A stretch of DNA of 64,000 nucleotides, from the NCBI RefSeq assembly GCF_017313785.1, contig NZ_JAFLNL010000001.1:124001-188000 (forward strand). The letters run 5' to 3'. This DNA is from Flagellimonas aurea. Its GTDB lineage: Bacteria; Bacteroidota; Bacteroidia; Flavobacteriales; Flavobacteriaceae. Shown one piece after another: positions 1 through 64,000 of the stretch. The translations under genes and the position numbers were made by a program. Position 1 is the first letter of the stretch. Each line of letters begins with the position of its first letter. The notes beneath the pieces are model-generated. The model made no database searches. It was not told where the DNA came from and saw nothing but the letters and a program-made list of their open reading frames with translations.

Positions 1-1
1 T

Positions 2-496
2 GATACGCTAAGGATAGATTACCCCCAAGCTCAATTGATATGTGGTGGAACCCCATCGTTCACATCTCATTTGCTCCAAGAAAACAGAATCACCAGCCCT
101 GGCACCTGTGTGCTTTGGGATTGGGGATATGGTGAAAAATTGACAGAACAAAATTTCAAACATGCCGCACTATTGGTTACACGAATCATTTCCAAACCCA
201 CCGAAGGGATTATAACCATAGATTTGGGACATAAATCGGTAGCGGCCGAAAATCCTATTGACAAGCGCGTTAAGTTCCTGAACATTGATGACTATGAACT
301 GCTTTCACAAAGTGAGGAACACGGGGTAATCAAAGTAAAGGATTGGGACAAATACAAAGTCGGTGACGTGCTCTATGGCATTCCGTATCATATTTGCCCC
401 AGTATCAATCTTCATGATGAAGTTTCGGTTATCGAGAACGGCAAAAAAGTGGATACTTGGGAAATTACCGCCCGAAAACGAAAACTAAGGTTTTAA
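2..496 (+). CDS. D-threonine aldolase / D-serine dehydratase family PLP enzyme, C-terminal part
   Basis: The frame is open from the left edge, so only the last 164 codons are present and the true start lies outside. The visible part is the beta-barrel end of the fold-type III alanine-racemase-like family that cleaves D-3-hydroxyamino acids to glycine plus an aldehyde, or dehydrates D-serine. Near residues 130-140 the stretch PYHICPS then NLHDE matches the His-x-Cys metal site of these enzymes, and CGGTPSF and SPGTCVLWD are typical of the family. The PLP lysine would be outside the window. The gene overlaps the convergent phytase gene by 12 bases. The family call is firm; the substrate is not resolved. 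Confidence 0.85.
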   Translation, partial: DTLRIDYPQAQLICGGTPSFTSHLLQENRITSPGTCVLWDWGYGEKLTEQNFKHAALLVTRIISKPTEGIITIDLGHKSVAAENPIDKRVKFLNIDDYELLSQSEEHGVIKVKDWDKYKVGDVLYGIPYHICPSINLHDEVSVIENGKKVDTWEITARKRKLRF

Positions 497-1507
497 GTCC
501 AGCGCCTTTTTCAGGTCGTAGAAATAAAAGTTTTTTTCATCGTTCATGGCAGCGAAAAGACCAGATGAAAAGGTATCGTTCAAGGGAACGGTGACCACAT
601 CGCAACCATCGGTCTCCAAAGTGGAAAGGTTTACCGCTTTTATAAAACTATTGTCCTTTCTGGAGAAGATATTGAACTGTCCGCGTTGTTGGTCGGAAAC
701 TATAATATATCCTTCTTCGTTAGGGTATCCGGCAATGGCAATGCCCTCGATGTCCTCCAAGAACAGTTCACCACCAAAACAGGCCAATTCCTTGTTGCCC
801 ATGCTCGGCTCCGCGTAGTATTTTTTAACGCATTCGCCTTCATCGGAATAGTACACGTAGCCCATTTCGTTGTCCACGGCTATGGCCTCGATTTCCTTGC
901 CGCCAGTAAAACTTCCGAATTTACGAACCAAATTAGACGATACACCTGTGCTGTCCGATTCCAATTTGTATTGATATAAATAAGAGCCTGTTGGGCCTAT
1001 CTTTCTACTCACGATGGCGTATAGGGATGAATCCTTCGGGGATTTGTACATACTTATTCCCATGGCCAAACGTTGTTCCACGTCGGTTTCATCTTCAAAT
1101 ACGGGAAAACCACCACCATCGAGCGGTTTCATGTCGGGCACGGAGAACAATCTGATCTGTTGTTTTTCCCGCTCGGTAAAGGCGATTACATCAACGGCAA
1201 CGGAATCGTTTAGCTGAAAACCATATTCCAAATCCACATTGTTGGGTCTTTGGATGTTTTTGATGGATTTCTCTTCAATGATCTTCCCATCAAGGTCAAA
1301 GGCATAAACACCGCCGTTGGTCTCTTTATCGGTTCCGAATACGATACTTTTTGAGGCATCATCCGGATTGATCCAAATAGCGGGATCATCGGTATCGTTT
1401 GGGGTTTTTTCTGTGATTATATCTGGAGCAATGGCTGGCAGTTTGCTCCCTTGATTGCAGGAAGTTAATGCAACAGCAGCTAAAATTGGTGTAAATATTT
1501 TTCTCAT
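485..1507 (-). CDS. Beta-propeller phytase (3-phytase), lipoprotein
   Basis: 340 residues from the ATG at 1507, chosen because it gives a clean lipoprotein signal: MRKIFTP, a hydrophobic stretch, then LTSC. The body matches beta-propeller phytases, which hydrolyse phytate in a calcium-dependent way: DTDDPAIWINP and the VFGTDKETNGGVYAFDLDG region are the usual first-blade sequence, and further blades follow (EIEAIAVDNE, EDIEGIAI). Family knowledge predicts release of phosphate from inositol hexakisphosphate outside the cytoplasm. It lies 95 bases downstream of a TonB-dependent receptor on the same strand, which suggests the receptor imports phytate or its products. That pairing is inference from position. 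Confidence 0.9.
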   Translation of the reverse strand: MRKIFTPILAAVALTSCNQGSKLPAIAPDIITEKTPNDTDDPAIWINPDDASKSIVFGTDKETNGGVYAFDLDGKIIEEKSIKNIQRPNNVDLEYGFQLNDSVAVDVIAFTEREKQQIRLFSVPDMKPLDGGGFPVFEDETDVEQRLAMGISMYKSPKDSSLYAIVSRKIGPTGSYLYQYKLESDSTGVSSNLVRKFGSFTGGKEIEAIAVDNEMGYVYYSDEGECVKKYYAEPSMGNKELACFGGELFLEDIEGIAIAGYPNEEGYIIVSDQQRGQFNIFSRKDNSFIKAVNLSTLETDGCDVVTVPLNDTFSSGLFAAMNDEKNFYFYDLKKALDLKP

Positions 1508-1602
1508 ATTGATGATTAAGATAAGAAATGCCAGTCCCAAGCACCTACCCTTTCTGGGCAGGCACTTGTTATGACACCGTATATAAAATATACTACCTGA
1601 AA

Positions 1603-4524
1603 TTATTTTCTAAACAAATCGTACTTCAATCCGAAGGTAAATCGGATATCGTAGAACTCCATCTGTTGTGTTCTTGATTTTACTCCTTGGAAATAACGCA
1701 ATGGTTGATTTGTGATGTTGTTCACGTCGGCGTACAACCTTAAATTGCTGTTGATGGCATAGCTGGCATTGAAATCCAAGAAGAATTGTGTATCGTAATA
1801 TCTATCTTCAAAAGCATTCCCTCCAATTTCGTCGATATAGGAGTCTGAGAAGTTGGCGGACAATCTTGCGCTGAACCTTTTATCGGCATAGCCCAAAGAA
1901 CCGTTGAACATGTTTGGAGCGGTGTTCGGTAAATCCAAATCGGTACGCTCGTCACCATCTTCGTTACGAATACCGTCCGCACTTGAAGACAAGTAGGTGT
2001 AGTTTAAATAGATGCTAAAGTTTCTGGCAAACCCGGGCAAAAAGTCCAATTGTCTCTGGAAAGATAGTTCTGCACCAAAAATAGAGGCTGAGTCACCGTT
2101 CAAGGGCTGGAATACATCATAACCTGCTGTTCCTGCACCATAAGCATCGTTTGGTGCCTCGGTAATGAATGTGTAGATGAAATCATTTATTTTTTTATAA
2201 AATACACCTCCTGAGATGATTCCAACACTTTCAAAATAATGCTCGGCATTCAAGTCAAAGTTCATGGAGGTAGTTGGGTCCAGTTCCGGATTGCCTACAA
2301 TGACCTCCCTATCTTCGTTCACAATTTCCGATCTTGGGATAAGGTCCGCATAATTTGGACGAGCCAATGTATTGGTCCAAGCAAACCTGAGCACCGTACT
2401 GTTGTTCAAATCAACCGTACTGTTGTTCAAATCATACTTAAAATGAACTCCGGGCAAAATATTGGTATAGGAGTTTTCATCGGAAACGGATTCCACCTCA
2501 ATACCTTCCTCTATCCCTGCGTCCTCATCTTCTTCAATATAGATTACGCGGTTTCCTTGTGTTTCAAGTCTGGTATTTTCAAGTCGAAGTCCTGCCAAAA
2601 TACTCAACCTTTCCGTTAGTTTTTGATTCAACATGGCATAACCTGCCCAAACATCTTCTTGGATATCAAAATTACCGGGGAGGTATTCATCTTGAACTGC
2701 TTCTCCATTGGCAGGGCTCAAATCCAAAGAGCCCAACCACTCTTCACTGGCAAAAGTACCGGCCTGGTATTTTCCACCGGCCAAAAAATCTGGATCGGTA
2801 TAGGATTTTACGGGAACATTGGCCAATGTAGGGTAAAAATCTTCCAAATCGTACTCGTAGAAATCGTTGTTTCTCAGTTTTGACTTAAATCTTCCCCTTG
2901 CACCAAATTTTAGGATTCCCCCATTTCCAAATAGGTCTGCAGGTAGCTCAAAATTTGCAAAAAAATTGACATCTTCCTCTTCGGTGTATTGGTTTTCGTT
3001 CGTTACTTCACCGAACTCAAAACCGCTAAGATTACTAAAATTGGCTGGGTCAGCAGCCGTCATAACCGGATATTTTGGGTTGCTGTTGTCATTGTTGATG
3101 ATGTACTCGGTCTCGTATTCCGCATAGCGCTCGTTCAAACGCTCCTCGGATGCCTTGGCATAAGCAGCCATCCAATCCACTTTTAACGAACCGAACAAGT
3201 GATTGCCCCCAAGGGTGTAGTTTTGCATACGTTGGTCTTCCAAACGGGCATTCTTATTGCGCCCTCCTGCAATTCCACCCTTGGACTGTCTCTTAACTTC
3301 CACAGGGAAACGGGTCAAATTTCCATTGTTCAAGGTGAAATCACCGACTTCGATATCCTCTCCATCCAATATTTCCTGCTCCAACCGAAACCTATTTTCA
3401 CGGTCATCTCTCCAGTTGTACATGGTTTTCAGGTAGATGTTGTTGTTTGGATTGATTTGATAATCCAAATTGGCCGAGAAACTTCTTCTTACCCTCTGCA
3501 CCAAATAAGTGCGCTGCTCGGTAACGTTGGTATACGGATTCACTTCGGTTTCCTCCAAAATAGGCTCGCCTTCTTCATCCTCTTCACCGGTATTGTACTC
3601 AAATTCGTTGTCCCACTCGGCTTCGATATTATCGGAACCAAAATCGTTATCGTTGATGGTCGCGGAAAGCATCCATCCAAATTTTCCGTCGTTGGTACGG
3701 TCACCCACCAAGATGGACCCGTTCCAAATACGTTTGTCGGTAATAAAGTTTACCCCAGATCCAGCTGTGGCAGATAATCTAAAACCTTGTGGTGCCGTTC
3801 TGGTCACCAAGTTTACCGAACCGCCCAATGCATCGGCGTCCATATCCGGAGTTACGGCCTTGTTCACCTCAATGGTCTGTATCATATCCGAAGGAATAAG
3901 GTCCATCTGAACATTTCTGTTATCGGACTCAGCAGAAGGAATCCTGCTACCGTTCAAGGTCACGGAGTTCAACTGAGGGGAAAGACCACGCACAATAATG
4001 TTACGCGCCTCCCCTTGATCTACCTGCATGGTAATTCCAGGTATACGCTTAACAGCATCGCCAATATTGGCATCGGGGAATTTCCCGATCTGGTCGGTAG
4101 AAACGACATTCGTAATGTTCATGTTATTCTTTTGGGTATTCAACGCCTTTGACTGTCCGCTTAGGCCATAAGCACTCACCTGCACTTCGTCCAATTCCAT
4201 ATTCGAGGATTCAAGCGTAATACTCACTGGGGTAGTTTGCCCAGCACTCACACTTACTTCCTGCTCAACATCGGAATAGCCCATATAGGTCACCCTTAAG
4301 ATATAGGCTCCTTCTGGGATGCCCACCAAAGTAAATTTTCCATCAAAGTTGGAAATGGCTCCTTTTACCAAGGATTCGATATACACATTGGCACCGGGAA
4401 CGTAGATACCGTTCTCATCGGTAATAGTGCCCTGAATATTTCCTGATTGGGCTTGGGCCATTGCGTTTCCGAGCACCATAAACAGCGTTACAAAAAGTAG
4501 TTTTTTTAGGTTCATCAATTTCAT
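1603..4524 (-). CDS. TonB-dependent receptor with carboxypeptidase-like N-terminal domain
   Basis: 973 residues. A signal peptide (about 1-25, ending AQAQ) is followed by a carboxypeptidase-regulatory-like beta domain (about 28-110, IQGTITDENGIYVPGANV), a plug (about 130-245, with DAVKRIPGITMQ and RNIIVRGL), and a long outer-membrane barrel ending in a typical C-terminal strand (FGLKYDLFRK). The style resembles the 900-1000-residue receptors first grouped in Xanthomonas and Caulobacter. No SusD-type partner is present, so it is not a SusC/D pair. It sits between a TPR/HTH regulator gene and a phytase gene on the same strand, so phytate or inositol phosphate is the likeliest ligand (inference). 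A perfect 21-base tandem duplication lies inside the gene. A second ATG three codons in is an alternative start. Confidence 0.92.
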   Translation of the reverse strand: MKLMNLKKLLFVTLFMVLGNAMAQAQSGNIQGTITDENGIYVPGANVYIESLVKGAISNFDGKFTLVGIPEGAYILRVTYMGYSDVEQEVSVSAGQTTPVSITLESSNMELDEVQVSAYGLSGQSKALNTQKNNMNITNVVSTDQIGKFPDANIGDAVKRIPGITMQVDQGEARNIIVRGLSPQLNSVTLNGSRIPSAESDNRNVQMDLIPSDMIQTIEVNKAVTPDMDADALGGSVNLVTRTAPQGFRLSATAGSGVNFITDKRIWNGSILVGDRTNDGKFGWMLSATINDNDFGSDNIEAEWDNEFEYNTGEEDEEGEPILEETEVNPYTNVTEQRTYLVQRVRRSFSANLDYQINPNNNIYLKTMYNWRDDRENRFRLEQEILDGEDIEVGDFTLNNGNLTRFPVEVKRQSKGGIAGGRNKNARLEDQRMQNYTLGGNHLFGSLKVDWMAAYAKASEERLNERYAEYETEYIINNDNSNPKYPVMTAADPANFSNLSGFEFGEVTNENQYTEEEDVNFFANFELPADLFGNGGILKFGARGRFKSKLRNNDFYEYDLEDFYPTLANVPVKSYTDPDFLAGGKYQAGTFASEEWLGSLDLSPANGEAVQDEYLPGNFDIQEDVWAGYAMLNQKLTERLSILAGLRLENTRLETQGNRVIYIEEDEDAGIEEGIEVESVSDENSYTNILPGVHFKYDLNNSTVDLNNSTVLRFAWTNTLARPNYADLIPRSEIVNEDREVIVGNPELDPTTSMNFDLNAEHYFESVGIISGGVFYKKINDFIYTFITEAPNDAYGAGTAGYDVFQPLNGDSASIFGAELSFQRQLDFLPGFARNFSIYLNYTYLSSSADGIRNEDGDERTDLDLPNTAPNMFNGSLGYADKRFSARLSANFSDSYIDEIGGNAFEDRYYDTQFFLDFNASYAINSNLRLYADVNNITNQPLRYFQGVKSRTQQMEFYDIRFTFGLKYDLFRK
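2393..2434 (-). repeat. Perfect 21-bp tandem duplication inside the TonB receptor gene
   Basis: Two identical 21-base units (2393-2413 and 2414-2434) lie head to tail. In protein this repeats the seven residues around NNSTVDL immediately before a barrel strand (VLRFAWTN). The length keeps the frame, so the receptor stays intact with a longer turn or strand edge. Confidence 0.95.
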
Positions 4525-4548
4525 TTTGGTTTACGTTAGAATGCTTTC

Positions 4549-4556
4549 CAAAACTA
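4549..4556 (-). promoter_or_regulatory. Candidate -7 element for the phytase-locus TonB receptor
   Basis: On the minus strand the sequence reads TAGTTTTG, an exact match to the Bacteroidota -7 consensus TAnnTTTG, about 25 bases before the receptor ATG. I did not find a convincing -33 TTG at the usual spacing. It suggests the receptor and phytase are transcribed apart from the upstream regulator gene. Confidence 0.4.
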
Positions 4557-4696
4557 TGTATATCAACCCGTTATGATTTGAACTAAATGAAAACAAAAGG
4601 GAAACAAAACTGAAAATCGATAGAAACAAGAGGGCAACAATTACGGTTTTTTTACATTGGGATAACCTTTTCTAAAAAAAGAGAGGTATTAAAGGG

Positions 4697-6286
4697 TTAA
4701 AGTTCAATCATAAAGTTTACCAGTTCGTCTTTTTGGTCAATGGGCAATTTTTTTCTCAATCGGTAACGAGCCACTCTAACGCTATCTGGAGTAACACGTA
4801 AAATGGATGCTATTTCCTTGGAAGAAAGGTTCAATCGCAATAACATTCCCAATCGCAATTCAGCAGGGGATAATGAATCCTCTGAAAGCATCGAAAGTTT
4901 CTTTATAAACTCTGGATGGATTTCCTTGAAGAAGGTCATAAACTCATCCCATTCCTGCTCCTGCTTAAGGTTAAAGTCTATCTCTTTTACCAATTCCTTT
5001 ATTTTTTCGGAGGTATTCATATGTTTTCGGGAGACCATATTCCTGAGGGTGTTGGACATATCGAGCAAAATCTTGTTCTTTTGGGAGAGGTGCAGACTAT
5101 ATCGAGATAATGAAGCTGCCTTTAACTGCACTTCGCGCTGTAAGTTTTGTTCCTCAATGGCTTTTTTATCCAACTCTGCCTTGAGCATACGGTGTTTATA
5201 TTCCTGAATCTTCAACGTAGCCTTCCGTTTTCTGCCCATATAGTAAAAGAGAATTATAAAAATAACGGCAATGGCGAATAGTGCAACCCAAAGCAAATTC
5301 TGATTGGCAACGCTTACCTTGTTCTGCTCCTTCAATAGTTGAATTTCCGCTTCTTTTTTATTGGTTTCGTAAATGGTCTGGAGCACGTTCAATTGGTCAT
5401 GGTTTTGAGACCGAAGCATTTTACTGTTGTATTCTTCAGCAAGAAGCAAGTGCTCGTGGGCCTTCTCAAAATTCCTCATTAAGGCGTAGTTCTTCGAAAG
5501 GTCCTTGTGCGCACTCTCCAATTGATGCAGGTCGTTCAACTCCTTGGCAAGGTCCAAAGCTTTGGTGGTATATTCCAATCCTGGTTGATAATCACCTCTT
5601 TTTCTGAATGAATCACCAAGGTTGTTCAGCACGTTGATTTCTTCTGTAGTTCGTGAACCTTGGAGATGGTCATAGGCCTTTTTGAAGTATTCGTACGCCA
5701 GCTCAAATTCCTCCAAATCTTCATAAACACTTCCAATGTTTTCATTGGTAACGGCAACACCAAAGTCATCATTCTGCTTTTGAAATAAATCCAGACTACG
5801 CCTTTGGTCTTGGAGGGCTTCGTCATATTCGGATTGTTTTTCGTGGCTCGCTCCCAACAAACCTAGTGAAGCGGCCAAACCTTTATCATCTTTAAGTTGT
5901 TCTGATGCTTTTTTGGTTTCCTCAAAATATTGTTCGGCCAGTTCAAAATTGTTCAGGGAGAGATATACTTTGCCGATATTATTGTTCAGAACGATGTAAA
6001 ATGGGTCATCAAGATCAGGGCCCAAAAGTTCCAGTGCAGAATTATATTGCGCTATGGCTTCGGTATATAGGCCGAGTGTGTGATAGTACTCACCCAATTG
6101 AAGATAGGCTTGGGCGATTTGAGCGGGATTTTCGGGATGCTTTTTTGCAATCTCCAATTGACTTTGAAGTGCATTGTAAGTATCCGTAGTTTTTCTATTG
6201 GTTATAGGAACGGTGGCCTGTTGTCCCCAACCGCCCATCGAAATCAATAAACTGAACAGAAAAAGAAAAAGAAAAACATTTTTCAT
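4697..6286 (-). CDS. Membrane-anchored TPR protein with C-terminal LuxR-like HTH (putative regulator)
   Basis: 529 residues. A signal peptide (1-21) precedes about six tetratricopeptide-like repeats (roughly 55-290), one transmembrane helix (331-350), a coiled coil (355-400) and a helix-turn-helix at 472-515 (LSPAELRLGMLLRLNLSSKEIA then DSVRVARYRLRKKL), similar to GerE/LuxR-type DNA-binding ends. This architecture is common in Bacteroidota, with a periplasmic sensing part and a cytoplasmic DNA-binding part joined through the membrane. It lies directly upstream of a TonB receptor gene on the same strand with 172 bases between. I infer that it controls the receptor-phytase pair; no ligand or site is proven. 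Confidence 0.85.
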   Translation of the reverse strand: MKNVFLFLFLFSLLISMGGWGQQATVPITNRKTTDTYNALQSQLEIAKKHPENPAQIAQAYLQLGEYYHTLGLYTEAIAQYNSALELLGPDLDDPFYIVLNNNIGKVYLSLNNFELAEQYFEETKKASEQLKDDKGLAASLGLLGASHEKQSEYDEALQDQRRSLDLFQKQNDDFGVAVTNENIGSVYEDLEEFELAYEYFKKAYDHLQGSRTTEEINVLNNLGDSFRKRGDYQPGLEYTTKALDLAKELNDLHQLESAHKDLSKNYALMRNFEKAHEHLLLAEEYNSKMLRSQNHDQLNVLQTIYETNKKEAEIQLLKEQNKVSVANQNLLWVALFAIAVIFIILFYYMGRKRKATLKIQEYKHRMLKAELDKKAIEEQNLQREVQLKAASLSRYSLHLSQKNKILLDMSNTLRNMVSRKHMNTSEKIKELVKEIDFNLKQEQEWDEFMTFFKEIHPEFIKKLSMLSEDSLSPAELRLGMLLRLNLSSKEIASILRVTPDSVRVARYRLRKKLPIDQKDELVNFMIEL

Positions 6287-6384
6287 GGTGGGTTATTGAG
6301 GAAAAGTAAAAAGCTCTTCAAGTAAGCTTTTGATCCTCACTCCAACATCACCATTGGGTTAACAAACCATTAAAAATTGAGGCA

Positions 6385-6413
6385 ACAAAAAAGGCCCCGC
6401 TTTTGCGGGGCCC
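6385..6413 (-). terminator. Rho-independent terminator after rpmA
   Basis: A perfect 8-bp GC stem (ggccccgc / gcggggcc, 6393-6400 and 6405-6412) with a four-base loop is followed on the minus strand by a run of T. It ends the rplU-rpmA transcript. Confidence 0.9.
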
Positions 6414-6440
6414 TTCAGTATTAACTTTTATAATCGCTTG

Positions 6441-6701
6441 TTATGCTTCAAAAGGTTCGATGGAAACATAAGATTTACCACCAACTTTCTTTTCAAACTT
6501 AACTACACCATCTACCTTGGCGTGCAAAGTATGGTCTTTTCCAGCATATACATTTTCGCCAGGATTGTGCTTGGTACCACGTTGTCTTACAATAATGTTA
6601 CCAGCTGTTGCTGCCTGACCACCAAAAATCTTAACACCTAAGCGTTTCGATTCTGATTCCCTACCGTTTTTTGAACTACCTACACCTTTCTTGTGAGCCA
6701 T
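6441..6701 (-). CDS. rpmA: 50S ribosomal protein L27
   Basis: 86 residues, the normal length. The N-terminus [22 protein letters not shown] and the [12 protein letters not shown] segment are diagnostic of bL27, whose N-terminal tail reaches the peptidyl-transferase centre. The protein begins directly with MAHKKG, so it lacks the cleavable N-terminal extension seen in Firmicutes. It lies 24 bases downstream of rplU, forming the universal L21-L27 operon, and is closed by a strong terminator. Confidence 0.98.
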
Positions 6702-6725
6702 GATATATAAATTTTAGTTCTTTTC

Positions 6726-7265
6726 TTATTTGCTTAACGCTTCGATCAACTCGGCTTTCTTCATGGAAGAATAACCGGTAATCTCCTTGGCTTTTGCCAT
6801 ATCCCTCAATTCAGCAACAGTTTTGGAACTCAAGTCCTCGGTTGCTTTTGGAGCTTCTTTCTTTGGAGCTTCCGCTTTTTTCTCTGCCTGTTTTGGTTCG
6901 GCAGCTGGTTTTGCTTCAGCTTTGGCTTTTGAAGGGGCCGCTTTTTTGGCTCCTTTTGCCAAGATACTCTCAACAACGATTTCAGTCAAATATTGTCTGT
7001 GACCGTTCTTTTTCTGGTAACCTTTACGTCTTTTCTTTTTAAAGACGATTACCTTGTCTCCTTTTAGGTGCTTTACAACTTTGGCCTCAACGGCCGCACC
7101 ATCTATGACCGGGGCGCCAATGGTTACGTTATCACCATCTTCCAAAAGAAGAACTTTATCGAAAGTGATCTTATCACCTTCTTCTCCTTGCAAACGGTGA
7201 ACGTACACTTTCTGGTCTTTAGCAACTTTAAATTGCTGCCCTGCCATCTCTACAATTGCGTACAT
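6726..7265 (-). CDS. rplU: 50S ribosomal protein L21 with a C-terminal extension
   Basis: 179 residues against about 103 for ordinary bL21. Residues 1-103 are the L21 core (MYAIVEMAGQQFKV, KKKRRKGYQKKNGHRQ). Residues 104-142 are a lysine/alanine/proline-rich linker, and 143-179 (SKTVAELRDMAKAKEITGYSSMKKAELIEAL) look like a Rho N-terminal/SAP-type helical module, a fold that often binds nucleic acid. The core binds 23S rRNA; the role of the tail is unknown. The operon has a consensus promoter upstream and continues into rpmA. Confidence 0.97.
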   Translation of the reverse strand: MYAIVEMAGQQFKVAKDQKVYVHRLQGEEGDKITFDKVLLLEDGDNVTIGAPVIDGAAVEAKVVKHLKGDKVIVFKKKRRKGYQKKNGHRQYLTEIVVESILAKGAKKAAPSKAKAEAKPAAEPKQAEKKAEAPKKEAPKATEDLSSKTVAELRDMAKAKEITGYSSMKKAELIEALSK

Positions 7266-7315
7266 AATGCGTTAATTAGATTAAAATTATTGCGCTTTAT
7301 CAAAATTAGCGGGTG

Positions 7316-7345
7316 CAAATATACTGCTAAATCCTTAATCCACAA
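7316..7345 (-). promoter_or_regulatory. Promoter of rplU-rpmA
   Basis: The minus strand reads TTG-N19-TATATTTG, matching the flavobacterial -33 TTG and -7 TAnnTTTG elements. The -7 element ends about 50 bases before the rplU ATG. Bases were counted directly: the TTG is at 7345-7343 and the -7 element at 7323-7316. Confidence 0.7.
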
Positions 7346-7360
7346 GTATTCCTCTCCAAT

Positions 7361-7816
7361 TTAACCCATAATTTTTTTGGAATTGTTGCTCGTTTTAAAT
7401 AGTTGCATAAATGAAAGTGTTAAAACCAAGGTTGAGGCAAACCCCATAATGGCCACAGTAAAAAACACTATCCCTTGAAAATTCTTATAATCATTGGACC
7501 ATGCAACAGAAAGCTTGTCCAGAAAAGCACTGTCCAATTCCGTCGCATAAAGCGCAAAGAAAACAGTGAACAACAATGTTGCGATAAAGCCAGTGGTTAT
7601 ACCGGCCGTGAACCCATTTCCATAACTAAAGGACTTACCCTGTTTTATCTTGGTGTATTTAATGGTCTCATAGATTCCAAAACCTGTGATTATACCATTG
7701 AACAAGCTATAAAAAACATTGGTGTGCTTGCCCATTAAGGCCAAAATCAAAAAATACGCAATCAGCACAGCACTGGTGACTATGCCAAAACGAATCGGGA
7801 GAGTTAAATTTTTCAT
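7361..7816 (-). CDS. DUF4199 family membrane protein
   Basis: 151 residues from the ATG at 7816; an in-frame ATG seven codons upstream (7837) is possible, but family members usually start right before the first helix. There are four hydrophobic segments (about 9-30, 36-52, 70-95 and 120-145) with the motif KQGKSFSYGNGFTAGITTGF in the middle, as in DUF4199 proteins of Bacteroidota. The function is unknown. It is a single gene, divergent from the M16 peptidase genes. Predicted location is the inner membrane. Confidence 0.8.
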   Translation of the reverse strand: MKNLTLPIRFGIVTSAVLIAYFLILALMGKHTNVFYSLFNGIITGFGIYETIKYTKIKQGKSFSYGNGFTAGITTGFIATLLFTVFFALYATELDSAFLDKLSVAWSNDYKNFQGIVFFTVAIMGFASTLVLTLSFMQLFKTSNNSKKIMG

Positions 7817-8000
7817 ATTGTATTTTTTTGAATTCATTGTATAATTTACTGAATGTTTGCGAATTATCCCACTCTTTGAGACTAAAGACGAGGTTAAAAT
7901 TTACCTGCTGCCCGAAAATATTTTATATTTAGCGTAACATCGATGGATAAATCGATACCAACCTCTTAGCAACATCAATTTTTAAATACTGACTATTAAA

Positions 8001-9323
8001 ATGAAAAAACATTTGTTTACTGCATCTGCCATGCTCTTTGCAGCAACTAGCCTTTTTGCACAAGAGGTAGTTTTTGAAGAGTATGACCTGGACAACGGGC
8101 TCCATGTGATCTTACATCAAGACAACGGTGCCCCTGTGGTGACCACATCGGTGATGTACCATGTGGGATCCAAAGACGAAGACCCGGACAAAACGGGTTT
8201 TGCACACTTTTTTGAACACCTGCTTTTCGAGGGCACCAAAAATATTGAACGGGGGCAATGGGACCAAATAACGGCTGCCAACGGAGGAAGGAACAATGCA
8301 AACACCTTTTTGGACCGCACCTATTATTATGAGGTTTTCCCTTCCAATAGTTTAGAAGTTGGACTTTGGTTGGAGTCTGAACGTTTGATGCACCCCATTA
8401 TCGGGCAAGTTGGCGTTGACACCCAAAAAGAAGTGGTACAAGAAGAAAGAAGACTCAGAACCGACAATGCCCCCTACGGTGCATTCTTTGAGCAAATCTT
8501 GAAGAATCTCTATACAAAACATCCCTATAGATGGGGAGTTATTGGTTCTCTAGATCATTTGGCCAGCGCCACTTTGGAGGACTTTAAAAAGTTCAACCAA
8601 ACTTATTACGTGCCAAACAATGGGGTTTTGGTTGTAGCTGGTGATTTTGAAACGGACAAGACCAAAAAAATGATCGAGGATTATTTCGGCCCAATTCCAA
8701 GGGGCGCCGAAATAAAGAGACCCAATATTAAGGAAGACCCTATCACCGAGACCAAATTTGCCAAATATTACGACCCGAACATTCAGATTCCGGCCATTCT
8801 ATTGGCTTACAGAACGCCCGGACAAGGGCAACGGGACGCCTATGTGATCAACATGATCTCCACTTATCTGAGCGATGGCGAAAGTTCCAAGTTGTACAAA
8901 AAATTGGTGGACGAGAAGAAAATGGCGCTTCAAATACTTTCTGTTCCGATCGATGCCGAAGATTACAGCTCGTACATTGTTGGTGGTCTTCCTGTAGGCG
9001 ACAATTCCATTCAGGATATCAAGAAAGAAATTGATGAAGAGATCTTGAGGCTTCAAATGGAATTGATTTCCGAAAAGGATTATCAAAAACTTCAGAACAA
9101 GTTCGAAAATCAATTCGTGAATGCCAACAGCAGCGTTGAAGGCATTGCAAATTCCTTGGCCGAAAACTATATGCTGAAGGACGATACCAACCTGATCAAT
9201 ACAGAAATAGATATTTACCGCTCTATTACCCGTGAAGAAATCATGGAAGTGGCCAAAAAATATTTGAAGGTGAACCAACGTGTGGAGTTGGAATATTTGC
9301 CAGAACAAAAAGACGCTAATTAA
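8001..9323 (+). CDS. M16 family zinc metallopeptidase, catalytic subunit
   Basis: 440 residues. A signal peptide (1-20, ending SLFA) places it in the periplasm or beyond. The inverted zinc motif HxxEH is present at H69-F-F-E72-H73, and the third ligand lies about 76 residues on in QEERR (E148/E149). It is half-length like bacterial two-component M16 peptidases, in which an active and an inactive subunit form a clam-shell around short peptides. The next gene begins one base after its stop and encodes the inactive-type partner, so a heterodimer is likely. The substrate is unknown. Confidence 0.93.
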   Translation: MKKHLFTASAMLFAATSLFAQEVVFEEYDLDNGLHVILHQDNGAPVVTTSVMYHVGSKDEDPDKTGFAHFFEHLLFEGTKNIERGQWDQITAANGGRNNANTFLDRTYYYEVFPSNSLEVGLWLESERLMHPIIGQVGVDTQKEVVQEERRLRTDNAPYGAFFEQILKNLYTKHPYRWGVIGSLDHLASATLEDFKKFNQTYYVPNNGVLVVAGDFETDKTKKMIEDYFGPIPRGAEIKRPNIKEDPITETKFAKYYDPNIQIPAILLAYRTPGQGQRDAYVINMISTYLSDGESSKLYKKLVDEKKMALQILSVPIDAEDYSSYIVGGLPVGDNSIQDIKKEIDEEILRLQMELISEKDYQKLQNKFENQFVNANSSVEGIANSLAENYMLKDDTNLINTEIDIYRSITREEIMEVAKKYLKVNQRVELEYLPEQKDAN

Positions 9324-9324
9324 G

Positions 9325-11397
9325 ATGAAAAAATATTTAGTTTTAGCTGCGCTGTCCCTGTTCATGACAGCCACATACGCACAGATAGACAGAAGCACGC
9401 CCCCAGAACCAGGGCCTGCACCAAAAATAAATTTAAAGGAACCTGCCCGTTTTGAGCTAAAGAATGGCTTAAAGGTACTCGTAGTGGAAAATCATAAGTT
9501 GCCACGGGTCCGAATCCAGTTATCCATAGACAACCCACCTATTTTGGAGGGGGACAAAGCTGGAGTTTCCGTCCTAACCGGAAGCATGCTGGGCAAAGGA
9601 TCTAAAAATGTTCCAAAGGATGATTTTTATGAAGAAGTGGACTTTTTAGGGGCCAATATTTACATCGGTGAGCAAAGCGCCTTTGCAAGTTCCCTATCCA
9701 AATATTTTCCAAGGGTGCTCGAGTTAATGGCAGATGCCGCTATCAATCCGGACTTTCTCCAAGAAGAGTTTGAAAAGGAAAAGGAAAAGGTGATTACCGG
9801 AATCAAATCGGAAGAAAAGGATGTTTCTGCAATAGCCGATAGAGTTCAAGCAGCTTTGGCTTATGGAAAAAACCATCCTTATGGCGAATTCATGACCGAG
9901 GAAACGGTAAACAATGTTTCCCTAATGGATGTGGAGCAGTTCTATCGCTCCTATTTTGTTCCCGCTAACGCCTATTTGGTGGTTATCGGCGATGTCGAGT
10001 TCGATACCGTTAAAGAATTGGTCACAGAAGCCTTTACCCCTTGGTCCAAAGCAGTACCTCCATCGTTCAGTTATTCGGACCCAAAAGACGTGCAGTATAC
10101 ACAAATCAACTTTGTTGATGTTCCCAACGCTGTTCAATCCGAGGTTGCGGTAGAAAACATTACCAACTTAAAAATGAAGGACGAGGATTATTTGGATGCT
10201 CTTTTGGCCAACAGAATATTAGGTGGTGGCTCACAAGCTCGTTTGTTCAAAAATTTAAGGGAGGACAAAGGGTACACCTATGGTTCGTATTCTGGAATCC
10301 GGGCCAATAAATTCAGCCCAATGCGATTCAATGCCTATGCGCAAGTTAGAAATGCCGTAACCGACAGCTCAGTGGTCGAAATCTTGAAAGAAATCGATAA
10401 AATGACCTCTGAGCCGGTATCCGATGAAGAATTGGCCAATGCCAAGGCCAAATATGCCGGTAGTTTTGTAATGGCTTTGGAAAAACCTGAAACAGTTGCA
10501 GAATACGCATTGAACATTGAAACAGAAAGTCTTCCAAAAGACTTTTACGAAACGTATTTGGAACGTTTGGATGCCATCTCGAAAGAAGATGTACTCAACG
10601 CCTCCAAAAAATACTTTTCGACCTCCAATGCCCGCGTAGTGGTCACCGGAAAAGGAACGGACGTTCTGGAAAATTTGGAAAAGGTGACCTTTAACGGTAA
10701 AACTGTTCCCGTTCTTTACTATGACAAATATGCCAACAAAACGGACAAACCCGAATATGGGGCTGCAATTCCCGAAGGAATAGATGCCAACGCAGTTTTG
10801 GAAAGTTACATCGAAGCCATTGGGGGCAAAGCAAAATTGGATGCCGTGGAATCATACTCAATGATGGCAGAAGCCGAAATGCAAGGCATGAAATTGGAGC
10901 TTGAAATGAAGAAAACAACCCAAGACCAGTTTATGCAAAACATAAAGGTGCAGGGCAATTCCATGCAAAAACAGGTTTTGGATGGCGACTCCGGATATAT
11001 GGTAATGCAGGGTCAACGCAAAGACCTTTCCGCTGAAGAGGTTGCAAAAATCAAAGAAGAATCAGCAGCTTTCCCTGAGTTGAACTATCTGGCAGTTGGA
11101 GATGTGACCCTGGAAGGAGTAGAGCAAGTTGATGGCAAGAAAGCCTACAAACTCAAAATTAGCGATGAAAAAACCGCTTTTTATGACATGGAAACAGGTC
11201 TAAAAGTACAGGAAATCGTTACCCAAGAAGTGCAAGGTCAGCAAATGACAAGTACCATTGGCTATGGAGACTACCAAGAAGTTTCCGGTATCAAGTTCCC
11301 ATTTAAGTTGATGCAGAGCATGGGACCACAGAACATGGAGTTTATTGTGAAAGAAATCAAGGTGAACGAAGGCGTTGAAGCATCTGATTTCAAATAA
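9325..11397 (+). CDS. M16 family peptidase-like partner subunit, active site lost, with C-terminal extension
   Basis: 690 residues from the ATG at 9325, chosen because it starts a signal peptide (MKKYLVLAALSLFMTATYAQ) and abuts the previous stop. Residues about 45-470 are M16-like (LENGLKV-type start, Y-G-x-x-HPYG, RLFKNLREDKGYTYG), but the position of HxxEH reads GVSVLTGSMLGKGS, so no zinc ligands remain. Residues about 490-690 form an extra beta-rich domain (EAIGGKAKLDAVESYSM, FPFKLMQSMGPQN) resembling lipoprotein-carrier-like domains. It most likely forms a complex with the active M16 subunit just upstream. Confidence 0.9.
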   Translation: MKKYLVLAALSLFMTATYAQIDRSTPPEPGPAPKINLKEPARFELKNGLKVLVVENHKLPRVRIQLSIDNPPILEGDKAGVSVLTGSMLGKGSKNVPKDDFYEEVDFLGANIYIGEQSAFASSLSKYFPRVLELMADAAINPDFLQEEFEKEKEKVITGIKSEEKDVSAIADRVQAALAYGKNHPYGEFMTEETVNNVSLMDVEQFYRSYFVPANAYLVVIGDVEFDTVKELVTEAFTPWSKAVPPSFSYSDPKDVQYTQINFVDVPNAVQSEVAVENITNLKMKDEDYLDALLANRILGGGSQARLFKNLREDKGYTYGSYSGIRANKFSPMRFNAYAQVRNAVTDSSVVEILKEIDKMTSEPVSDEELANAKAKYAGSFVMALEKPETVAEYALNIETESLPKDFYETYLERLDAISKEDVLNASKKYFSTSNARVVVTGKGTDVLENLEKVTFNGKTVPVLYYDKYANKTDKPEYGAAIPEGIDANAVLESYIEAIGGKAKLDAVESYSMMAEAEMQGMKLELEMKKTTQDQFMQNIKVQGNSMQKQVLDGDSGYMVMQGQRKDLSAEEVAKIKEESAAFPELNYLAVGDVTLEGVEQVDGKKAYKLKISDEKTAFYDMETGLKVQEIVTQEVQGQQMTSTIGYGDYQEVSGIKFPFKLMQSMGPQNMEFIVKEIKVNEGVEASDFK

Positions 11398-11414
11398 GCA
11401 TATATTTTAAATAC

Positions 11415-11445
11415 AAAAAGGGGCGCCAATGGCACCCCTTTTTAC
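11415..11445. terminator. Bidirectional terminator between convergent genes
   Basis: The stem aaaaagggg / ccccttttt continues as gcc/ggc after one mismatch, around a three-base loop. It has A-runs on one side and T-runs on the other, so it can end both the M16 operon and the convergent receptor gene. Confidence 0.85.
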
Positions 11446-11456
11446 TTTTTACAGAT

Positions 11457-13568
11457 TTAAAAACTGTATTGTGCAAAAGCGGTCAAGTTTCTACCCGGAT
11501 CATTGATGGGTACTCTACCATAGTCCGCTTGGTTCACAAAAGAGAAGTTCAAATGATTATTGTAGGTCTCATCAAAAATGTTGGATGCTGCAATTCCTAA
11601 CGTAAAATGCTCAAAAGGTTTTGTCCCAAAACGCAAATCCATAACCCCATAACCACCCGTTGTTTGCTCTCCAAAGGAGAGTGCTATATCGGATTGTTTT
11701 GAAGTAAGGGTATATGTCGCGCTAGCCCAAATTGTTTCTCTCTCAATACTTAGATTGAAACGGGTAACCAAAGGTGGAGTCAACGGCAGGGATTCATCCA
11801 AGTCCTGATTTTTTGCATACACATAGGACACCTCTGTTTTAAACGCAAAATCTTCCAAGAAGGCCAATTCCCCAAAAACTTCAAACCCTGTTTTGTAGGC
11901 ATCATTTAAATTGGTAAATCTTTTTACGTCTGTAGGCGCTGCCATTGGCATATACTTTTTATCCAATGATGGGTCTATCACAGGAACAATATAATTGTCA
12001 TAGATAGAATAATACACAGAAGCCCCATAATCCAAACGGTTGAAAGCATATCCCTCAAAACTGGTATTAGCTTTAACCCCCAATTCAAATTGATTGTTCA
12101 CCTCGGCATCCAAATAAGGGTTGCCCACATATTCGTACGGATCCTGACCTGCTGTAAAATGGTTGATAAATCTTTCGATCATATTGGCGGAACGCACTCC
12201 TCTACCATAGGCCAATTCAAACAAAAGATTGGATGTAGCCAAATATTTAAATGATGCTGTTGCACTAAAGTTATGCTCTGTTCTTGTATCCAAATCAGGA
12301 TATTCAGCAACAAAATCATCATCTGGCGCATCTATTATGGATCGTACCATATCGTACCTCGCACCAACATTCAACAAAAGCTTTTCTGATAACGGATATT
12401 TACCTTCTATAAATGCTCCATAATCATCAATTTGTGAGTCTTGCCATACCCCATCAACAAACTCCATGGGAGTGAGCAGTAAATCACCGTTCATATTCCT
12501 TTTTACCAAACGTGTTCTATTTCCCGTTCTTCCCACCGAAAATGCATCCAACCCAGTGTAGAGTTTTAGGTCTTGAATAGGTCTCCACTCAAGTTCCACT
12601 CGACCACCAACAGTTAGGGCACCCACTTCCGATACCGCCTCTGTCATCATAAAAGACGGTCTTAGTTCATTGGTCATTACATGGTCTACATTGGAACGAT
12701 AAACCTTTGCGCTCAATGCTTTTAATCCATCAGAAATAGTGTCTAGCTTATAATCAACAGAGAGCACATTGCTATCATCTATTTCAGTATCCATGGGTAA
12801 TCCAGCATGCAACACATCCCTTCCAAAGGATTGTCGAAACCCAAGTTGGATTCTTTGGTTCTCTGTTGGGCTATAGCCTACCTGAATCCCATAATCGGTA
12901 CTCTTAAAGGAGGAAGGCACTTCGTTTCCATCACCGTCCTCATAATTCCCAAAATCACGAAATCCGAAATTAAGGTTCACATCGAACTGTTCTCCAACAT
13001 ACTTTAGGTTGGCAAAACTTGTAATGGCATTCCCGTTGTTCTCTCCACCAAAATTCACCTTACCATGATATCCTCTTTCTTGTTTTTCAACTTCTTGAGT
13101 CACCAAATTTACAATGCCACCAAAGGTGGGGCCGTATCTAAAGGTATATGGTCCTTTAACCACTTCTACCCGTTCTATCTCTTCTGGAGTTACATGAGTG
13201 GTAATGGGGTCCATCCGGTTAGGACAGGCGTGCATCACCTTGGTTCCTCCATTAAATTGAACATTGAGTTGCTCATATTGAGAAGCCCGAAAAGATGGGT
13301 CTATGGCATAATTACCGCGTTTAATCAGGCTAAATCCATTGATATCTTTAAAAAGATCCGCCACATTTTTTGATTGAACAATTTTCTTCTCCGGCTCACT
13401 TTTGAACGTAGAAAAAACTGGATCTATTTTTCTTTTTCCTTCAACCAGAACCTCATCCAATTGTACCGGTTTTTTTGCTAGGGAATCTTGCGCATTTGAA
13501 ACTTGCGCGTAGGACACAGTGGTCCCTAAAAGCAAAACACAAAGTTTTGCCAGTGCACTTTTATTCAT
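11457..13568 (-). CDS. TonB-dependent receptor with OprC/NosA-type copper ligands
   Basis: 703 residues from the ATG at 13568 (MNKSALAK, then a signal peptide ending YAQ); an upstream in-frame ATG at 13604 would only add a charged leader. The plug carries HACPNRMDPITTH: C115 and M119 form CxxxM, and H296-V-M298 in the barrel forms HxM. Those four ligands and the C-to-H spacing of about 181 match the copper site known in Pseudomonas OprC (spacing 180). The protein has no carboxypeptidase-like domain. The small Cys/Met-rich gene upstream on the same strand supports metal uptake. The receptor class is certain; copper specificity is a strong inference. Confidence 0.88.
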   Translation of the reverse strand: MNKSALAKLCVLLLGTTVSYAQVSNAQDSLAKKPVQLDEVLVEGKRKIDPVFSTFKSEPEKKIVQSKNVADLFKDINGFSLIKRGNYAIDPSFRASQYEQLNVQFNGGTKVMHACPNRMDPITTHVTPEEIERVEVVKGPYTFRYGPTFGGIVNLVTQEVEKQERGYHGKVNFGGENNGNAITSFANLKYVGEQFDVNLNFGFRDFGNYEDGDGNEVPSSFKSTDYGIQVGYSPTENQRIQLGFRQSFGRDVLHAGLPMDTEIDDSNVLSVDYKLDTISDGLKALSAKVYRSNVDHVMTNELRPSFMMTEAVSEVGALTVGGRVELEWRPIQDLKLYTGLDAFSVGRTGNRTRLVKRNMNGDLLLTPMEFVDGVWQDSQIDDYGAFIEGKYPLSEKLLLNVGARYDMVRSIIDAPDDDFVAEYPDLDTRTEHNFSATASFKYLATSNLLFELAYGRGVRSANMIERFINHFTAGQDPYEYVGNPYLDAEVNNQFELGVKANTSFEGYAFNRLDYGASVYYSIYDNYIVPVIDPSLDKKYMPMAAPTDVKRFTNLNDAYKTGFEVFGELAFLEDFAFKTEVSYVYAKNQDLDESLPLTPPLVTRFNLSIERETIWASATYTLTSKQSDIALSFGEQTTGGYGVMDLRFGTKPFEHFTLGIAASNIFDETYNNHLNFSFVNQADYGRVPINDPGRNLTAFAQYSF

Positions 13569-13598
13569 TTTTGATTTGTGTTTAAGATTATACAAGTT

Positions 13599-13616
13599 CG
13601 GCAATGTGTATTGCCG
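13599..13616 (-). other. Intercistronic hairpin before the copper-type receptor
   Basis: A perfect 7-bp inverted repeat, cggcaat / attgccg, with a 4-base loop lies in the 63-base gap between the small Cys/Met protein and the receptor ATG. On the transcribed minus strand no T-run follows, so it is not a normal terminator. It may protect or limit the downstream message. Confidence 0.5.
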
Positions 13617-13631
13617 CTTTTTCAGTAAATC

Positions 13632-14048
13632 TTAAACCATGGGTGGCTTTATAAGCGTATCACTAAAGTGATACGAATAAAAATCTGTGTAATAGAATGG
13701 GTTCGTCTCATTCTCCTTGCTACTTGGTAAATTGTAACTAGGCATCTCCATAAAAAACACCAAAACATCCTCCCAACCAATCACCGGCATGGGTTCATCG
13801 TCTTCCGCTTGGGCACGGAGCATTTGCATCAACATACATTTACCGTTACAATTAAGTTCCGGTTTGTCCTTGTTTTCACAGAGTTGTTCTATAAACCCCT
13901 CCCTATCGAGACTATAATAAACATACATGGAAGAAAAGCGCAGGTTGCTTATCATAAGCAAAAGAATGAAAAGCGAAGAAAATCCAACCCGCCTGGGTAA
14001 AGTATGTGAAGATTTATCCAATACTTTCTTAGTTCTTATCCAAAACAA
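13632..14048 (-). CDS. Small anchored Cys/Met-rich protein linked to the copper-type receptor
   Basis: Up to 138 residues; the ATG at 14048 is used, but a start nearer the hydrophobic segment cannot be excluded. A basic N-terminus is followed by one hydrophobic helix (about 22-40), then an extracytoplasmic part with LCENKDKPELNCNGKCMLMQML: C57, C67 and C71 with M72, M74 and M76. Proteins with this Cys-x9-Cys-x-Gly-Lys-Cys pattern occur beside metal receptors in Bacteroidota, but I know no defined function. The ligand set suits copper(I). It precedes the OprC-like receptor by 63 bases, probably in one transcript. Confidence 0.8.
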   Translation of the reverse strand: MFWIRTKKVLDKSSHTLPRRVGFSSLFILLLMISNLRFSSMYVYYSLDREGFIEQLCENKDKPELNCNGKCMLMQMLRAQAEDDEPMPVIGWEDVLVFFMEMPSYNLPSSKENETNPFYYTDFYSYHFSDTLIKPPMV

Positions 14049-14081
14049 TCAGCGAATTTAAGAACACCTAAGATTCTATTA

Positions 14082-14097
14082 TGTGACAAAAGTCACT
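14082..14097. promoter_or_regulatory. CRP/FNR-like palindrome in a divergent promoter region
   Basis: The sequence TGTGA-caaaag-TCACT contains the perfect inverted repeat GTGAC-aaaa-GTCAC (14083-14096). It fits the CRP-family pattern TGTGA-N6-TCACA except for the last base. It lies between the copper-type operon (minus) and a small lipoprotein gene (plus), 34 bases before the former's ORF start. Confidence 0.5.
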
Positions 14098-14153
14098 TTT
14101 ATTATTTATTTGAATATTTAGCTTTAATCCCTCATTTTACTGTCCCAAATAGT

Positions 14154-14161
14154 TAAATTTG
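14154..14161 (+). promoter_or_regulatory. Candidate -7 element for the small lipoprotein gene
   Basis: TAAATTTG matches TAnnTTTG exactly and ends 20 bases before the ATG at 14182, which predicts a short leader. No clear TTG lies at the usual -33 spacing. Confidence 0.4.
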
Positions 14162-14181
14162 AAGACCTAATTTTATTCACC

Positions 14182-14616
14182 ATGAAAAGAGTTTTTTCAC
14201 TCCTAATCTATACTGTTTTGTTTTTGAGCTTCTCCTGCAAAGAGGAGAAAAAAGCACCTGAAGGTTCATCACAAATGGAAGAGGTTATGGCCATCCACGA
14301 CGAGGTGATGCCTAAAATGAGCACGATAGGCAAATTGGTCGGAGAACTTAAGCCAAAAGTAGATTCCACCGAAATGGGCCAAAAATATGAAGTGGCCATG
14401 AAGGACCTTCAAGATGCCAACACCGCAATGATGGATTGGATGAAAGATTTTGGCGATCGCTTTAACCATGAGGAAATCTTGAACGGCAAGGAACTCTCCG
14501 AAGAAAAACAACAATGGCTCGATGAGGAAGAAGAAAAGGTAAAAGTGGTGAAGGAAAAAATCAATGGTAGTATTGAACGTGCCCAAGCCCTATTGACGAA
14601 GGATACCGTACAATAA
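14182..14616 (+). CDS. Small helical lipoprotein of unknown function
   Basis: 144 residues. The lipoprotein signal (MKRVFSLLIYTVLFLSFSC, lipid on C19) is followed by an acidic, almost entirely helical body rich in Glu, Lys and Met. It has coiled-coil character at about 30-80 and 105-140 and the segment MMDWMKDFGDRF in the middle. I do not recognise a defined family; similar short lipoproteins in Flavobacteria have only been named loosely. It is convergent with gldD, two bases from its stop, and shares an upstream region with the copper-type operon, so joint control is possible. Confidence 0.75.
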   Translation: MKRVFSLLIYTVLFLSFSCKEEKKAPEGSSQMEEVMAIHDEVMPKMSTIGKLVGELKPKVDSTEMGQKYEVAMKDLQDANTAMMDWMKDFGDRFNHEEILNGKELSEEKQQWLDEEEEKVKVVKEKINGSIERAQALLTKDTVQ

Positions 14617-14618
14617 TT

Positions 14619-15176
14619 TTATTTTTTCCAGCGTAGGCTCTCCATAATTCTTCTGATATCGTTCTGCAAGTACATGGCCGCAGGAAGAATGGAATCATAA
14701 TTTGGTTTGGCGTAGAAATATAGCGAACCTGTCACAAAGTGATTGATGCTATCGGTTACATAGAATTGTGATTGTGATGCCGCGTTTCCACTTACTTCGT
14801 AGAACATGCCATAAACCCCGTCTTCTCTATTTATAAATGGTTGTTCCGCAATGTTATCCGCTTTCACCACATGTTCGTAGGATAGTTTTTGAGCATCTAC
14901 GAGCAAGGTATCCAAGTTTCCTTGAACGGGTTTATAAGTCAAATAAATGGAACCTTTCATCATAGGGTAGTCGAGCACCATAGAACAATCTTTGCTTTCC
15001 TTTATTTCTGAAAGGGTGTTCTTATCAAAAGTATATACACAATCGGGACCAGATTGTGCATACTCTGCATTTGGATAATCCAAACGCAACATGGCCTTGG
15101 GTTTTGGCAACACCTCGTCCTTACATCCTACGAATACCATTGCTATCAAAATAAGAAATAGAATTTTATGCTTCAT
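14619..15176 (-). CDS. gldD: Gliding motility lipoprotein GldD
   Basis: 185 residues. The lipoprotein signal ends VFVGC (C18). The start of the mature protein, LPKPKAMLRLDYPNAEY, and the C-terminal LQNDIRRIMESLRWKK match GldD, a lipoprotein needed for gliding and type IX secretion in Flavobacterium johnsoniae. Its exact task in the machinery is not known. It overlaps the end of gldE by 11 bases, the usual gldE-gldD arrangement in this family, so the two are translationally coupled. Confidence 0.95.
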   Translation of the reverse strand: MKHKILFLILIAMVFVGCKDEVLPKPKAMLRLDYPNAEYAQSGPDCVYTFDKNTLSEIKESKDCSMVLDYPMMKGSIYLTYKPVQGNLDTLLVDAQKLSYEHVVKADNIAEQPFINREDGVYGMFYEVSGNAASQSQFYVTDSINHFVTGSLYFYAKPNYDSILPAAMYLQNDIRRIMESLRWKK

Positions 15177-16476
15177 GGGGCAAGGTTACTTTTATTCGTT
15201 TCAATCTCTTTTTATCCATACTCTCCACCACAAAAGTGTACGTATTGAACAGCACCTTCTCTCCTATCTTCGGAAAACTTCCCGAAATTTCAAGCACAAA
15301 TCCGGCAATGGTCTCAGATTCTCCCTTTTTGCTCTCGAACTCATCTTCTTCTTCAATTTTTACCACACGGTAAAAATCCTTCAGTGTAGTTTTCCCATCA
15401 AATACATAGTTATGGTCGTCCAATTTGGAAAATACAAGGTCTTCATCATCAAATTCATCGCTGATATCGCCAACGATTTCTTCGATAATATCTTCCAAGG
15501 TTACAATTCCCGATGTCCCCCCATATTCATCCACCACAACGGCCAAATGGTTCTTCTTGTCCTGAAACTCCAACAACAGGTCGTCCAGCTTTTTGTTCTC
15601 TGGAACAAAATAGGGTTCACGGATGAGCGACATCCAGTTAAAGGTTTTCCTATCAATATAGGGCAACAGGTCCTTCACATATAGAACGCCCAAAACATTG
15701 TCCATATTCTCCGAAAACACGGGTATCCTGGAATAACCGTTCTTCTTTATTTCTAGAAGAACCTCTGGAAATTTCATCTTTTCATTGACCGCGAATATGT
15801 CTATCCGAGGTCGCATAACTTGTTTGGTATCAGTATTCCCAAAGGTTACTATGCCTTCTAAAATCTTCTGCTCTTCTTTGGTAGTATCACCTTCAGAGGC
15901 CAGTTCCAAAGCTTGGGAAAGATGGTTAATGCTCAAATTGGATTTTTTCTTCCCCAATTTATCCTCCATAAATAATGTAACCGAACGCATCGGAGAACTT
16001 AATGGTGTAAAAATATAGCTGAGCACTTTCAACGGAACAGCAATAAACTGAGAAAACTGTACACGGTTACGATTGGCGTATATTTTGGGGAGAATTTCCC
16101 CGAACATCAATATTAAGAAGGTCGCCGTTACCACTTCCAGTAAAAAACGAAGGGTTCCGTCAATATCGGCAAAAATGGTATTGCCAATGGAACTGAACAG
16201 CAGCACAATTCCGATATTAATGGCATTATTGGTAATTAAAATGGTGGCCAACAGCTTTTTGGGCTTTTCCAATAACTCCACGATCATTTTTCCGCGGGAC
16301 GAGTTGCTCTCTTGCATTTCGTTCAAGTCGGTCTGCGAAAGACCAAAAAAGGCCACTTCAGCGGCCGAAATCAATGCAGAACAGGCCAAAAGAAGTACTA
16401 GTACAACTATCTTTAAAGTGAATATTCCACTGGTAGTGGACAGATAAAATGCCAAACTATGGGGCTCGGGATCCAA
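15166..16476 (-). CDS. gldE: Gliding motility-associated protein GldE (CNNM/CBS/CorC type)
   Basis: 436 residues. An N-terminal CNNM transmembrane domain with about four helices (about 20-160, containing SALISAAEVAFFGLS and FGEILPKIYANRN) precedes a CBS pair (about 210-335, VMRPRIDIFAVN and VVDEYGGTSGIVTLEDI) and a C-terminal CorC/HlyC domain (about 350-432). The family includes magnesium/cobalt efflux-type proteins. In F. johnsoniae GldE is linked with GldD in motility. It sits downstream of ssb and mutY and overlaps gldD, a conserved flavobacterial cluster. Confidence 0.95.
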   Translation of the reverse strand: MDPEPHSLAFYLSTTSGIFTLKIVVLVLLLACSALISAAEVAFFGLSQTDLNEMQESNSSRGKMIVELLEKPKKLLATILITNNAINIGIVLLFSSIGNTIFADIDGTLRFLLEVVTATFLILMFGEILPKIYANRNRVQFSQFIAVPLKVLSYIFTPLSSPMRSVTLFMEDKLGKKKSNLSINHLSQALELASEGDTTKEEQKILEGIVTFGNTDTKQVMRPRIDIFAVNEKMKFPEVLLEIKKNGYSRIPVFSENMDNVLGVLYVKDLLPYIDRKTFNWMSLIREPYFVPENKKLDDLLLEFQDKKNHLAVVVDEYGGTSGIVTLEDIIEEIVGDISDEFDDEDLVFSKLDDHNYVFDGKTTLKDFYRVVKIEEEDEFESKKGESETIAGFVLEISGSFPKIGEKVLFNTYTFVVESMDKKRLKRIKVTLPHEA

Positions 16477-16502
16477 TTTAGTATTGCTTTAGACTTTTTA
16501 TT

Positions 16503-16970
16503 CTAGAATGGTAGGTCATCCTCTTCTTCTGTATTATCGATTGGTGCCGCTGAACCTTGATTGTTGCTGGGCTCTTGGTAATTGGAAGATGACGAACCTG
16601 AACCTGATGATTGTGCATTTGCCATACTTTCCTTCTTGGTCGTTAAAAAGGTAAAGTCTTGCACGTGCACCTCGGTGGTATATCTCATATTGCCATCTTC
16701 ACCTTGCCATTGTCTGTTTTTTAAACGGCCCTCTACGTAAACTTTATCTCCCTTACTGAGATATTTTTCGCATATTTCCGCTCCTTTGTTGCGCACTACA
16801 ATATTGTGCCAATCCGTATTGGTCACCTTTTCGCCCGTTTGCCTATTGGTATAGGTTTCGTTGGTGGCCAAAGGAAATCTACCGATGCAGTTTCCACCCT
16901 CAAAATAGTGCATTTTCACTTCGTCTCCCAAATGCCCGATCAGCATTACTTTGTTCAATGTTCCGCTCAT
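16503..16970 (-). CDS. ssb: Single-stranded DNA-binding protein
   Basis: 155 residues. The OB-fold covers about 1-112 (LNKVMLIGHLGDEV, DWHNIVV, YVEGRLKNRQW). A flexible Ser/Asn/Gln-rich linker follows, and the acidic tail ends EEEDDLPF, the tip that recruits repair and replication partners. It lies 24 bases downstream of mutY and 26 bases upstream of gldE on the same strand, so it is probably co-transcribed with both. Confidence 0.98.
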   Translation of the reverse strand: MSGTLNKVMLIGHLGDEVKMHYFEGGNCIGRFPLATNETYTNRQTGEKVTNTDWHNIVVRNKGAEICEKYLSKGDKVYVEGRLKNRQWQGEDGNMRYTTEVHVQDFTFLTTKKESMANAQSSGSGSSSSNYQEPSNNQGSAAPIDNTEEEDDLPF

Positions 16971-16994
16971 ATCTCTCTTAATTAATCAAAAGTA

Positions 16995-18032
16995 CTAAAT
17001 TTTCAATGTCTTGATAAAATCTGCTATCAAAACTGGTACGGGAAAACCTCCGATTTCTTCCCAAGGTGTTCCTTCCTTTAATATATCAGAAGTTTTTAGG
17101 ATCCAAAATTGTGTATGTAAATGTTGATGTGATAGTTTGTGCACGACTGGTTCATTATTATATAATGACAGAGATTCTGTTTCTGGCACCGTATTATTTT
17201 CATTGATCAAGGGCCGCAATTCTTTGGCCTGAAGCATTCTCTCCGATTCAATCAATGGAAACTGATATAAATTCTGCCAAATCCCTTTTCCAGTCCGTTG
17301 CTCCAAAATGGTATTTCCATCATCATCCAATAAAACCAAATAATTAAAGTAACGATTCCGAATCTTTGTTTTGTTCAAATTAATAGGAAGTTGATCAACT
17401 TTGTTCTCTTGGAGCGCAACACAACTTTCTTGTAGCGGACACAACAAACAATATGGTTTCTTGGGCGCACATTGTATTGCGCCGAACTCCATGATCCCTT
17501 GGTTGTAATCCCGGATGTTCTCCGAATCCATCACTTCACGGGCAAGTTCTTTAAAATATTTGATGCCCTCGGTACTATTAATAGGTATATCAATTCCAAA
17601 GTATCGGGACAAAACACGGTACACATTTCCGTCCACTACGGGTTCTGGAGCATCAAAACAGAAAGATGCTATGGCACTTGCCGTATAATCACCCACTCCT
17701 TTTAACGATTTTAATCCTTTATATGTATCGGGAAATTTTCCGTCAAAATCTTCCACCACCGTTTTTGCCGTAGCGTGCAAATTACGGGCGCGTGAGTAGT
17801 ATCCCAGTCCTTGCCAGAGCTTCAACACCTGTTCCTCGGGGGCATTGGCGAGATCGTGAACGGTAGGAAAAGCTTCCACAAACCTTAAGTAATAAGGCAT
17901 TCCCTGAGCAACACGGGTCTGTTGGAGAATAATTTCCGACAGCCAAACTTTGTAAGGATCACGTGTTTGTCTCCAAGGAAGATCGCGTTGATGCTCATGG
18001 TACCAATTCAGTATTTTCGGGGCAAAAGTCAT
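16995..18032 (-). CDS. mutY: A/G-specific adenine glycosylase MutY
   Basis: 345 residues. The helix-hairpin-helix-GPD glycosylase domain (about 30-190) includes SEIILQQTRVAQG and LKGVGDYTASAIASFCF with VVDGNV (catalytic Asp). The iron-sulfur loop CAPKKPYCLLCPLQESC has the canonical C-x6-C-x2-C-x5-C spacing. A NUDIX-like C-terminal domain that recognises 8-oxoguanine spans about 230-345. It removes adenine mispaired with 8-oxoG. It is divergent from the HU gene and heads the mutY-ssb-gldE-gldD set. Confidence 0.98.
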   Translation of the reverse strand: MTFAPKILNWYHEHQRDLPWRQTRDPYKVWLSEIILQQTRVAQGMPYYLRFVEAFPTVHDLANAPEEQVLKLWQGLGYYSRARNLHATAKTVVEDFDGKFPDTYKGLKSLKGVGDYTASAIASFCFDAPEPVVDGNVYRVLSRYFGIDIPINSTEGIKYFKELAREVMDSENIRDYNQGIMEFGAIQCAPKKPYCLLCPLQESCVALQENKVDQLPINLNKTKIRNRYFNYLVLLDDDGNTILEQRTGKGIWQNLYQFPLIESERMLQAKELRPLINENNTVPETESLSLYNNEPVVHKLSHQHLHTQFWILKTSDILKEGTPWEEIGGFPVPVLIADFIKTLKI

Positions 18033-18113
18033 GCAAGAAAGTAATAAAGCCCAAATGTATCAGTTTATATACTTAAAATTAAAGGGTTAAAGGGAAAGAT
18101 TAATTATAATGTT

Positions 18114-18121
18114 TATATTTG
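18114..18121 (+). promoter_or_regulatory. -7 element of the HU gene promoter
   Basis: TATATTTG is an exact match to TAnnTTTG, ending 35 bases before the ATG at 18157. The upstream stretch is AT-rich without an obvious TTG. It probably drives HU and the following 29-codon gene. Confidence 0.55.
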
Positions 18122-18156
18122 CAAGCCGAAAAAAATTAGAAAATTAATAATACAAA

Positions 18157-18447
18157 ATGACGAAAGCAGATATTGTAACTAGGATCTCGGAGAAACTAGG
18201 TATTGAAAAAGGAGATGTGCAAGCGACAGTGGAATCCTTTATGGAAGAAGTAAAATCATCCTTGGAGAATGGTGATAATGTTTATTTAAGAGGTTTTGGT
18301 AGCTTTATCATCAAGACCAGAGCGGAAAAAACAGGTAGGAATATCTCAAAGAACACTACCATTAAAATTCCTGCACACAATATCCCTGCATTCAAGCCAG
18401 CCAAAGTTTTTGTGGAAGGCGTAAAAACTAATGTACAAGTAAAATAA
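18157..18447 (+). CDS. HU family DNA-binding protein
   Basis: 96 residues, the normal HU/IHF length. It contains the helical dimerisation part MTKADIVTRISEKLGIEKGDV, the GFGSFIIKTRAEKTGRN signature and the DNA-contacting arm IPAHNIPAFKPAK. It is a nucleoid protein that bends DNA as a dimer. The next small gene starts 29 bases after its stop, and RNase E/G follows; HU next to rng is a recurrent order in this phylum. Confidence 0.96.
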   Translation: MTKADIVTRISEKLGIEKGDVQATVESFMEEVKSSLENGDNVYLRGFGSFIIKTRAEKTGRNISKNTTIKIPAHNIPAFKPAKVFVEGVKTNVQVK

Positions 18448-18476
18448 TATAATTAACAACACTAAAGCAAGAGCAT

Positions 18477-18566
18477 ATGCCGAGTGGAAAGAAAAGAAAA
18501 AGACATAAGGTAGCCACGCACAAGCGTAAGAAGCGCAGAAGAGCTAACCGACACAAGAAAAAGTAG
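18477..18566 (+). CDS. 29-residue very basic protein, candidate ribosomal protein
   Basis: An ATG at 18477 opens 29 codons closed by TAG at 18564-18566. The product begins MPSGKKRKRHKVATHKRKKR and is almost entirely Lys, Arg and His, with no acidic residue. Composition and length resemble the smallest ribosomal proteins (bL34, bL36, THX). Flavobacterial ribosomes are known to carry one extra small protein, called bL38; whether this gene is that protein I cannot tell from sequence alone. It lies between HU and RNase E/G, and its stop codon sits inside a terminator stem, which argues for a real, separately ended gene. Confidence 0.75.
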   Translation: MPSGKKRKRHKVATHKRKKRRRANRHKKK

Positions 18567-18586
18567 TTGTTTCAACTACTTTTTCG
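18557..18586 (+). terminator. Terminator overlapping the end of the 29-codon gene
   Basis: A perfect 9-bp stem, aagtagttg (18561-18569) / caactactt (18573-18581), with a three-base loop is followed by TTTT. The TAG stop codon is part of the 5' arm, and the AAG-rich last codons supply the upstream A-run. Confidence 0.85.
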
Positions 18587-18600
18587 TTTTACCCTATTAC

Positions 18601-18613
18601 GTTCTTTGACATA
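18601..18613 (+). promoter_or_regulatory. boxA-like motif in the RNase E/G leader
   Basis: GTTCTTTGACATA resembles the boxA antitermination element of rRNA leaders (E. coli TGCTCTTTAACA) and, from memory, the leader sequence common before Bacteroidota 16S genes. It starts 118 bases before the RNase E/G start codon, after the terminator of the previous gene. Confidence 0.4.
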
Positions 18614-18634
18614 GAGATTCAAGAAACGAATTTC

Positions 18635-18704
18635 AATCGGTCCGAAAAATGGCCGATTCCATATATTGTTTAATCATTTATCCCGAAATTCATGCGGGAT
18701 AAAT
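18635..18704 (+). promoter_or_regulatory. Two hairpins in the RNase E/G 5' leader
   Basis: Hairpin 1 is aatcgg(t)cc / ggccgatt (18635-18658) with one bulged T. Hairpin 2 is a perfect 10-bp stem, atttatcccg / cgggataaat (18676-18685 and 18695-18704), with a nine-base loop, ending 14 bases before the GTG start. RNase E in E. coli controls its own message through leader stem-loops, so autoregulation is plausible here but unproven. Confidence 0.55.
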
Positions 18705-18718
18705 AAAAATCGATTCAG

Positions 18719-20269
18719 GTGAATAGAGAATTAATCGTAAGATCTACGCCAGAAGCAGTCGATTTTGCCTTACTAAAGGATGGAAAACTAGTAGAATTAC
18801 ACAAAGAAGAGGACAACAACAACTTTTCCGTAGGGGACATCTTCCTAGCCAAGATAAGAAAACCCGTTACAGGCCTAAATGCAGCATTTGTCAATGTAGG
18901 TTATGAAAAAGATGCGTTCCTGCACTACCATGACCTGGGCCCGCAGCTGTCCTCCATGTTGAAATTCATTAAAAAAGCTAGAACAGGGAAGTTAAAAGAT
19001 TATTCCCTTAGAAATTTTCCGTTTGAGAAAGACATTGACAAGAATGGCAGCATCAACGATGTGTTGAAGGCCAATCAGTCATTACTGGTACAAATAGTAA
19101 AAGAACCCATATCAACAAAGGGACCAAGAATCAGCTCCGAGCTTTCCATAGCAGGACGTTACTTGGTTATGGTCCCTTTTTCCGATAGAGTCTCGGTATC
19201 CCAAAAAATAGCGAGCAAAGAGGAAAAAGACCGTCTTATCAGGCTTGTAAAAAGTATAAAGCCTAAAGGATTTGGAGTAATCATACGTACCGTAGCAGAA
19301 GGCAAAAAAGTTGCTGAACTGGACAAAGATCTTCAGAACTTGTTTTCCAAATGGACAAACATGTGCAAAAAACTGCACAAAGCGCCCCATCCATCCAAAG
19401 TATTGGTGGAATTGAACAGGGCATCATCCATCCTTAGGGATGTTTTCAACGATTCCTTTACCGGAATACATATCGATGAAGAAACACTCTACAACCAAAT
19501 CAAGGATTATTTGCACGAGATTGCACCAGAAAAAGAATCCATTGTGAAGTTGTACACCGGTCCGGCCCCTATTTTTGAGAAATTTGGGATAGAGCGTCAA
19601 ATCAAGACATCTTTTGGCCGAACAGCATCCATGAGCCGCGGGGCTTACCTTGTAATCGAGCATACCGAAGCTTTGCACGTTATTGATGTAAACAGTGGCA
19701 ATCGCTCCAACAAGGCAAAAAACCAAGAAGATACCGCACTTGAGGTCAACCTATTGGCCGCAACCGAAATTGCCAGGCAATTACGATTGCGCGATATGGG
19801 AGGGATTATTGTGGTAGATTTTATTGATATGACCAAAGGTGACCACAGACGCAAATTGTTTGACCACCTACGCGACGAAATGAAGGACGACCGGGCCAAA
19901 CATAAGATTTTGCCCCCCAGTAAATTTGGTCTTGTCCAAATTACAAGACAAAGGGTCCGTCCGGAAATGAACATCAAAACTAGCGAGGAAAATCCGAATC
20001 TTTCGGGTGCCGAGGTAGAAGCACCGATTGTCTTGATCGACAAGATTCAAGTAGATTTGGAGCGTATCCTTAAGCGAAACCAAAAAATGAACGGAATTGT
20101 CCTAAACATACATCCGTTTATTGCGGCTTACCTTACCAAAGGATTCCCTTCAATTCGTTCCAAGTGGTTTAAAACCCATAAAAAATGGGTCAAAATACAA
20201 CCTAGGGACGCATACAAATACCTTGAATATAGCTTTAAGGACAAAGACGGTAAGAAAATTCAAATATAG
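18719..20269 (+). CDS. rng: Ribonuclease E/G family endoribonuclease
   Basis: 516 residues with a GTG start at 18719, which fits the conserved N-terminus (NRELIVRSTPEAVDFALL). An S1-like domain (about 35-125, GDIFLAKIRKPVTGLNAAFVNVG) leads into the catalytic core with the metal-binding aspartates in HVIDVNSGN and GGIIVVDFIDM. The product processes rRNA precursors and initiates mRNA decay. The Cys pair (CPxC) that forms the zinc link in E. coli RNase E and G is not visible after RQRVRPEMNIKT. The leader is structured, and a strong terminator follows before recX. Confidence 0.95.
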   Translation: MNRELIVRSTPEAVDFALLKDGKLVELHKEEDNNNFSVGDIFLAKIRKPVTGLNAAFVNVGYEKDAFLHYHDLGPQLSSMLKFIKKARTGKLKDYSLRNFPFEKDIDKNGSINDVLKANQSLLVQIVKEPISTKGPRISSELSIAGRYLVMVPFSDRVSVSQKIASKEEKDRLIRLVKSIKPKGFGVIIRTVAEGKKVAELDKDLQNLFSKWTNMCKKLHKAPHPSKVLVELNRASSILRDVFNDSFTGIHIDEETLYNQIKDYLHEIAPEKESIVKLYTGPAPIFEKFGIERQIKTSFGRTASMSRGAYLVIEHTEALHVIDVNSGNRSNKAKNQEDTALEVNLLAATEIARQLRLRDMGGIIVVDFIDMTKGDHRRKLFDHLRDEMKDDRAKHKILPPSKFGLVQITRQRVRPEMNIKTSEENPNLSGAEVEAPIVLIDKIQVDLERILKRNQKMNGIVLNIHPFIAAYLTKGFPSIRSKWFKTHKKWVKIQPRDAYKYLEYSFKDKDGKKIQI

Positions 20270-20272
20270 TTA

Positions 20273-20305
20273 GAAGCGACTCCAGAAATGGGGTCGCTTT
20301 TTTTG
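20273..20305 (+). terminator. Terminator after RNase E/G
   Basis: Stem aagcgac-t-cc / gg-g-gtcgctt, with one T-G wobble and a six-base loop, is followed by a T-rich run ending at about 20305. Confidence 0.88.
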
Positions 20306-20324
20306 TTTTATGTACTTTTGAAAT

Positions 20325-20798
20325 ATGGATCATACCAAAAGCCACACCTTGGACGAAGCTACCAAAAAGATGGAAAGCTACTGCGCTTACCAAGAGCGCT
20401 GCCATAAAGAGGTATTGGAAAAATTAAAAGGTATGAACATGATCCCAGAAGCCATCGACCATATATTGGGCCACCTGATTCAAGAGAACTACCTCAACGA
20501 AGAGCGCTTTGCCAAGGCATTTGCGCGTGGCAAATTCAGTATTAAAAAATGGGGAACCAATAGGATTATTAGAGAATTGAAGTTTCGCGATATCTCAGTT
20601 TACAACATCAAAAGTGCATTGGCAGAAATACAAAATGAAGATTACCTAACAACTTTTGACGAGCTTGCTAAAAAAAGATTGGGCCAAATCACAGAAAAAA
20701 ACCCGTTAAAGAGAAAGAAGAAATTAGCGGACTACCTGCTTTACCGAGGCTGGGAAAGTCATTTGGTCTACGAAAAAGTGGGCGAACTTATCAAATAA
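20325..20798 (+). CDS. recX: RecX family regulatory protein
   Basis: 157 residues, built of three repeated three-helix units as in RecX: ESYCAYQERCHKEVLEKL (about 17-35), LIQENYLNEERFAKAFARGK (about 50-70) and the C-terminal YLLYRGWESHLVYEKV. RecX binds RecA filaments and limits strand exchange. recA is not nearby. The gene follows the rng terminator and converges with the JmjC/cupin gene, one base between the stops. Confidence 0.93.
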   Translation: MDHTKSHTLDEATKKMESYCAYQERCHKEVLEKLKGMNMIPEAIDHILGHLIQENYLNEERFAKAFARGKFSIKKWGTNRIIRELKFRDISVYNIKSALAEIQNEDYLTTFDELAKKRLGQITEKNPLKRKKKLADYLLYRGWESHLVYEKVGELIK

Positions 20799-20799
20799 A

Positions 20800-21669
20800 T
20801 CACTCCTGCAGCAATAGCTTCTGCGTGCGTTCCACTGCTTTTTCATTCTTCCAGTCAATCCATTCTTGACCTTTGAGCTTGCGCATCAAATTATCAAAAT
20901 GCCGCATCACGAAGATATTGTAGACGGCCTGTCCAAAATTCTTGGGCTTTCTGGGAATCGACCTCAGACTCATGGAAAATCCAGGTGTGATATATTTCAT
21001 ATGGTGCCAATACCCTTCGGGTATATAGAGCACATTACCGTGTTCCAGGTTCGTCACATGACCTTTGGCATGTTTCAAGGCTGGCCATTTTTTAATATCA
21101 GGGTCGGCAAAATCGATATCTTCACGCGTAATCAGGGAGTGCGGAATCTTGTACAAAAATTTTGTTTCGGATTGCGAATAAAGGATGCACTGCTTTTTTC
21201 CTTCAAAATGAAAATGGAAAATATTGGCCAAGTCAATGTCATAATGCATAAAAGTGTAGGAATCCTCACCACCAAAAAAGAGCATCGGTAAACCTTTCAT
21301 CAACCGAAGTCCAAAGTCTGGATACGAAAAGTCTTTTTGGAGTTCTGGGACTTCCTTTAAAATGTTCCAAAGAAAAATACGGTATTTGGTAGGACCACTT
21401 TTTAGAAGCTCCACATAGTCGGCCATCTTCATTTTGGCATGTGGCTCGTTGAATCCTTCATCGTGTTTTACCGGACGATCATCGTACAAGGGTACTTCTT
21501 TGTCCCCGGCAATCTCTTTCATATAATCCAAGTTCCATTTGGAATACGCCGGCCAATCCTCAATAAAGCGCTCGATTACAACGGGCTTTTGGGGCTTGAA
21601 ATATTTTTGGATAAACTCTCTCTTCGAAAGGGTCTTCTCCCGAGGTATTTGTTCAAGGTTCAGCTTCAA
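20800..21669 (-). CDS. Cupin-like / JmjC-domain iron(II) 2-oxoglutarate-type oxygenase
   Basis: 289 residues. The N-terminal part (PVVIERFIEDWPAYSKWN) is typical of cupin_8/JmjC proteins. The iron facial triad is visible as H142-Y-D144 in FMHYDIDLANIFHFHF and the distal H222 in PEGYWHHMKY, with the preceding LEHGNVLYIPEGYWH. Relatives hydroxylate protein or tRNA residues using 2-oxoglutarate; the target here is unknown. It is a single gene, convergent with recX, 108 bases downstream of the BtuB-like receptor stop region. I am confident of the fold and ligands, not of the substrate. Confidence 0.88.
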   Translation of the reverse strand: MKLNLEQIPREKTLSKREFIQKYFKPQKPVVIERFIEDWPAYSKWNLDYMKEIAGDKEVPLYDDRPVKHDEGFNEPHAKMKMADYVELLKSGPTKYRIFLWNILKEVPELQKDFSYPDFGLRLMKGLPMLFFGGEDSYTFMHYDIDLANIFHFHFEGKKQCILYSQSETKFLYKIPHSLITREDIDFADPDIKKWPALKHAKGHVTNLEHGNVLYIPEGYWHHMKYITPGFSMSLRSIPRKPKNFGQAVYNIFVMRHFDNLMRKLKGQEWIDWKNEKAVERTQKLLLQE

Positions 21670-21777
21670 AATTTCAAGGAATTTGAAATCGCTAAATTAC
21701 TAAAACGTTTTTAAATGTTTACGACATCTATTCCTTGGAAACCCGTTTGCCTTTTTCTTAGGCTGCTTCGTTTTGCT

Positions 21778-23607
21778 CTATTTAAAACTATATCGCAAAC
21801 CAAATAGAACATTACTGGGCGGCATAGGTATAAAGCCGGACTCTATGTAATCTGAATCGAAAATATTATTTGCGCTAATGGTAAACTCTGCCTGTTTTAC
21901 TTTTATAGCCAATGATGCATCCCAAACATTATATGTTTGTCCCGTAGTTCGCTCTGCATATTTGTAAATTATATTCTGACGTACATTTTTGAACAATTGC
22001 GTACTTAATCGTGTGGTGTATTGGTGCTTGAGCGTATTTAAAGAGTATCGTGACAATTCTTCATTCTGATCTAAAATATTGTCATCCAAAAATGCATAGC
22101 CAACGCTTAATGTTTGGGTATAGTCCTTAAATCTAAAATTATAAGCAGCGTCCAACTCCAAACCTTTGGTGTTTACTTCCGTAATGTTCGTTGCTACAAA
22201 AACATCTTCAGAGACATCGTTTCTGATAAAATCGATAAGGTTGTCCGCATCCCTATTAAAAACGGCAACACTGGCATTAAATTTAGGAGAGGTGTATTTT
22301 AACCCCAATTCCTGTGCAAAAGCTTCTTCCGGCTCCAAATCTTCGTTACCACTGGTAACAGGGTCGTTATAGAACAAATCTGTATAAGTCGGTATGCGGT
22401 ACGTATAACCAATATTACCATATACTTTAAAAGTATTGGTAAGATCATAACCTATATCCAATCCAGGGAATGCTCTAAACTTAAAGTCAGAAAAGTAAGT
22501 TAGCGCCACACCTGGAGTAATATCCAGTTTGTTGTCTGCAATGCTAAAACGATGTTCCAAAAACACATTGGACATAAAACGGCTTCGGTCACCCAAGTTG
22601 TTACTTCTAAGGTATATTTCAGAAAGCTCTACCCCGAATCCCGTAATCCCCAATTTAGAGGCATAAGAAGCATTGGTTTCTACCCCAACCTTGTTGGAAA
22701 TATGCATGTTCCTATAAAAACCAGGCTCATTTCTCCGTAATAGAAATAAATCTTGATTACGTTTCCAATAGATCCTTGGCTGTATTTTCAGCTTGTTTTT
22801 CTTAAAGGTGGTAGAAAAGGCCAATAGGCTGTTTTGGGTTTCTTCGTACTCGTTAAACGTAGGATTGGCGGTATAAAAGTTCTCAGCCCCAAAGTTGCGC
22901 TCCAAGAAAGTTGCTGTCATTTCAATAGGCTGTACATTTTTATTGAAAATGCTTTTTAAAAAGTAATTGCCATTATCGTAATCCGAGTTATTTCTATACC
23001 CTTCAGACGTCATCCTTCCCACATGTACGATATGAGACGAGTTTTCCTTATCCACACCAGCGGTAACGCTACCATTTAATTGTCCAAAAGATCCCGCTTC
23101 TACGTTTAAGGAAACGGAATTGTTCAAATTCTTCTTTGTGATGATATTGATGGCCCCAGCAAATGCGTTTTGTCCAAAAACCCGTGCTGCGGGGCCTTTT
23201 ATAATTTCTATTCTTTCTATAACCTCCAAGGGCAAAGCTGCATTCATGGTATGGTGACCCGTTTGCGCATCGTCCATTTTAACGCCATCTATTAATACTA
23301 GGGTTTGGTCAAAACCACCTCCCCTTATATACAAATCTGCTTGGCTACCACCTGTACCGCGTCTTCTAATATCCACCCCGGCAACTTGTTGCAATAAATC
23401 CGCAACATTGACCGCTGCACTATTTTTAATATCACTTGAGGTTATTATGTTTATGGTTCTAGAATTTTCCTTAAATGGAAGGTTTATCCGGTTTGCGGTT
23501 ACTACAACTTCGCTTAACGAATCTACCTTAACAGCGTCGTCTTGTTGAGCTTGTAGTTGAAAAGCACCGGCTATTAAAATCGTAGAAAATAAAATCGATT
23601 TCTTCAT
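21778..23607 (-). CDS. TonB-dependent receptor, BtuB-like
   Basis: 609 residues, a compact receptor without a carboxypeptidase-like domain. A signal peptide (about 1-21), a TonB box region (DSLSEVVVTANR), a plug (about 45-155, with VADLLQQVAGVDIRRRGTGG and IERIEIIKGPAARVFGQNAFAGAINI) and a 22-strand-type barrel ending VLFGLRYSFK are recognisable. Length and plug resemble BtuB and small-cofactor receptors. No cobalamin riboswitch fits in the 95-base upstream gap. It is divergent from a MocR-type regulator with shared direct repeats between them, so a vitamin-like ligand sensed by that regulator is my inference. Confidence 0.9.
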   Translation of the reverse strand: MKKSILFSTILIAGAFQLQAQQDDAVKVDSLSEVVVTANRINLPFKENSRTINIITSSDIKNSAAVNVADLLQQVAGVDIRRRGTGGSQADLYIRGGGFDQTLVLIDGVKMDDAQTGHHTMNAALPLEVIERIEIIKGPAARVFGQNAFAGAINIITKKNLNNSVSLNVEAGSFGQLNGSVTAGVDKENSSHIVHVGRMTSEGYRNNSDYDNGNYFLKSIFNKNVQPIEMTATFLERNFGAENFYTANPTFNEYEETQNSLLAFSTTFKKNKLKIQPRIYWKRNQDLFLLRRNEPGFYRNMHISNKVGVETNASYASKLGITGFGVELSEIYLRSNNLGDRSRFMSNVFLEHRFSIADNKLDITPGVALTYFSDFKFRAFPGLDIGYDLTNTFKVYGNIGYTYRIPTYTDLFYNDPVTSGNEDLEPEEAFAQELGLKYTSPKFNASVAVFNRDADNLIDFIRNDVSEDVFVATNITEVNTKGLELDAAYNFRFKDYTQTLSVGYAFLDDNILDQNEELSRYSLNTLKHQYTTRLSTQLFKNVRQNIIYKYAERTTGQTYNVWDASLAIKVKQAEFTISANNIFDSDYIESGFIPMPPSNVLFGLRYSFK

Positions 23608-23656
23608 TATCTGAACTTGTAATGTAAGTTTTTAGGTCATTTAAATTAATACTGCA

Positions 23657-23719
23657 AAAGTCCTAACTTTCCGGACGATTAAACTAGTCCGCTTTTAAAA
23701 CAATGAATAGTCCGGTTTT
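23657..23719. promoter_or_regulatory. Candidate MocR operator repeats between divergent genes
   Basis: TAGTCCGCTTTT (23685-23696) and TAGTCCGGTTTT (23708-23719) are near-identical direct repeats 23 bases apart. A shorter AGTCC lies at 23659-23663, and an inverted CCGGAC at 23671-23676. Direct repeats at about this spacing are the usual operator form for MocR/PdxR-type regulators. The second full copy overlaps the start of the regulator gene. Confidence 0.5.
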
Positions 23720-25199
23720 TGATTTGTTGGTCCAGCTAGTATCCATAGACAAGTCTATTGTACAGCCCGTATATGTGCAAGTGGCACAGCAAATCATGAA
23801 CGCCATACAACGAGGCTATCTGGAAAAAGGCAGTAAATTGCCCGGAACACGGGTTTTAAGTGAGTTATTGAACGTCCACCGCAATACTGCCGTGGCCATC
23901 TATGATGAATTGGCCTCCCAAGGATGGGTAAACATTATTCCCAATAAAGGAACTTTTGTGGTGGTTCCCGAAGGTTCCAATCTAAAAATTAAGGCAAGTA
24001 CGCAGCACATCAATCAGGCATACGAGTATCCAAAAAGTCCAGGATTCCCGTTTCAGCAATCTTTTCACCTAGCATCGACCAAGGAAGAAACCACTTCCAA
24101 ATATGCTATAAGTGATGGTAGGCCCGATTTACGTTTACAACCCGTGCATCAATTTTCCAGATGGTACAGCGCTGCAATGAAACGAAAGCCACTCATCAAC
24201 AAATGGAACGGAACCAGTGCTTTAACCCCTTCCTTTTTTAGCACGCAATTTTGCAATTACCTAAATGCCACACGAGGATTTCATATAAAACCAACCAATT
24301 TATTAAATACACGTAGTACGGAAATGAGCCTATACATCGTTTCACAGGTGCTCATTAATCCTGGTGATTTGGTGCTGGTCGGACAACTGAGCAATTATGT
24401 GGCCAATATGATATTTCAGCAAGCAGGGGCAAAAATAAAAACCGTGCCCGTAGATGACGAAGGTTTGGCTATTGGATACATAAATGAACATTTTATACAT
24501 GAGAACATTCGTTGCATATATATTTGCTCCAACAGAGACTATCCAACAACAATACCTTTAAGCACCAAAAGAAGGTTGCAGTTACTGCAATTGGCCAAAA
24601 CCCATGGTTTTGCCATAATCGAGGACGATTTTGACCATGACTTTCAGTTTGAAGGATCTTCCATGTTACCTATGGCCAGTGCAGATGCCGATGGAAACGT
24701 TATCTATTTGGGAAAATTGGGTCAGTCTTTATTTCCGAGTTTTCATACGGGTTTTGTCGTGGCTCCAGAACAGGTGATTACCGAAGCCAATAATTATTTA
24801 CAATTATTGGATACCCAGGGAGATTTAATACAGGAACAAATGCTTTCTGAATTGATATCCGAAGGCGAAATATATCGGCTCAAGAAAAAAAATATTGTTA
24901 CCTACAAACAACGTAGAGATGCTTTATGCACTTTATTAAATCAGCACTTTGCCAATATCCTTGATTGGCAAATACCCTCTGGAGGGCTTGCCATGTGGTT
25001 ACGGTTTAAAAATCCTATATCCTTGGTAAAACTAGCCGAAGAAGCTGAAAAACTTGATTTATTCCTGCCCAAAACCATTCTCTATCAAAATAAAAATACC
25101 TGTGCCATACGTTTTGGTTATGGGCATTTAAACGAAGAAGAACTTAAAATTGTAATTGAAAAGTTACAACAAGCGTACCTACAGTTGGTAGCTGTTTAA
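23703..25199 (+). CDS. MocR-type GntR regulator with degenerate aminotransferase domain
   Basis: 498 residues. The N-terminal GntR winged helix (about 18-85, PVYVQVAQQIMNAIQRGYL, LPGTRVLSELLNVHRNTAV) is followed by a fold-type I aminotransferase-like domain (about 130-495). In MocR proteins the PLP lysine sits in a Ser-Lys pair before LFP; here that stretch reads YLGKLGQSLFPSFHTGF, so the position is Q341 and a Lys lies three residues earlier (K338). The following Arg is His, and the substrate-side stretch reads SNRDYPTTI instead of the usual HQFPTG. D308/D309/D311 (EDDFDHDF) are kept. It faces a BtuB-like receptor gene. DNA binding is likely; PLP binding by Schiff base is doubtful. Confidence 0.9.
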   Translation: MNSPVFDLLVQLVSIDKSIVQPVYVQVAQQIMNAIQRGYLEKGSKLPGTRVLSELLNVHRNTAVAIYDELASQGWVNIIPNKGTFVVVPEGSNLKIKASTQHINQAYEYPKSPGFPFQQSFHLASTKEETTSKYAISDGRPDLRLQPVHQFSRWYSAAMKRKPLINKWNGTSALTPSFFSTQFCNYLNATRGFHIKPTNLLNTRSTEMSLYIVSQVLINPGDLVLVGQLSNYVANMIFQQAGAKIKTVPVDDEGLAIGYINEHFIHENIRCIYICSNRDYPTTIPLSTKRRLQLLQLAKTHGFAIIEDDFDHDFQFEGSSMLPMASADADGNVIYLGKLGQSLFPSFHTGFVVAPEQVITEANNYLQLLDTQGDLIQEQMLSELISEGEIYRLKKKNIVTYKQRRDALCTLLNQHFANILDWQIPSGGLAMWLRFKNPISLVKLAEEAEKLDLFLPKTILYQNKNTCAIRFGYGHLNEEELKIVIEKLQQAYLQLVAV

Positions 25200-25248
25200 C
25201 CATTCAAATTTATCTATATTGCAAAGATGATAAAAGCTGAATACCGCC

Positions 25249-26724
25249 GTGCTTAAAAAAATGCGTTCCATAACGAATCAAAATCTGGACTGGAAAACGG
25301 TCCTATTTGTTTTGGTGGTGGTCGCGGTCTTTATCCGTTTTCCGTTCTTTTTTAGGGATTATGTGGATCGGGATGAGAGCACTTTTATCCTAATGGGACA
25401 ATCTTGGGTCAACGGACATTTGCCCTACACCCAGCTGTGGGACCTAAAACCACCGATTACCTTTCTGTATTTTGCCCTCATCATTAAAATTTTTGGAAAA
25501 AGCTTTTTTGCCATTCGCTTTTTTGGAGCGGTAATGGTGGCCCTTACCAGTTTGTTTACGTATGCTATCGCAATAAAATTTACTACAAAAAAAGTGGCGT
25601 TCTGGACCGCTATCTTTTCCGTATTTTTTCAAAGTCTCTTCGGGAGCCTGCAGGGGGTAATGTCCGAACACATTTGTACCTTCTTTTTTGTGGCTGCCCT
25701 ATATATTTTGGTTCATAAAACAGATGCGAAGTGGTTCTTTACTTCAGGGCTGTTGTTGGGCCTGTCCGTGATGACAAAGTTGAACATGGCCTATCCCGTT
25801 TTCTGTTTGGGACTTTATTTTTTATGGGAAGGATTTTATGAAAAGCATGCATTGAAAAACATTAAAAACCTGGTGTTTATGGGCGCAGGTTTTTTTGTGA
25901 CCATTGCATGCACAGCAATTCCGTATTACCTTCAAGGGGACACCCAAATTTGGTGGGAGTCCATTTTTGAGGCGCCCTTGGCCTATTCCGAAGGGAAGTT
26001 CCACTCACCTTGGAGAACATTGCCCTACGTGGGGACCATTGCACTGCTGTTGGGCTCAGGTTTCTATTTAAAACTTATCGATTGGAAATCAAAAAACACA
26101 CAATTGTTGACCATTGTCGTCATAGGGATTTTAATTTCTTATGTGCAATCGGGCAAAGTGAATGGGCACTACCTCATCCAACTCTATCCGTTTATATTGA
26201 TTCCTTTGGGCATGGCAGTTGCCAAACTCCCGCCCATTCAAAAAAAATACCGTGCTGTAATCGCTGTCCTTCTGATATTGGTTCCGATGGAATCCTACCT
26301 CGAATATGGCAATATCATCTCCAACAAAATAAAAAAGGACTCTTTTTACAATGGCGAAGGCATCGATGTACCCAGATACATTCTAGGCCATAATCTGGAA
26401 ACCGAGCATATCTTTTTTACCGAGTACCATATCGGTTATTGGGTCTTGGATGAAACCCCTCCCACCAAACCTGCTACGCATCCCAGCAACATAACTCGCG
26501 AAGAGTTGTTTCCCTATATGAACAACCTGCGAAAATCTGGTGTCGAAGAACTCAAATACATCATGGAAGTGGTTCGACCAAAAACCTTGGTGGCCCGAAA
26601 AGGCAAAAAGATTTTTGACAAAAAACTGGTGGAGTATAACAGCTATATCGATGCTTATTTAGAAAAACATTACCACTTGGAGGCTACCGTGGGTAGAGGT
26701 CTTATTTACCAACGTTTAGAATGA
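25249..26724 (+). CDS. GT39/ArnT-like membrane glycosyltransferase
   Basis: 491 residues with about ten to eleven transmembrane helices. The first periplasmic loop has DYVDRDESTF (D40, D42, E43), where GT39/GT83 enzymes carry their catalytic acidic residues. WDLKPPITFLYFALII and the following helices match the PMT_2 family. These enzymes move a sugar from a polyprenyl-phosphate donor to lipid or protein in the periplasm. Acceptor and donor cannot be read from sequence. A short soluble C-terminal part (about 365-491) follows. It ends in TGA, which shows that TGA serves as a stop codon here. Confidence 0.88.
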   Translation: MLKKMRSITNQNLDWKTVLFVLVVVAVFIRFPFFFRDYVDRDESTFILMGQSWVNGHLPYTQLWDLKPPITFLYFALIIKIFGKSFFAIRFFGAVMVALTSLFTYAIAIKFTTKKVAFWTAIFSVFFQSLFGSLQGVMSEHICTFFFVAALYILVHKTDAKWFFTSGLLLGLSVMTKLNMAYPVFCLGLYFLWEGFYEKHALKNIKNLVFMGAGFFVTIACTAIPYYLQGDTQIWWESIFEAPLAYSEGKFHSPWRTLPYVGTIALLLGSGFYLKLIDWKSKNTQLLTIVVIGILISYVQSGKVNGHYLIQLYPFILIPLGMAVAKLPPIQKKYRAVIAVLLILVPMESYLEYGNIISNKIKKDSFYNGEGIDVPRYILGHNLETEHIFFTEYHIGYWVLDETPPTKPATHPSNITREELFPYMNNLRKSGVEELKYIMEVVRPKTLVARKGKKIFDKKLVEYNSYIDAYLEKHYHLEATVGRGLIYQRLE

Positions 26725-26742
26725 CTCCAGTCACAAATAATT

Positions 26743-27129
26743 TTATTGAACGGGTCTTGTGATAAAATTGCATTGCATGCATTGGTACTTTCTCGGCTCA
26801 AAGAACGGGAACAGTTTATAGAAGATATTGCTTCTGGAGTAGTAAATTTCGGATTTGGTCGCTTTACAGTTCGGGCAAACAACAGGATTGCCAAAATAGT
26901 CGGTGGCGTAGTTGCGGACTTCATCAAAAATTTCCTTGGCCCGTTCCTTATCGGTTGAATACACCTGAAGCTTTACACCCCCCAGAGCCGCACTGATCAA
27001 CGGATCCGAATTGATTGTAGCTTCATCCCTTAAAAACACAGGAATCCCCTCTGCTTCCAATTTGCCTTTGATAACCACAGCGTCTGCAGGAAACTCAAAT
27101 GTCCCCAACGTATGAAATTCGGTTTTCAT
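26743..27129 (-). CDS. DUF2007 domain protein with C-terminal zinc ribbon
   Basis: 128 residues from the ATG at 27129, chosen because DUF2007 proteins begin right before the first strand (FHTLGTFEFPADAVVIKGKLEAEGIPVFL). In-frame ATGs upstream at 27183 and 27276 would add a basic, unconserved leader. The DUF2007 ferredoxin-like fold covers about 5-70 (GGVKLQVYSTDKERAKEIFDE). A zinc ribbon follows with CPNC and CMQC about 36 residues apart. The function is unknown; the family is described as putative signal-transducing. The gene stands alone between GT39 and the M61 peptidase. Confidence 0.8.
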   Translation of the reverse strand: MKTEFHTLGTFEFPADAVVIKGKLEAEGIPVFLRDEATINSDPLISAALGGVKLQVYSTDKERAKEIFDEVRNYATDYFGNPVVCPNCKATKSEIYYSRSNIFYKLFPFFEPRKYQCMQCNFITRPVQ

Positions 27130-27335
27130 GCTTCCATATATTTTTTGAGCGCTAGCAAAACGCTTGAATTTTTTCTTTTGCATTGAAGACGTATAGGTAA
27201 AACCACAATCGCTCAATTTCTTGGTAAAATAGTCGATATTTTCAAATAGTAGCTGAAAAAAGTTTCCCCTTAACACAAATGTAGCACTTACGCTGATTAT
27301 ACAGTATCTTAGTCGCTCTTAAACCTATTCCGAAA

Positions 27336-29132
27336 ATGAAATTTACCCTATCCCTTTTAGCTCTGTTCACTGGGCTATTTTTGACCGCCCAGACCAATAC
27401 GTACGAAATTTCTTTTGACAATGCCGTGCATCACGAAGCAGTCGTTGAAGCTACTTTTCCCGACTTAACTTCGGATACCATAGAGTTTCGGATGAGCAGA
27501 ACCTCGCCTGGACGCTACGCCCTACATGAATTCGCCAAAAACGTTTATGGATTTGAGGCTACGGACAGTAAAGGAAACGCTTTGACCGTAACCCGTCCCA
27601 ATCCTTATGCTTGGGAGGTCAGCGGACACGATGGTACCATCAACATTACATATATCCTGTTTGCCAACCGCGGTGGGGGCACCTATTCGCAAGTGGATGA
27701 AACACATGCCCACTTAAATATTCCAGCAACTTTTATGTTTTCCCCTGAATTGAGCGAGCGTAAAATCGAAGTGACCTTTAACGTCCGTGAAAATTTGGAT
27801 TGGAAAGTGGCCACGCAGCTTCCTTTGGTCTCGGGCTCTACCTATTCGGCCCCGAACCTTTATTATTTTATGGACAGCCCTACGGAGATCAGCAACTACA
27901 TGCTACGTTCTTTTGAGGTGGACGGAAAGACCATCAACCTTGCTCTGCACCACAACGGAACCGAAGCAGAGGCCGATGAATATTTTGAAAAAGTAAAAAA
28001 AGTAGTTCTTGCTGAAAAAGAGGTGTACGACGAACTTCCCGATTTTGATTATGGGAATTACACCTTCCTTGCCTGTTATATCCCCAATGCCTCTGGTGAT
28101 GGTATGGAACATCGCAACTCTACCACATTGACGAGTACCCGTAGCTTGGCCGATGGAGGTATGGAACGTAATATCGGGACGGTATCCCACGAATTTTTTC
28201 ATGCATGGAACGTGGAGCGTATCCGCCCGAAAACTCTGGAACCCTTTGATTTTGAAGAAGCCAACATGAGCGGTGCGCTTTGGTTTGCCGAAGGTTTTAC
28301 CAGTTACTATACTGGCTTGATTTTATGTAGAGCTGGACTTTCCACCCCAAAAGATTACGTAGAGGGATTGGCAGGAACTTTCAATTATGTTTGGAATTCC
28401 CCAGCCCGTCAGTTTTTTAATCCGATTGAAATGAGTTTCCAGGCACCTTTTGTGGATGCAGCTACCTCGGTGGACCCTGTTAACCGCGAAAATATGTTCA
28501 TCTCCTACTATTCTTACGGAAGTGTTTTGGGCTTGGCCTTAGATCTGTCGCTTCGTGAAAATGGATTGAACCTCGATGATTTTATGAAGCTCGTCTGGAA
28601 AAAATACGGTAAAACTGAAATTCCCTATACCATCCAAAACCTTCATGATGCCTTAAATGAATACGCTGGCAAATCTTTCGGGGACGAGTTCTTCAATAAT
28701 TACATCTATAAAAGTGAAATGCCCGACTATAAAAAGCTTATGGAGTCCGTTGGGGTTGTGTTGGAACAACCTGAGACTTCACCCTATTTTGGGGCGTATG
28801 TTTCCATGAACCCAGATAAAACAGGTTATACCATTCTTAGAAATACTTCGATGGGAAGTCCAGCATACAAGGCTGGCGTGGACAATGGGGATGTGATATT
28901 GAGCATCAACGACAAACCTTTAACGGAAGACCAATCTTTTAGTGATTACCTGAAACAGTTCAGCTTGGGAGAGGCTTTGCAAGTAAAATTCACGAGGTAC
29001 GGAAACGAAAAAACTACAGAATTGGTACTTGTCCCAAGTCCAGATTACACATTTAGTTTGATGGAGGACAAGGATGAAAAACCGTCCAAAAAGATGCTGG
29101 AACAGCGTAAAGGGTGGCTCAAAGTGGAATAG
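27336..29132 (+). CDS. M61 family metallopeptidase with PDZ domain (glycyl-aminopeptidase type)
   Basis: 598 residues. Signal peptide about 1-18. An N-terminal beta domain (to about 180) leads into the catalytic domain with H285-E-F-F-H289 in VSHEFFHAWNVERIRPK, the HExxHxW form of M61, and a downstream Glu in WFAEGFTSYYTG as third zinc ligand. A PDZ domain follows at about 495-575 (GAYVSMNPDKTGYTILR, GSPAYKAGVDNGDVILSINDKPL). It is a periplasmic aminopeptidase preferring small N-terminal residues by family. The GNAT gene starts at the very next base after its stop, so they form an operon. Confidence 0.93.
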   Translation: MKFTLSLLALFTGLFLTAQTNTYEISFDNAVHHEAVVEATFPDLTSDTIEFRMSRTSPGRYALHEFAKNVYGFEATDSKGNALTVTRPNPYAWEVSGHDGTINITYILFANRGGGTYSQVDETHAHLNIPATFMFSPELSERKIEVTFNVRENLDWKVATQLPLVSGSTYSAPNLYYFMDSPTEISNYMLRSFEVDGKTINLALHHNGTEAEADEYFEKVKKVVLAEKEVYDELPDFDYGNYTFLACYIPNASGDGMEHRNSTTLTSTRSLADGGMERNIGTVSHEFFHAWNVERIRPKTLEPFDFEEANMSGALWFAEGFTSYYTGLILCRAGLSTPKDYVEGLAGTFNYVWNSPARQFFNPIEMSFQAPFVDAATSVDPVNRENMFISYYSYGSVLGLALDLSLRENGLNLDDFMKLVWKKYGKTEIPYTIQNLHDALNEYAGKSFGDEFFNNYIYKSEMPDYKKLMESVGVVLEQPETSPYFGAYVSMNPDKTGYTILRNTSMGSPAYKAGVDNGDVILSINDKPLTEDQSFSDYLKQFSLGEALQVKFTRYGNEKTTELVLVPSPDYTFSLMEDKDEKPSKKMLEQRKGWLKVE

Positions 29133-29663
29133 ATGGTCGTTTACAAACAAGCGGAATCTTTGAAGGAACTGGAACAGATTCTAGACCTTCAGCAGCGTAA
29201 TTTACCCAAAAATATAAGTCAAGAGGAAAGCACAAAAGAAGGTTTTGTGACCGTGGAACACACCCTGGACCTTCTAAAATCCATGAACGATGTGTGCGGA
29301 CACATCATTGCGGTGGATGATGGTCAAGTTGTGGGTTACGCCCTGTGTATGCATCCCCAATTTGCTGAGGATATCGAGGTGCTTCGTCCGATGTTCGGAG
29401 AAATTGACAAAGCTCTCGAAAGCAAGCTCAACTATATGGCCATGGGACAAATTTGCGTGGCCAAAAGCCATCGGGGGCAAGGTATTTTCCGAAAATTGTA
29501 TCAAACCATGCAAGAGAAACTGCCCGAGGGTTTTGATACCATTATCACTGAAGTGGATGGGAAAAACAAACGGTCTTTGGCGGCACATACGGCGATTGGG
29601 TTTACAACCTTGACCATATACCATTCAGATGGAAAGGAATGGCATATAATTATGCTGAAATAA
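29133..29663 (+). CDS. GNAT family N-acetyltransferase
   Basis: 176 residues. The acetyl-CoA-binding motif A is clear: GQICVAKSHRGQGIFRKLYQTM (Arg/Gln-x-x-Gly-x-Gly/Ala pattern at about 110-128), then NKRSLAAHTAIGFTTL as motif B. The cytoplasmic acceptor is unknown. The ATG immediately follows the M61 peptidase stop with no gap, so translation is probably coupled; a functional link is not evident. A bidirectional terminator overlaps its stop region. Confidence 0.9.
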   Translation: MVVYKQAESLKELEQILDLQQRNLPKNISQEESTKEGFVTVEHTLDLLKSMNDVCGHIIAVDDGQVVGYALCMHPQFAEDIEVLRPMFGEIDKALESKLNYMAMGQICVAKSHRGQGIFRKLYQTMQEKLPEGFDTIITEVDGKNKRSLAAHTAIGFTTLTIYHSDGKEWHIIMLK

Positions 29664-29695
29664 AAAAAGCCGCTCTAATGGAGCGGCTTTCTTTG
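29660..29695. terminator. Bidirectional terminator between the GNAT gene and atpC
   Basis: A perfect 10-bp stem, aaagccgctc / gagcggcttt, with a five-base loop has an A-run before and a T-rich run after it. It serves the plus-strand M61-GNAT operon and the minus-strand atpD-atpC operon. Confidence 0.88.
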
Positions 29696-29713
29696 TGAAT
29701 GAATTCATTTATT

Positions 29714-29992
29714 TTAATCAGCTAGGACGATAACTTTATTGTCCTTCATCTCCACTGTTCCACTTGATATGGCCAAAACGGTCTCTCCATTGTTTCCTTT
29801 GGAAAACTTATCGGCAAAAGCTTCATCAATTGTGATGTTGCCTTTGACCCTTACGTTACCCTTTTGTAACAAAGAAACGATGGGTGCGTGGTTCTCCAAC
29901 ATCTGGAACTCACCATTTACTCCTGGTACCGTAACAGAGGTTACGTCGCCTGAGAATAAAGTAGCTTCGGGTGATACTATTTCTAAATACAT
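29714..29992 (-). CDS. atpC: ATP synthase epsilon subunit
   Basis: 92 residues from the ATG at 29992 (MYLEIVSPEATLFSGDV); an in-frame ATG five codons upstream lies inside a repeat element and is unlikely. It contains the N-terminal beta-sandwich (GVNGEFQMLENHAPIVSLL) and lacks the long C-terminal helical hairpin of E. coli epsilon, as is usual for Bacteroidota. It is part of the F1 central stalk. It is downstream of atpD on the same strand, separated by a 102-base inverted-repeat element. Confidence 0.95.
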   Translation of the reverse strand: MYLEIVSPEATLFSGDVTSVTVPGVNGEFQMLENHAPIVSLLQKGNVRVKGNITIDEAFADKFSKGNNGETVLAISSGTVEMKDNKVIVLAD

Positions 29993-30001
29993 ATTTCCTC
30001 T

Positions 30002-30103
30002 TGTCATTCCCGTGCAAATGGGAATCTTTTACAATTTGACTAAATTTCTAATGAGGATTCCTGCTTTCCCTTCGACTCCTCTCAGGGTCCCGCAGGAATG
30101 ACA
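30002..30103. repeat. Intergenic inverted-repeat element between atpD and atpC
   Basis: The element is bounded by TGTCATTCC (30002-30010) and its complement GGAATGACA (30095-30103). Inside are two hairpins: attccc / gggaat at about 30006-30025, and attcctgc paired with gcaggaat across 30056-30099. It touches the atpD stop codon on one side and ends ten bases before the atpC start. The form is that of short palindromic intergenic repeats seen in flavobacterial genomes. Confidence 0.75.
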
Positions 30104-31624
<1,521 letters not shown>

Positions 31625-31667
31625 TTATAATTGAATACGCGGAAAATGACCGCTATTTTTTCGGCTG

Positions 31668-31675
31668 CAAAGATA
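31668..31675 (-). promoter_or_regulatory. -7 element of the atpD promoter
   Basis: The minus strand reads TATCTTTG, an exact TAnnTTTG match, about 56 bases before the atpD ATG at 31612. The -33 region is weak (GGTTTCTG). Confidence 0.5.
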
Positions 31676-31720
31676 TGCTTTTACATTTTTATTCAGAAAC
31701 CGATTTCAGCTTTTTTTTAA

Positions 31721-31753
31721 AGAAAAAAGGCGTTGGATTTCCCAACGCCTTTA
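31721..31753 (-). terminator. Terminator after the large TonB receptor
   Basis: A perfect 10-bp stem, aaggcgttgg / ccaacgcctt (31727-31736 and 31742-31751), with a five-base loop is followed on the minus strand by a T-run. Confidence 0.9.
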
Positions 31754-31774
31754 GTTCTGCTTTTTTACTGTCAA

Positions 31775-34534
31775 TTAAGGATTTATGGTCCAAGACAAAT
31801 AGTAAATGGAACCTATGAATCCTGTACCGATGGCAGTGTAGTACTCATCGCCCAACAGGTTAGATCCTCCCAGTTTGAAAATAGACTTGATAGATGGTAC
31901 GGAGTAATTGACCTGAGCATCCAAAACGGTATATGCCGGAATATCTCCATCTGCGAAGGAAGCTTCCCAATAGTAGCTGTCGCTCCATCTGTAGTTTACA
32001 TTGAAACCAAAGTTTTTAAATAGTGCCGCATTACCAAAGGATGCCTTCACCTTGTGCTTTGGTGTGTTAAAATTGGTTCTAAGGTCAGGGTACCTGCCTT
32101 CATCGATATCCAACTCTGCAAAGGTATAGTTCACACCCAAATCAAAATTTCCAAGCTTGGTGTCAACACCAACGGTTGCTCCGTAAGAGTTGATATCCGC
32201 TTCCGAGTTTGTATAGGTTTGATAAACTTGAAAATCTCCATTCTGCAGGGCCAACAATGAAAGACCTCCATCTCCTGCTTCGCCGTAGAATGGAACCGCA
32301 GTAGTGGTATTCGCCAAAAAGTTGGAATAACTGTTGTAATATCCACTCAAATCGATAGTGAATTTACCCACTTGACCCCTATATCCAGCCTCAAAGGCTG
32401 TAATTTCTTCTGGTTGAACCAATGGCGTGTTGACCGCTTCCGGTGCTCCTGCCTGTAAGGAAGCTGTTGAGTATGCATTCTCGTAAGCATCCCTACCTAC
32501 AAGTTGTACCGTGGACTGACCAATAAGGGCCTGACCAGGTGCACTTACCTCAAAAGTACGTACATCCCTATCCAGGTTTGCCGGTGCGGACCCTACCAAG
32601 ATAGCGCGTCCAGCATTTAAACCGATGAACAAATCCTGGGTAGTCGGGTTTCTAAAACCTTGTTGCACGGAAACCCTTAGGTTATGATTCCTTTCCTCGC
32701 CCAAAGTATACGCGAACGAAACTCTTGGTGAAAGGAACCCATCAAAAAATTCGTTTTTATCGTAACGGGCAGAACCGGTAAACTTTAAACGGTCATCCAA
32801 AAACTTTTTCTGGACTTGAAGGTAGGCACCGTATTCGTTGTATTTGATAGGACCGTCGATATCGGTAAAAATGGTTCCGTTGGAGTTCAATTCATATTCC
32901 CTGAAAGATCCACCGATTTGAATATCGGCCCAATCATCAATCAAATGGGCAATGTTGTAATTACCGTTTACGTGACGGAACTTGGTTTTGTCAATAAATT
33001 TGGCTCCTGTTGTTAAATCCCCATTGTTGATCACACTGTTGAACGCACTTTCAAATGCAGGAGTTCCTGGAATCAATCTTCCTTGGTCGGCCGCCTGTCT
33101 ACCGGCTATATGTGCTTGGGCAGAGGCCTCCTCCGGGGTCAACCCCGCTCCTTGAATGCCACCTAAATATGTGGGGATATAAGCCCCAGCATAATCCGTA
33201 AACCATTGGGTATCCGATTTCCATGCCCTGTTTACGTTGATGGCTGCGAATCGAGTATCGTAGGCGTCCCCTGAATTTTCAGAAACAATGTAGCCCCTAA
33301 CAAAGAAATTATCATTCTTGATTTCCAAACGGTGCTGTTGCATAGTAAATCCTGCGACAGCATATCGGTTAGCACCTTGATAAATAGTGGTACCCCTACC
33401 AATTCTACTGTTAAGAATCACCTCCAAATCATTAGCAAAGGGCCTGATGTGTACGGCAAAATCCGCCTTAACACTTTCCGCATTATAGTTGGCCAAATCG
33501 GCTTCATCATACCCTGTTCTTGAAATAGTTGCAGACCCAACGGTTCCAGAGGGGAATCCCGCTGCTGCGTCAAAGTCCAAGGTAGTTGAGACTTCATCCC
33601 CATATACATTTAATCCATCGTAAGCCGGATTGGAGCGGTCGGCTCCTGGATTGTTCAAATCCATGCGGCTGTTGGCATGCCAATCCTCACCGTTTAAAAC
33701 GGAAAGATTGGCCTTTACCGCTACTTTATCACTAAAGGCGTGGGCAGCCCGCACACCAAAATCTTTATAAAAATTGCTTCCGGCTGCATCCTGAGTAGTT
33801 ACCCCGCCTTTGGCATAGGCGCTTATTCCTTGAAAATCGAATGGGTTTTTACTGGTCATGAATAAAATACCGTTGAACGCTCCTGCACCATATAATGCGG
33901 AAGACGCACCTGGCAATATCTCAACGCTCTGTACATCCAGTTCGGACATACCCACAAGGTTACCCAGCACAAAGTTAAGACCGGGAGCAGTGTTGTCCAT
34001 ACCATCTACCAATTGCAGGAACCTGTTGTTGGCAAATGTGGCAAAACCCCTTGTGTTTATGGATTGAAAGGTTAAACTGTTTGTGTTGATATCCACCCCC
34101 TTTAAATTTTGAAGTCCGCCATAAAAGGATTCAGCGGTGGTATTCTTGATTTCCTTGAGTCCAAATCGCTCCACCGACACGGGTGACTCAAAAATACGTT
34201 CGGGCGTTCGTGATGCAGAAATTACGATTTCGTCGAGCATCGTATTGGCCTCAGAAAGCGTTATGGTAAGCGTTTGATTGTTCGACGTAACATTTGCTGT
34301 AAAATCCGAGAAGCCAATACTTGAAAATTGAAGTCGAAATGGAGGGACTGCATCCGTATTAAAGGTAAAATTTCCATCAAAGTCCGTAGTGGTTCCTTCT
34401 GCCTTCCCCACCAGAACCACGTTGGCTCCCGGTATGGGCTCATTGTTTTCATCAACTACCTTTCCCTGTATAGTGGTTTGACCATAGGACGCCAAACCCA
34501 ACAGCATTAGGGAAACAAACATAAGTTTTTTCAT
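31775..34534 (-). CDS. TonB-dependent receptor with carboxypeptidase-like N-terminal domain, ligand unknown
   Basis: 919 residues. A signal peptide (about 1-18), a carboxypeptidase-regulatory-like domain (about 20-105, IQGKVVDENNEPIPGANVVLVG), a plug (about 115-240, ending SVEILPGASSALYGAGAFNGILFM) and a long barrel ending in SIYYLSWTINP. No SusD gene adjoins it, so it is not a classic glycan SusC. Nothing beside it indicates the ligand: atpD is downstream behind a terminator and glmS is upstream behind another. It is therefore monocistronic. A perfect 16-base palindrome lies 97 bases upstream of its ATG. Confidence 0.92.
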   Translation of the reverse strand: MKKLMFVSLMLLGLASYGQTTIQGKVVDENNEPIPGANVVLVGKAEGTTTDFDGNFTFNTDAVPPFRLQFSSIGFSDFTANVTSNNQTLTITLSEANTMLDEIVISASRTPERIFESPVSVERFGLKEIKNTTAESFYGGLQNLKGVDINTNSLTFQSINTRGFATFANNRFLQLVDGMDNTAPGLNFVLGNLVGMSELDVQSVEILPGASSALYGAGAFNGILFMTSKNPFDFQGISAYAKGGVTTQDAAGSNFYKDFGVRAAHAFSDKVAVKANLSVLNGEDWHANSRMDLNNPGADRSNPAYDGLNVYGDEVSTTLDFDAAAGFPSGTVGSATISRTGYDEADLANYNAESVKADFAVHIRPFANDLEVILNSRIGRGTTIYQGANRYAVAGFTMQQHRLEIKNDNFFVRGYIVSENSGDAYDTRFAAINVNRAWKSDTQWFTDYAGAYIPTYLGGIQGAGLTPEEASAQAHIAGRQAADQGRLIPGTPAFESAFNSVINNGDLTTGAKFIDKTKFRHVNGNYNIAHLIDDWADIQIGGSFREYELNSNGTIFTDIDGPIKYNEYGAYLQVQKKFLDDRLKFTGSARYDKNEFFDGFLSPRVSFAYTLGEERNHNLRVSVQQGFRNPTTQDLFIGLNAGRAILVGSAPANLDRDVRTFEVSAPGQALIGQSTVQLVGRDAYENAYSTASLQAGAPEAVNTPLVQPEEITAFEAGYRGQVGKFTIDLSGYYNSYSNFLANTTTAVPFYGEAGDGGLSLLALQNGDFQVYQTYTNSEADINSYGATVGVDTKLGNFDLGVNYTFAELDIDEGRYPDLRTNFNTPKHKVKASFGNAALFKNFGFNVNYRWSDSYYWEASFADGDIPAYTVLDAQVNYSVPSIKSIFKLGGSNLLGDEYYTAIGTGFIGSIYYLSWTINP

Positions 34535-34630
34535 TTGCTATGGATTAGAGTTAATTTAGTTTTTGTGCGTGTTAAGTATCAATCGGGAAGATACATTTTT
34601 TTTTATTCCGATTATACAAATTTGAAAAAA

Positions 34631-34646
34631 ATTATGCATGCATAAT
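34631..34646. promoter_or_regulatory. Perfect 16-bp palindrome upstream of the large TonB receptor
   Basis: ATTATGCATGCATAAT is its own reverse complement. It stands 97 bases before the receptor ATG and 40 bases from the glmS terminator, within 210 bases of otherwise AT-rich non-coding DNA. It is a candidate site for a dimeric regulator. Confidence 0.45.
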
Positions 34647-34685
34647 ACTTTTTTGGCAAAAAATCCCACCCAAATATACGGTTTC

Positions 34686-34718
34686 AATAAAAAAGGCGCT
34701 GTTTCAAGCGCCTTTTCA
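34686..34718 (-). terminator. Terminator after glmS
   Basis: Stem aaaaggcgct / agcgcctttt (34691-34700 and 34707-34716), perfect over ten pairs with a six-base loop, is followed on the minus strand by TTTTTT. Confidence 0.9.
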
Positions 34719-34744
34719 ATCCAAAAGATATATTTTTTTAGGTA

Positions 34745-36592
34745 TTATTCGACAGTCACCGATTTTGCCAAATTTCTTGGTTGGTCCACATTGCACCCCC
34801 TCATTACAGCTATATGGTACGATAGTAATTGTAATGGTATGGTGGTCAGAAGCGGCGACAAACTTTCCGATGTTTCCGGGACTTCGATTACGTGGTCTGC
34901 CAATTCCTTTACGGTTTGGTCTCCCTCAGTTACAATGGCAATAATCTTACCTTTTCTAGATTTGATTTCTTGAATGTTACTGACCACTTTTTCGTAGTGT
35001 CCTTTCTTTGTGGCAATAACCACAACGGGCATTTGCTCATCGATAAGAGCGATTGGACCATGCTTCATTTCTGCCGCAGGATATCCTTCGGCGTGGATAT
35101 AGCTAATTTCCTTCAGTTTCAATGCTCCTTCCAGAGCAACAGGGAAATTATATCCCCTACCCAAATACAAACAGTTCGATGAATCTTTATAGGTTGCGGA
35201 TATTTCCTCCACCAAGGGATTGGACAAAAGTGCTTTTTCAACTTTTCCCGGAATAGCCTCAAGTTCCGCCAAATATTCGTGGTATTTGGATTGAGATAAT
35301 GTTCCCTTTTCTTGCGCCAATTTCAAGGCAATCAAGGTCAATACGGTAATCTGAGTAGTAAATGCCTTTGTGGAAGCTACGCCAATTTCGGGTCCTGCAT
35401 GGGTGTAGGCTCCTGCATGGGTCTCCCTTGCTATGGATGAGCCCACCACGTTACAGACTCCAAAAACAAACGCTCCTTTTTCCTTGGCCAATTTAATCGC
35501 TGCCAATGTATCGGCAGTTTCCCCGGATTGGGAAATGGCTATCAGGACATCCTTTTCGGTTATTACCGGGTTACGGTACCTGAACTCCGAGGCGTATTCC
35601 ACCTCTACTGGTATCCGTGCCATGTCCTCAAAAATATACTCGGCAACCAAACCTGCATGCCAAGAGGTACCACAGGCCACTATTATGATTCTATTGGCAT
35701 TTAGGAATTTTTCCAAGTTTTGGTCTATCCCTGCCATTTTAACTATGCCCTTGTCCGCCAATAGACGTCCACGGTATGTGTCTTGTATAGCCTTGGGCTG
35801 CTCGTAGATTTCCTTGAGCATAAAGTGGTCGTAACCGCCCTTTTCTATCTCTTCTAAATTAAGTTGAAGTTCCAAAATGTTCGGATAGGCGATGGCATCG
35901 TCCTTGATCTTACGCATTTTGATTTCCTTGCCTATCCTTATAATGGCCATCTCCTCATCTTCGAGATAAACGGCATTATTGGTAAACTCTATAAAGGGAG
36001 AGGCATCAGAGGCAATAAAATACTCGTTTTCCCCTATTCCGATCGCCAATGGGCTACCCAATTTGGCAACCACGATTTCATCCGGTTTATTTTTATCGAA
36101 AACTGCAATGGCATAGGCGCCGACCACTTGGTTCAATGCAATTTGTACGGCTTTTCCAAGTTTTACCCCTTCTTTGTTCTTAACTTCCTCTATCAGGTTG
36201 ACAAGCACCTCGGTATCCGTATCGGACTCAAAAGTGTATCCTCTTTTTTTCAATGCTTGCTTTATGGATTCATAATTTTCGATGATTCCATTGTGAATAA
36301 TCACCAAGTCACCTGAATTTGAGTAATGCGGGTGGGAGTTTACATCGTTTGGCACACCATGGGTTGCCCATCTTGTATGGCCAAGCCCCAATTTCCCACT
36401 GGTAGGGATGGTCGCTTCGGCCTTGGTTTTTAAATCCTCTACCTTGCCTTTTGTTTTGGCCAAATGAATGTTATTTCCATCGAACAAGGTCACCCCGGCA
36501 CTATCGTATCCCCGATATTCGAGTCTTTGCAAGCCTTTAATGATTACCGGATAGGCGTCTCTATGTCCGATATAACCAACTATTCCACACAT
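34745..36592 (-). CDS. glmS: Glutamine--fructose-6-phosphate aminotransferase (isomerizing)
   Basis: 615 residues. The N-terminal nucleophile Cys2 (MCGIVGYIG) starts a class II glutamine amidotransferase domain (to about 220). Two SIS sugar-isomerase domains follow (about 290-430 and 460-600), including ISQSGETADT and the C-terminal LAKSVTVE. It makes glucosamine-6-phosphate, the entry to peptidoglycan and LPS amino sugars. It is minus strand, downstream of the DUF4270 lipoprotein gene by 127 bases; I see no glmS-ribozyme-like leader. Confidence 0.99.
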   Translation of the reverse strand: MCGIVGYIGHRDAYPVIIKGLQRLEYRGYDSAGVTLFDGNNIHLAKTKGKVEDLKTKAEATIPTSGKLGLGHTRWATHGVPNDVNSHPHYSNSGDLVIIHNGIIENYESIKQALKKRGYTFESDTDTEVLVNLIEEVKNKEGVKLGKAVQIALNQVVGAYAIAVFDKNKPDEIVVAKLGSPLAIGIGENEYFIASDASPFIEFTNNAVYLEDEEMAIIRIGKEIKMRKIKDDAIAYPNILELQLNLEEIEKGGYDHFMLKEIYEQPKAIQDTYRGRLLADKGIVKMAGIDQNLEKFLNANRIIIVACGTSWHAGLVAEYIFEDMARIPVEVEYASEFRYRNPVITEKDVLIAISQSGETADTLAAIKLAKEKGAFVFGVCNVVGSSIARETHAGAYTHAGPEIGVASTKAFTTQITVLTLIALKLAQEKGTLSQSKYHEYLAELEAIPGKVEKALLSNPLVEEISATYKDSSNCLYLGRGYNFPVALEGALKLKEISYIHAEGYPAAEMKHGPIALIDEQMPVVVIATKKGHYEKVVSNIQEIKSRKGKIIAIVTEGDQTVKELADHVIEVPETSESLSPLLTTIPLQLLSYHIAVMRGCNVDQPRNLAKSVTVE

Positions 36593-36719
36593 AAGATTTT
36601 TTTTAAGTTAATAACCATTGGGGGGTTAGTCATCAAAATTAAAAGGTTTGATTTAAATTATTTGGTTGTGATGGCTTAAAACGATGAACGTCCAAAAAAC
36701 CACGATAAATCAATCCCAA

Positions 36720-38528
36720 TTAGTTGGCCTGGGTGTAGAAGATTTCCAGTTTTAGTTTTTTATCCTCAAACTCGTTGGGCACATTGCTCCCATATAGAAC
36801 AGTACCCAATGGGCTAACCGTAGCTGCAACAGGATAATCGATTCCTTGCATATCACTTCCAATTGCTTCGCGAAGTCCTACAATGTTTATATTGGGCGTT
36901 AAAGTTAACCCTAACCTCGCGTTCGTGGAGTCACGCACTATAATATTGTTGATATGCTCCGTAATGCGTATTTTATATTTCACTCCCCTGTTATTTTCTT
37001 CTTCCAAAAATCCACCATGGTTTAGAAAGTATGTAAACGGGTTCGTTCCTCCATTAATGGTAGGATCTTCGTTCGAAGCATCGAAAATGGGCCTGTTTGT
37101 TTCTGCATTATAGATGTAAAGCCTCGGTGGTTCGACTACCGAAGCATCTACAGCTTCCTGATCCACATAGAATACAAGATTGGCCTCGTTGATTATCCAA
37201 CTGTTCTGTTTAATCTGATTGATTATATCTTCCCCACCGTTGATTACCTCGTCAAACAAACGTACCTCTGTAACGGCAGCACCTCCCTTTACATAAATTC
37301 TAGAAGCGTTCTCTCCATTGTCCATTGCGCTTACCACCTCTGGCGGTAACATTTCATTCTCAAAAACATTTACTGCATTACCGGTAACACCTGTTTGTTG
37401 TGAACTAATCAAAAAGTTCAAGACGAAGTCTTTTTCCGCCGTAACGGTCTCTTCGGCCTCGGCATCATAGTCATCGTAGGTATAGGTTATGGTAATGTTT
37501 GCGCGGGTGAGATCCAACAAAAACATTAATTCTTCCATATCTGTTCCCGTCAAATGCACTCCCCGAAGGAAATTTTTAAAGTTTGAATTGTTCAACAGCT
37601 CAGACTGACCTTCTTTATCCAAGATATTCTGTTGAAAAAAATCGGGATTCAAAGGAATATGAATCCCCGGAGGTATTCTATCATCTACAACGGTTTTCGA
37701 TTCGTCCACATCGGTATCGGGATCATCTTCAGCCATTATAACTGTCTCAATATCATCAATTATCACGGTGTTTTCACCTGTAATGGTAAGCTCTTCGCCG
37801 ATAAAGCTGGAGAAATCCTGGTTGGAGTAATATTCTTGTGCCTGCTGAAAGTTTGAATTGGGGTCCAAATCCCTAAGAAAGTAGTTAGACCTTGAGACTA
37901 CGATGTCAAATGTTTGGTTTCTGTCTCCGTAAATACTATCCAAATCAAACCTGTTGGGATATACATTGGGCGTAAAATTGTCTCCGGTTCCATCTTCATC
38001 GGGATTATACGGATCAGAACCGATTATTCTTTCTTGATTGTCGCTAACCCCATCGCCGTCCCAATCAGAGTTTGGGTCATCGGCATCATCACCATTTTCA
38101 AGATCATCGGGAACCCCATCACCATCCCTATCAGGTGAGGGGGCCGTTAAAAAAGGAATGTTAAGAAATACCTCCTTGACGGTTTCGTTTTCCTGATCAT
38201 TATCGGGGTCATCCTCATTAGCTTGTGACAAATCCCCAAATGTTGGTGAACCTGTGGTCAATTGGAGCTGTGAAATAATGCTCGCCTTTCTTTGACCATA
38301 TATAGGGTCGTTGAAGGTACCTAGTTGATATACGGGCAGCCTATTGGTCTGAACAGCGGTTATGCCCTTGTTGTAGGCAAACACGTCATACTCAACTTTA
38401 CCTGTTGTAAAAGGCTCACCATCAATAACGCCTTCACCTATGGTATCCAACTCCTCTTCACAAGAGACAATTAGTAAAAACAAAGTTCCAAACAGTGCCG
38501 AAACCTTGAAAATATTGGAAAATCTCAT
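36720..38528 (-). CDS. DUF4270 lipoprotein with inserted calcium-binding repeats
   Basis: 602 residues. The lipoprotein signal ends LLIVSC (C23). DUF4270 is recognisable from the start ([38 protein letters not shown]) to the end ([19 protein letters not shown]). Residues about 131-183 are an insertion with [20 protein letters not shown] and DPYNPDEDG, which are thrombospondin type 3-like calcium loops. The family is Bacteroidota-specific and surface-linked, function unknown. It follows the GT5-like gene by five bases, so they are co-transcribed, as often seen in flavobacteria. Confidence 0.88.
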
Positions 38529-38533
38529 TCAAT

Positions 38534-39343
38534 CTATTTTAAAACCTCTGTATTGTAGAAATTCGTGTATGCCTCTTCCGCTTCTTGAAGTGGAACGTAT
38601 GGCAAAACTGGTACGGAAAGATTGTCAATATGGCTTTTTAGGTCATCGGACAAATCATCCGCGGCTAAAATAACGGCATCGGAATGATCTACGGCAACCT
38701 TTAACAAATTATTATACTCGGGCTTGGACAGTACCGAAACCTCCTCTTTGTCAATACCATCAAAAGCAATTTTATCGATCATTGTAGCATCCAGCTCTCC
38801 TTCAAAATCTTTACCATAGACAGAAGTAACTATCCTACTTTCGGAGAACAATGGCTCATCTGCATAATACTTTCTTAGGTAAAGAGGCACCATGGAAGCC
38901 ATCCAGCCATGCACATGGATAATATCAGGGGACCAGTTCAATTTTTTCACTGTCTCCACAACTCCCTTAGCAAAGAAAATGGCGCGTTCGTCATTATCAG
39001 GGAACAAATTCCCGTCAGAATCGGCAAAAGTGGCCTTTCTTTTAAAATATTCGTCGTTATCTATAAAGTAGACTTGTATTCTTTCCTTAGGTATGGAAGC
39101 TACCTTTATGATCAAGGGCATATCCATGTCATTGATCACCAGGTTCATCCCCGATAAACGTATGACCTCATGTAGTTGATGCCTCCTTTCGTTGATGTTT
39201 CCGTACCTTGGCATAAAAATGCGGATTTGACCACCATTGCTGTTCACCATTCTTGGTGCTTCATACGACATTAAGGAAACAGGATTCTCTGGGAGGTAGG
39301 GAACTAATTCAGAAGATACAAACAATACCTTTTTACCATTCAT
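38534..39343 (-). CDS. Glycogen/starch synthase catalytic-domain-like protein (GT5 N-terminal half)
   Basis: 269 residues from the ATG at 39343 (MNGKKVLFVSSELVPYLPENPVSLMSYEAP). The protein resembles the N-terminal Rossmann domain of GT5 glycogen synthases (IRIFMPRYGNINERRHQLHEVIRLSG, WSPDIIHVHGWMASMVPLYLR) but lacks the second domain with the ADP-glucose site, and the usual KxGGL loop is replaced. Activity as a synthase is unlikely alone. Short versions like this are common in Bacteroidota. It is divergent from panC and five bases upstream of the DUF4270 gene. Confidence 0.82.
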   Translation of the reverse strand: MNGKKVLFVSSELVPYLPENPVSLMSYEAPRMVNSNGGQIRIFMPRYGNINERRHQLHEVIRLSGMNLVINDMDMPLIIKVASIPKERIQVYFIDNDEYFKRKATFADSDGNLFPDNDERAIFFAKGVVETVKKLNWSPDIIHVHGWMASMVPLYLRKYYADEPLFSESRIVTSVYGKDFEGELDATMIDKIAFDGIDKEEVSVLSKPEYNNLLKVAVDHSDAVILAADDLSDDLKSHIDNLSVPVLPYVPLQEAEEAYTNFYNTEVLK

Positions 39344-39379
39344 AAACGCTTTCTTTTGTTTATCCGAAAAACATAGCTG

Positions 39380-39387
39380 CAAAAGTA
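39380..39387 (-). promoter_or_regulatory. -7 element for the GT5-like / DUF4270 operon
   Basis: The minus strand reads TACTTTTG (TAnnTTTG), 37 bases before the ATG at 39343. It lies back to back with the panC promoter. Confidence 0.5.
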
Positions 39388-39418
39388 CAAAAATTATGCT
39401 GATTAGCTGTATTTATAG

Positions 39419-39426
39419 TATTTTTG
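39419..39426 (+). promoter_or_regulatory. -7 element of the panC operon
   Basis: TATTTTTG matches TAnnTTTG exactly and ends 20 bases before the panC ATG at 39446. It predicts a very short leader. Confidence 0.5.
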
Positions 39427-39445
39427 CACCCTTTTGTACCTGTAT

Positions 39446-40294
39446 ATGAAGATATTCGACCTTAAAAAAGAACTGAGCACCTTTACCAATGAGCAGCGAA
39501 AAAAAGACCGCACCATTGGTCTCGTACCCACCATGGGCGCGCTTCACACAGGTCATATCTCCTTGGTAAAAAAAGCACTATCGGAAAATGATTTGGTCAT
39601 TGTCAGCATTTTTGTAAACCCGACCCAGTTCGACAAAAAAGATGATCTGGATAAATATCCACGAACATTCGAGAAAGATATTGAGCTTTTGAAGCAGGTT
39701 TCGGACCATATTGTGGTTTTTGCCCCTACCGTGGATGAAATTTATGGAGGTAATGTTACATCCGAAACCTATGAGTTTGATGGTTTGGACAAGGTAATGG
39801 AAGGCGAGTTCAGAACAGGACATTTTGATGGCGTAGGCACCATTGTGGAGCTTTTATTGAGAACCGTAGCCCCCGACAGGGCCTATTTCGGCGAAAAGGA
39901 TTTTCAGCAATTACAGATTATCCGAAAAATGGCCGAAATCAAAGATTTGCCTTTTGATATTATCGGCTGCCCCATTGAAAGAGAGCCGCACGGTTTAGCC
40001 ATGAGCTCCCGTAACGAAAGACTATCAAAAGAAACGCGCGAAGAAGCTGGTTTCATCCATAAAACCCTACTAGCTGCCAAAGCCGAATTTGGCATGAAAA
40101 GTGCTACTCATATAAAAGATTGGGTAAAATCCGAATTTGAACAACATCCTTTGTTTGATCTGGAATATTTTGAAATCGCGGACGAGAACACATTGACCCC
40201 CGCTTTAAAAATTCAGGACAACCAAAAATATAGGGCGTTTATAGCCGTTTACGCAGACGGTATTCGCTTAATTGATAATCTAAGATTGAATTGA
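39446..40294 (+). CDS. panC: Pantothenate synthetase (pantoate--beta-alanine ligase)
   Basis: 282 residues from the ATG at 39446 (MKIFDLKKELSTF); an in-frame ATG four codons upstream overlaps the promoter region and is less likely. The HIGH-like ATP site VPTMGALHTGHISLV, IFVNPTQF and the KMSKS-like MSSRNERLS are intact. It joins pantoate and beta-alanine in coenzyme A synthesis. panD, which makes beta-alanine, begins 12 bases downstream, so both last steps to pantothenate are encoded together. Confidence 0.98.
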   Translation: MKIFDLKKELSTFTNEQRKKDRTIGLVPTMGALHTGHISLVKKALSENDLVIVSIFVNPTQFDKKDDLDKYPRTFEKDIELLKQVSDHIVVFAPTVDEIYGGNVTSETYEFDGLDKVMEGEFRTGHFDGVGTIVELLLRTVAPDRAYFGEKDFQQLQIIRKMAEIKDLPFDIIGCPIEREPHGLAMSSRNERLSKETREEAGFIHKTLLAAKAEFGMKSATHIKDWVKSEFEQHPLFDLEYFEIADENTLTPALKIQDNQKYRAFIAVYADGIRLIDNLRLN

Positions 40295-40306
40295 TAATTT
40301 TGCACC

Positions 40307-40657
40307 ATGCAAGTAGAAGTCGTAAAATCTAAAATTCACCGAGTAAAAGTTACCGGGGCAGACCTCAATTATATAGGTAGCATCACCATAGACGAAGATC
40401 TTATGGACGCTGCCAATATCATCAGGGGCGAAAAAGTGCAGATCGTAAACAACAACAACGGTGAGCGATTGGAAACTTATGCCATTCCAGGCCCTAGAAA
40501 TTCTGGAGAGCTGACCCTGAACGGTGCCGCTGCCAGAAAAGTGGCCGTGGGAGACGTATTGATCCTGATCACCTACGCTTGGATGGATATCGAAGAGGCA
40601 AAAACATTTAATCCAGCATTGGTGTTCCCCAACGAGGAAACCAATCTACTCAAATAA
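40307..40657 (+). CDS. panD: Aspartate 1-decarboxylase proenzyme
   Basis: 116 residues. The self-cleavage site Gly24-Ser25 lies in NYIGSITID, producing the pyruvoyl group on Ser25; the [25 protein letters not shown] segment is conserved. It converts L-aspartate to beta-alanine for panC. The flippase-like gene starts three bases after its stop, so the operon continues. Confidence 0.98.
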
Positions 40658-40660
40658 ATT

Positions 40661-41626
40661 TTGGGCAAATCCCTAAAAAAATTCCTTAAGATATTTGTGC
40701 CCATTGCCGTTGGGCTATTTTTGGTTTGGTACTCCTACAACTCCACCACACCGGAAGAACGAAAACAAATCATCCATTATATTTCCAATGCAAGCCCGTT
40801 TTGGGTGGCCATTTCCGTAATCATTGGCATATTGAGCCATATTTCAAGGGCCATTCGCTGGAAATACCTCTTGGAGCCTTTAGGATACAGGCCCAAGACC
40901 GTCAACACCATATTCATTGTTCTTATTTCCTATTTTGCCAACTTGGGAATACCGCGTTCGGGCGAAATATTAAGGGCGACCGCCCTTACCACTTACGAAA
41001 AGGTTCCGTTTGAAAAAGGATTTGGGACCATCGTCACCGAAAGGGTCATAGACCTATTGATGCTTCTGGGCATCATCATGATCACCTTGGTACTTCAAAC
41101 CGACTTCATCCTTGGGTTTCTGGAAGAAAGAGGCGTAAATATCATCGGTGCCATGGGAATATTGCTTTTTGGTATTGTTGGACTCTTTCTGGGGTCTTAC
41201 ATCATCCGTAAATCCAAATCGCCCTTGGCATTAAAACTGAAAGGCTTCCTCAACGGCTTGCAGGATGGTGTCCTCAGTGTTTTTAAAATGAAGAACAAAT
41301 GGCCTTTCATACTTCATACTTTGTTTATCTGGGGAGCCTATTTCGGCATGTTCTGGGTCATAAAATATACCGTGGAAGAAACCATTCCATTATCCTTGGG
41401 CCAACTCTTGGTCGCCTTTGTCGCCGGTGCCTTTGCCATGTCCACCACAAATGGCGGAATCGGCCTTTACCCCATTGCTGTGAGCGCTGCATTGGGCATC
41501 TATGGCATCAGTTCCGTTTCGGGCGATGCGTTCGGCTGGATCATGTGGATAGCACAAACCATAATGGTCGTTGTTTTCGGTACAATATCCTTTATTGTAT
41601 TACCGTTATTGAATAGAAATCGGTAA
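40661..41626 (+). CDS. Lysylphosphatidylglycerol synthase transmembrane / flippase-like protein (YbhN type)
   Basis: 321 residues with a TTG start at 40661, three bases after panD; no ATG fits the hydrophobic N-terminus. About eight transmembrane helices and the family motifs SHISRAIRWKYLLEPLGYRP, GIPRSGEILRATALT and TNGGIGLYPIAV are visible. The aminoacyl-transferase domain of MprF is absent, so only the flippase-like part is present. The lipid handled is unknown. It is coupled with panCD, an arrangement repeated in Flavobacteriaceae. Confidence 0.88.
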   Translation: MGKSLKKFLKIFVPIAVGLFLVWYSYNSTTPEERKQIIHYISNASPFWVAISVIIGILSHISRAIRWKYLLEPLGYRPKTVNTIFIVLISYFANLGIPRSGEILRATALTTYEKVPFEKGFGTIVTERVIDLLMLLGIIMITLVLQTDFILGFLEERGVNIIGAMGILLFGIVGLFLGSYIIRKSKSPLALKLKGFLNGLQDGVLSVFKMKNKWPFILHTLFIWGAYFGMFWVIKYTVEETIPLSLGQLLVAFVAGAFAMSTTNGGIGLYPIAVSAALGIYGISSVSGDAFGWIMWIAQTIMVVVFGTISFIVLPLLNRNR

Positions 41627-41651
41627 GCCCAAACCGCCTAAATCTTGACCA

Positions 41652-42794
41652 ATGAAAAAATGTCTATTTCTACTGATAGGCTTTACTTGCTTGAACCTGA
41701 GCGCCCAAGTAAAAAAGGAAATCTTTGAATCCTTTAAACTGCAGGAACGCCGGGATGTTTCCTACTATTTTCCCGAAGATTACTCCGAAGAAAAATTATA
41801 CCCATTGATCGTGGTCTTGGATGCCGAACACCTGTTTGACCTAGTAGTGGCCAATGTAAAATTCCAGAGCCGGTTCGATCGCATGCCCGAAGCCATCGTT
41901 GTGGGAGTTGATCAATTAAAAAATAACCTAAGGCTGGAAGATTGTGACTTTGATGAAGTTTCCGGTCTGCCTACGGAAAAAGGCAAAATGTTCTACGAGT
42001 TTTTGGGAACGGAATTGATTCCGTATTTGGAGACAAGCTACAAAATAGCGCCCTTCAAAATGTTCGTGGGGTACGACATCACAGCCAATTTTGGCAACTT
42101 CTATTTATTCAAGGATCGTTCTCTCTTTAATTCATATATCAGTATTTCGCCCGTTTTGGCAACCGAAATGGAAAGCAGGGTGCCGGCCCGTCTGTCCGAA
42201 CTGGACCAGGTCATCTTCTATAATTTGATTGTGGAAAAACAACCTACCGATGATAGGCAACGTATCCTTCAAATGAACGCAAGCATCAAATCCATTACCA
42301 AAGAATCCCTGCATTACTTTTTTGATGAATATGAAAATGCCGACCACACTTCCATAGCAGCGTATGGAATAAGCAAAGCTTTTGATAACGTCTTCCGAAT
42401 CTACAGACCCATTACACCGGCAGAATATAAGTCCGATATTTTGACATCCGAAGAGCCCGTCTTCAATTATTTGGAAAACAGATACCAAACCATAGAAGAT
42501 CTCTTCGGTTTTGAAAAGCCCGTGGAGCTCAACGATATTATGGCCATTTATGCCGCTTGCCTCAAAAAAGAAGACTACGAGTCCCTACAACCTTTGGCCG
42601 ACCTCTGCAAAAAGGAATTCCCGGAGACCATGATGGGTTTTTACTTTGAAGCGGAATACTACGAATTTATCGGAGAACCCAAAAAAGCGTTCAAAACTTT
42701 TGAAAAAGCCTTCCAAATGGAAGAAATCGACTTTTTGACCAAGGATATGGCCCTCGAAAAAATTGATGCACTCAAGGCTGACTTTGGGTACTAG
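41652..42794 (+). CDS. Esterase-D-like alpha/beta-hydrolase with lost nucleophile and C-terminal helical domain
   Basis: 380 residues. Signal peptide about 1-19. The fold matches putative esterases (YPLIVVLDAEHLFD, then FNSYISISPVL). At the nucleophile elbow, where the family has Gly-x-Ser-x-Gly, the sequence is VGYDITANFGN: Asp142 replaces Ser and Thr replaces Gly. The His expected near the end of the hydrolase part may be H233 in YENADHTS. Residues about 280-380 look like TPR-type helices. It is probably an inactive or repurposed periplasmic hydrolase; it lies 25 bases after the flippase-like gene. Confidence 0.82.
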   Translation: MKKCLFLLIGFTCLNLSAQVKKEIFESFKLQERRDVSYYFPEDYSEEKLYPLIVVLDAEHLFDLVVANVKFQSRFDRMPEAIVVGVDQLKNNLRLEDCDFDEVSGLPTEKGKMFYEFLGTELIPYLETSYKIAPFKMFVGYDITANFGNFYLFKDRSLFNSYISISPVLATEMESRVPARLSELDQVIFYNLIVEKQPTDDRQRILQMNASIKSITKESLHYFFDEYENADHTSIAAYGISKAFDNVFRIYRPITPAEYKSDILTSEEPVFNYLENRYQTIEDLFGFEKPVELNDIMAIYAACLKKEDYESLQPLADLCKKEFPETMMGFYFEAEYYEFIGEPKKAFKTFEKAFQMEEIDFLTKDMALEKIDALKADFGY

Positions 42795-42800
42795 CAACTT

Positions 42801-42900
42801 GGATTATTGGATTGATTCGATGTTTGGATTGACTTGACTAAGGTCTATCGGTCCAAAAATCCAACAATCTAAAAAACCATGCAATCCACCATCTAAATCC
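42801..42900. repeat. Imperfect inverted repeat upstream of radA
   Basis: The left arm (ggattattggattgattc... to 42830) and the right arm (42858-42900, aatccaacaatc... atctaaatcc) are roughly complementary, rich in the word GGATT/AATCC. It may be an old intergenic repeat or the terminator of the panC operon; no clean stem with a T-run is visible. Confidence 0.35.
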
Positions 42901-42928
42901 ATATCTTTAGGCCCCTCATTTAGTTTGA

Positions 42929-44287
42929 ATGGCCAAGACCAAAATAGCATTTTTTTGTCAAAACTGCGGAACCCAATTCCCCAAGTGGATAGGGCAATGT
43001 TCCTCTTGCAAGGAATGGAATACCATTGTGGAAGAAGTTGTCCAAAAAGAGGATAAAAAAAGTTGGAAAACCGATACCGTTGCAAAACAAGCCAACAAAC
43101 CGCTACGTGTTTCCGAGATTACCCAAGAAAAAGAACTCCGTTTGGACACCCTCGACCAAGAATTCAATCGTGTGCTGGGCGGCGGGCTGGTACCAGGGTC
43201 ATTGACCTTGTTGGGCGGAGAACCAGGTATTGGAAAAAGTACCTTACTGCTCCAAATTGCACTGAAATTACCTTACAAAATTCTTTATGTTTCGGGCGAG
43301 GAAAGTCAACGGCAGATAAAAATGCGGGCAGACCGTATTCAGCCCAACAGCGAAAACTGTTACATCCTTACCGAGACAAAAACACAAAATATTTTTCACC
43401 AAGTTTCGACCATCGAGCCCGATTTGGTCGTCATCGATTCCATTCAGACATTGCATACCGATTATATTGAATCTGCCGCGGGCAGCATTTCCCAAATACG
43501 TGAATGCACAGCAGAACTCATCAAATTTGCAAAGGAAAGCCACACACCCGTTATTTTGGTAGGACACATCACCAAAGATGGTACCATAGCAGGCCCCAAG
43601 ATTTTGGAACATATGGTGGATACCGTTCTCCAATTTGAAGGCGACCGCAATTATGTGTACCGAATCCTTCGATCCCTCAAAAACCGTTTTGGCTCAACCG
43701 CCGAACTCGGCATTTACGAAATGCAGGGCAGCGGACTCCGTGAAGTGAACAATCCTTCGGAAGTATTGATTTCAAAGAACGATGAAGACCTCAGCGGCAC
43801 GGCCATCGCCGCGACCGTAGAAGGTATGCGTCCCTTATTGATTGAGATTCAAGCTTTGGTGAGCACCGCCGTTTATGGCACGCCACAACGTTCCGCCACA
43901 GGATTCAATGCCAAAAGGTTGAACATGCTCTTGGCCGTTCTGGAAAAGAGGGCAGGTTTCAAACTGGCAGCTAAAGATGTTTTCTTGAATATTACTGGTG
44001 GGATTTCCGTGGACGACCCGGCCATAGATTTGGCGGTTATGGCTGCCATTCTATCCAGCAACTCGGATATCGCCATAGAAAAAGGCATTTGTTTTGCCGC
44101 AGAAGTCGGGCTGGCAGGAGAAATCAGGCCTGTGCAACGCGTGGACCAACGCGTCCTTGAAGCCGAAAAACTGGGCTTCTCCAAAATTTTTGTCTCTAAA
44201 AATAACAAGATTGGACTAAAACAGTCTGGTATCCAAATTCAAAAAGTCTCCAAGATTGAAGATGTGGTGGCACATCTATTCGGATAA
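42929..44287 (+). CDS. radA: DNA repair protein RadA
   Basis: 452 residues. The N-terminal zinc finger CQNC then CSSC (about 11-31) is followed by a RecA-like ATPase with Walker A GGEPGIGKST (about 92-101), Walker B VVIDSI, the RadA-specific LKNRFGS motif, and a Lon-protease-like C-terminal domain (about 275-450). RadA is a branch-migration helicase in recombination. The start at 42929 gives the standard N-terminus MAKTKIAFFCQNCG. It stands alone behind a repeat-like spacer. Confidence 0.98.
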   Translation: MAKTKIAFFCQNCGTQFPKWIGQCSSCKEWNTIVEEVVQKEDKKSWKTDTVAKQANKPLRVSEITQEKELRLDTLDQEFNRVLGGGLVPGSLTLLGGEPGIGKSTLLLQIALKLPYKILYVSGEESQRQIKMRADRIQPNSENCYILTETKTQNIFHQVSTIEPDLVVIDSIQTLHTDYIESAAGSISQIRECTAELIKFAKESHTPVILVGHITKDGTIAGPKILEHMVDTVLQFEGDRNYVYRILRSLKNRFGSTAELGIYEMQGSGLREVNNPSEVLISKNDEDLSGTAIAATVEGMRPLLIEIQALVSTAVYGTPQRSATGFNAKRLNMLLAVLEKRAGFKLAAKDVFLNITGGISVDDPAIDLAVMAAILSSNSDIAIEKGICFAAEVGLAGEIRPVQRVDQRVLEAEKLGFSKIFVSKNNKIGLKQSGIQIQKVSKIEDVVAHLFG

Positions 44288-44337
44288 ACCAGTAATTGCG
44301 GGTTTCTTTCTATATTTAGTGAACATTCAAACCGCAC

Positions 44338-46494
44338 ATGAAAAGATATTTTCTCATCATCTCCCTCTCTATTCTCATTTCCTGTAACGATTCAAATCCA
44401 ACTAATACAGACAAGGCCTATTTCACCACATGGGAACATTATTTGGGCGACCCCGAACGAACACATTTCTCCAACCTTGACCAAATTGACACCACGAATG
44501 TTTCTCAATTAAAACTCGCTTGGAGTTACAAAAGTGGAGGGCTACAAGAGGGCAGAACCACACAGATACAGACAAGCCCCTTAATGGTTGAAAATGTACT
44601 TTACGGGGTAAATGCAGCCATTGAACTGTTCGCCATCGATGCTAAAACAGGAGAGGAAATCTGGAAGTTTTCACCGAAAAGTAAAGATGAATCTGGCTTG
44701 GGGCTCAACCGCGGATTAAATTATTGGAAATCTGATGGCAAGGAACCCAGTCGTATCTTTTTCTCATCGGGTCCAAAATTGTATGCCATCAAACTTGAAA
44801 CGGGCCAACCCATTTCAAGTTTTGGCGATAACGGCAGTATAGACCTTAGGAAAGGCTTGGACAGAGACCCGAGCAAATTGTCCGTGGTCTCCAATGCACC
44901 GGGGGCGGTTTTTAAAAACATTTTGATTCAGGGCACCCGAGTGGGCGAAGGACCTGGCTCTTCTCCGGGACACATTCGCGCCTACAATGTGCTCACCGGT
45001 GAAATTTTATGGACATTCCACACCATTCCACAACCCGGTGAGTTTGGCTACGATACGTGGCCTGCCGAGGCATACAAAAAGGTTGGTGGCGCTAATAGCT
45101 GGCCCGGCATGGCATTGGACAACGATCAAGGCATTGTCTACATTCCCACCGGTTCAGCAGCGTTTGATTGGTACGGGGGCGACCGCGAAGGGTCCAACCT
45201 CTTTGCCAATTCCCTATTGGCACTCAACGCAAACACAGGTGAGCGGATTTGGCATTATCAAATGGTGCACCACGATATTTGGGACCGCGATTTGCCCGCA
45301 CCACCCAATTTAGTTGATATCGTTAGGGACGGAGAGACCATCCCTGCCGTTGCTCAGGTTACTAAAAGCGGTCATGTATTTGTGTTCAACAGAATCACGG
45401 GAGAACCTCTGTTCCCCATCGAGGAAAAAGCCTATCCCAGCTCCAAATTGATTGGAGAAAAAGCATTTGAAACACAACCATTGCCATTAAAACCTGCGCC
45501 ATTTGCATGACAGATTTTAACAGAAAACGATTTATATGCACCGAATCGAACCGCCTTTGTAGATGATTTGGTGCCAGGCAACGAAACCGATAAAGCACCC
45601 ACCGTGCTAGAAAAATTCAACTCCATTACATCACAAGGGCAATTTACCCCTATGGATACCACCGGAGTGATTCTATTTCCAGGGGCCGATGGTGGTGCCG
45701 AATGGGGCGGGGCTGCACTTGACCCCCGTGATGGTGTAATGTATGTAAATGCCAACGAGATGGCTTGGATCATTAAAATGAAAGAAGTTGGTGACGGGTC
45801 GGAAGGCTCAAGCGTTGGCCAAAGTTTGGCGCAAATTCACTGCGCCAGATGCCATGGTGGCGATTTGCAAGGTTTGAACGGAATCCCTGAACTTCAAAAT
45901 GTGAAGCTAAGGTTGGAAACCGACTCGATAAAAACCATTATCCAAAAAGGCCGAGGCGCCATGCCAGGCATGCCAAATCTTTCCGAAGAAGAAACCAATG
46001 CCATCACCGAATTTTTAGTTGGTATGGAAGAAGCCAAGGACCACAGGGTGGAAAATACAAAAATAGAGGTACCGTATTCCATTTCGAGCTTTGCTAGGTT
46101 CAAGGACGATAGAGGCTTTCCTGTGGTAAAACCGCCATGGGGAACTTTGAACGCCATCGATCTTAATACGGGCGAATACTTGTGGACAGTACCTTTGGGA
46201 CATGAAGAAAGTCTAGACGACCCCAACAATCCCGTTTCAGGGCTTGAAAATTATGGGGGACCCGTTGTCACTAAAGGTGGCGTGCTTTTTATTGCAGCTA
46301 CCAAGGATGAGAAAATACGAGCGTTCCATATGAAAACGGGAAAAAAGCTTTGGGAAGACCAGCTTTCCTCAGGAGGATATGCCACACCGATTACCTACCA
46401 AGTTGATGGCAAACAATACGTGGTGATTTCCTGTGGAGGCGGTAAAATGGGCACCCCTTCCGGTGATGAATACCGTGCTTACGCTTTGGAATAA
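44338..46494 (+). pseudogene. PQQ-dependent quinohemoprotein dehydrogenase broken by an in-frame TGA
   Basis: One frame runs from the ATG at 44338 to TAA at 46494 (718 codons) with a single TGA at 45508-45510. Upstream are a lipoprotein signal (LSILISC) and propeller blades (WEHYLGDPERTHFSNL, SWPGMALDNDQG, HHDIWDRDLPAPP). Downstream come QILTENDLYAPNR, a cytochrome c insert with CARCH (about codon 502) and MPGMP, then the last blades. Family members usually read FARQ-x-LTE at the break, so CGA to TGA (Arg to stop) explains it. Intact, it would oxidise a sugar or alcohol outside the cytoplasm. It is a recent nonsense mutation or a base error. Confidence 0.85.
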
Positions 46495-47535
46495 CTAGGG
46501 CGCCGGATTCGGAATAGCATTGTGGATTTCCTCAATGCCCTCCAATACCTCATCGGAAAGGTCCACATGGATGCTTTCAATATTTTCCTTGAGCTGCTCC
46601 ATACTCGTGGCACCTATAATATTACTTGTTAAAAAGGGTCGGGTATTTACAAAGGCCAATGCCATTTGGGCCATGCTCAAACCATGTGTTTTTGCCAATT
46701 CTGCATATTGTTCTGTTGCAGCAACAGCTGTATCACCACTATATCTGCTGTAATTTGGGAACAAGGTCACCCTCGCCTTTCTCGGTGGAATCTCGGTAAG
46801 ATATTTTCCGCTCAATGTTCCGAATCCAAGGGGAGAGTATGCCAAAAGCCCAATCTGTTCCCTCATGGAAATTTCGGAAAGTCCTACCTCGAACAAACGG
46901 TTCAAGAGGTTATATGGATTTTGAATGGTCATCATTCTGGGCAAAGATTGATGGACCTTGCTCTCTTCAAGATAACGCATGCTTCCCCAAGGTGTTTCGT
47001 TGGACAATCCCACATGGCGAATTTTACCTTCGGCAATTAAATCACGCAGTGTTTCCAAAACTTGGTGAATATTATCATCCCAAACATCTACCGCATGGGC
47101 ATTGTATCCCCGCTGTCCAAAATAATTCGTGTTCCGCTCCGGCCAATGGAGCTGGTATAGATCAATATAATCCGTTTGCAACCGCTTCAGACTGCCCTCT
47201 ACGGCACTGACAATGGATTCCTTGCTAAAACCTGTACTGCGTATATGGTTTGCAGCATGTCCCGGTCCAGCAATCTTGGAGGCCAACACTACTTTATCCC
47301 TGTTTCCTGTTTTTTTGAACCAGTTCCCAATAAGTTCCTCGGTTACGGCATACAACTCCTTTTTTGCCGGAACCGGATACAATTCAGCCGTGTCGAAGAA
47401 ATTCACTCCTTCATCCAGCGCATAATCCATTTGTTCATGGGCTTCATCTTCGTTGTTCTGACGTCCCCAGGTCATGGTGCCCAAGCAAATTTTGGATATG
47501 CGGATATCGGTATGTGGGATTCTGGTATATTTCAT
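46495..47535 (-). CDS. Aldo/keto reductase (Tas-like)
   Basis: 346 residues. TIM-barrel AKR with the catalytic set visible: Asp and Tyr in NFFDTAELYPVP, Lys in VVLASKIAG and His in YQLHWPERN; the NADPH-binding end is FLTSNIIGATSMEQLKENI. Length and the DTAELYPVP segment resemble E. coli Tas. The substrate is unknown. Its stop codon directly abuts the stop of the plus-strand dehydrogenase (convergent, no spacer), so no terminator separates the two. Confidence 0.93.
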   Translation of the reverse strand: MKYTRIPHTDIRISKICLGTMTWGRQNNEDEAHEQMDYALDEGVNFFDTAELYPVPAKKELYAVTEELIGNWFKKTGNRDKVVLASKIAGPGHAANHIRSTGFSKESIVSAVEGSLKRLQTDYIDLYQLHWPERNTNYFGQRGYNAHAVDVWDDNIHQVLETLRDLIAEGKIRHVGLSNETPWGSMRYLEESKVHQSLPRMMTIQNPYNLLNRLFEVGLSEISMREQIGLLAYSPLGFGTLSGKYLTEIPPRKARVTLFPNYSRYSGDTAVAATEQYAELAKTHGLSMAQMALAFVNTRPFLTSNIIGATSMEQLKENIESIHVDLSDEVLEGIEEIHNAIPNPAP

Positions 47536-47597
47536 TTTTTACAAGTTTAGGACGCCTAAAGGTACTGAAACAAAATTATCGGTCTTTAACCACAATG

Positions 47598-48362
47598 TTA
47601 CTTTTCCACCTCCAGCAGGATAGGACAATGGTCGCTATGTTTTGCTTCGGATAAAATTACCGAACGCTTTAACCTGTCCTTCAATGGCTCTGCAACCATA
47701 CCATAATCCAAACGCCAACCCTTGTTATTGGCCCTTGCATTGGCACGGTAGCTCCACCACGTATAATTGTCCGGTTCTTTGTTGAAATGCCTAAAACTAT
47801 CAATAAAGCCACTATCAATAAAGTTTCCGATCCATTCGCGTTCCACCGGCAAGAATCCAGAAACGTTCTTGTTACGGACGGGATCATGGATATCAATGGC
47901 TTCGTGACAAATATTATAATCACCACAAACAATCAGGTTGGGGCGTTCCTTTCTGAGTTCATCGGCATATTTTTGAAAATCGGCCATATACATCAATTTG
48001 TGGTCCAAACGGTCGATGTTGGTGCCAGAGGGAAGATACATGCTCATTATGGAAAGGTCGCCATAATCGGCCCTAATGTTCCTTCCCTCAAAATCCATGT
48101 AATCGATGCCCGTTCCAAATTCAACATGGTCAGGTTGTTCTTTGCAAAGCAATGCCACACCACTATACCCTTTTTTTTGGGCACTGAACCAATAGTGGTA
48201 GGGATACCCGGCTTCTTCAAAAAGTTGCGTGTCCACCTGTTCTTCCATGGCCTTGGTTTCCTGCAGACAAATAATATCGGGTGAAACTGTTTGTAGCCAA
48301 TCCACGAAACCCTTGTTCATTGCGGCACGGATTCCGTTAACATTGTATGATGCGATTTTCAT
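47598..48362 (-). CDS. xth: Exodeoxyribonuclease III
   Basis: 254 residues from the ATG at 48362 (MKIASYNVNGIRAAMNKGF); the ORF reaches six codons further upstream. The EEP-family motifs are intact: ICLQETKA (catalytic Glu), VCGDYNICHEAIDI (Asp and Asn), and SDHCPI with the catalytic His. It cleaves abasic sites and trims 3' ends in base-excision repair. It is divergent from the isochorismatase-like gene, with 134 bases between. Confidence 0.97.
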   Translation of the reverse strand: MKIASYNVNGIRAAMNKGFVDWLQTVSPDIICLQETKAMEEQVDTQLFEEAGYPYHYWFSAQKKGYSGVALLCKEQPDHVEFGTGIDYMDFEGRNIRADYGDLSIMSMYLPSGTNIDRLDHKLMYMADFQKYADELRKERPNLIVCGDYNICHEAIDIHDPVRNKNVSGFLPVEREWIGNFIDSGFIDSFRHFNKEPDNYTWWSYRANARANNKGWRLDYGMVAEPLKDRLKRSVILSEAKHSDHCPILLEVEK

Positions 48363-48496
48363 TTGATTCAATTTGTCCAAAAATAGTTATTGTAGACGGC
48401 TCCCTAAAATTGATTTTTCCAATGGCGCCATCAATGTAAATTACAACGGTCTACATTCTTAAAGATTTCCCTTAATTTTAGACAAAATTCATCCTC

Positions 48497-49057
48497 ATGA
48501 CCGCACTTGTTTTAATCGATGTCCAAAAAGGGCTTGAAGAAACTTCTTTTTATGGCACTGAGCGAAACAATTTGGATGCTGAAAAAAATTGTGGGAAGTT
48601 ATTACGGTTTTTCAGAACAAAAAGTTTGCCCGTTTTTCATGTAAAGCATAATTCATCCAATATTGATTCACCCCTATATCCCAACAAAATGGGTAACGAT
48701 TTCCATCCCGAGGTACGCCCGTTGATCAACGAACCTGTTTTTGAAAAAAATGTGAACAGCGCATTCATTGGAACAAATTTGGAGGCAAGTCTAAAAGCAC
48801 AGAACATAACAGATGTGGTAATTGCAGGATTGACCATTGAACACTGCATTTCCACATCGGTCCGAATGGCCTCCAATTTAGGTTTCCATGTGATTTTGGT
48901 TTCTGATGCCACAGCTGCCTTTGATAAAATAGGATATGATGGCAATCCCTACAGTGCCGAGGTAATTTTTCATTCGGAACTCGCCAACTTAAAGGATGAA
49001 TTCGCAACCATCATGGATACCGACACCTTGTTGGGCAAACTTGAACTTAACAATTAG
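48497..49057 (+). CDS. Isochorismatase-like cysteine hydrolase
   Basis: 186 residues. The catalytic triad of the family is visible: Asp8 in ALVLIDVQKG, Lys95 in VFEKNVNSAF, and Cys118 in GLTIEHCISTSVRMA with the cis-peptide region before it. Members hydrolyse amide or vinyl-ether bonds of small molecules such as nicotinamide; the substrate is open. The secreted Gfo/Idh gene begins 37 bases after its stop and may be co-transcribed. Confidence 0.9.
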   Translation: MTALVLIDVQKGLEETSFYGTERNNLDAEKNCGKLLRFFRTKSLPVFHVKHNSSNIDSPLYPNKMGNDFHPEVRPLINEPVFEKNVNSAFIGTNLEASLKAQNITDVVIAGLTIEHCISTSVRMASNLGFHVILVSDATAAFDKIGYDGNPYSAEVIFHSELANLKDEFATIMDTDTLLGKLELNN

Positions 49058-49094
49058 TTACTATTTTTATAGCATTAAAATCCCCGTAATCCAT

Positions 49095-50201
49095 ATGGCA
49101 CGATCAGTCTTTTTCTTTTTGTCTTGTTTGTTTTTTGCAAACACATCCCTATTTGGCCAATCAAACCCTCTTAAAATTGGGATTGCGGGACTCACTCACA
49201 CCCACGTACATTCTATTTTAGGCCGTAAAAATATTGGAGATATAAAAATTGTCGGCATTGCCGAGCCCAATCACGAACTTGCCCAAAAATATATTGATCA
49301 ATATGGGCTTTCCATGGATCTGGTCTACAACAGTTTGGAAGAAATGATCTCTGTCACCCAGCCAGAGGCGGTGACCGCTTTTGGCAACATATATGATCAT
49401 CTGGAAGTAGTTCAAATCTGCGCACCAAAAGGAATCCATGTAATGGTGGAAAAGCCTTTGGCCGTTAGTATGGAACATGCCAAAAAGATGAAAGACCTGG
49501 CCGAGGCACACAACATACATTTACTCACCAATTACGAAACAACATGGTACCCTACCAACCACCGGGCAAAAGATCTTTTGGACAATGGAAAAATTGGAGC
49601 ACTACGAAAAGTGATTGTACGTGATGGTCATCGAGGGCCAGTGAAAATTGGTGTAAACGAAGAGTTTTTGGAGTGGCTCCAAGATCCTATTCTGAATGGA
49701 GGAGGTGCCATAACGGACTTTGGTTGTTACGGAGCCAATTTGGTGACATGGCTCAAAAAAGGTGAAAGACCCAATACCGTTACCGCCGTGACACAGCAAA
49801 TGCAATCGGAAAATAATCCAAAAGTTGATGATGATGCGACCATCATCCTCACCTACGATGATTCACAGGCCATTTTGGAGCCTTCTTGGAACTGGCCCAT
49901 AGGAAGAAAAGATATGGAACTGTACGGGCTAACAGGAGCCATCTATGCGGACAACGGCAAAGAACTAAGAATTCGTATGGCCGAAGGGTATGATGGCTTT
50001 CAAGAAGAGAAAATGACCCTTCCCAAAAGACCTGCTCCCTATACTGATGGCTTCTCATTTTTGGCAGGCGTAGTGAACGGTTCTATCAGTATGGCCCCGT
50101 TTGACCTTTCTTCTTTAGAAAACAATATGCTGGTTATTGAAATTTTGGATGCCGCTCGTAAAAGTGCTGAAAAAGGAGTTACCATCTTACTCGAAAAATA
50201 A
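49095..50201 (+). CDS. Secreted Gfo/Idh/MocA family oxidoreductase
   Basis: 368 residues from the ATG at 49095, which begins a signal peptide (MARSVFFFLSCLFFANTSLFG). The longer open frame to 48996 overlaps the previous gene. The Rossmann fold follows (LKIGIAGLTHTHVHSIL, VKIVGIAEPNHELA), with GIHVMVEKPLAVSMEHA containing the EKP motif, and the C-terminal alpha/beta domain (GGGAITDFGCYGANLVTWL). Exported members of this family are known to carry a tightly bound NAD(P) and act on sugars or sugar-like substrates. A TonB receptor follows after 30 bases, suggesting that uptake and periplasmic conversion are linked. Confidence 0.9.
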   Translation: MARSVFFFLSCLFFANTSLFGQSNPLKIGIAGLTHTHVHSILGRKNIGDIKIVGIAEPNHELAQKYIDQYGLSMDLVYNSLEEMISVTQPEAVTAFGNIYDHLEVVQICAPKGIHVMVEKPLAVSMEHAKKMKDLAEAHNIHLLTNYETTWYPTNHRAKDLLDNGKIGALRKVIVRDGHRGPVKIGVNEEFLEWLQDPILNGGGAITDFGCYGANLVTWLKKGERPNTVTAVTQQMQSENNPKVDDDATIILTYDDSQAILEPSWNWPIGRKDMELYGLTGAIYADNGKELRIRMAEGYDGFQEEKMTLPKRPAPYTDGFSFLAGVVNGSISMAPFDLSSLENNMLVIEILDAARKSAEKGVTILLEK

Positions 50202-50231
50202 TCTGTTTTGCCAACGATTCCCCTACATTCT

Positions 50232-52292
50232 ATGAAATATTTACCCTGTATATTATTTCTGCTCATCATGGCAGACATGATAGCACAAGATACCCAGAAC
50301 GATTCCATTACCCGTTTGGACGAGGTGGTGCTGACCCAGGATGCCATCCCCAAAAAAGCTACGGGCATAACGGTCTCCTCCAAAATAGCGGGGCAAACTT
50401 TTGAACGGTTCAACCCTATCGATATTCCATCGGCCATCAACCTGATTTCCGGGGTCTACATTCTTTCGGGAGCCATCAACACCAACCGGATTACCGTACG
50501 GGGCATGGGGGCCAGAACCCCTTATGGTACCAACAAGTTGCGAATGTATTTTAACGGCATCCCTGTGACCAATGGAACGGGTTCCTCGACCATCGAGGCC
50601 TACGATTTTGAGAATCTAGGCGCGGTAGAAGTAATTAAAGGTCCAAAGGCATCTGCATTCGGGGCCAATCTGGGTGGTGCCATTTTACTGGATACCAAGG
50701 CATCTGTTCAAGATAGGACCCAGCTCATCAATTCGTTCACGATAGGCTCTTACAACATGCTCAAAGACAACCTGACCTTCTCCCATTCGGAAAATGGCCT
50801 TGACATATCCCTTAGTTATAACCATTTGGAAACTGATGGCTACCGCCAGAACAGCCAGTTCCAACGTGACGGACTGCTCTTGAACACCAAGTTACGGACC
50901 GGACAAAAAAGCAGTCTTGCCCTTTTGGTCAACTATATAGACTACACGGCGCATATCCCGAGCTCAATCAACTTGACCGATTTTGAAGAAGATCCTACGC
51001 GGGCACCATCAAACTGGTTAGAATCGCAGGGTTACGAAGCCAACAAGTATATTTTGACGGGCCTATCGCATACCTATCAATTTTCGGAGCAGTTACAGAA
51101 CACTACCAGTATTTTCTATACCTATTTGGACCATTACGAACCTAGACCATTTGACATTCTGGACGAATTCACCAATGGCTATGGTTTCAGAAGCCGTTTT
51201 GCGGGCAATTGGGGAAAGGCGGATATCAGTTTTGGGGGCGAGTTCTATAGGGACGAGTACCATTGGGGCACTTTTGAGAATCTTTATGAGGAAAACAATG
51301 GCAATGGTAGCCTGCAAGGCTCACAACTTAGCGACAATTCCGAATTTAGGAGACAGTTCAACCTGTTTGGAACCCTCTCCTATCCCATCACTGAAAGACT
51401 CTCCGGCCAACTGGGTCTCAACTGGAACAAGACCCATTATGATTTCAGGGACCTCTTCGGCGAAGGAGCGGGGAATGCCTCGGCCAAACGTGATTTTGAT
51501 GCCATATTGCTTCCAAATCTAGGACTCTCCTATCAAATCAAAAATGGGAGCATCTATGCCAATGTCAGCAGGGGGTTTTCCAACCCAGGTTTAGAAGAGA
51601 CGTTGACCCCTAGTGGTGCCATCAACCCGGACATTGCCCAAGAAACAGGAACGAACTATGAGCTTGGCACCGAATTGATGCTACTTCATAAAAAACTATC
51701 GGTCAACCTTGCGGCATACCGAATGGATGTGAAGAACCTGTTGGTGGCCCAACGGATCGGTGAGGACCAATACATAGGAAGAAATGCGGGAAAAACACGT
51801 CACCAAGGGTTGGAAATGGAACTACAGTACAAAGCAAGAATGGCTCGGACCATCACTTTTGCCCCCTATATCAGCTACACACTGAACGACCACAGTTTCG
51901 TGGATTTTGTAGATGATGATAACGATTATTCCGGTAATCCGCTTACGGGTGTTCCAAAGCATCGACTGAGCTCGGGCATTGATTTTAGGCATTCCAATGG
52001 CCTACGATTGAACTTGACACATCAGTTCGTGGACGAAATTCCCATGACGGATTCCAATTCCATCAACAGTGATTCCTTTAACGTATTCCACGCCAAATTG
52101 GGGTTCCGCACATCGCTTTTGTCCAGTATAACACTAGGGGTTAATGCTGGCATCAACAATATTTTTGATACCAACTATGCTCAGTCCGTATTGATCAACG
52201 CGGTTGGATTTGGAGGGGCACAACCTAGATATTACTATCCTGGAAATGGACGAAATTATTTTGGAGGCCTACAATTGAACTATGTCTTCTAG
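50232..52292 (+). CDS. TonB-dependent receptor downstream of secreted Gfo/Idh
   Basis: 686 residues from the ATG at 50232 (MKYLPCILFLLIMADMIAQ signal peptide). A TonB box region (ITRLDEVVLTQDA), a plug (about 45-160, RITVRGMGARTPYGTNKLRMYFNG and LGAVEVIKGPKASAFGANLGGAILLDT) and a barrel ending YFGGLQLNYVF are seen. There is no carboxypeptidase-like domain and no SusD partner; the plug type is like FecA and siderophore receptors. The 30-base gap to the Gfo/Idh gene indicates an operon. The ligand is not known: a siderophore or a small sugar-like compound are both possible. Confidence 0.9.
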   Translation: MKYLPCILFLLIMADMIAQDTQNDSITRLDEVVLTQDAIPKKATGITVSSKIAGQTFERFNPIDIPSAINLISGVYILSGAINTNRITVRGMGARTPYGTNKLRMYFNGIPVTNGTGSSTIEAYDFENLGAVEVIKGPKASAFGANLGGAILLDTKASVQDRTQLINSFTIGSYNMLKDNLTFSHSENGLDISLSYNHLETDGYRQNSQFQRDGLLLNTKLRTGQKSSLALLVNYIDYTAHIPSSINLTDFEEDPTRAPSNWLESQGYEANKYILTGLSHTYQFSEQLQNTTSIFYTYLDHYEPRPFDILDEFTNGYGFRSRFAGNWGKADISFGGEFYRDEYHWGTFENLYEENNGNGSLQGSQLSDNSEFRRQFNLFGTLSYPITERLSGQLGLNWNKTHYDFRDLFGEGAGNASAKRDFDAILLPNLGLSYQIKNGSIYANVSRGFSNPGLEETLTPSGAINPDIAQETGTNYELGTELMLLHKKLSVNLAAYRMDVKNLLVAQRIGEDQYIGRNAGKTRHQGLEMELQYKARMARTITFAPYISYTLNDHSFVDFVDDDNDYSGNPLTGVPKHRLSSGIDFRHSNGLRLNLTHQFVDEIPMTDSNSINSDSFNVFHAKLGFRTSLLSSITLGVNAGINNIFDTNYAQSVLINAVGFGGAQPRYYYPGNGRNYFGGLQLNYVF

Positions 52293-52342
52293 TTTCAGAT
52301 TGACGCTTTTGACCTATATTTAAGACCCAAAACAAGCTGACC

Positions 52343-52690
52343 GTGAATGAAATAGATGAATACATTTCCAAATTCCCCGAAGAGGTTCAACGGCAACTTC
52401 AAAAAGTACGGGCTATCATTAAAAAAACAGCGCCTAAAGCCATAGAGCAAATTGCCTATGGTATGCCAGGTTATAAAACCAACGGAAAGCCGCTCGTATA
52501 CTTTGCAGGGTACAAAAATCATATTGGTTTTTATGCGACACCTTCTGGACATGAGGCATTTCAAAATGAACTTTCTAAATACAAACAAGGGAAAGGTTCC
52601 GTACAATTTCCTTTAGACCGACCCATTCCTTTTGACCTTATTGAACAAATTATTAGGTTTAGAATTGAGGAGAATTCCAAAATCAAATAA
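52343..52690 (+). CDS. DUF1801 family protein
   Basis: 115 residues with a GTG start at 52343, which gives the family N-terminus NEIDEYISKFPEEVQRQLQKVRAIIKK. The segments APKAIEQIAYGMPGYKTNGKPLVYFAGYKNHIGFY and the final PFDLIEQIIRFRIEEN are diagnostic of DUF1801 (YdhG-like fold, sometimes called iron-chaperone-like). Its function is not established. The next small gene starts six bases later, so the two are coupled. Confidence 0.88.
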   Translation: MNEIDEYISKFPEEVQRQLQKVRAIIKKTAPKAIEQIAYGMPGYKTNGKPLVYFAGYKNHIGFYATPSGHEAFQNELSKYKQGKGSVQFPLDRPIPFDLIEQIIRFRIEENSKIK

Positions 52691-52696
52691 AATTTC

Positions 52697-53179
52697 ATGC
52701 AGCCACGAATAGAAATAATGCCCAAAACCATATTGGTCGGGAAAAAATCAATCACCTCCTTTGCCAACAATAACATCTTTGAACTATGGCAGGGCTTTTC
52801 TCCCCGTAAAAAAGAAATAAACCATGTTGTCAACAATGACAGCTATGCCGTAGAAATCTATCCCACCACCACATTTTTTCAAAGTTTTGACCCAACCCTT
52901 CAGTTTGAAAGATGGGCGGCCATTGCAGTTTCGAAAATTGAAGAAATACCCGAGGGCATGGAAAGTTTGACCGTCCCCGAAGGATTATATGCCGTTTTCC
53001 CGTATAAAGGAAAGCCAAGTGAAGCGAAGGGGGCCTTCAAATACATGTATGGAGAATGGCTTCCGAATTCGGAATACGAAATGGACAGCCGTCCTTACTT
53101 TGCCTTAATGAGCGAAATGTACAAAGGAGAGCATCCAGAATCTGAAGAGGAGTTTTGGGTCCCTATCAAGAAGAAATAA
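52697..53179 (+). CDS. GyrI-like / effector-binding domain protein
   Basis: 160 residues, a stand-alone GyrI/AraC-effector-binding fold: EIMPKTILVGKKSITSF at the start, GLYAVFPYKGKPSEAKGAFKYMYGEWLPNSEYEMDSRPYF and EEEFWVPIKKK at the end. Such proteins bind hydrophobic small molecules and can hydrolyse or sequester them; no DNA-binding domain is attached here. It follows the DUF1801 gene by six bases. The family call is good; the ligand is unknown. Confidence 0.88.
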   Translation: MQPRIEIMPKTILVGKKSITSFANNNIFELWQGFSPRKKEINHVVNNDSYAVEIYPTTTFFQSFDPTLQFERWAAIAVSKIEEIPEGMESLTVPEGLYAVFPYKGKPSEAKGAFKYMYGEWLPNSEYEMDSRPYFALMSEMYKGEHPESEEEFWVPIKKK

Positions 53180-53293
53180 AAAATCTTTTTGTCCATTTCA
53201 AAGTGTTAGGGAAAGTCGTTTACCAAAACAATGACCATACGTTACAAGGCATTTGTCCGTAATCCGTATCTTAGTTATACTTTTGCCAAGTAT

Positions 53294-53809
53294 ATGATTA
53301 GAAATTTTGTCTCTCTTATAGTTTTACTATTGATTTTTTCCTGTACCGAAAAAACACAGAAAGAGGTCAGCTCCATTGACCCCGTGAACTGGAGCAACAG
53401 AACTGCTACCATCTCAGTTCAAGACTCTTTGATGAGTGGAACATCGTACCTATCCGTATACTCCGAAATTTACAGTGAAACGGAACACCGTACCCACAAC
53501 CTAACGAGCACCATAAGCATGCGCAACACCAATCTAAGGGACACGATTTACATCAATAAGGCAGAGTATTTTGATACCAAGGGCAACCCCATCAGGACAT
53601 ATTTTGATGAAACCATCTATATTAAACCGATGGAAACGGTAGAAATTGTGATTGATGAAAAGGACCGTTCCGGAGGAACAGGAGCCAACTTTCTATTCCA
53701 ATGGTCCATTAAGCCCTCTTCCCACGAACCCTATTTTGAAGGTGTCATGATTTCCACCTCTGGCCAGCAAGGACTCTCCTTTACCACAGAGGGCAAACGG
53801 GTGGAATAG
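53294..53809 (+). CDS. DUF3124 lipoprotein
   Basis: 171 residues from the ATG at 53294, chosen because it begins a lipoprotein signal (MIRNFVSLIVLLLIFSC, C17); the frame stays open 21 codons further up. The DUF3124 body is clear: GTSYLSVYSEIY, TSTISMRNTNLRDTIYI, AEYFDTKGNPIRTY, and GGTGANFLFQWSI. It is a beta-sandwich-like domain of unknown function on the outer face of the cell. It lies upstream of fhs with 100 bases between. Confidence 0.85.
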   Translation: MIRNFVSLIVLLLIFSCTEKTQKEVSSIDPVNWSNRTATISVQDSLMSGTSYLSVYSEIYSETEHRTHNLTSTISMRNTNLRDTIYINKAEYFDTKGNPIRTYFDETIYIKPMETVEIVIDEKDRSGGTGANFLFQWSIKPSSHEPYFEGVMISTSGQQGLSFTTEGKRVE

Positions 53810-53909
53810 CTCCACCACACGCACAAATATCATAGTTTTACTCAACCGATTATGGTATCTTGTATATTCATTTTGGAAATTCTTTTCCATGTACATATAA
53901 GAATTCACT

Positions 53910-55577
53910 ATGACAGATTTACAAATCGCCAAAGGCGTTTCGTTAAAGCATATCTCCTCCATCGCCGAAAAATTTGGTATCGACCCTGAAAACATTGAAA
54001 TGTTCGGGAAATACAAGGCAAAACTTCCGCTTAATGCCATAAATCGGGAAAAAGCACAGAACAGCAATCTTATTTTGGTATCGGCCATCTCGCCAACGCC
54101 CGCTGGAGAAGGAAAAACCACCATGTCCATTGGCCTTTCTGAAGGTTTGAACCGCTTGGGCAAAAAATCTACCGTAGTATTGCGCGAGCCTTCCCTCGGT
54201 CCGGTTTTTGGGATAAAAGGAGGTGCCACCGGCGGTGGTTATTCCCAAGTGTTGCCCATGGAAGATATCAACCTTCATTTTACGGGCGATTTTGCAGCCA
54301 TCGAAAAAGCCCATAATCTCTTATCTGCAATCATTGACAATAATATCCAAAGCAAGACCAATTCCTTGCTTCTTGACCCCAGAACCATAGGTTGGAAGCG
54401 GGTGATGGACATGAACGACCGTTCGTTGCGCCATGTAATCGTTGGGCTTGGCGGTACAACCTCGGGAGTGCCCCGGGAAACGGGATTCGATATTACAGCC
54501 GCATCAGAAATCATGGCCATTCTCTGTTTGGCGCAAAACCTTACGGATCTTAAAAATCGTTTGGGCAATATTTTTATTGGCTACACGTACGACAAAAAAC
54601 CAATTTATGCCAAGGACCTGAAAGCCGAAGGCGCCATGGCGGCACTGCTCAAAGATGCCATTAAGCCCAATTTGGTTCAGACTATCGAAGGTAACCCTGC
54701 CATTATCCATGGTGGGCCGTTTGCCAATATTGCCCAGGGCACCAATTCCGTAATTGCCACCTTGATGGGAATGTCCTATTCTGATTACACCGTCACGGAG
54801 GCTGGTTTTGGTTTTGACCTAGGGGCCGAAAAATTCTTTGATATCAAATGTCAAAGTGCTGGCCTAACTCCAAAAGCAGTGGTACTCACTACTACAATTC
54901 GAGCTCTAAAATATCACGGAGGAGCTGATTTGAAATCGTTGACGGAACCTAATGTGGAAGCATTGAAAAAAGGGCTCCCCAATTTGGAAAAGCATTTGGA
55001 GAACATCGGTAAGTTTAAAATGGTGTCTGTAATCGCCATCAACAAATTTGTATCGGACACGGAGGAAGAGATTGCCATAGTCAAAGCATTGGCGGCATCC
55101 AAAGGAATTCGGGTGGCCGTGGCCAATGTTTGGGCCAAAGGAGGTGAAGGAGCCGAGGCGCTGGCCAAAGCGGTCATTGAAATTGTGGAGTCGGGAGCTT
55201 CGGCATTTAAACCACTTTACGATTGGAAATCCAGTGTAAAGGACAAAATAGCGACCATTGCCACTGAAATCTACGGTGCAGAGTATGTGGACTACACGGC
55301 AAAGGCCAAAGCCGACCTCAGAAAAATAACCGACTTAGGTTTGGATGAACTGCCCATTTGCATCGCAAAAACACAAAAATCGTTATCCGATAATCCAAAA
55401 CTTTTGGGCAGGCCCAAAGACTTTATCATTACCGTTCGGGAAATTGAAATAGCGGTCGGAGCCGGCTTCCTAATACCCATCACAGGAGACATTATGCGAA
55501 TGCCAGGATTACCAACACGACCCTCATCTGAAGGTATCGACATTAATGATGAAGGGGAAATTACGGGATTGTTTTAA
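53910..55577 (+). CDS. fhs: Formate--tetrahydrofolate ligase
   Basis: 555 residues, full length. The ATP-binding P-loop lies in ISPTPAGEGKTTMSIGL (about 62-78); GGATGGGYSQVLPMEDINLHFTGD and the C-terminal GDIMRMPGLPTRPSSEGIDI are family signatures. It makes 10-formyl-tetrahydrofolate from formate and ATP for purine and one-carbon metabolism. It is a single gene, convergent with glyS across a short repeat element. Confidence 0.98.
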   Translation: MTDLQIAKGVSLKHISSIAEKFGIDPENIEMFGKYKAKLPLNAINREKAQNSNLILVSAISPTPAGEGKTTMSIGLSEGLNRLGKKSTVVLREPSLGPVFGIKGGATGGGYSQVLPMEDINLHFTGDFAAIEKAHNLLSAIIDNNIQSKTNSLLLDPRTIGWKRVMDMNDRSLRHVIVGLGGTTSGVPRETGFDITAASEIMAILCLAQNLTDLKNRLGNIFIGYTYDKKPIYAKDLKAEGAMAALLKDAIKPNLVQTIEGNPAIIHGGPFANIAQGTNSVIATLMGMSYSDYTVTEAGFGFDLGAEKFFDIKCQSAGLTPKAVVLTTTIRALKYHGGADLKSLTEPNVEALKKGLPNLEKHLENIGKFKMVSVIAINKFVSDTEEEIAIVKALAASKGIRVAVANVWAKGGEGAEALAKAVIEIVESGASAFKPLYDWKSSVKDKIATIATEIYGAEYVDYTAKAKADLRKITDLGLDELPICIAKTQKSLSDNPKLLGRPKDFIITVREIEIAVGAGFLIPITGDIMRMPGLPTRPSSEGIDINDEGEITGLF

Positions 55578-55599
55578 CGACCCAGATTACAATACATGC

Positions 55600-55666
55600 C
55601 ATGTCGAGCAAAGTCGAAAGGTCATTACCTAAGTGCTGAGAACCGGTCTCGACTGCACTCGACATG
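55600..55666. repeat. Inverted-repeat element between fhs and glyS
   Basis: CATGTCGAG (55600-55608) and its complement CTCGACATG (55658-55666) bound a spacer that also holds aaagtcgaaa and gtctcgactgc. It lies between two convergent genes where a terminator is expected, and belongs to a different sequence type from the atpD-atpC repeat. Confidence 0.65.
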
Positions 55667-55695
55667 ACATCATTTAGAAAATTTGAAAGCCTAGC

Positions 55696-57237
55696 CTATA
55701 TTTTCTGCAACCAATACCGCATGTCCACTTCTTTGGAGATGATGTCTTTCACCTCTGAAAGTTTTACGCGTTTTTGGTCCATGGTATCCCTGTGGCGAAT
55801 GGTTACGGTATCGTCTTCCAATGTTTGATGGTCCACCGTCACACAGAACGGTGTTCCTGCCGCATCTTGACGACGGTAACGACGCCCTACGGCATCCTTT
55901 TCATCATAATCCACATTGAAATCCCATTTTAACTCATCTACCAATTTTTGAGCAACTTCTGGTAATCCGTCACGTTTCAACAATGGTAGAACAGCAACCT
56001 TGTTCGGAGCCAACACAGCTGGAATTTTAAGTACGGTACGTGTGGAACCATTTTCCAGTTCCTCTTCTTGTAACGAATTGGAGAACACAGCCAAGAACAT
56101 ACGGTCCAATCCTATGGATGTTTCCAAGACATAAGGGGTGTAGCTCTGGTTTTCTTCGTGGTCGAAATACTGTAGTTTTTTACCTGAGTATTCCTCGTGC
56201 TTGCCCAAGTCAAAATCGGTACGGGAGTGGATTCCCTCCAACTCCTTGAATCCGAATGGGAACTTGAATTCGATATCGGCCGCGGCATCGGCGTAGTGGG
56301 CCAATTTTTCATGATCATGGAAGCGATAATTGTCCTCGCCCATTCCCAACGATAGATGCCATTTCATTCGTTTTTCTTTCCAAGCCTCGTACCACTCCAT
56401 TTGGGTACCCGGTTTTATAAAGAATTGCATTTCCATCTGTTCAAACTCCCTCATTCGGAAAATGAACTGACGAGCTACAATCTCGTTACGGAAGGCTTTA
56501 CCGGTTTGGGCAATCCCGAACGGAATCTTCATCCTTCCGGTTTTTTGTACATTTAAAAAATTGACAAATATACCTTGTGCGGTTTCTGGACGAAGGTACA
56601 GGTCCATGGCGCTATCTGCGGAAGCTCCCAACTTGGTGCCGAACATCAGGTTGAATTGCTTTACGTCGGTCCAGTTCTTTGATCCCGAAAGTGGACAGGC
56701 AATCTCCAATTCCTCTATCAAAGCCTTTACATCCGCCAAATCTTCATTGGCAAGGGATTTACCCATACGTTTTAAGATGGTATCGGCCTTTTCCTGGTAA
56801 TCCATCACCCTTTGGTTGGTGGCCAAGAACTGTTCCTTATCAAAGCTATCGCCAAAACGTTTTTCCGCTTTGGCAACTTCCTTATCGATTTTAGCTTCAA
56901 TTTTGGCAACATAGTCCTCGATAAGGACATCGGCACGGTATCTTTTTTTGGAATCCTTGTTATCTATCAACGGGTCGTTAAAGGCATCCACGTGGCCCGA
57001 AGCCTTCCATGTGGTGGGGTGCATAAAAATGGCCGCATCAATGCCCACGATGTTCTCGTTGAGCTGTACCATGGCCTTCCACCAATATTCACGAATGTTC
57101 TTTTTTAGCTCTGCACCGTTCTGACCGTAGTCGTAAACTGCACTAAGTCCATCATAAATCTCACTGGATTGAAATACATAACCGTACTCCTTCGCATGGG
57201 AGATTACCTTCTTAAAAATGTCTTCCTGATTTGCCAT
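55696..57237 (-). CDS. glyS: Glycyl-tRNA synthetase (homodimeric type)
   Basis: 513 residues, the alpha-2 class II enzyme. Motif 2 is seen in FRNEIVARQFIFRMREFEQMEMQFF and motif 3 in ETSIGLDRMFLAVF; the C-terminal anticodon-binding domain starts near APNKVAVLPLL (about 400). The N-terminus MANQEDIFKKVISHAKEYGYVFQSSEIYDGLSAVYDYG is standard. It charges tRNA-Gly. It lies 36 bases downstream of a coiled-coil membrane protein gene on the same strand and may share its transcript. Confidence 0.99.
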   Translation of the reverse strand: MANQEDIFKKVISHAKEYGYVFQSSEIYDGLSAVYDYGQNGAELKKNIREYWWKAMVQLNENIVGIDAAIFMHPTTWKASGHVDAFNDPLIDNKDSKKRYRADVLIEDYVAKIEAKIDKEVAKAEKRFGDSFDKEQFLATNQRVMDYQEKADTILKRMGKSLANEDLADVKALIEELEIACPLSGSKNWTDVKQFNLMFGTKLGASADSAMDLYLRPETAQGIFVNFLNVQKTGRMKIPFGIAQTGKAFRNEIVARQFIFRMREFEQMEMQFFIKPGTQMEWYEAWKEKRMKWHLSLGMGEDNYRFHDHEKLAHYADAAADIEFKFPFGFKELEGIHSRTDFDLGKHEEYSGKKLQYFDHEENQSYTPYVLETSIGLDRMFLAVFSNSLQEEELENGSTRTVLKIPAVLAPNKVAVLPLLKRDGLPEVAQKLVDELKWDFNVDYDEKDAVGRRYRRQDAAGTPFCVTVDHQTLEDDTVTIRHRDTMDQKRVKLSEVKDIISKEVDMRYWLQKI

Positions 57238-57273
57238 TGGGCAAAAATAGAATTTTACCCAAAAAGAAGTATG

Positions 57274-58170
57274 CTATTTCAGCTGAAATTCCGTCGAAGC
57301 CAACAATCTTTCGTCCTCAAATACATTTAAGGTGTAAATTCCTTCTACCAATGAGCCTTCTGGCACCGTAATGGCATCACAAATACTGATTTCCTTTCCT
57401 GTGTAGACAATCTCCACTTTTTTGCTGTAGGTGTTCCCACTTACGGAAATGGTATTGGCGTTGTCCTCGATAATGGCCATATTGGGGTCCAAAAACTGTA
57501 AATAGAGCACCTTGATGTCCCCTCTGGAGTCGGGATCGCTTAAAATGGTGACGCACCCTCTTAACTTTTCGATCACTGAAGCTTTGTTCGTTTTGATGGG
57601 CCTGCCCGCCCTTAACCTGAATCCACTGCCCTCAGCATCTTGCAATTTGAGGTAACTTTTGATTCGGAGTTCCCGGGAGAGCTCTTTGTTGGTCTCCCTC
57701 AGCAAAGATTCCGTCCGCTGCATATTGTTCGCCTTGCCACGGAGCTCATCCAACTGCTTTATGGTTTCATCGTACTTGCTGGCCAACAAACTATTGTTGT
57801 ACCTCAAAAAGTTATTTTTCAGTTTAAGGCTGTCAAAACGTAATTCCAATTTTCTGAGTTCTTTCCTGGTATCCTTTAGCTTGGTGATACTAAAGTTCAA
57901 ACGTCCCACGGAATCCAAAAGTTCCTGTACCCGAAAACGTGAGGTCTGTAGTTCAATTTCATTCACCTCGTTCAATCCCGATAACCGGTCGACCTCGGCC
58001 CGCATCAATGTCAAATCTTTTACCAAAAGTCCCTTTTCCTCCTCTAGATAGATCATTTGGTTTTTGGACTGTGCATAGCTGTAATAAAAGGCTATAAGTA
58101 TACCCACGATGACCGCTGCCATTGCGGCGAAGATAATTTTGTAGTTGAAATTATTATCTTGGGAGTTCAT
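57274..58170 (-). CDS. Membrane-anchored coiled-coil protein of unknown function
   Basis: 298 residues. One N-terminal transmembrane helix (about 10-32) is followed by a long coiled coil (about 38-170) rich in Leu, Arg and Glu, then a beta domain (about 180-298) beginning RLRAGRPIKTNKASVIEKLRGCVTILSDPDSRGDIKVLYLQF and ending with GIYTLNVFEDERLLAST. The shape suggests a periplasmic or cell-envelope scaffold. I recognise it as a conserved Bacteroidota protein but know no name or role. It precedes glyS and is divergent from comF. Confidence 0.75.
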   Translation of the reverse strand: MNSQDNNFNYKIIFAAMAAVIVGILIAFYYSYAQSKNQMIYLEEEKGLLVKDLTLMRAEVDRLSGLNEVNEIELQTSRFRVQELLDSVGRLNFSITKLKDTRKELRKLELRFDSLKLKNNFLRYNNSLLASKYDETIKQLDELRGKANNMQRTESLLRETNKELSRELRIKSYLKLQDAEGSGFRLRAGRPIKTNKASVIEKLRGCVTILSDPDSRGDIKVLYLQFLDPNMAIIEDNANTISVSGNTYSKKVEIVYTGKEISICDAITVPEGSLVEGIYTLNVFEDERLLASTEFQLK

Positions 58171-58203
58171 GGGGTTGACAGACTACTCTAAATTGTATAA
58201 GAT

Positions 58204-58914
58204 TTGATACCAAAAAGGTTGGCTAAGATAATAAACGAGATTAACAACATCCTATTGCCAAGGGTATGTTTTGGATGTAATGCCCAATTATTTAGTGGAG
58301 AACGTATTTTGTGTGCCGTTTGTCGACATGATGTGCCTCTCACCGATCATAACTATCTGGAAGAAAATGCAGTGGACCGTAGATTTTATGGTAGAATTCC
58401 GATAAAAAAGGCTGCTTCTTTTGTTTTTTTCACAAAAAATGGCCTTGTTAAAAATTTATTGCACTGGTTAAAGTACAAGAATCAGGAAGAGATCGGAGGT
58501 TTTTTTGGGGAATGGTGCGGTGCTCTTTTAATGGAAAACGGGCAACTAAAAATGTTGATGCCGTAGTACCTGTACCGCTTCATCGAAAAAAAACTGAAAA
58601 AACGCGGTTACAACCAAGTGGCACTGTTTGCCAAAACCATTGCAGAGCAAATTGGCGCGACTTATTGCGATGATTGGCTGATCAAAACAAAAAACATAAA
58701 GACCCTTACCAAAAAGAATCGGCAAAGCCGTTGGGAAAGCTCAAAGGATGCTTTTACTCTGAATGCATCAAACCACCGGAAATTTAAACATGTGCTCTTG
58801 GTGAACGATGTGATTACCACTGGAGCCACCATTGAATCTTGTACAAGAACACTTCTCCAACAAAAGGACGTATCGGTTTCGGTATTGACCATGGCCGTTG
58901 TTCCAGAGGGTTAA
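58204..58914 (+). pseudogene. comF: ComF family phosphoribosyltransferase with two compensating frameshifts
   Basis: The TTG at 58204 opens a frame with a zinc finger (CFGC, CAVC) that stops at TAG 58564-58566. The frame resumes at about 58594 with LKKRGYNQVALFAKTI and ends with the PRPP loop VLLVNDVITTGATIESC. The missing link VDAVVPVPLHRKK reads in another frame from 58551 to 58592. One A lost in the A5 run (58548-58552) and one A gained in the A8 run (58586-58593) would restore the whole protein (about 236 residues). ComF acts in DNA uptake. Homopolymer sequencing errors and true mutation are both possible. Confidence 0.8.
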
Positions 58915-58979
58915 AATTTATTAATGCGATGCCCAAGTTTTCAAATTAGTTGTTTCTTTGTTCCTCATTATTTTTAGGC

Positions 58980-60599
58980 ATGGTGTACTTAAAAAAACTG
59001 TTGGGACTTCTTTTTGTCACCTTTATGGTGCTTGCCCTTTGGCAATGTGCCAAACGAGGTTCCCCAAGCGGTGGGCCCAAAGATATTACACCTCCTAAAT
59101 TGGTACGGGCGGAACCTGAGAACTTCAGTACGAATTTTAAGGCAACAAAAATACGCCTCTATTTTGATGAGCTCATCAAACTGGAAGATGTGCAAAACCA
59201 ATTGGTAGTTTCACCTCCATTTAAAAACCCGGCCACTATATCTCCCATGGGAGGGCCAAGTAGGTATATTGAAGTGACAATTAAGGATACGCTCCGCGAA
59301 AACACTACTTACACCATTAATTTTGGACAAAGTATTGTAGACAACAACGAAGGCAATCCCAATAGTTTTTTGAGCTATGTGTTCTCTACCGGGGATTATT
59401 TGGACTCTCTCACCTTGAGCGGCGCGGTAAAAGATGCGATAAACAGAAAAGCAGATGAGTTTATCAGTGTAATGCTGTATGAAATTGACAGTGCTTACAC
59501 CGATTCCACTATTTACAAACAACCACCCTTATACATCACCAACACGGGTGATAGTCTTCCATTTTTTGAGCTCAGGAACTTAAAGGCAGGAAAGTATGCC
59601 CTGTTCGGATTGAAAGATGTGAACAAAAACAATATGTTCGACCAAGGACAGGATAAAATTGGTTTTATTGAGGATACCATCACGCTACCGACCGATTCGA
59701 TTTATGGCCTAAACCTGTTCCGAGAGCAATTGAATTACAAACCTTCTGTGCCCAGTTTGGCGGCGAACAACAAAATCATATTTGGCTATCAAGGCGATTA
59801 TAGGGACATGGTTATTGAAACCCTAACAACATTGCCCGACTCGGTGGGTACGACCATCTTAAAGGAAAGGGACAAGGACACCTTGAATTATTGGTTTACC
59901 CCAACGGATTTGGATTCCATTATTTTTACGGTAAGGAATGATAAGGTTCAGGTGTTGGATACGTTCACGGTAAAAATGCGAAACTTGCCCATGGATTCAT
60001 TAAAACTATCCGCGTCGGTGAACGGAAAATTCAATTTTGAGGATACCTTCAGCATTTTGGCCAATACGCCGATCGTAGCTATGGACACCAGCAATATATC
60101 CCTCATGGTGAGCGATTCCATTCCTGCGACCTATACTTACGAACTGGATACCCTCCGCAATAAGATAGATTTTGATTTTGAAACGGAGCCCAACCAAAAA
60201 TATTCCTTTTCGTTGTTACCGGGCGCGATAACGGACTTCTTTGGCATCCAAAACGATTCTTTGGCCTATAACCTATCTACTAGCAGCTTTGCGGATTATG
60301 GTAATTTAACAATGATTTTGAGCGGTAATGTCAATTACCCGGTGATTGTACAGCTTACCAATGAAAAGGGCGAGGTACAGCGTGAGATACTTGCCACCGA
60401 ACCTCAATCTTTCGAGTTCAACAATTTGAATCCGGGGAATTATATCGCCCGTGTTATATTTGATGAGAACGGAAATGGTAAATTGGATACTGGAAACTAT
60501 CTTGAAAAAAGGCAGCCAGAAGAAATCAGCTACTATCCCGGAACAATTGAAATCAGGGCCAATTGGGAAAAGGAGGAAACCTTTATCCTATCAAACTAA
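58980..60599 (+). CDS. Lipoprotein with N-terminal SbsA-type Ig-like domain
   Basis: 539 residues from the ATG at 58980 (MVYLKKLLGLLF), whose lipobox ends LALWQC (C22). The Ig-like Big_5 domain (about 30-140) is seen in GSPSGGPKDITPPKLVRAEPENFSTNF, IRLYFDELIKLEDV and YTINFGQSIVDNNEGN. Further beta domains follow, and the end (PGNYIARVIFDENGNGKLDTGNY) is a carboxypeptidase-regulatory-like module. Proteins of this build are widespread in Bacteroidota cell surfaces, with no assigned function. It overlaps the convergent amidase gene by 17 bases. Confidence 0.85.
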   Translation: MVYLKKLLGLLFVTFMVLALWQCAKRGSPSGGPKDITPPKLVRAEPENFSTNFKATKIRLYFDELIKLEDVQNQLVVSPPFKNPATISPMGGPSRYIEVTIKDTLRENTTYTINFGQSIVDNNEGNPNSFLSYVFSTGDYLDSLTLSGAVKDAINRKADEFISVMLYEIDSAYTDSTIYKQPPLYITNTGDSLPFFELRNLKAGKYALFGLKDVNKNNMFDQGQDKIGFIEDTITLPTDSIYGLNLFREQLNYKPSVPSLAANNKIIFGYQGDYRDMVIETLTTLPDSVGTTILKERDKDTLNYWFTPTDLDSIIFTVRNDKVQVLDTFTVKMRNLPMDSLKLSASVNGKFNFEDTFSILANTPIVAMDTSNISLMVSDSIPATYTYELDTLRNKIDFDFETEPNQKYSFSLLPGAITDFFGIQNDSLAYNLSTSSFADYGNLTMILSGNVNYPVIVQLTNEKGEVQREILATEPQSFEFNNLNPGNYIARVIFDENGNGKLDTGNYLEKRQPEEISYYPGTIEIRANWEKEETFILSN

Positions 60600-61359
60600 A
60601 GTTATCGCGGTCTTCTAAAAATCGTAGTTGCTTTCTGGTAGATGTAACATGCTCTTTGTTCAAGGTAGCATACAGAACTTCTTCATCCTGCGAAAAGGCC
60701 AACGGCTCTCCAAGTACATCGTAAACCGCGGAATGTCCTGGATATTCGTAATCCAATCCGTCGGTTCCTGTTCGGTTTACCCCAATACAGTAGGACATGT
60801 TTTCGATGGCCCTTGCCTTTAGTAGTGTGTCCCATGCATTGATTCTTTTACTTGGCCAGTTGGCCACATAGATCAACACATCATAATCCTCTACATTTCT
60901 GGACCAAACCGGGAACCTAAGATCATAACAGATCATGGGACAAATCTTGAATCCTTCGTATTCAAAAATGAGTTTTTCGTTGCCTGCTTCGTACACCTCA
61001 TCTTCACCTGCCAATGTGAACGTATGCTTTTTATCGTAGGTTTCAACTGTTCCGTCCGGTGCTGTAAAGAACAACCGATTATAAAACTTTCCGTTTTCCT
61101 GAAAAATAATGCTGCCAACAAGGGCCTTTTTCTGTTGTTGGGCAGTTTTCTTCATCCAATCTAGTGTTCCCTTGCTTTCGGACAATAATATCTTCTCAGG
61201 CTTCATGGTAAAACCTGTGGTGAACATCTCGGGGAGAACAATTAAATCCACATCACCTGAAATGCTTGCAATTTTTTCTTCAAGCATTTTACGGTTGCTT
61301 ACCGGGTCTTCCCAGTACAAATCAGTTTGAATCAAAGCAATGTTCAAGGTGGTGGACAT
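60583..61359 (-). CDS. Carbon-nitrogen hydrolase, omega-amidase YafV type
   Basis: 258 residues. The nitrilase-superfamily triad is present: Glu44 in IVLPEMFTTGFTM, Lys110 in YDKKHTF and Cys144 in CPMICYDLRFPVW. These motif contexts and the length match omega-amidases (YafV/Nit2), which hydrolyse 2-oxoglutaramate and 2-oxosuccinamate in repair of transaminase by-products. It follows the ankyrin gene directly (start 61359, ankyrin stop 61360), so the two are translationally coupled. Confidence 0.93.
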   Translation of the reverse strand: MSTTLNIALIQTDLYWEDPVSNRKMLEEKIASISGDVDLIVLPEMFTTGFTMKPEKILLSESKGTLDWMKKTAQQQKKALVGSIIFQENGKFYNRLFFTAPDGTVETYDKKHTFTLAGEDEVYEAGNEKLIFEYEGFKICPMICYDLRFPVWSRNVEDYDVLIYVANWPSKRINAWDTLLKARAIENMSYCIGVNRTGTDGLDYEYPGHSAVYDVLGEPLAFSQDEEVLYATLNKEHVTSTRKQLRFLEDRDNFSLIG

Positions 61360-61836
61360 CTAATATTTTTTTAAAAGTTCTTCCAACTCGGTGTTCCCTT
61401 GTTCCAAAACAAGGTCCATGGCGGTCTTTCCCCTATTGTCTTTTAAGGAAGCATCCGCACCATGTTCTAAAAGCATTTCGGCGATATCCTTTCGATTGAA
61501 AGTTACGGCATAGATAAGACAAGTTGCTCCCATGGCATTTTTTTGACTGACATTGGCTCCGGCATCAATCAATTTTTTTGCGATATCCGTGTATCCTTTG
61601 AAGCAAACGCCCATTAGCGCGGTATTTCCGGAACTATCCAAGGCATCTACTGTGGCACCTTTGTCGAGCAAGAATTGTACAATGTCCTCATGCCCATAAT
61701 AAGCGGCCAACAACAATGGGGTAGAGCCTCTTTGATCTTTGCTTTCCAAGAATTTTGGGTTGTTGTTCAACAGGTTCTCTACAGTTTGTGAGTTCCCGTT
61801 TCGTATCTGGTTAAAGAGTTCTTCTTTATTGTTCAT
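61360..61836 (-). CDS. Ankyrin-repeat protein next to katG
   Basis: 158 residues from the ATG at 61836 (MNNKEELFNQIRNGN); the frame is open 20 codons upstream but that part overlaps a terminator. Four to five ankyrin repeats are visible (DQRGSTPLLLAAYYGHEDIVQFLLDKG, DSSGNTALMGVCFKGYTDIAKKLIDAG, NAMGATCLIYAVTFNRKDIAEMLLEHG, DNRGKTAMDLVLEQ). No signal peptide is seen. Ankyrin proteins encoded beside catalases (AnkB in Pseudomonas) support catalase activity; here it lies 91 bases after katG. Confidence 0.9.
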   Translation of the reverse strand: MNNKEELFNQIRNGNSQTVENLLNNNPKFLESKDQRGSTPLLLAAYYGHEDIVQFLLDKGATVDALDSSGNTALMGVCFKGYTDIAKKLIDAGANVSQKNAMGATCLIYAVTFNRKDIAEMLLEHGADASLKDNRGKTAMDLVLEQGNTELEELLKKY

Positions 61837-61853
61837 AGGTATGTGAAAGTTAT

Positions 61854-61886
61854 AAAAAAACTGCCATAACCAAAGGTCATGACAGC
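61854..61886 (-). terminator. Terminator between katG and the ankyrin gene
   Basis: Stem ctgccataacc / ggtcatgacag (61861-61871 and 61875-61885), eleven pairs with two G-T wobbles and a three-base loop, is followed on the minus strand by seven T. It may be partial, letting some transcripts reach the ankyrin gene. Confidence 0.8.
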
Positions 61887-61927
61887 TTTTGAACATAATT
61901 TTCTTTTTCTATTGTTTCCGCTGATGA

Positions 61928-64000
<2,073 letters not shown>

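What the first reader, a model, noticed from the sequence alone, without database searches (positions are those of the whole stretch)
11457..14048. OprC-type copper receptor paired with an undescribed Cys/Met-rich anchored protein
The receptor has C115-x3-M119 in the plug and H296-x-M298 in the barrel, the four-ligand set of OprC, with almost identical spacing. The gene just upstream encodes a one-helix protein whose exposed part holds C57, C67, C71 and M72, M74, M76. Together they look like a copper capture and hand-over unit. The small protein has no function I know of.
Basis: partly seen in the sequence, partly recalled or inferred. Interest (0 to 1): 0.65.

Follow-up and report, generated by a model that had tools for sequence, protein, structure and literature searches.

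The report
Copper-sensing leader of OprC receptor gene
The small cysteine protein encoded just before a bacterial copper-uptake receptor looks less like a metal carrier than like a built-in sensor: while it is still being made, it probably decides whether the receptor gets made, and relatives of it stand in front of copper-related genes in many Bacteroidota.

Summary
The sequence observation holds. The receptor (11457-13568, minus) carries C115-x3-M119 and H296-x-M298, which align on OprC's copper ligands C143/M147/H323/M325; OprC is its best solved relative by sequence and fold. The pairing is real: 28 of 28 such receptors in 149 family genomes, and 79 of 80 named loci, have this small gene upstream. 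The hand-over reading is not the best one. The small protein belongs to a family found in 153 of 395 Bacteroidota genomes. In 63 aligned members only C-x-N-x7-C-x3-C and a Pro-Pro shortly before the stop codon are invariant, at near-constant spacing over variable sequence. The family also precedes MbnP-type and other copper-related genes. The stop codon lies in one arm of an mRNA stem, kept by some compensatory changes, whose other arm precedes the receptor's start codon. This is the anatomy of the copper-responsive leaders CruR (Bordetella) and CutF (Rhodobacter), but it is not DUF2946 and lacks RAPP. Most likely, ribosomes stall at Pro-Pro when copper is scarce, keeping the stem open so the receptor is made; copper on the cysteines ends this. 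Stalling, copper binding and direction are untested. New variant of a known kind.

The parts
11457..13568 (-). OprC-like TonB-dependent receptor CDS (ATG start at 13568, stop codon included)
13212..13226 (-). C115-x3-M119, plug copper ligands (equivalent to OprC C143/M147)
   Evidence: coordinates by counting codons from 13568
12675..12683 (-). H296-x-M298, barrel copper ligands (equivalent to OprC H323/M325)
   Evidence: coordinates by counting codons from 13568
13632..14048 (-). small leader ORF: N-terminal helix, cysteine motif, variable low-confidence stretch, Pro-Pro; likely start TTG 14021 (inferred)
13836..13880 (-). C57-x9-C67-x3-C71, invariant cysteine motif, proposed copper sensor
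13641..13646 (-). Pro135-Pro136 codons, proposed arrest site (KPP-Met-Val-stop)
13628..13637 (-). 5' arm of the outer mRNA stem (GUUUAAGAUU): last sense codon, stop codon and four more bases
13580..13589 (-). 3' arm of the outer mRNA stem (AAUCUUAAAC), 11 nt before the receptor ATG
13599..13616 (-). inner hairpin CGGCAA-loop-UUGCCG with compensatory changes in the genus
14084..14095 (.). TGACAAAAGTCA inverted repeat upstream of the leader, candidate CRP/FNR-type operator (name by recall)
14182..14616 (+). divergent small lipoprotein-like gene with conserved H-D/E-x2-M-x2-M and M-M-x-W-M; related genes lie inside some other leader-headed gene rows

Best explanation
The small gene is a copper-responsive leader ORF (nascent-chain sensor) that controls the OprC-type receptor behind it. 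The chain is inserted in the inner membrane by its N-terminal helix, and the C-x9-C-x3-C stretch emerges in the periplasm while the ribosome translates the last codons (63-66 residues between third Cys and Pro-Pro in 76 of 79 named leaders). When periplasmic copper is scarce, the ribosome stalls at the Pro-Pro before the stop codon. By the geometry published for CruR (Pro-Pro in the P and A sites) its footprint would then cover much of the 5' arm of the intergenic stem, so the region before the receptor's start codon stays open and the receptor is made. When copper binds the cysteines, arrest ends, the ribosome leaves, the stem closes and the receptor falls. Shown here: anatomy, conservation, linkage, and evolutionary maintenance of the stem in the genus. 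Inferred: arrest, membrane topology, copper as ligand, sign, and translation initiation rather than transcription as the controlled step.
For: Family: invariant C-x-N-x7-C-x3-C and PP in 63 of 63 members; PP in the last 15 residues in 62 of 63 versus 10 of 658 control ORFs (8 of 159 small ones). Named loci: 79 of 80 have the gene, 77 of 79 with PP in frame. 43 distant members: 42 with PP in the last 15 residues. Position: among 63, the first recognised downstream gene is an OprC-type receptor (28), MbnP (14), a Met/His-rich barrel (8), a second CxxxM/HxM receptor with a YtkA protein (6), a receptor with PepSY_TM (3), the small lipoprotein (3) or another (1); CruR relatives head a similar list (PMC9426467). 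RNA: RNAalifold on 30 genus loci gives an outer stem holding the stop codon plus an inner hairpin; 96.3% of cells paired, 25 cells with two-sided changes versus 7.4 in shuffles (0 of 500), slid structures at most 52.1% paired. Wider: stop-codon pairing 0.51 in 49 pairs versus 0.28 in 153 controls, p 2.7e-8; masking a stalled ribosome raises start-region accessibility by 0.094 versus 0.016, p 1.1e-6, and by 0.14-0.40 in the 30 genus loci. The trimmed small protein models as a helix plus low-confidence remainder (pTM 0.29).
Against: No expression, copper-binding or stalling data. The end is F-H/R-PP, KPP and others (one EPP in the genus), not RAPP. The cysteine-to-PP distance (63-71) exceeds the 45 reported for CruR and CutF. 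The number of pairs with two-sided changes, 6, is less striking (28 of 500 shuffles reach it), and the outer stem itself has only 2 such pairs of 9; the inner hairpin has 4 of 6. The outer stem is not universal: 20 of 49 family pairs beat shuffles at 0.05 (10 of 153 controls do), only 6 of 21 in the OprC group, and in a second clade of 13 species RNAalifold recovers only the inner hairpin. L203 lacks the gene; L183/L184 (one Lacinutrix genome, two leaders alike as far as read) have PP out of frame; L223 has 29 residues after PP. L273 lacks motif and terminal PP, L274 lacks the motif. In distant genomes some receptors behind the leader do not show the OprC ligand set.
Confidence: 0.77

Rival explanations
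1. One reading: a membrane-anchored copper carrier that takes metal entering through the receptor and hands it on. Pro-Pro and the intergenic stem would be incidental.
For: Invariant cysteines outside the predicted membrane helix, tight linkage to receptors.
Against: Sequence between the cysteine motif and the C-terminus is variable while its length is nearly fixed; PP near the stop codon is invariant; the stem includes the stop codon; no soluble domain is modelled with confidence (low-confidence model); the same family precedes modules with different products.
Confidence: 0.1
2. Same device, opposite sign (CutF-like): copper strengthens stalling and so raises expression of the downstream gene.
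For: CutF works this way through a stem hiding the next ribosome-binding site (PMC9973294, abstract, sections 10-12 and passages read).
Against: CutF's target is a multicopper oxidase. Here many targets look like uptake or supply genes (OprC-type, MbnP-type), for which the CruR sign makes sense (inference).
Confidence: 0.12
3. Same sensor, but the controlled step is transcription: a ribosome parked at Pro-Pro shields the intergenic RNA from Rho, as proposed for CruR; the stem is secondary. (A sub-form of the best explanation, not exclusive of it.)
For: CruR uses Rho-dependent termination between first and second gene (PMC9426467 abstract). Not every family member has the stem.
Against: The stem is maintained in the genus, hard to explain if it is secondary. 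No Rho test was possible.
Confidence: 0.3
4. The nascent chain senses something other than copper, such as disulphide formation, zinc or export status.
For: Three cysteines can also form disulphides or bind zinc; Bacteroidota leaders with a C-terminal proline upstream of sec genes are reported (PMC10987492, passages).
Against: Many partners are copper-related by family: CxxxM/HxM receptors, MbnP, YtkA.
Confidence: 0.1

Closest known systems
CruR (Bp2923, DUF2946/PF11162) of Bordetella pertussis
   Same: First gene of copper operons, export helix, Cys motif, C-terminal Pro-Pro before the stop; relatives head TBDT/OprC-type, PepSY_TM and MbnPH-like operons (PMC9426467: abstract, sections 9 and 10, passages).
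   Different: No DUF2946 match in 63 members; C-x9-C-x3-C instead of CXXC; F-H/R-PP, KPP or other XPP instead of RAPP; spacing 63-71 instead of 45; stop-codon stem described here.
CutF of Rhodobacter capsulatus and the CutF-like set
   Same: Exported nascent chain, CxxxC, C-terminal PP, stem-loop before the next gene. The authors' final set of 5,334 CutF-like proteins includes Bacteroidota (40% normalised, otherwise 19%), so this family may be among their clusters (PMC9973294, section 10).
   Different: Targets here look mostly like uptake or supply genes; expected sign opposite. Their cluster motifs are in supplements I could not open, so overlap is unknown.
RAPP/RGPP arrest peptides
   Same: C-terminal Pro-Pro arrest; CruR arrest shown by toeprint with the two Pro codons in P and A sites (PMC12992588, passages).
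   Different: No RAPP/RGPP here. That survey reports RAPP/RGPP leaders of the TonB class in Gram-negatives generally, and those before copper-related factors as missing from groups such as Bacteroidota; so RAPP-type leaders may exist in the phylum beside this family.
OprC of Pseudomonas aeruginosa (TonB-dependent copper transporter)
   Same: Same four ligands; best PDB match by sequence (E 4.8e-48) and fold (first 28 Foldseek rows).
   Different: 22-24% identical in those fold alignments; below the TIGR01778 cut-off; Bacteroidota; different kind of leader (P. aeruginosa oprC is preceded by a cruR homolog, PMC9426467).

Membership tests
OprC / TIGR01778 TonB-dependent copper receptor | CxxxM in plug and HxM in barrel aligned with C143/M147/H323/M325 | tested here: met
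   (28 of 28)
OprC / TIGR01778 TonB-dependent copper receptor | TIGR01778 curated score 472.45 bits | tested here: not met
   250.9 bits, best NCBIfam hit; hence 'OprC-like', not a TIGR01778 equivalog
OprC / TIGR01778 TonB-dependent copper receptor | ligands close enough to share one copper ion | tested here: inconclusive
   overall fold matches OprC but the plug ligand loop is below pLDDT 50
OprC / TIGR01778 TonB-dependent copper receptor | binds and imports copper | not testable with these tools
   none
CruR (DUF2946) | PF11162 sequence profile | tested here: not met
   no PF11162 match listed for 63 members at E<=1 (HMMER filters on)
CruR (DUF2946) | CXXC and RAPP about 45 residues apart | tested here: not met
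   C-x9-C-x3-C and XPP 63-71 residues apart
CruR (DUF2946) | gene directly upstream of copper-related genes on the same strand | tested here: met
   that it is the first gene of a transcript was not tested
CutF-like leader (broad, rule-based set) | <150 aa, PP within last 15 residues, export signal, same-strand gene within 1,000 nt | tested here: met
   window protein; family. A membrane helix was seen in a model; no signal-peptide program was run
CutF-like leader (broad, rule-based set) | mRNA stem before the next gene that the ribosome could open | tested here: met
   genus; partial elsewhere
Arrest peptide | ribosome arrest at the C-terminal motif | not testable with these tools
   none; motif and position only

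The most novel reading that the evidence does not exclude
Bacteroidota use their own, non-DUF2946, RAPP-less nascent-chain sensor family as a portable copper switch: one leader type placed in front of OprC-type receptors, MbnP-type, YtkA and other modules, often with a stem that starts at the leader's stop codon, so that a large part of the phylum's copper supply is set by ribosome stalling.
Probability: 0.58. Interest if true: 0.68.

Novelty: new variant of a known kind. Interest (0 to 1): 0.58.

Why it matters
It gives a concrete, testable control element in front of an OprC-like receptor in a phylum for which my few searches found nothing on such control, assigns a likely role to a large unnamed protein family, and offers that family as a marker for finding copper-related gene rows. 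It also turns an apparent 'metal carrier' into a probable regulatory sequence.

Tried and rejected
Pfam and NCBIfam for the small protein: nothing usable. Rfam on 11300-14300: three sub-threshold matches only. DUF2946 as the family: 5 of 198 Bacteroidota genomes match PF11162 at E<=0.001, 2 over the cut-off; at those five places I read proteins with RAPP or RGPP ends, a different sequence type. Ligand distances from an AlphaFold2 model: the plug loop has too low confidence. Outer stem in a second clade by alignment: only the inner hairpin came out; a third clade was aligned but not folded. Genome-wide enrichment of the TGAC-N4-GTCA repeat: none (32 sites versus 30 in the backward control), so its link to the OprC operon rests on conservation only. 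The search for related loci with the diverse small-protein alignment failed for lack of conserved stretches; the receptor alignment was used instead. Paper searches: no paper with 'arrest peptide', 'flavobacter' and 'copper'; none with methanobactin, MbnP, MbnH and Bacteroid; one, on cyanobacteria by its listing, with 'flavobacteri', 'TonB-dependent' and 'copper starvation'.

Rows left out of counts: I fetched 60 regions, chosen to include every receptor-linked place and otherwise the better scores; the remaining, mostly weaker, places were not fetched, so the shares of partner types are not a fair sample. Members were found in 59 of the 60 regions (none kept by my ORF caller in L068); 62 members there plus the window make the 63 at E<=1e-3; one further candidate at E 0.55 was dropped. 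Searches kept 49 of 63 pairs (gap 40-130 nt). Of 34 close genus orthologs listed, the 30 with loci were used. The window itself is among the 63, the 28 and the 30. The partner label is the first recognised same-strand gene in the next few.
Full report
OBSERVATION. The best NCBIfam hit is TIGR01778 'TonB-copper', but at 250.9 bits against a cut-off of 472.45. An AlphaFold2 model (mean pLDDT 73.9, pTM 0.75) finds OprC chains in the first 28 rows of Foldseek; its ligand loop (113-123) is below pLDDT 50, so distances could not be judged. The ligand set is present in 28 of 28 receptors of this group (window included) and in 6 of 6 of a second receptor group, but in 0 of 4 of a third. The closest named relatives are Flagellimonas/Allomuricauda.

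THE PAIR. In 149 genomes of the family, 78 have the small protein and 28 have the receptor at E<=1e-60; in all 28 the small gene lies upstream on the same strand (coordinates; gene order), in one case (L056) about 1.1 kb away with two short ORFs called between. In the genus, 66 of 71 genomes have some family member and 34 a close ortholog (56% identity or more); in 30 of 30 of these examined the receptor starts 60-68 nt after the small gene's stop. In 80 named loci brought in by the receptor, 79 have the small gene upstream. The pairing is far beyond chance, though the pair itself is missing from many genomes of the genus and family.

THE SMALL FAMILY IS LARGER THAN THE PAIR. Sixty-three members (62 in 59 of 60 fetched regions, plus the window) precede different genes. 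The first recognised one is the OprC-like receptor (28), MbnP (14, followed in most by a di-haem peroxidase-type gene and a barrel), a Met/His-rich barrel with a PF13557 match (8), a second CxxxM/HxM receptor with a YtkA-like protein (6), a receptor with PepSY_TM (3), a small lipoprotein (3) or another (1) (Pfam run on one representative of each of eight groups; 'MbnH' for the di-haem gene is my recall, Pfam says CCP_MauG). The choice of regions favoured receptor-linked places, so these shares are not a census. In 40 regions from outside the family, 43 members precede, by best blastp hit to the groups above, OprC-type receptors (13), third-group receptors (8), MbnP (7), YtkA (5), a barrel (2), the lipoprotein (1), unassigned genes (6, one of them a second leader) or nothing in the stretch (1). 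Of the 13 labelled OprC-type, 9 match at E<=1e-80; a motif check finds CxxxM and HxM in 7 of 13 (one split over two frames), HxM alone in 3, neither in 3; in the YtkA rows the receptor has both in 5 of 5; the third-group receptors have neither, and in the distant rows PepSY_TM was not recognised behind them. An HMM of the 63 finds 153 of 395 Bacteroidota genomes (67 of 171 genera). No Pfam or NCBIfam family covers it.

WHAT IS CONSERVED. Invariant in 63 of 63: C-x-N-x7-C-x3-C and a Pro-Pro near the end. PP lies in the last 15 residues in 62 of 63 (the other has 14 residues after it), against 10 of 658 control ORFs and 8 of 159 small control ORFs. Third cysteine to PP is 63-71 residues. In the named loci 77 of 79 have PP in frame, and 76 have 63-66 residues between third cysteine and PP (one of these, L223, reads on for 29 residues); the sequence between is poorly conserved. 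The two without PP (L183, L184, one genome) show the PP codons in another frame. Of 43 distant members 42 keep PP and 41 the cysteine pattern. The model of the trimmed small protein has helices at 2-27, 29-36 and 51-61 and low confidence elsewhere (mean pLDDT 66.9, pTM 0.29).

THE INTERGENIC RNA. In the window the last sense codon, stop codon and next four bases (GUUUAAGAUU, 13637-13628) can pair with AAUCUUAAAC (13589-13580), which ends 11 nt before the receptor's AUG; inside lies a second hairpin, CGGCAA/UUGCCG. RNAalifold finds these two helices (9 and 6 pairs) in 30 genus loci, with two-sided changes at 6 of 15 pairs. In counts on that structure, 96.3% of cells pair, against 90.5% in column shuffles; 25 cells carry two-sided changes against 7.4 (0 of 500 shuffles reach it), but the number of pairs with such changes, 6, is reached by 28 of 500; sliding the partner by 1-3 columns drops pairing to 24.2-52.1%. 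The outer stem has two-sided changes at 2 of 9 pairs and 97.3% of cells paired; the inner hairpin at 4 of 6 pairs and 94.7%. Shuffles ignore relatedness, so the slide control and the individual pair changes carry the argument. Across genera, mean pairing of the stop-codon region with downstream sequence is 0.43 in 63 members against 0.25 in 189 control gene pairs (p 1.2e-6), and in a stricter version 0.51 in 49 against 0.28 in 153 (p 2.7e-8; 20 of 49 against 10 of 153 beat shuffles at 0.05). Masking bases up to one past the stop codon, as a stalled ribosome would, raises accessibility of the start region by 0.094 on average against 0.016 in controls (p 1.1e-6), from 0.46 to 0.79 in the window, and by 0.14-0.40 in the 30 genus loci. 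In some species the 5' arm pairs with the start codon itself (L033, L042, L215). Against: the OprC group alone is weaker (6 of 21 at 0.05), and in a second clade of 13 species only the inner hairpin is recovered, with two-sided changes at 5 of 5 pairs.

COMPARISON WITH KNOWN SYSTEMS. CruR of B. pertussis heads a copper-repressed TBDT operon; its CXXC and C-terminal RAPP lie 45 residues apart, PP mutation abolishes and Cys mutation deregulates expression, and its relatives head OprC-type, PepSY_TM and MbnPH-like operons (PMC9426467: abstract, sections 9 and 10, passages). CruR arrest occurs with the two prolines in the P and A sites (PMC12992588, passages). CutF of R. capsulatus has CxxxC, a C-terminal PP and a stem-loop hiding the next ribosome-binding site, with copper increasing expression; the authors' enlarged set contains Bacteroidota (PMC9973294: abstract, sections 10-12, passages). 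The family here works like these but fails the DUF2946 and RAPP tests. The RAPP/RGPP survey reports TonB-class leaders in Gram-negatives generally and copper-factor leaders missing from groups such as Bacteroidota; PF11162 matches 5 of 198 Bacteroidota genomes. I could not open the CutF supplements, so I cannot say whether this family is one of their clusters; I therefore claim a new variant, not a new kind.

MECHANISM. Shown: the linkage, the conserved cysteine and Pro-Pro elements at near-fixed spacing, and, in the genus, a maintained stem that a ribosome at Pro-Pro would disturb. Inferred: arrest at Pro-Pro in low copper, relief by copper on the cysteines, closing of the stem, less receptor. 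The CruR-like sign is chosen because many targets look like supply genes. Whether initiation or Rho-dependent transcription is the controlled step remains open.

SURROUNDINGS. Upstream of the leader lies TGACAAAAGTCA (14084-14095). TGAY-N4-RTCA occurs upstream of 19 of 28 OprC-linked leaders and 4 of 6 of the second receptor group, but 1 of 14 MbnP-linked and 0 of 8 barrel-linked ones, against 24 of 511 controls; 61 of 79 named loci have it. This suggests a transcription factor, by resemblance (recall) of the CRP/FNR kind, specific to the receptor operons. In the own genome one such site lies beside a CRP-type regulator, a metal ATPase and a fused COX1-FixO (cbb3-type) oxidase gene, but sites are not enriched genome-wide. 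The divergent lipoprotein-like gene (14182-14616) has H-D/E-x2-M-x2-M and M-M-x-W-M in 57 of 57 hits from the genus, named and family loci, and both in 1 of 4 hits from distant loci.

Noticed in passing
window 14182-14616 (+): Divergent small lipoprotein-like gene with conserved H-D/E-x2-M-x2-M and M-M-x-W-M; found in 29 of 29 genus loci and 20 of 20 Flagellimonas-group named loci, not in the other 60 named loci as held, and inside leader-headed gene rows of other genera. Candidate copper-binding lipoprotein; no Pfam family over its cut-off.
   Followed up: partly
window 14084-14095: Inverted repeat TGAC-N4-GTCA upstream of the leader, frequent before OprC-type operons but not before MbnP-type ones.
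   Followed up: partly
L293 1930-1941 (own genome C27:112429-112440): Same type of repeat next to a CRP-family regulator, a PF12156 metal ATPase and a fused COX1-FixO gene; may tie receptor expression to a cbb3-type oxidase, but could be chance.
   Followed up: partly
L070, L073, L086, L246: Two leader genes in tandem, in three cases separated by the lipoprotein gene: possibly two switches in one operon.
   Followed up: no
L183 and L184 (Lacinutrix jangbogonensis): Two leaders in one genome, alike as far as read, whose Pro-Pro codons lie in another frame: decay, sequencing error or frameshifting.
   Followed up: no
L230-L234: Rare Bacteroidota proteins with weak DUF2946 matches, a His/Cys-rich stretch and RAPP or RGPP ends: possibly a second leader type in the phylum.
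   Followed up: no
L061, L062, L090: Receptor plus PepSY_TM genes behind the leader, without the CxxxM/HxM site, in the same order as the Bordetella operon.
   Followed up: no
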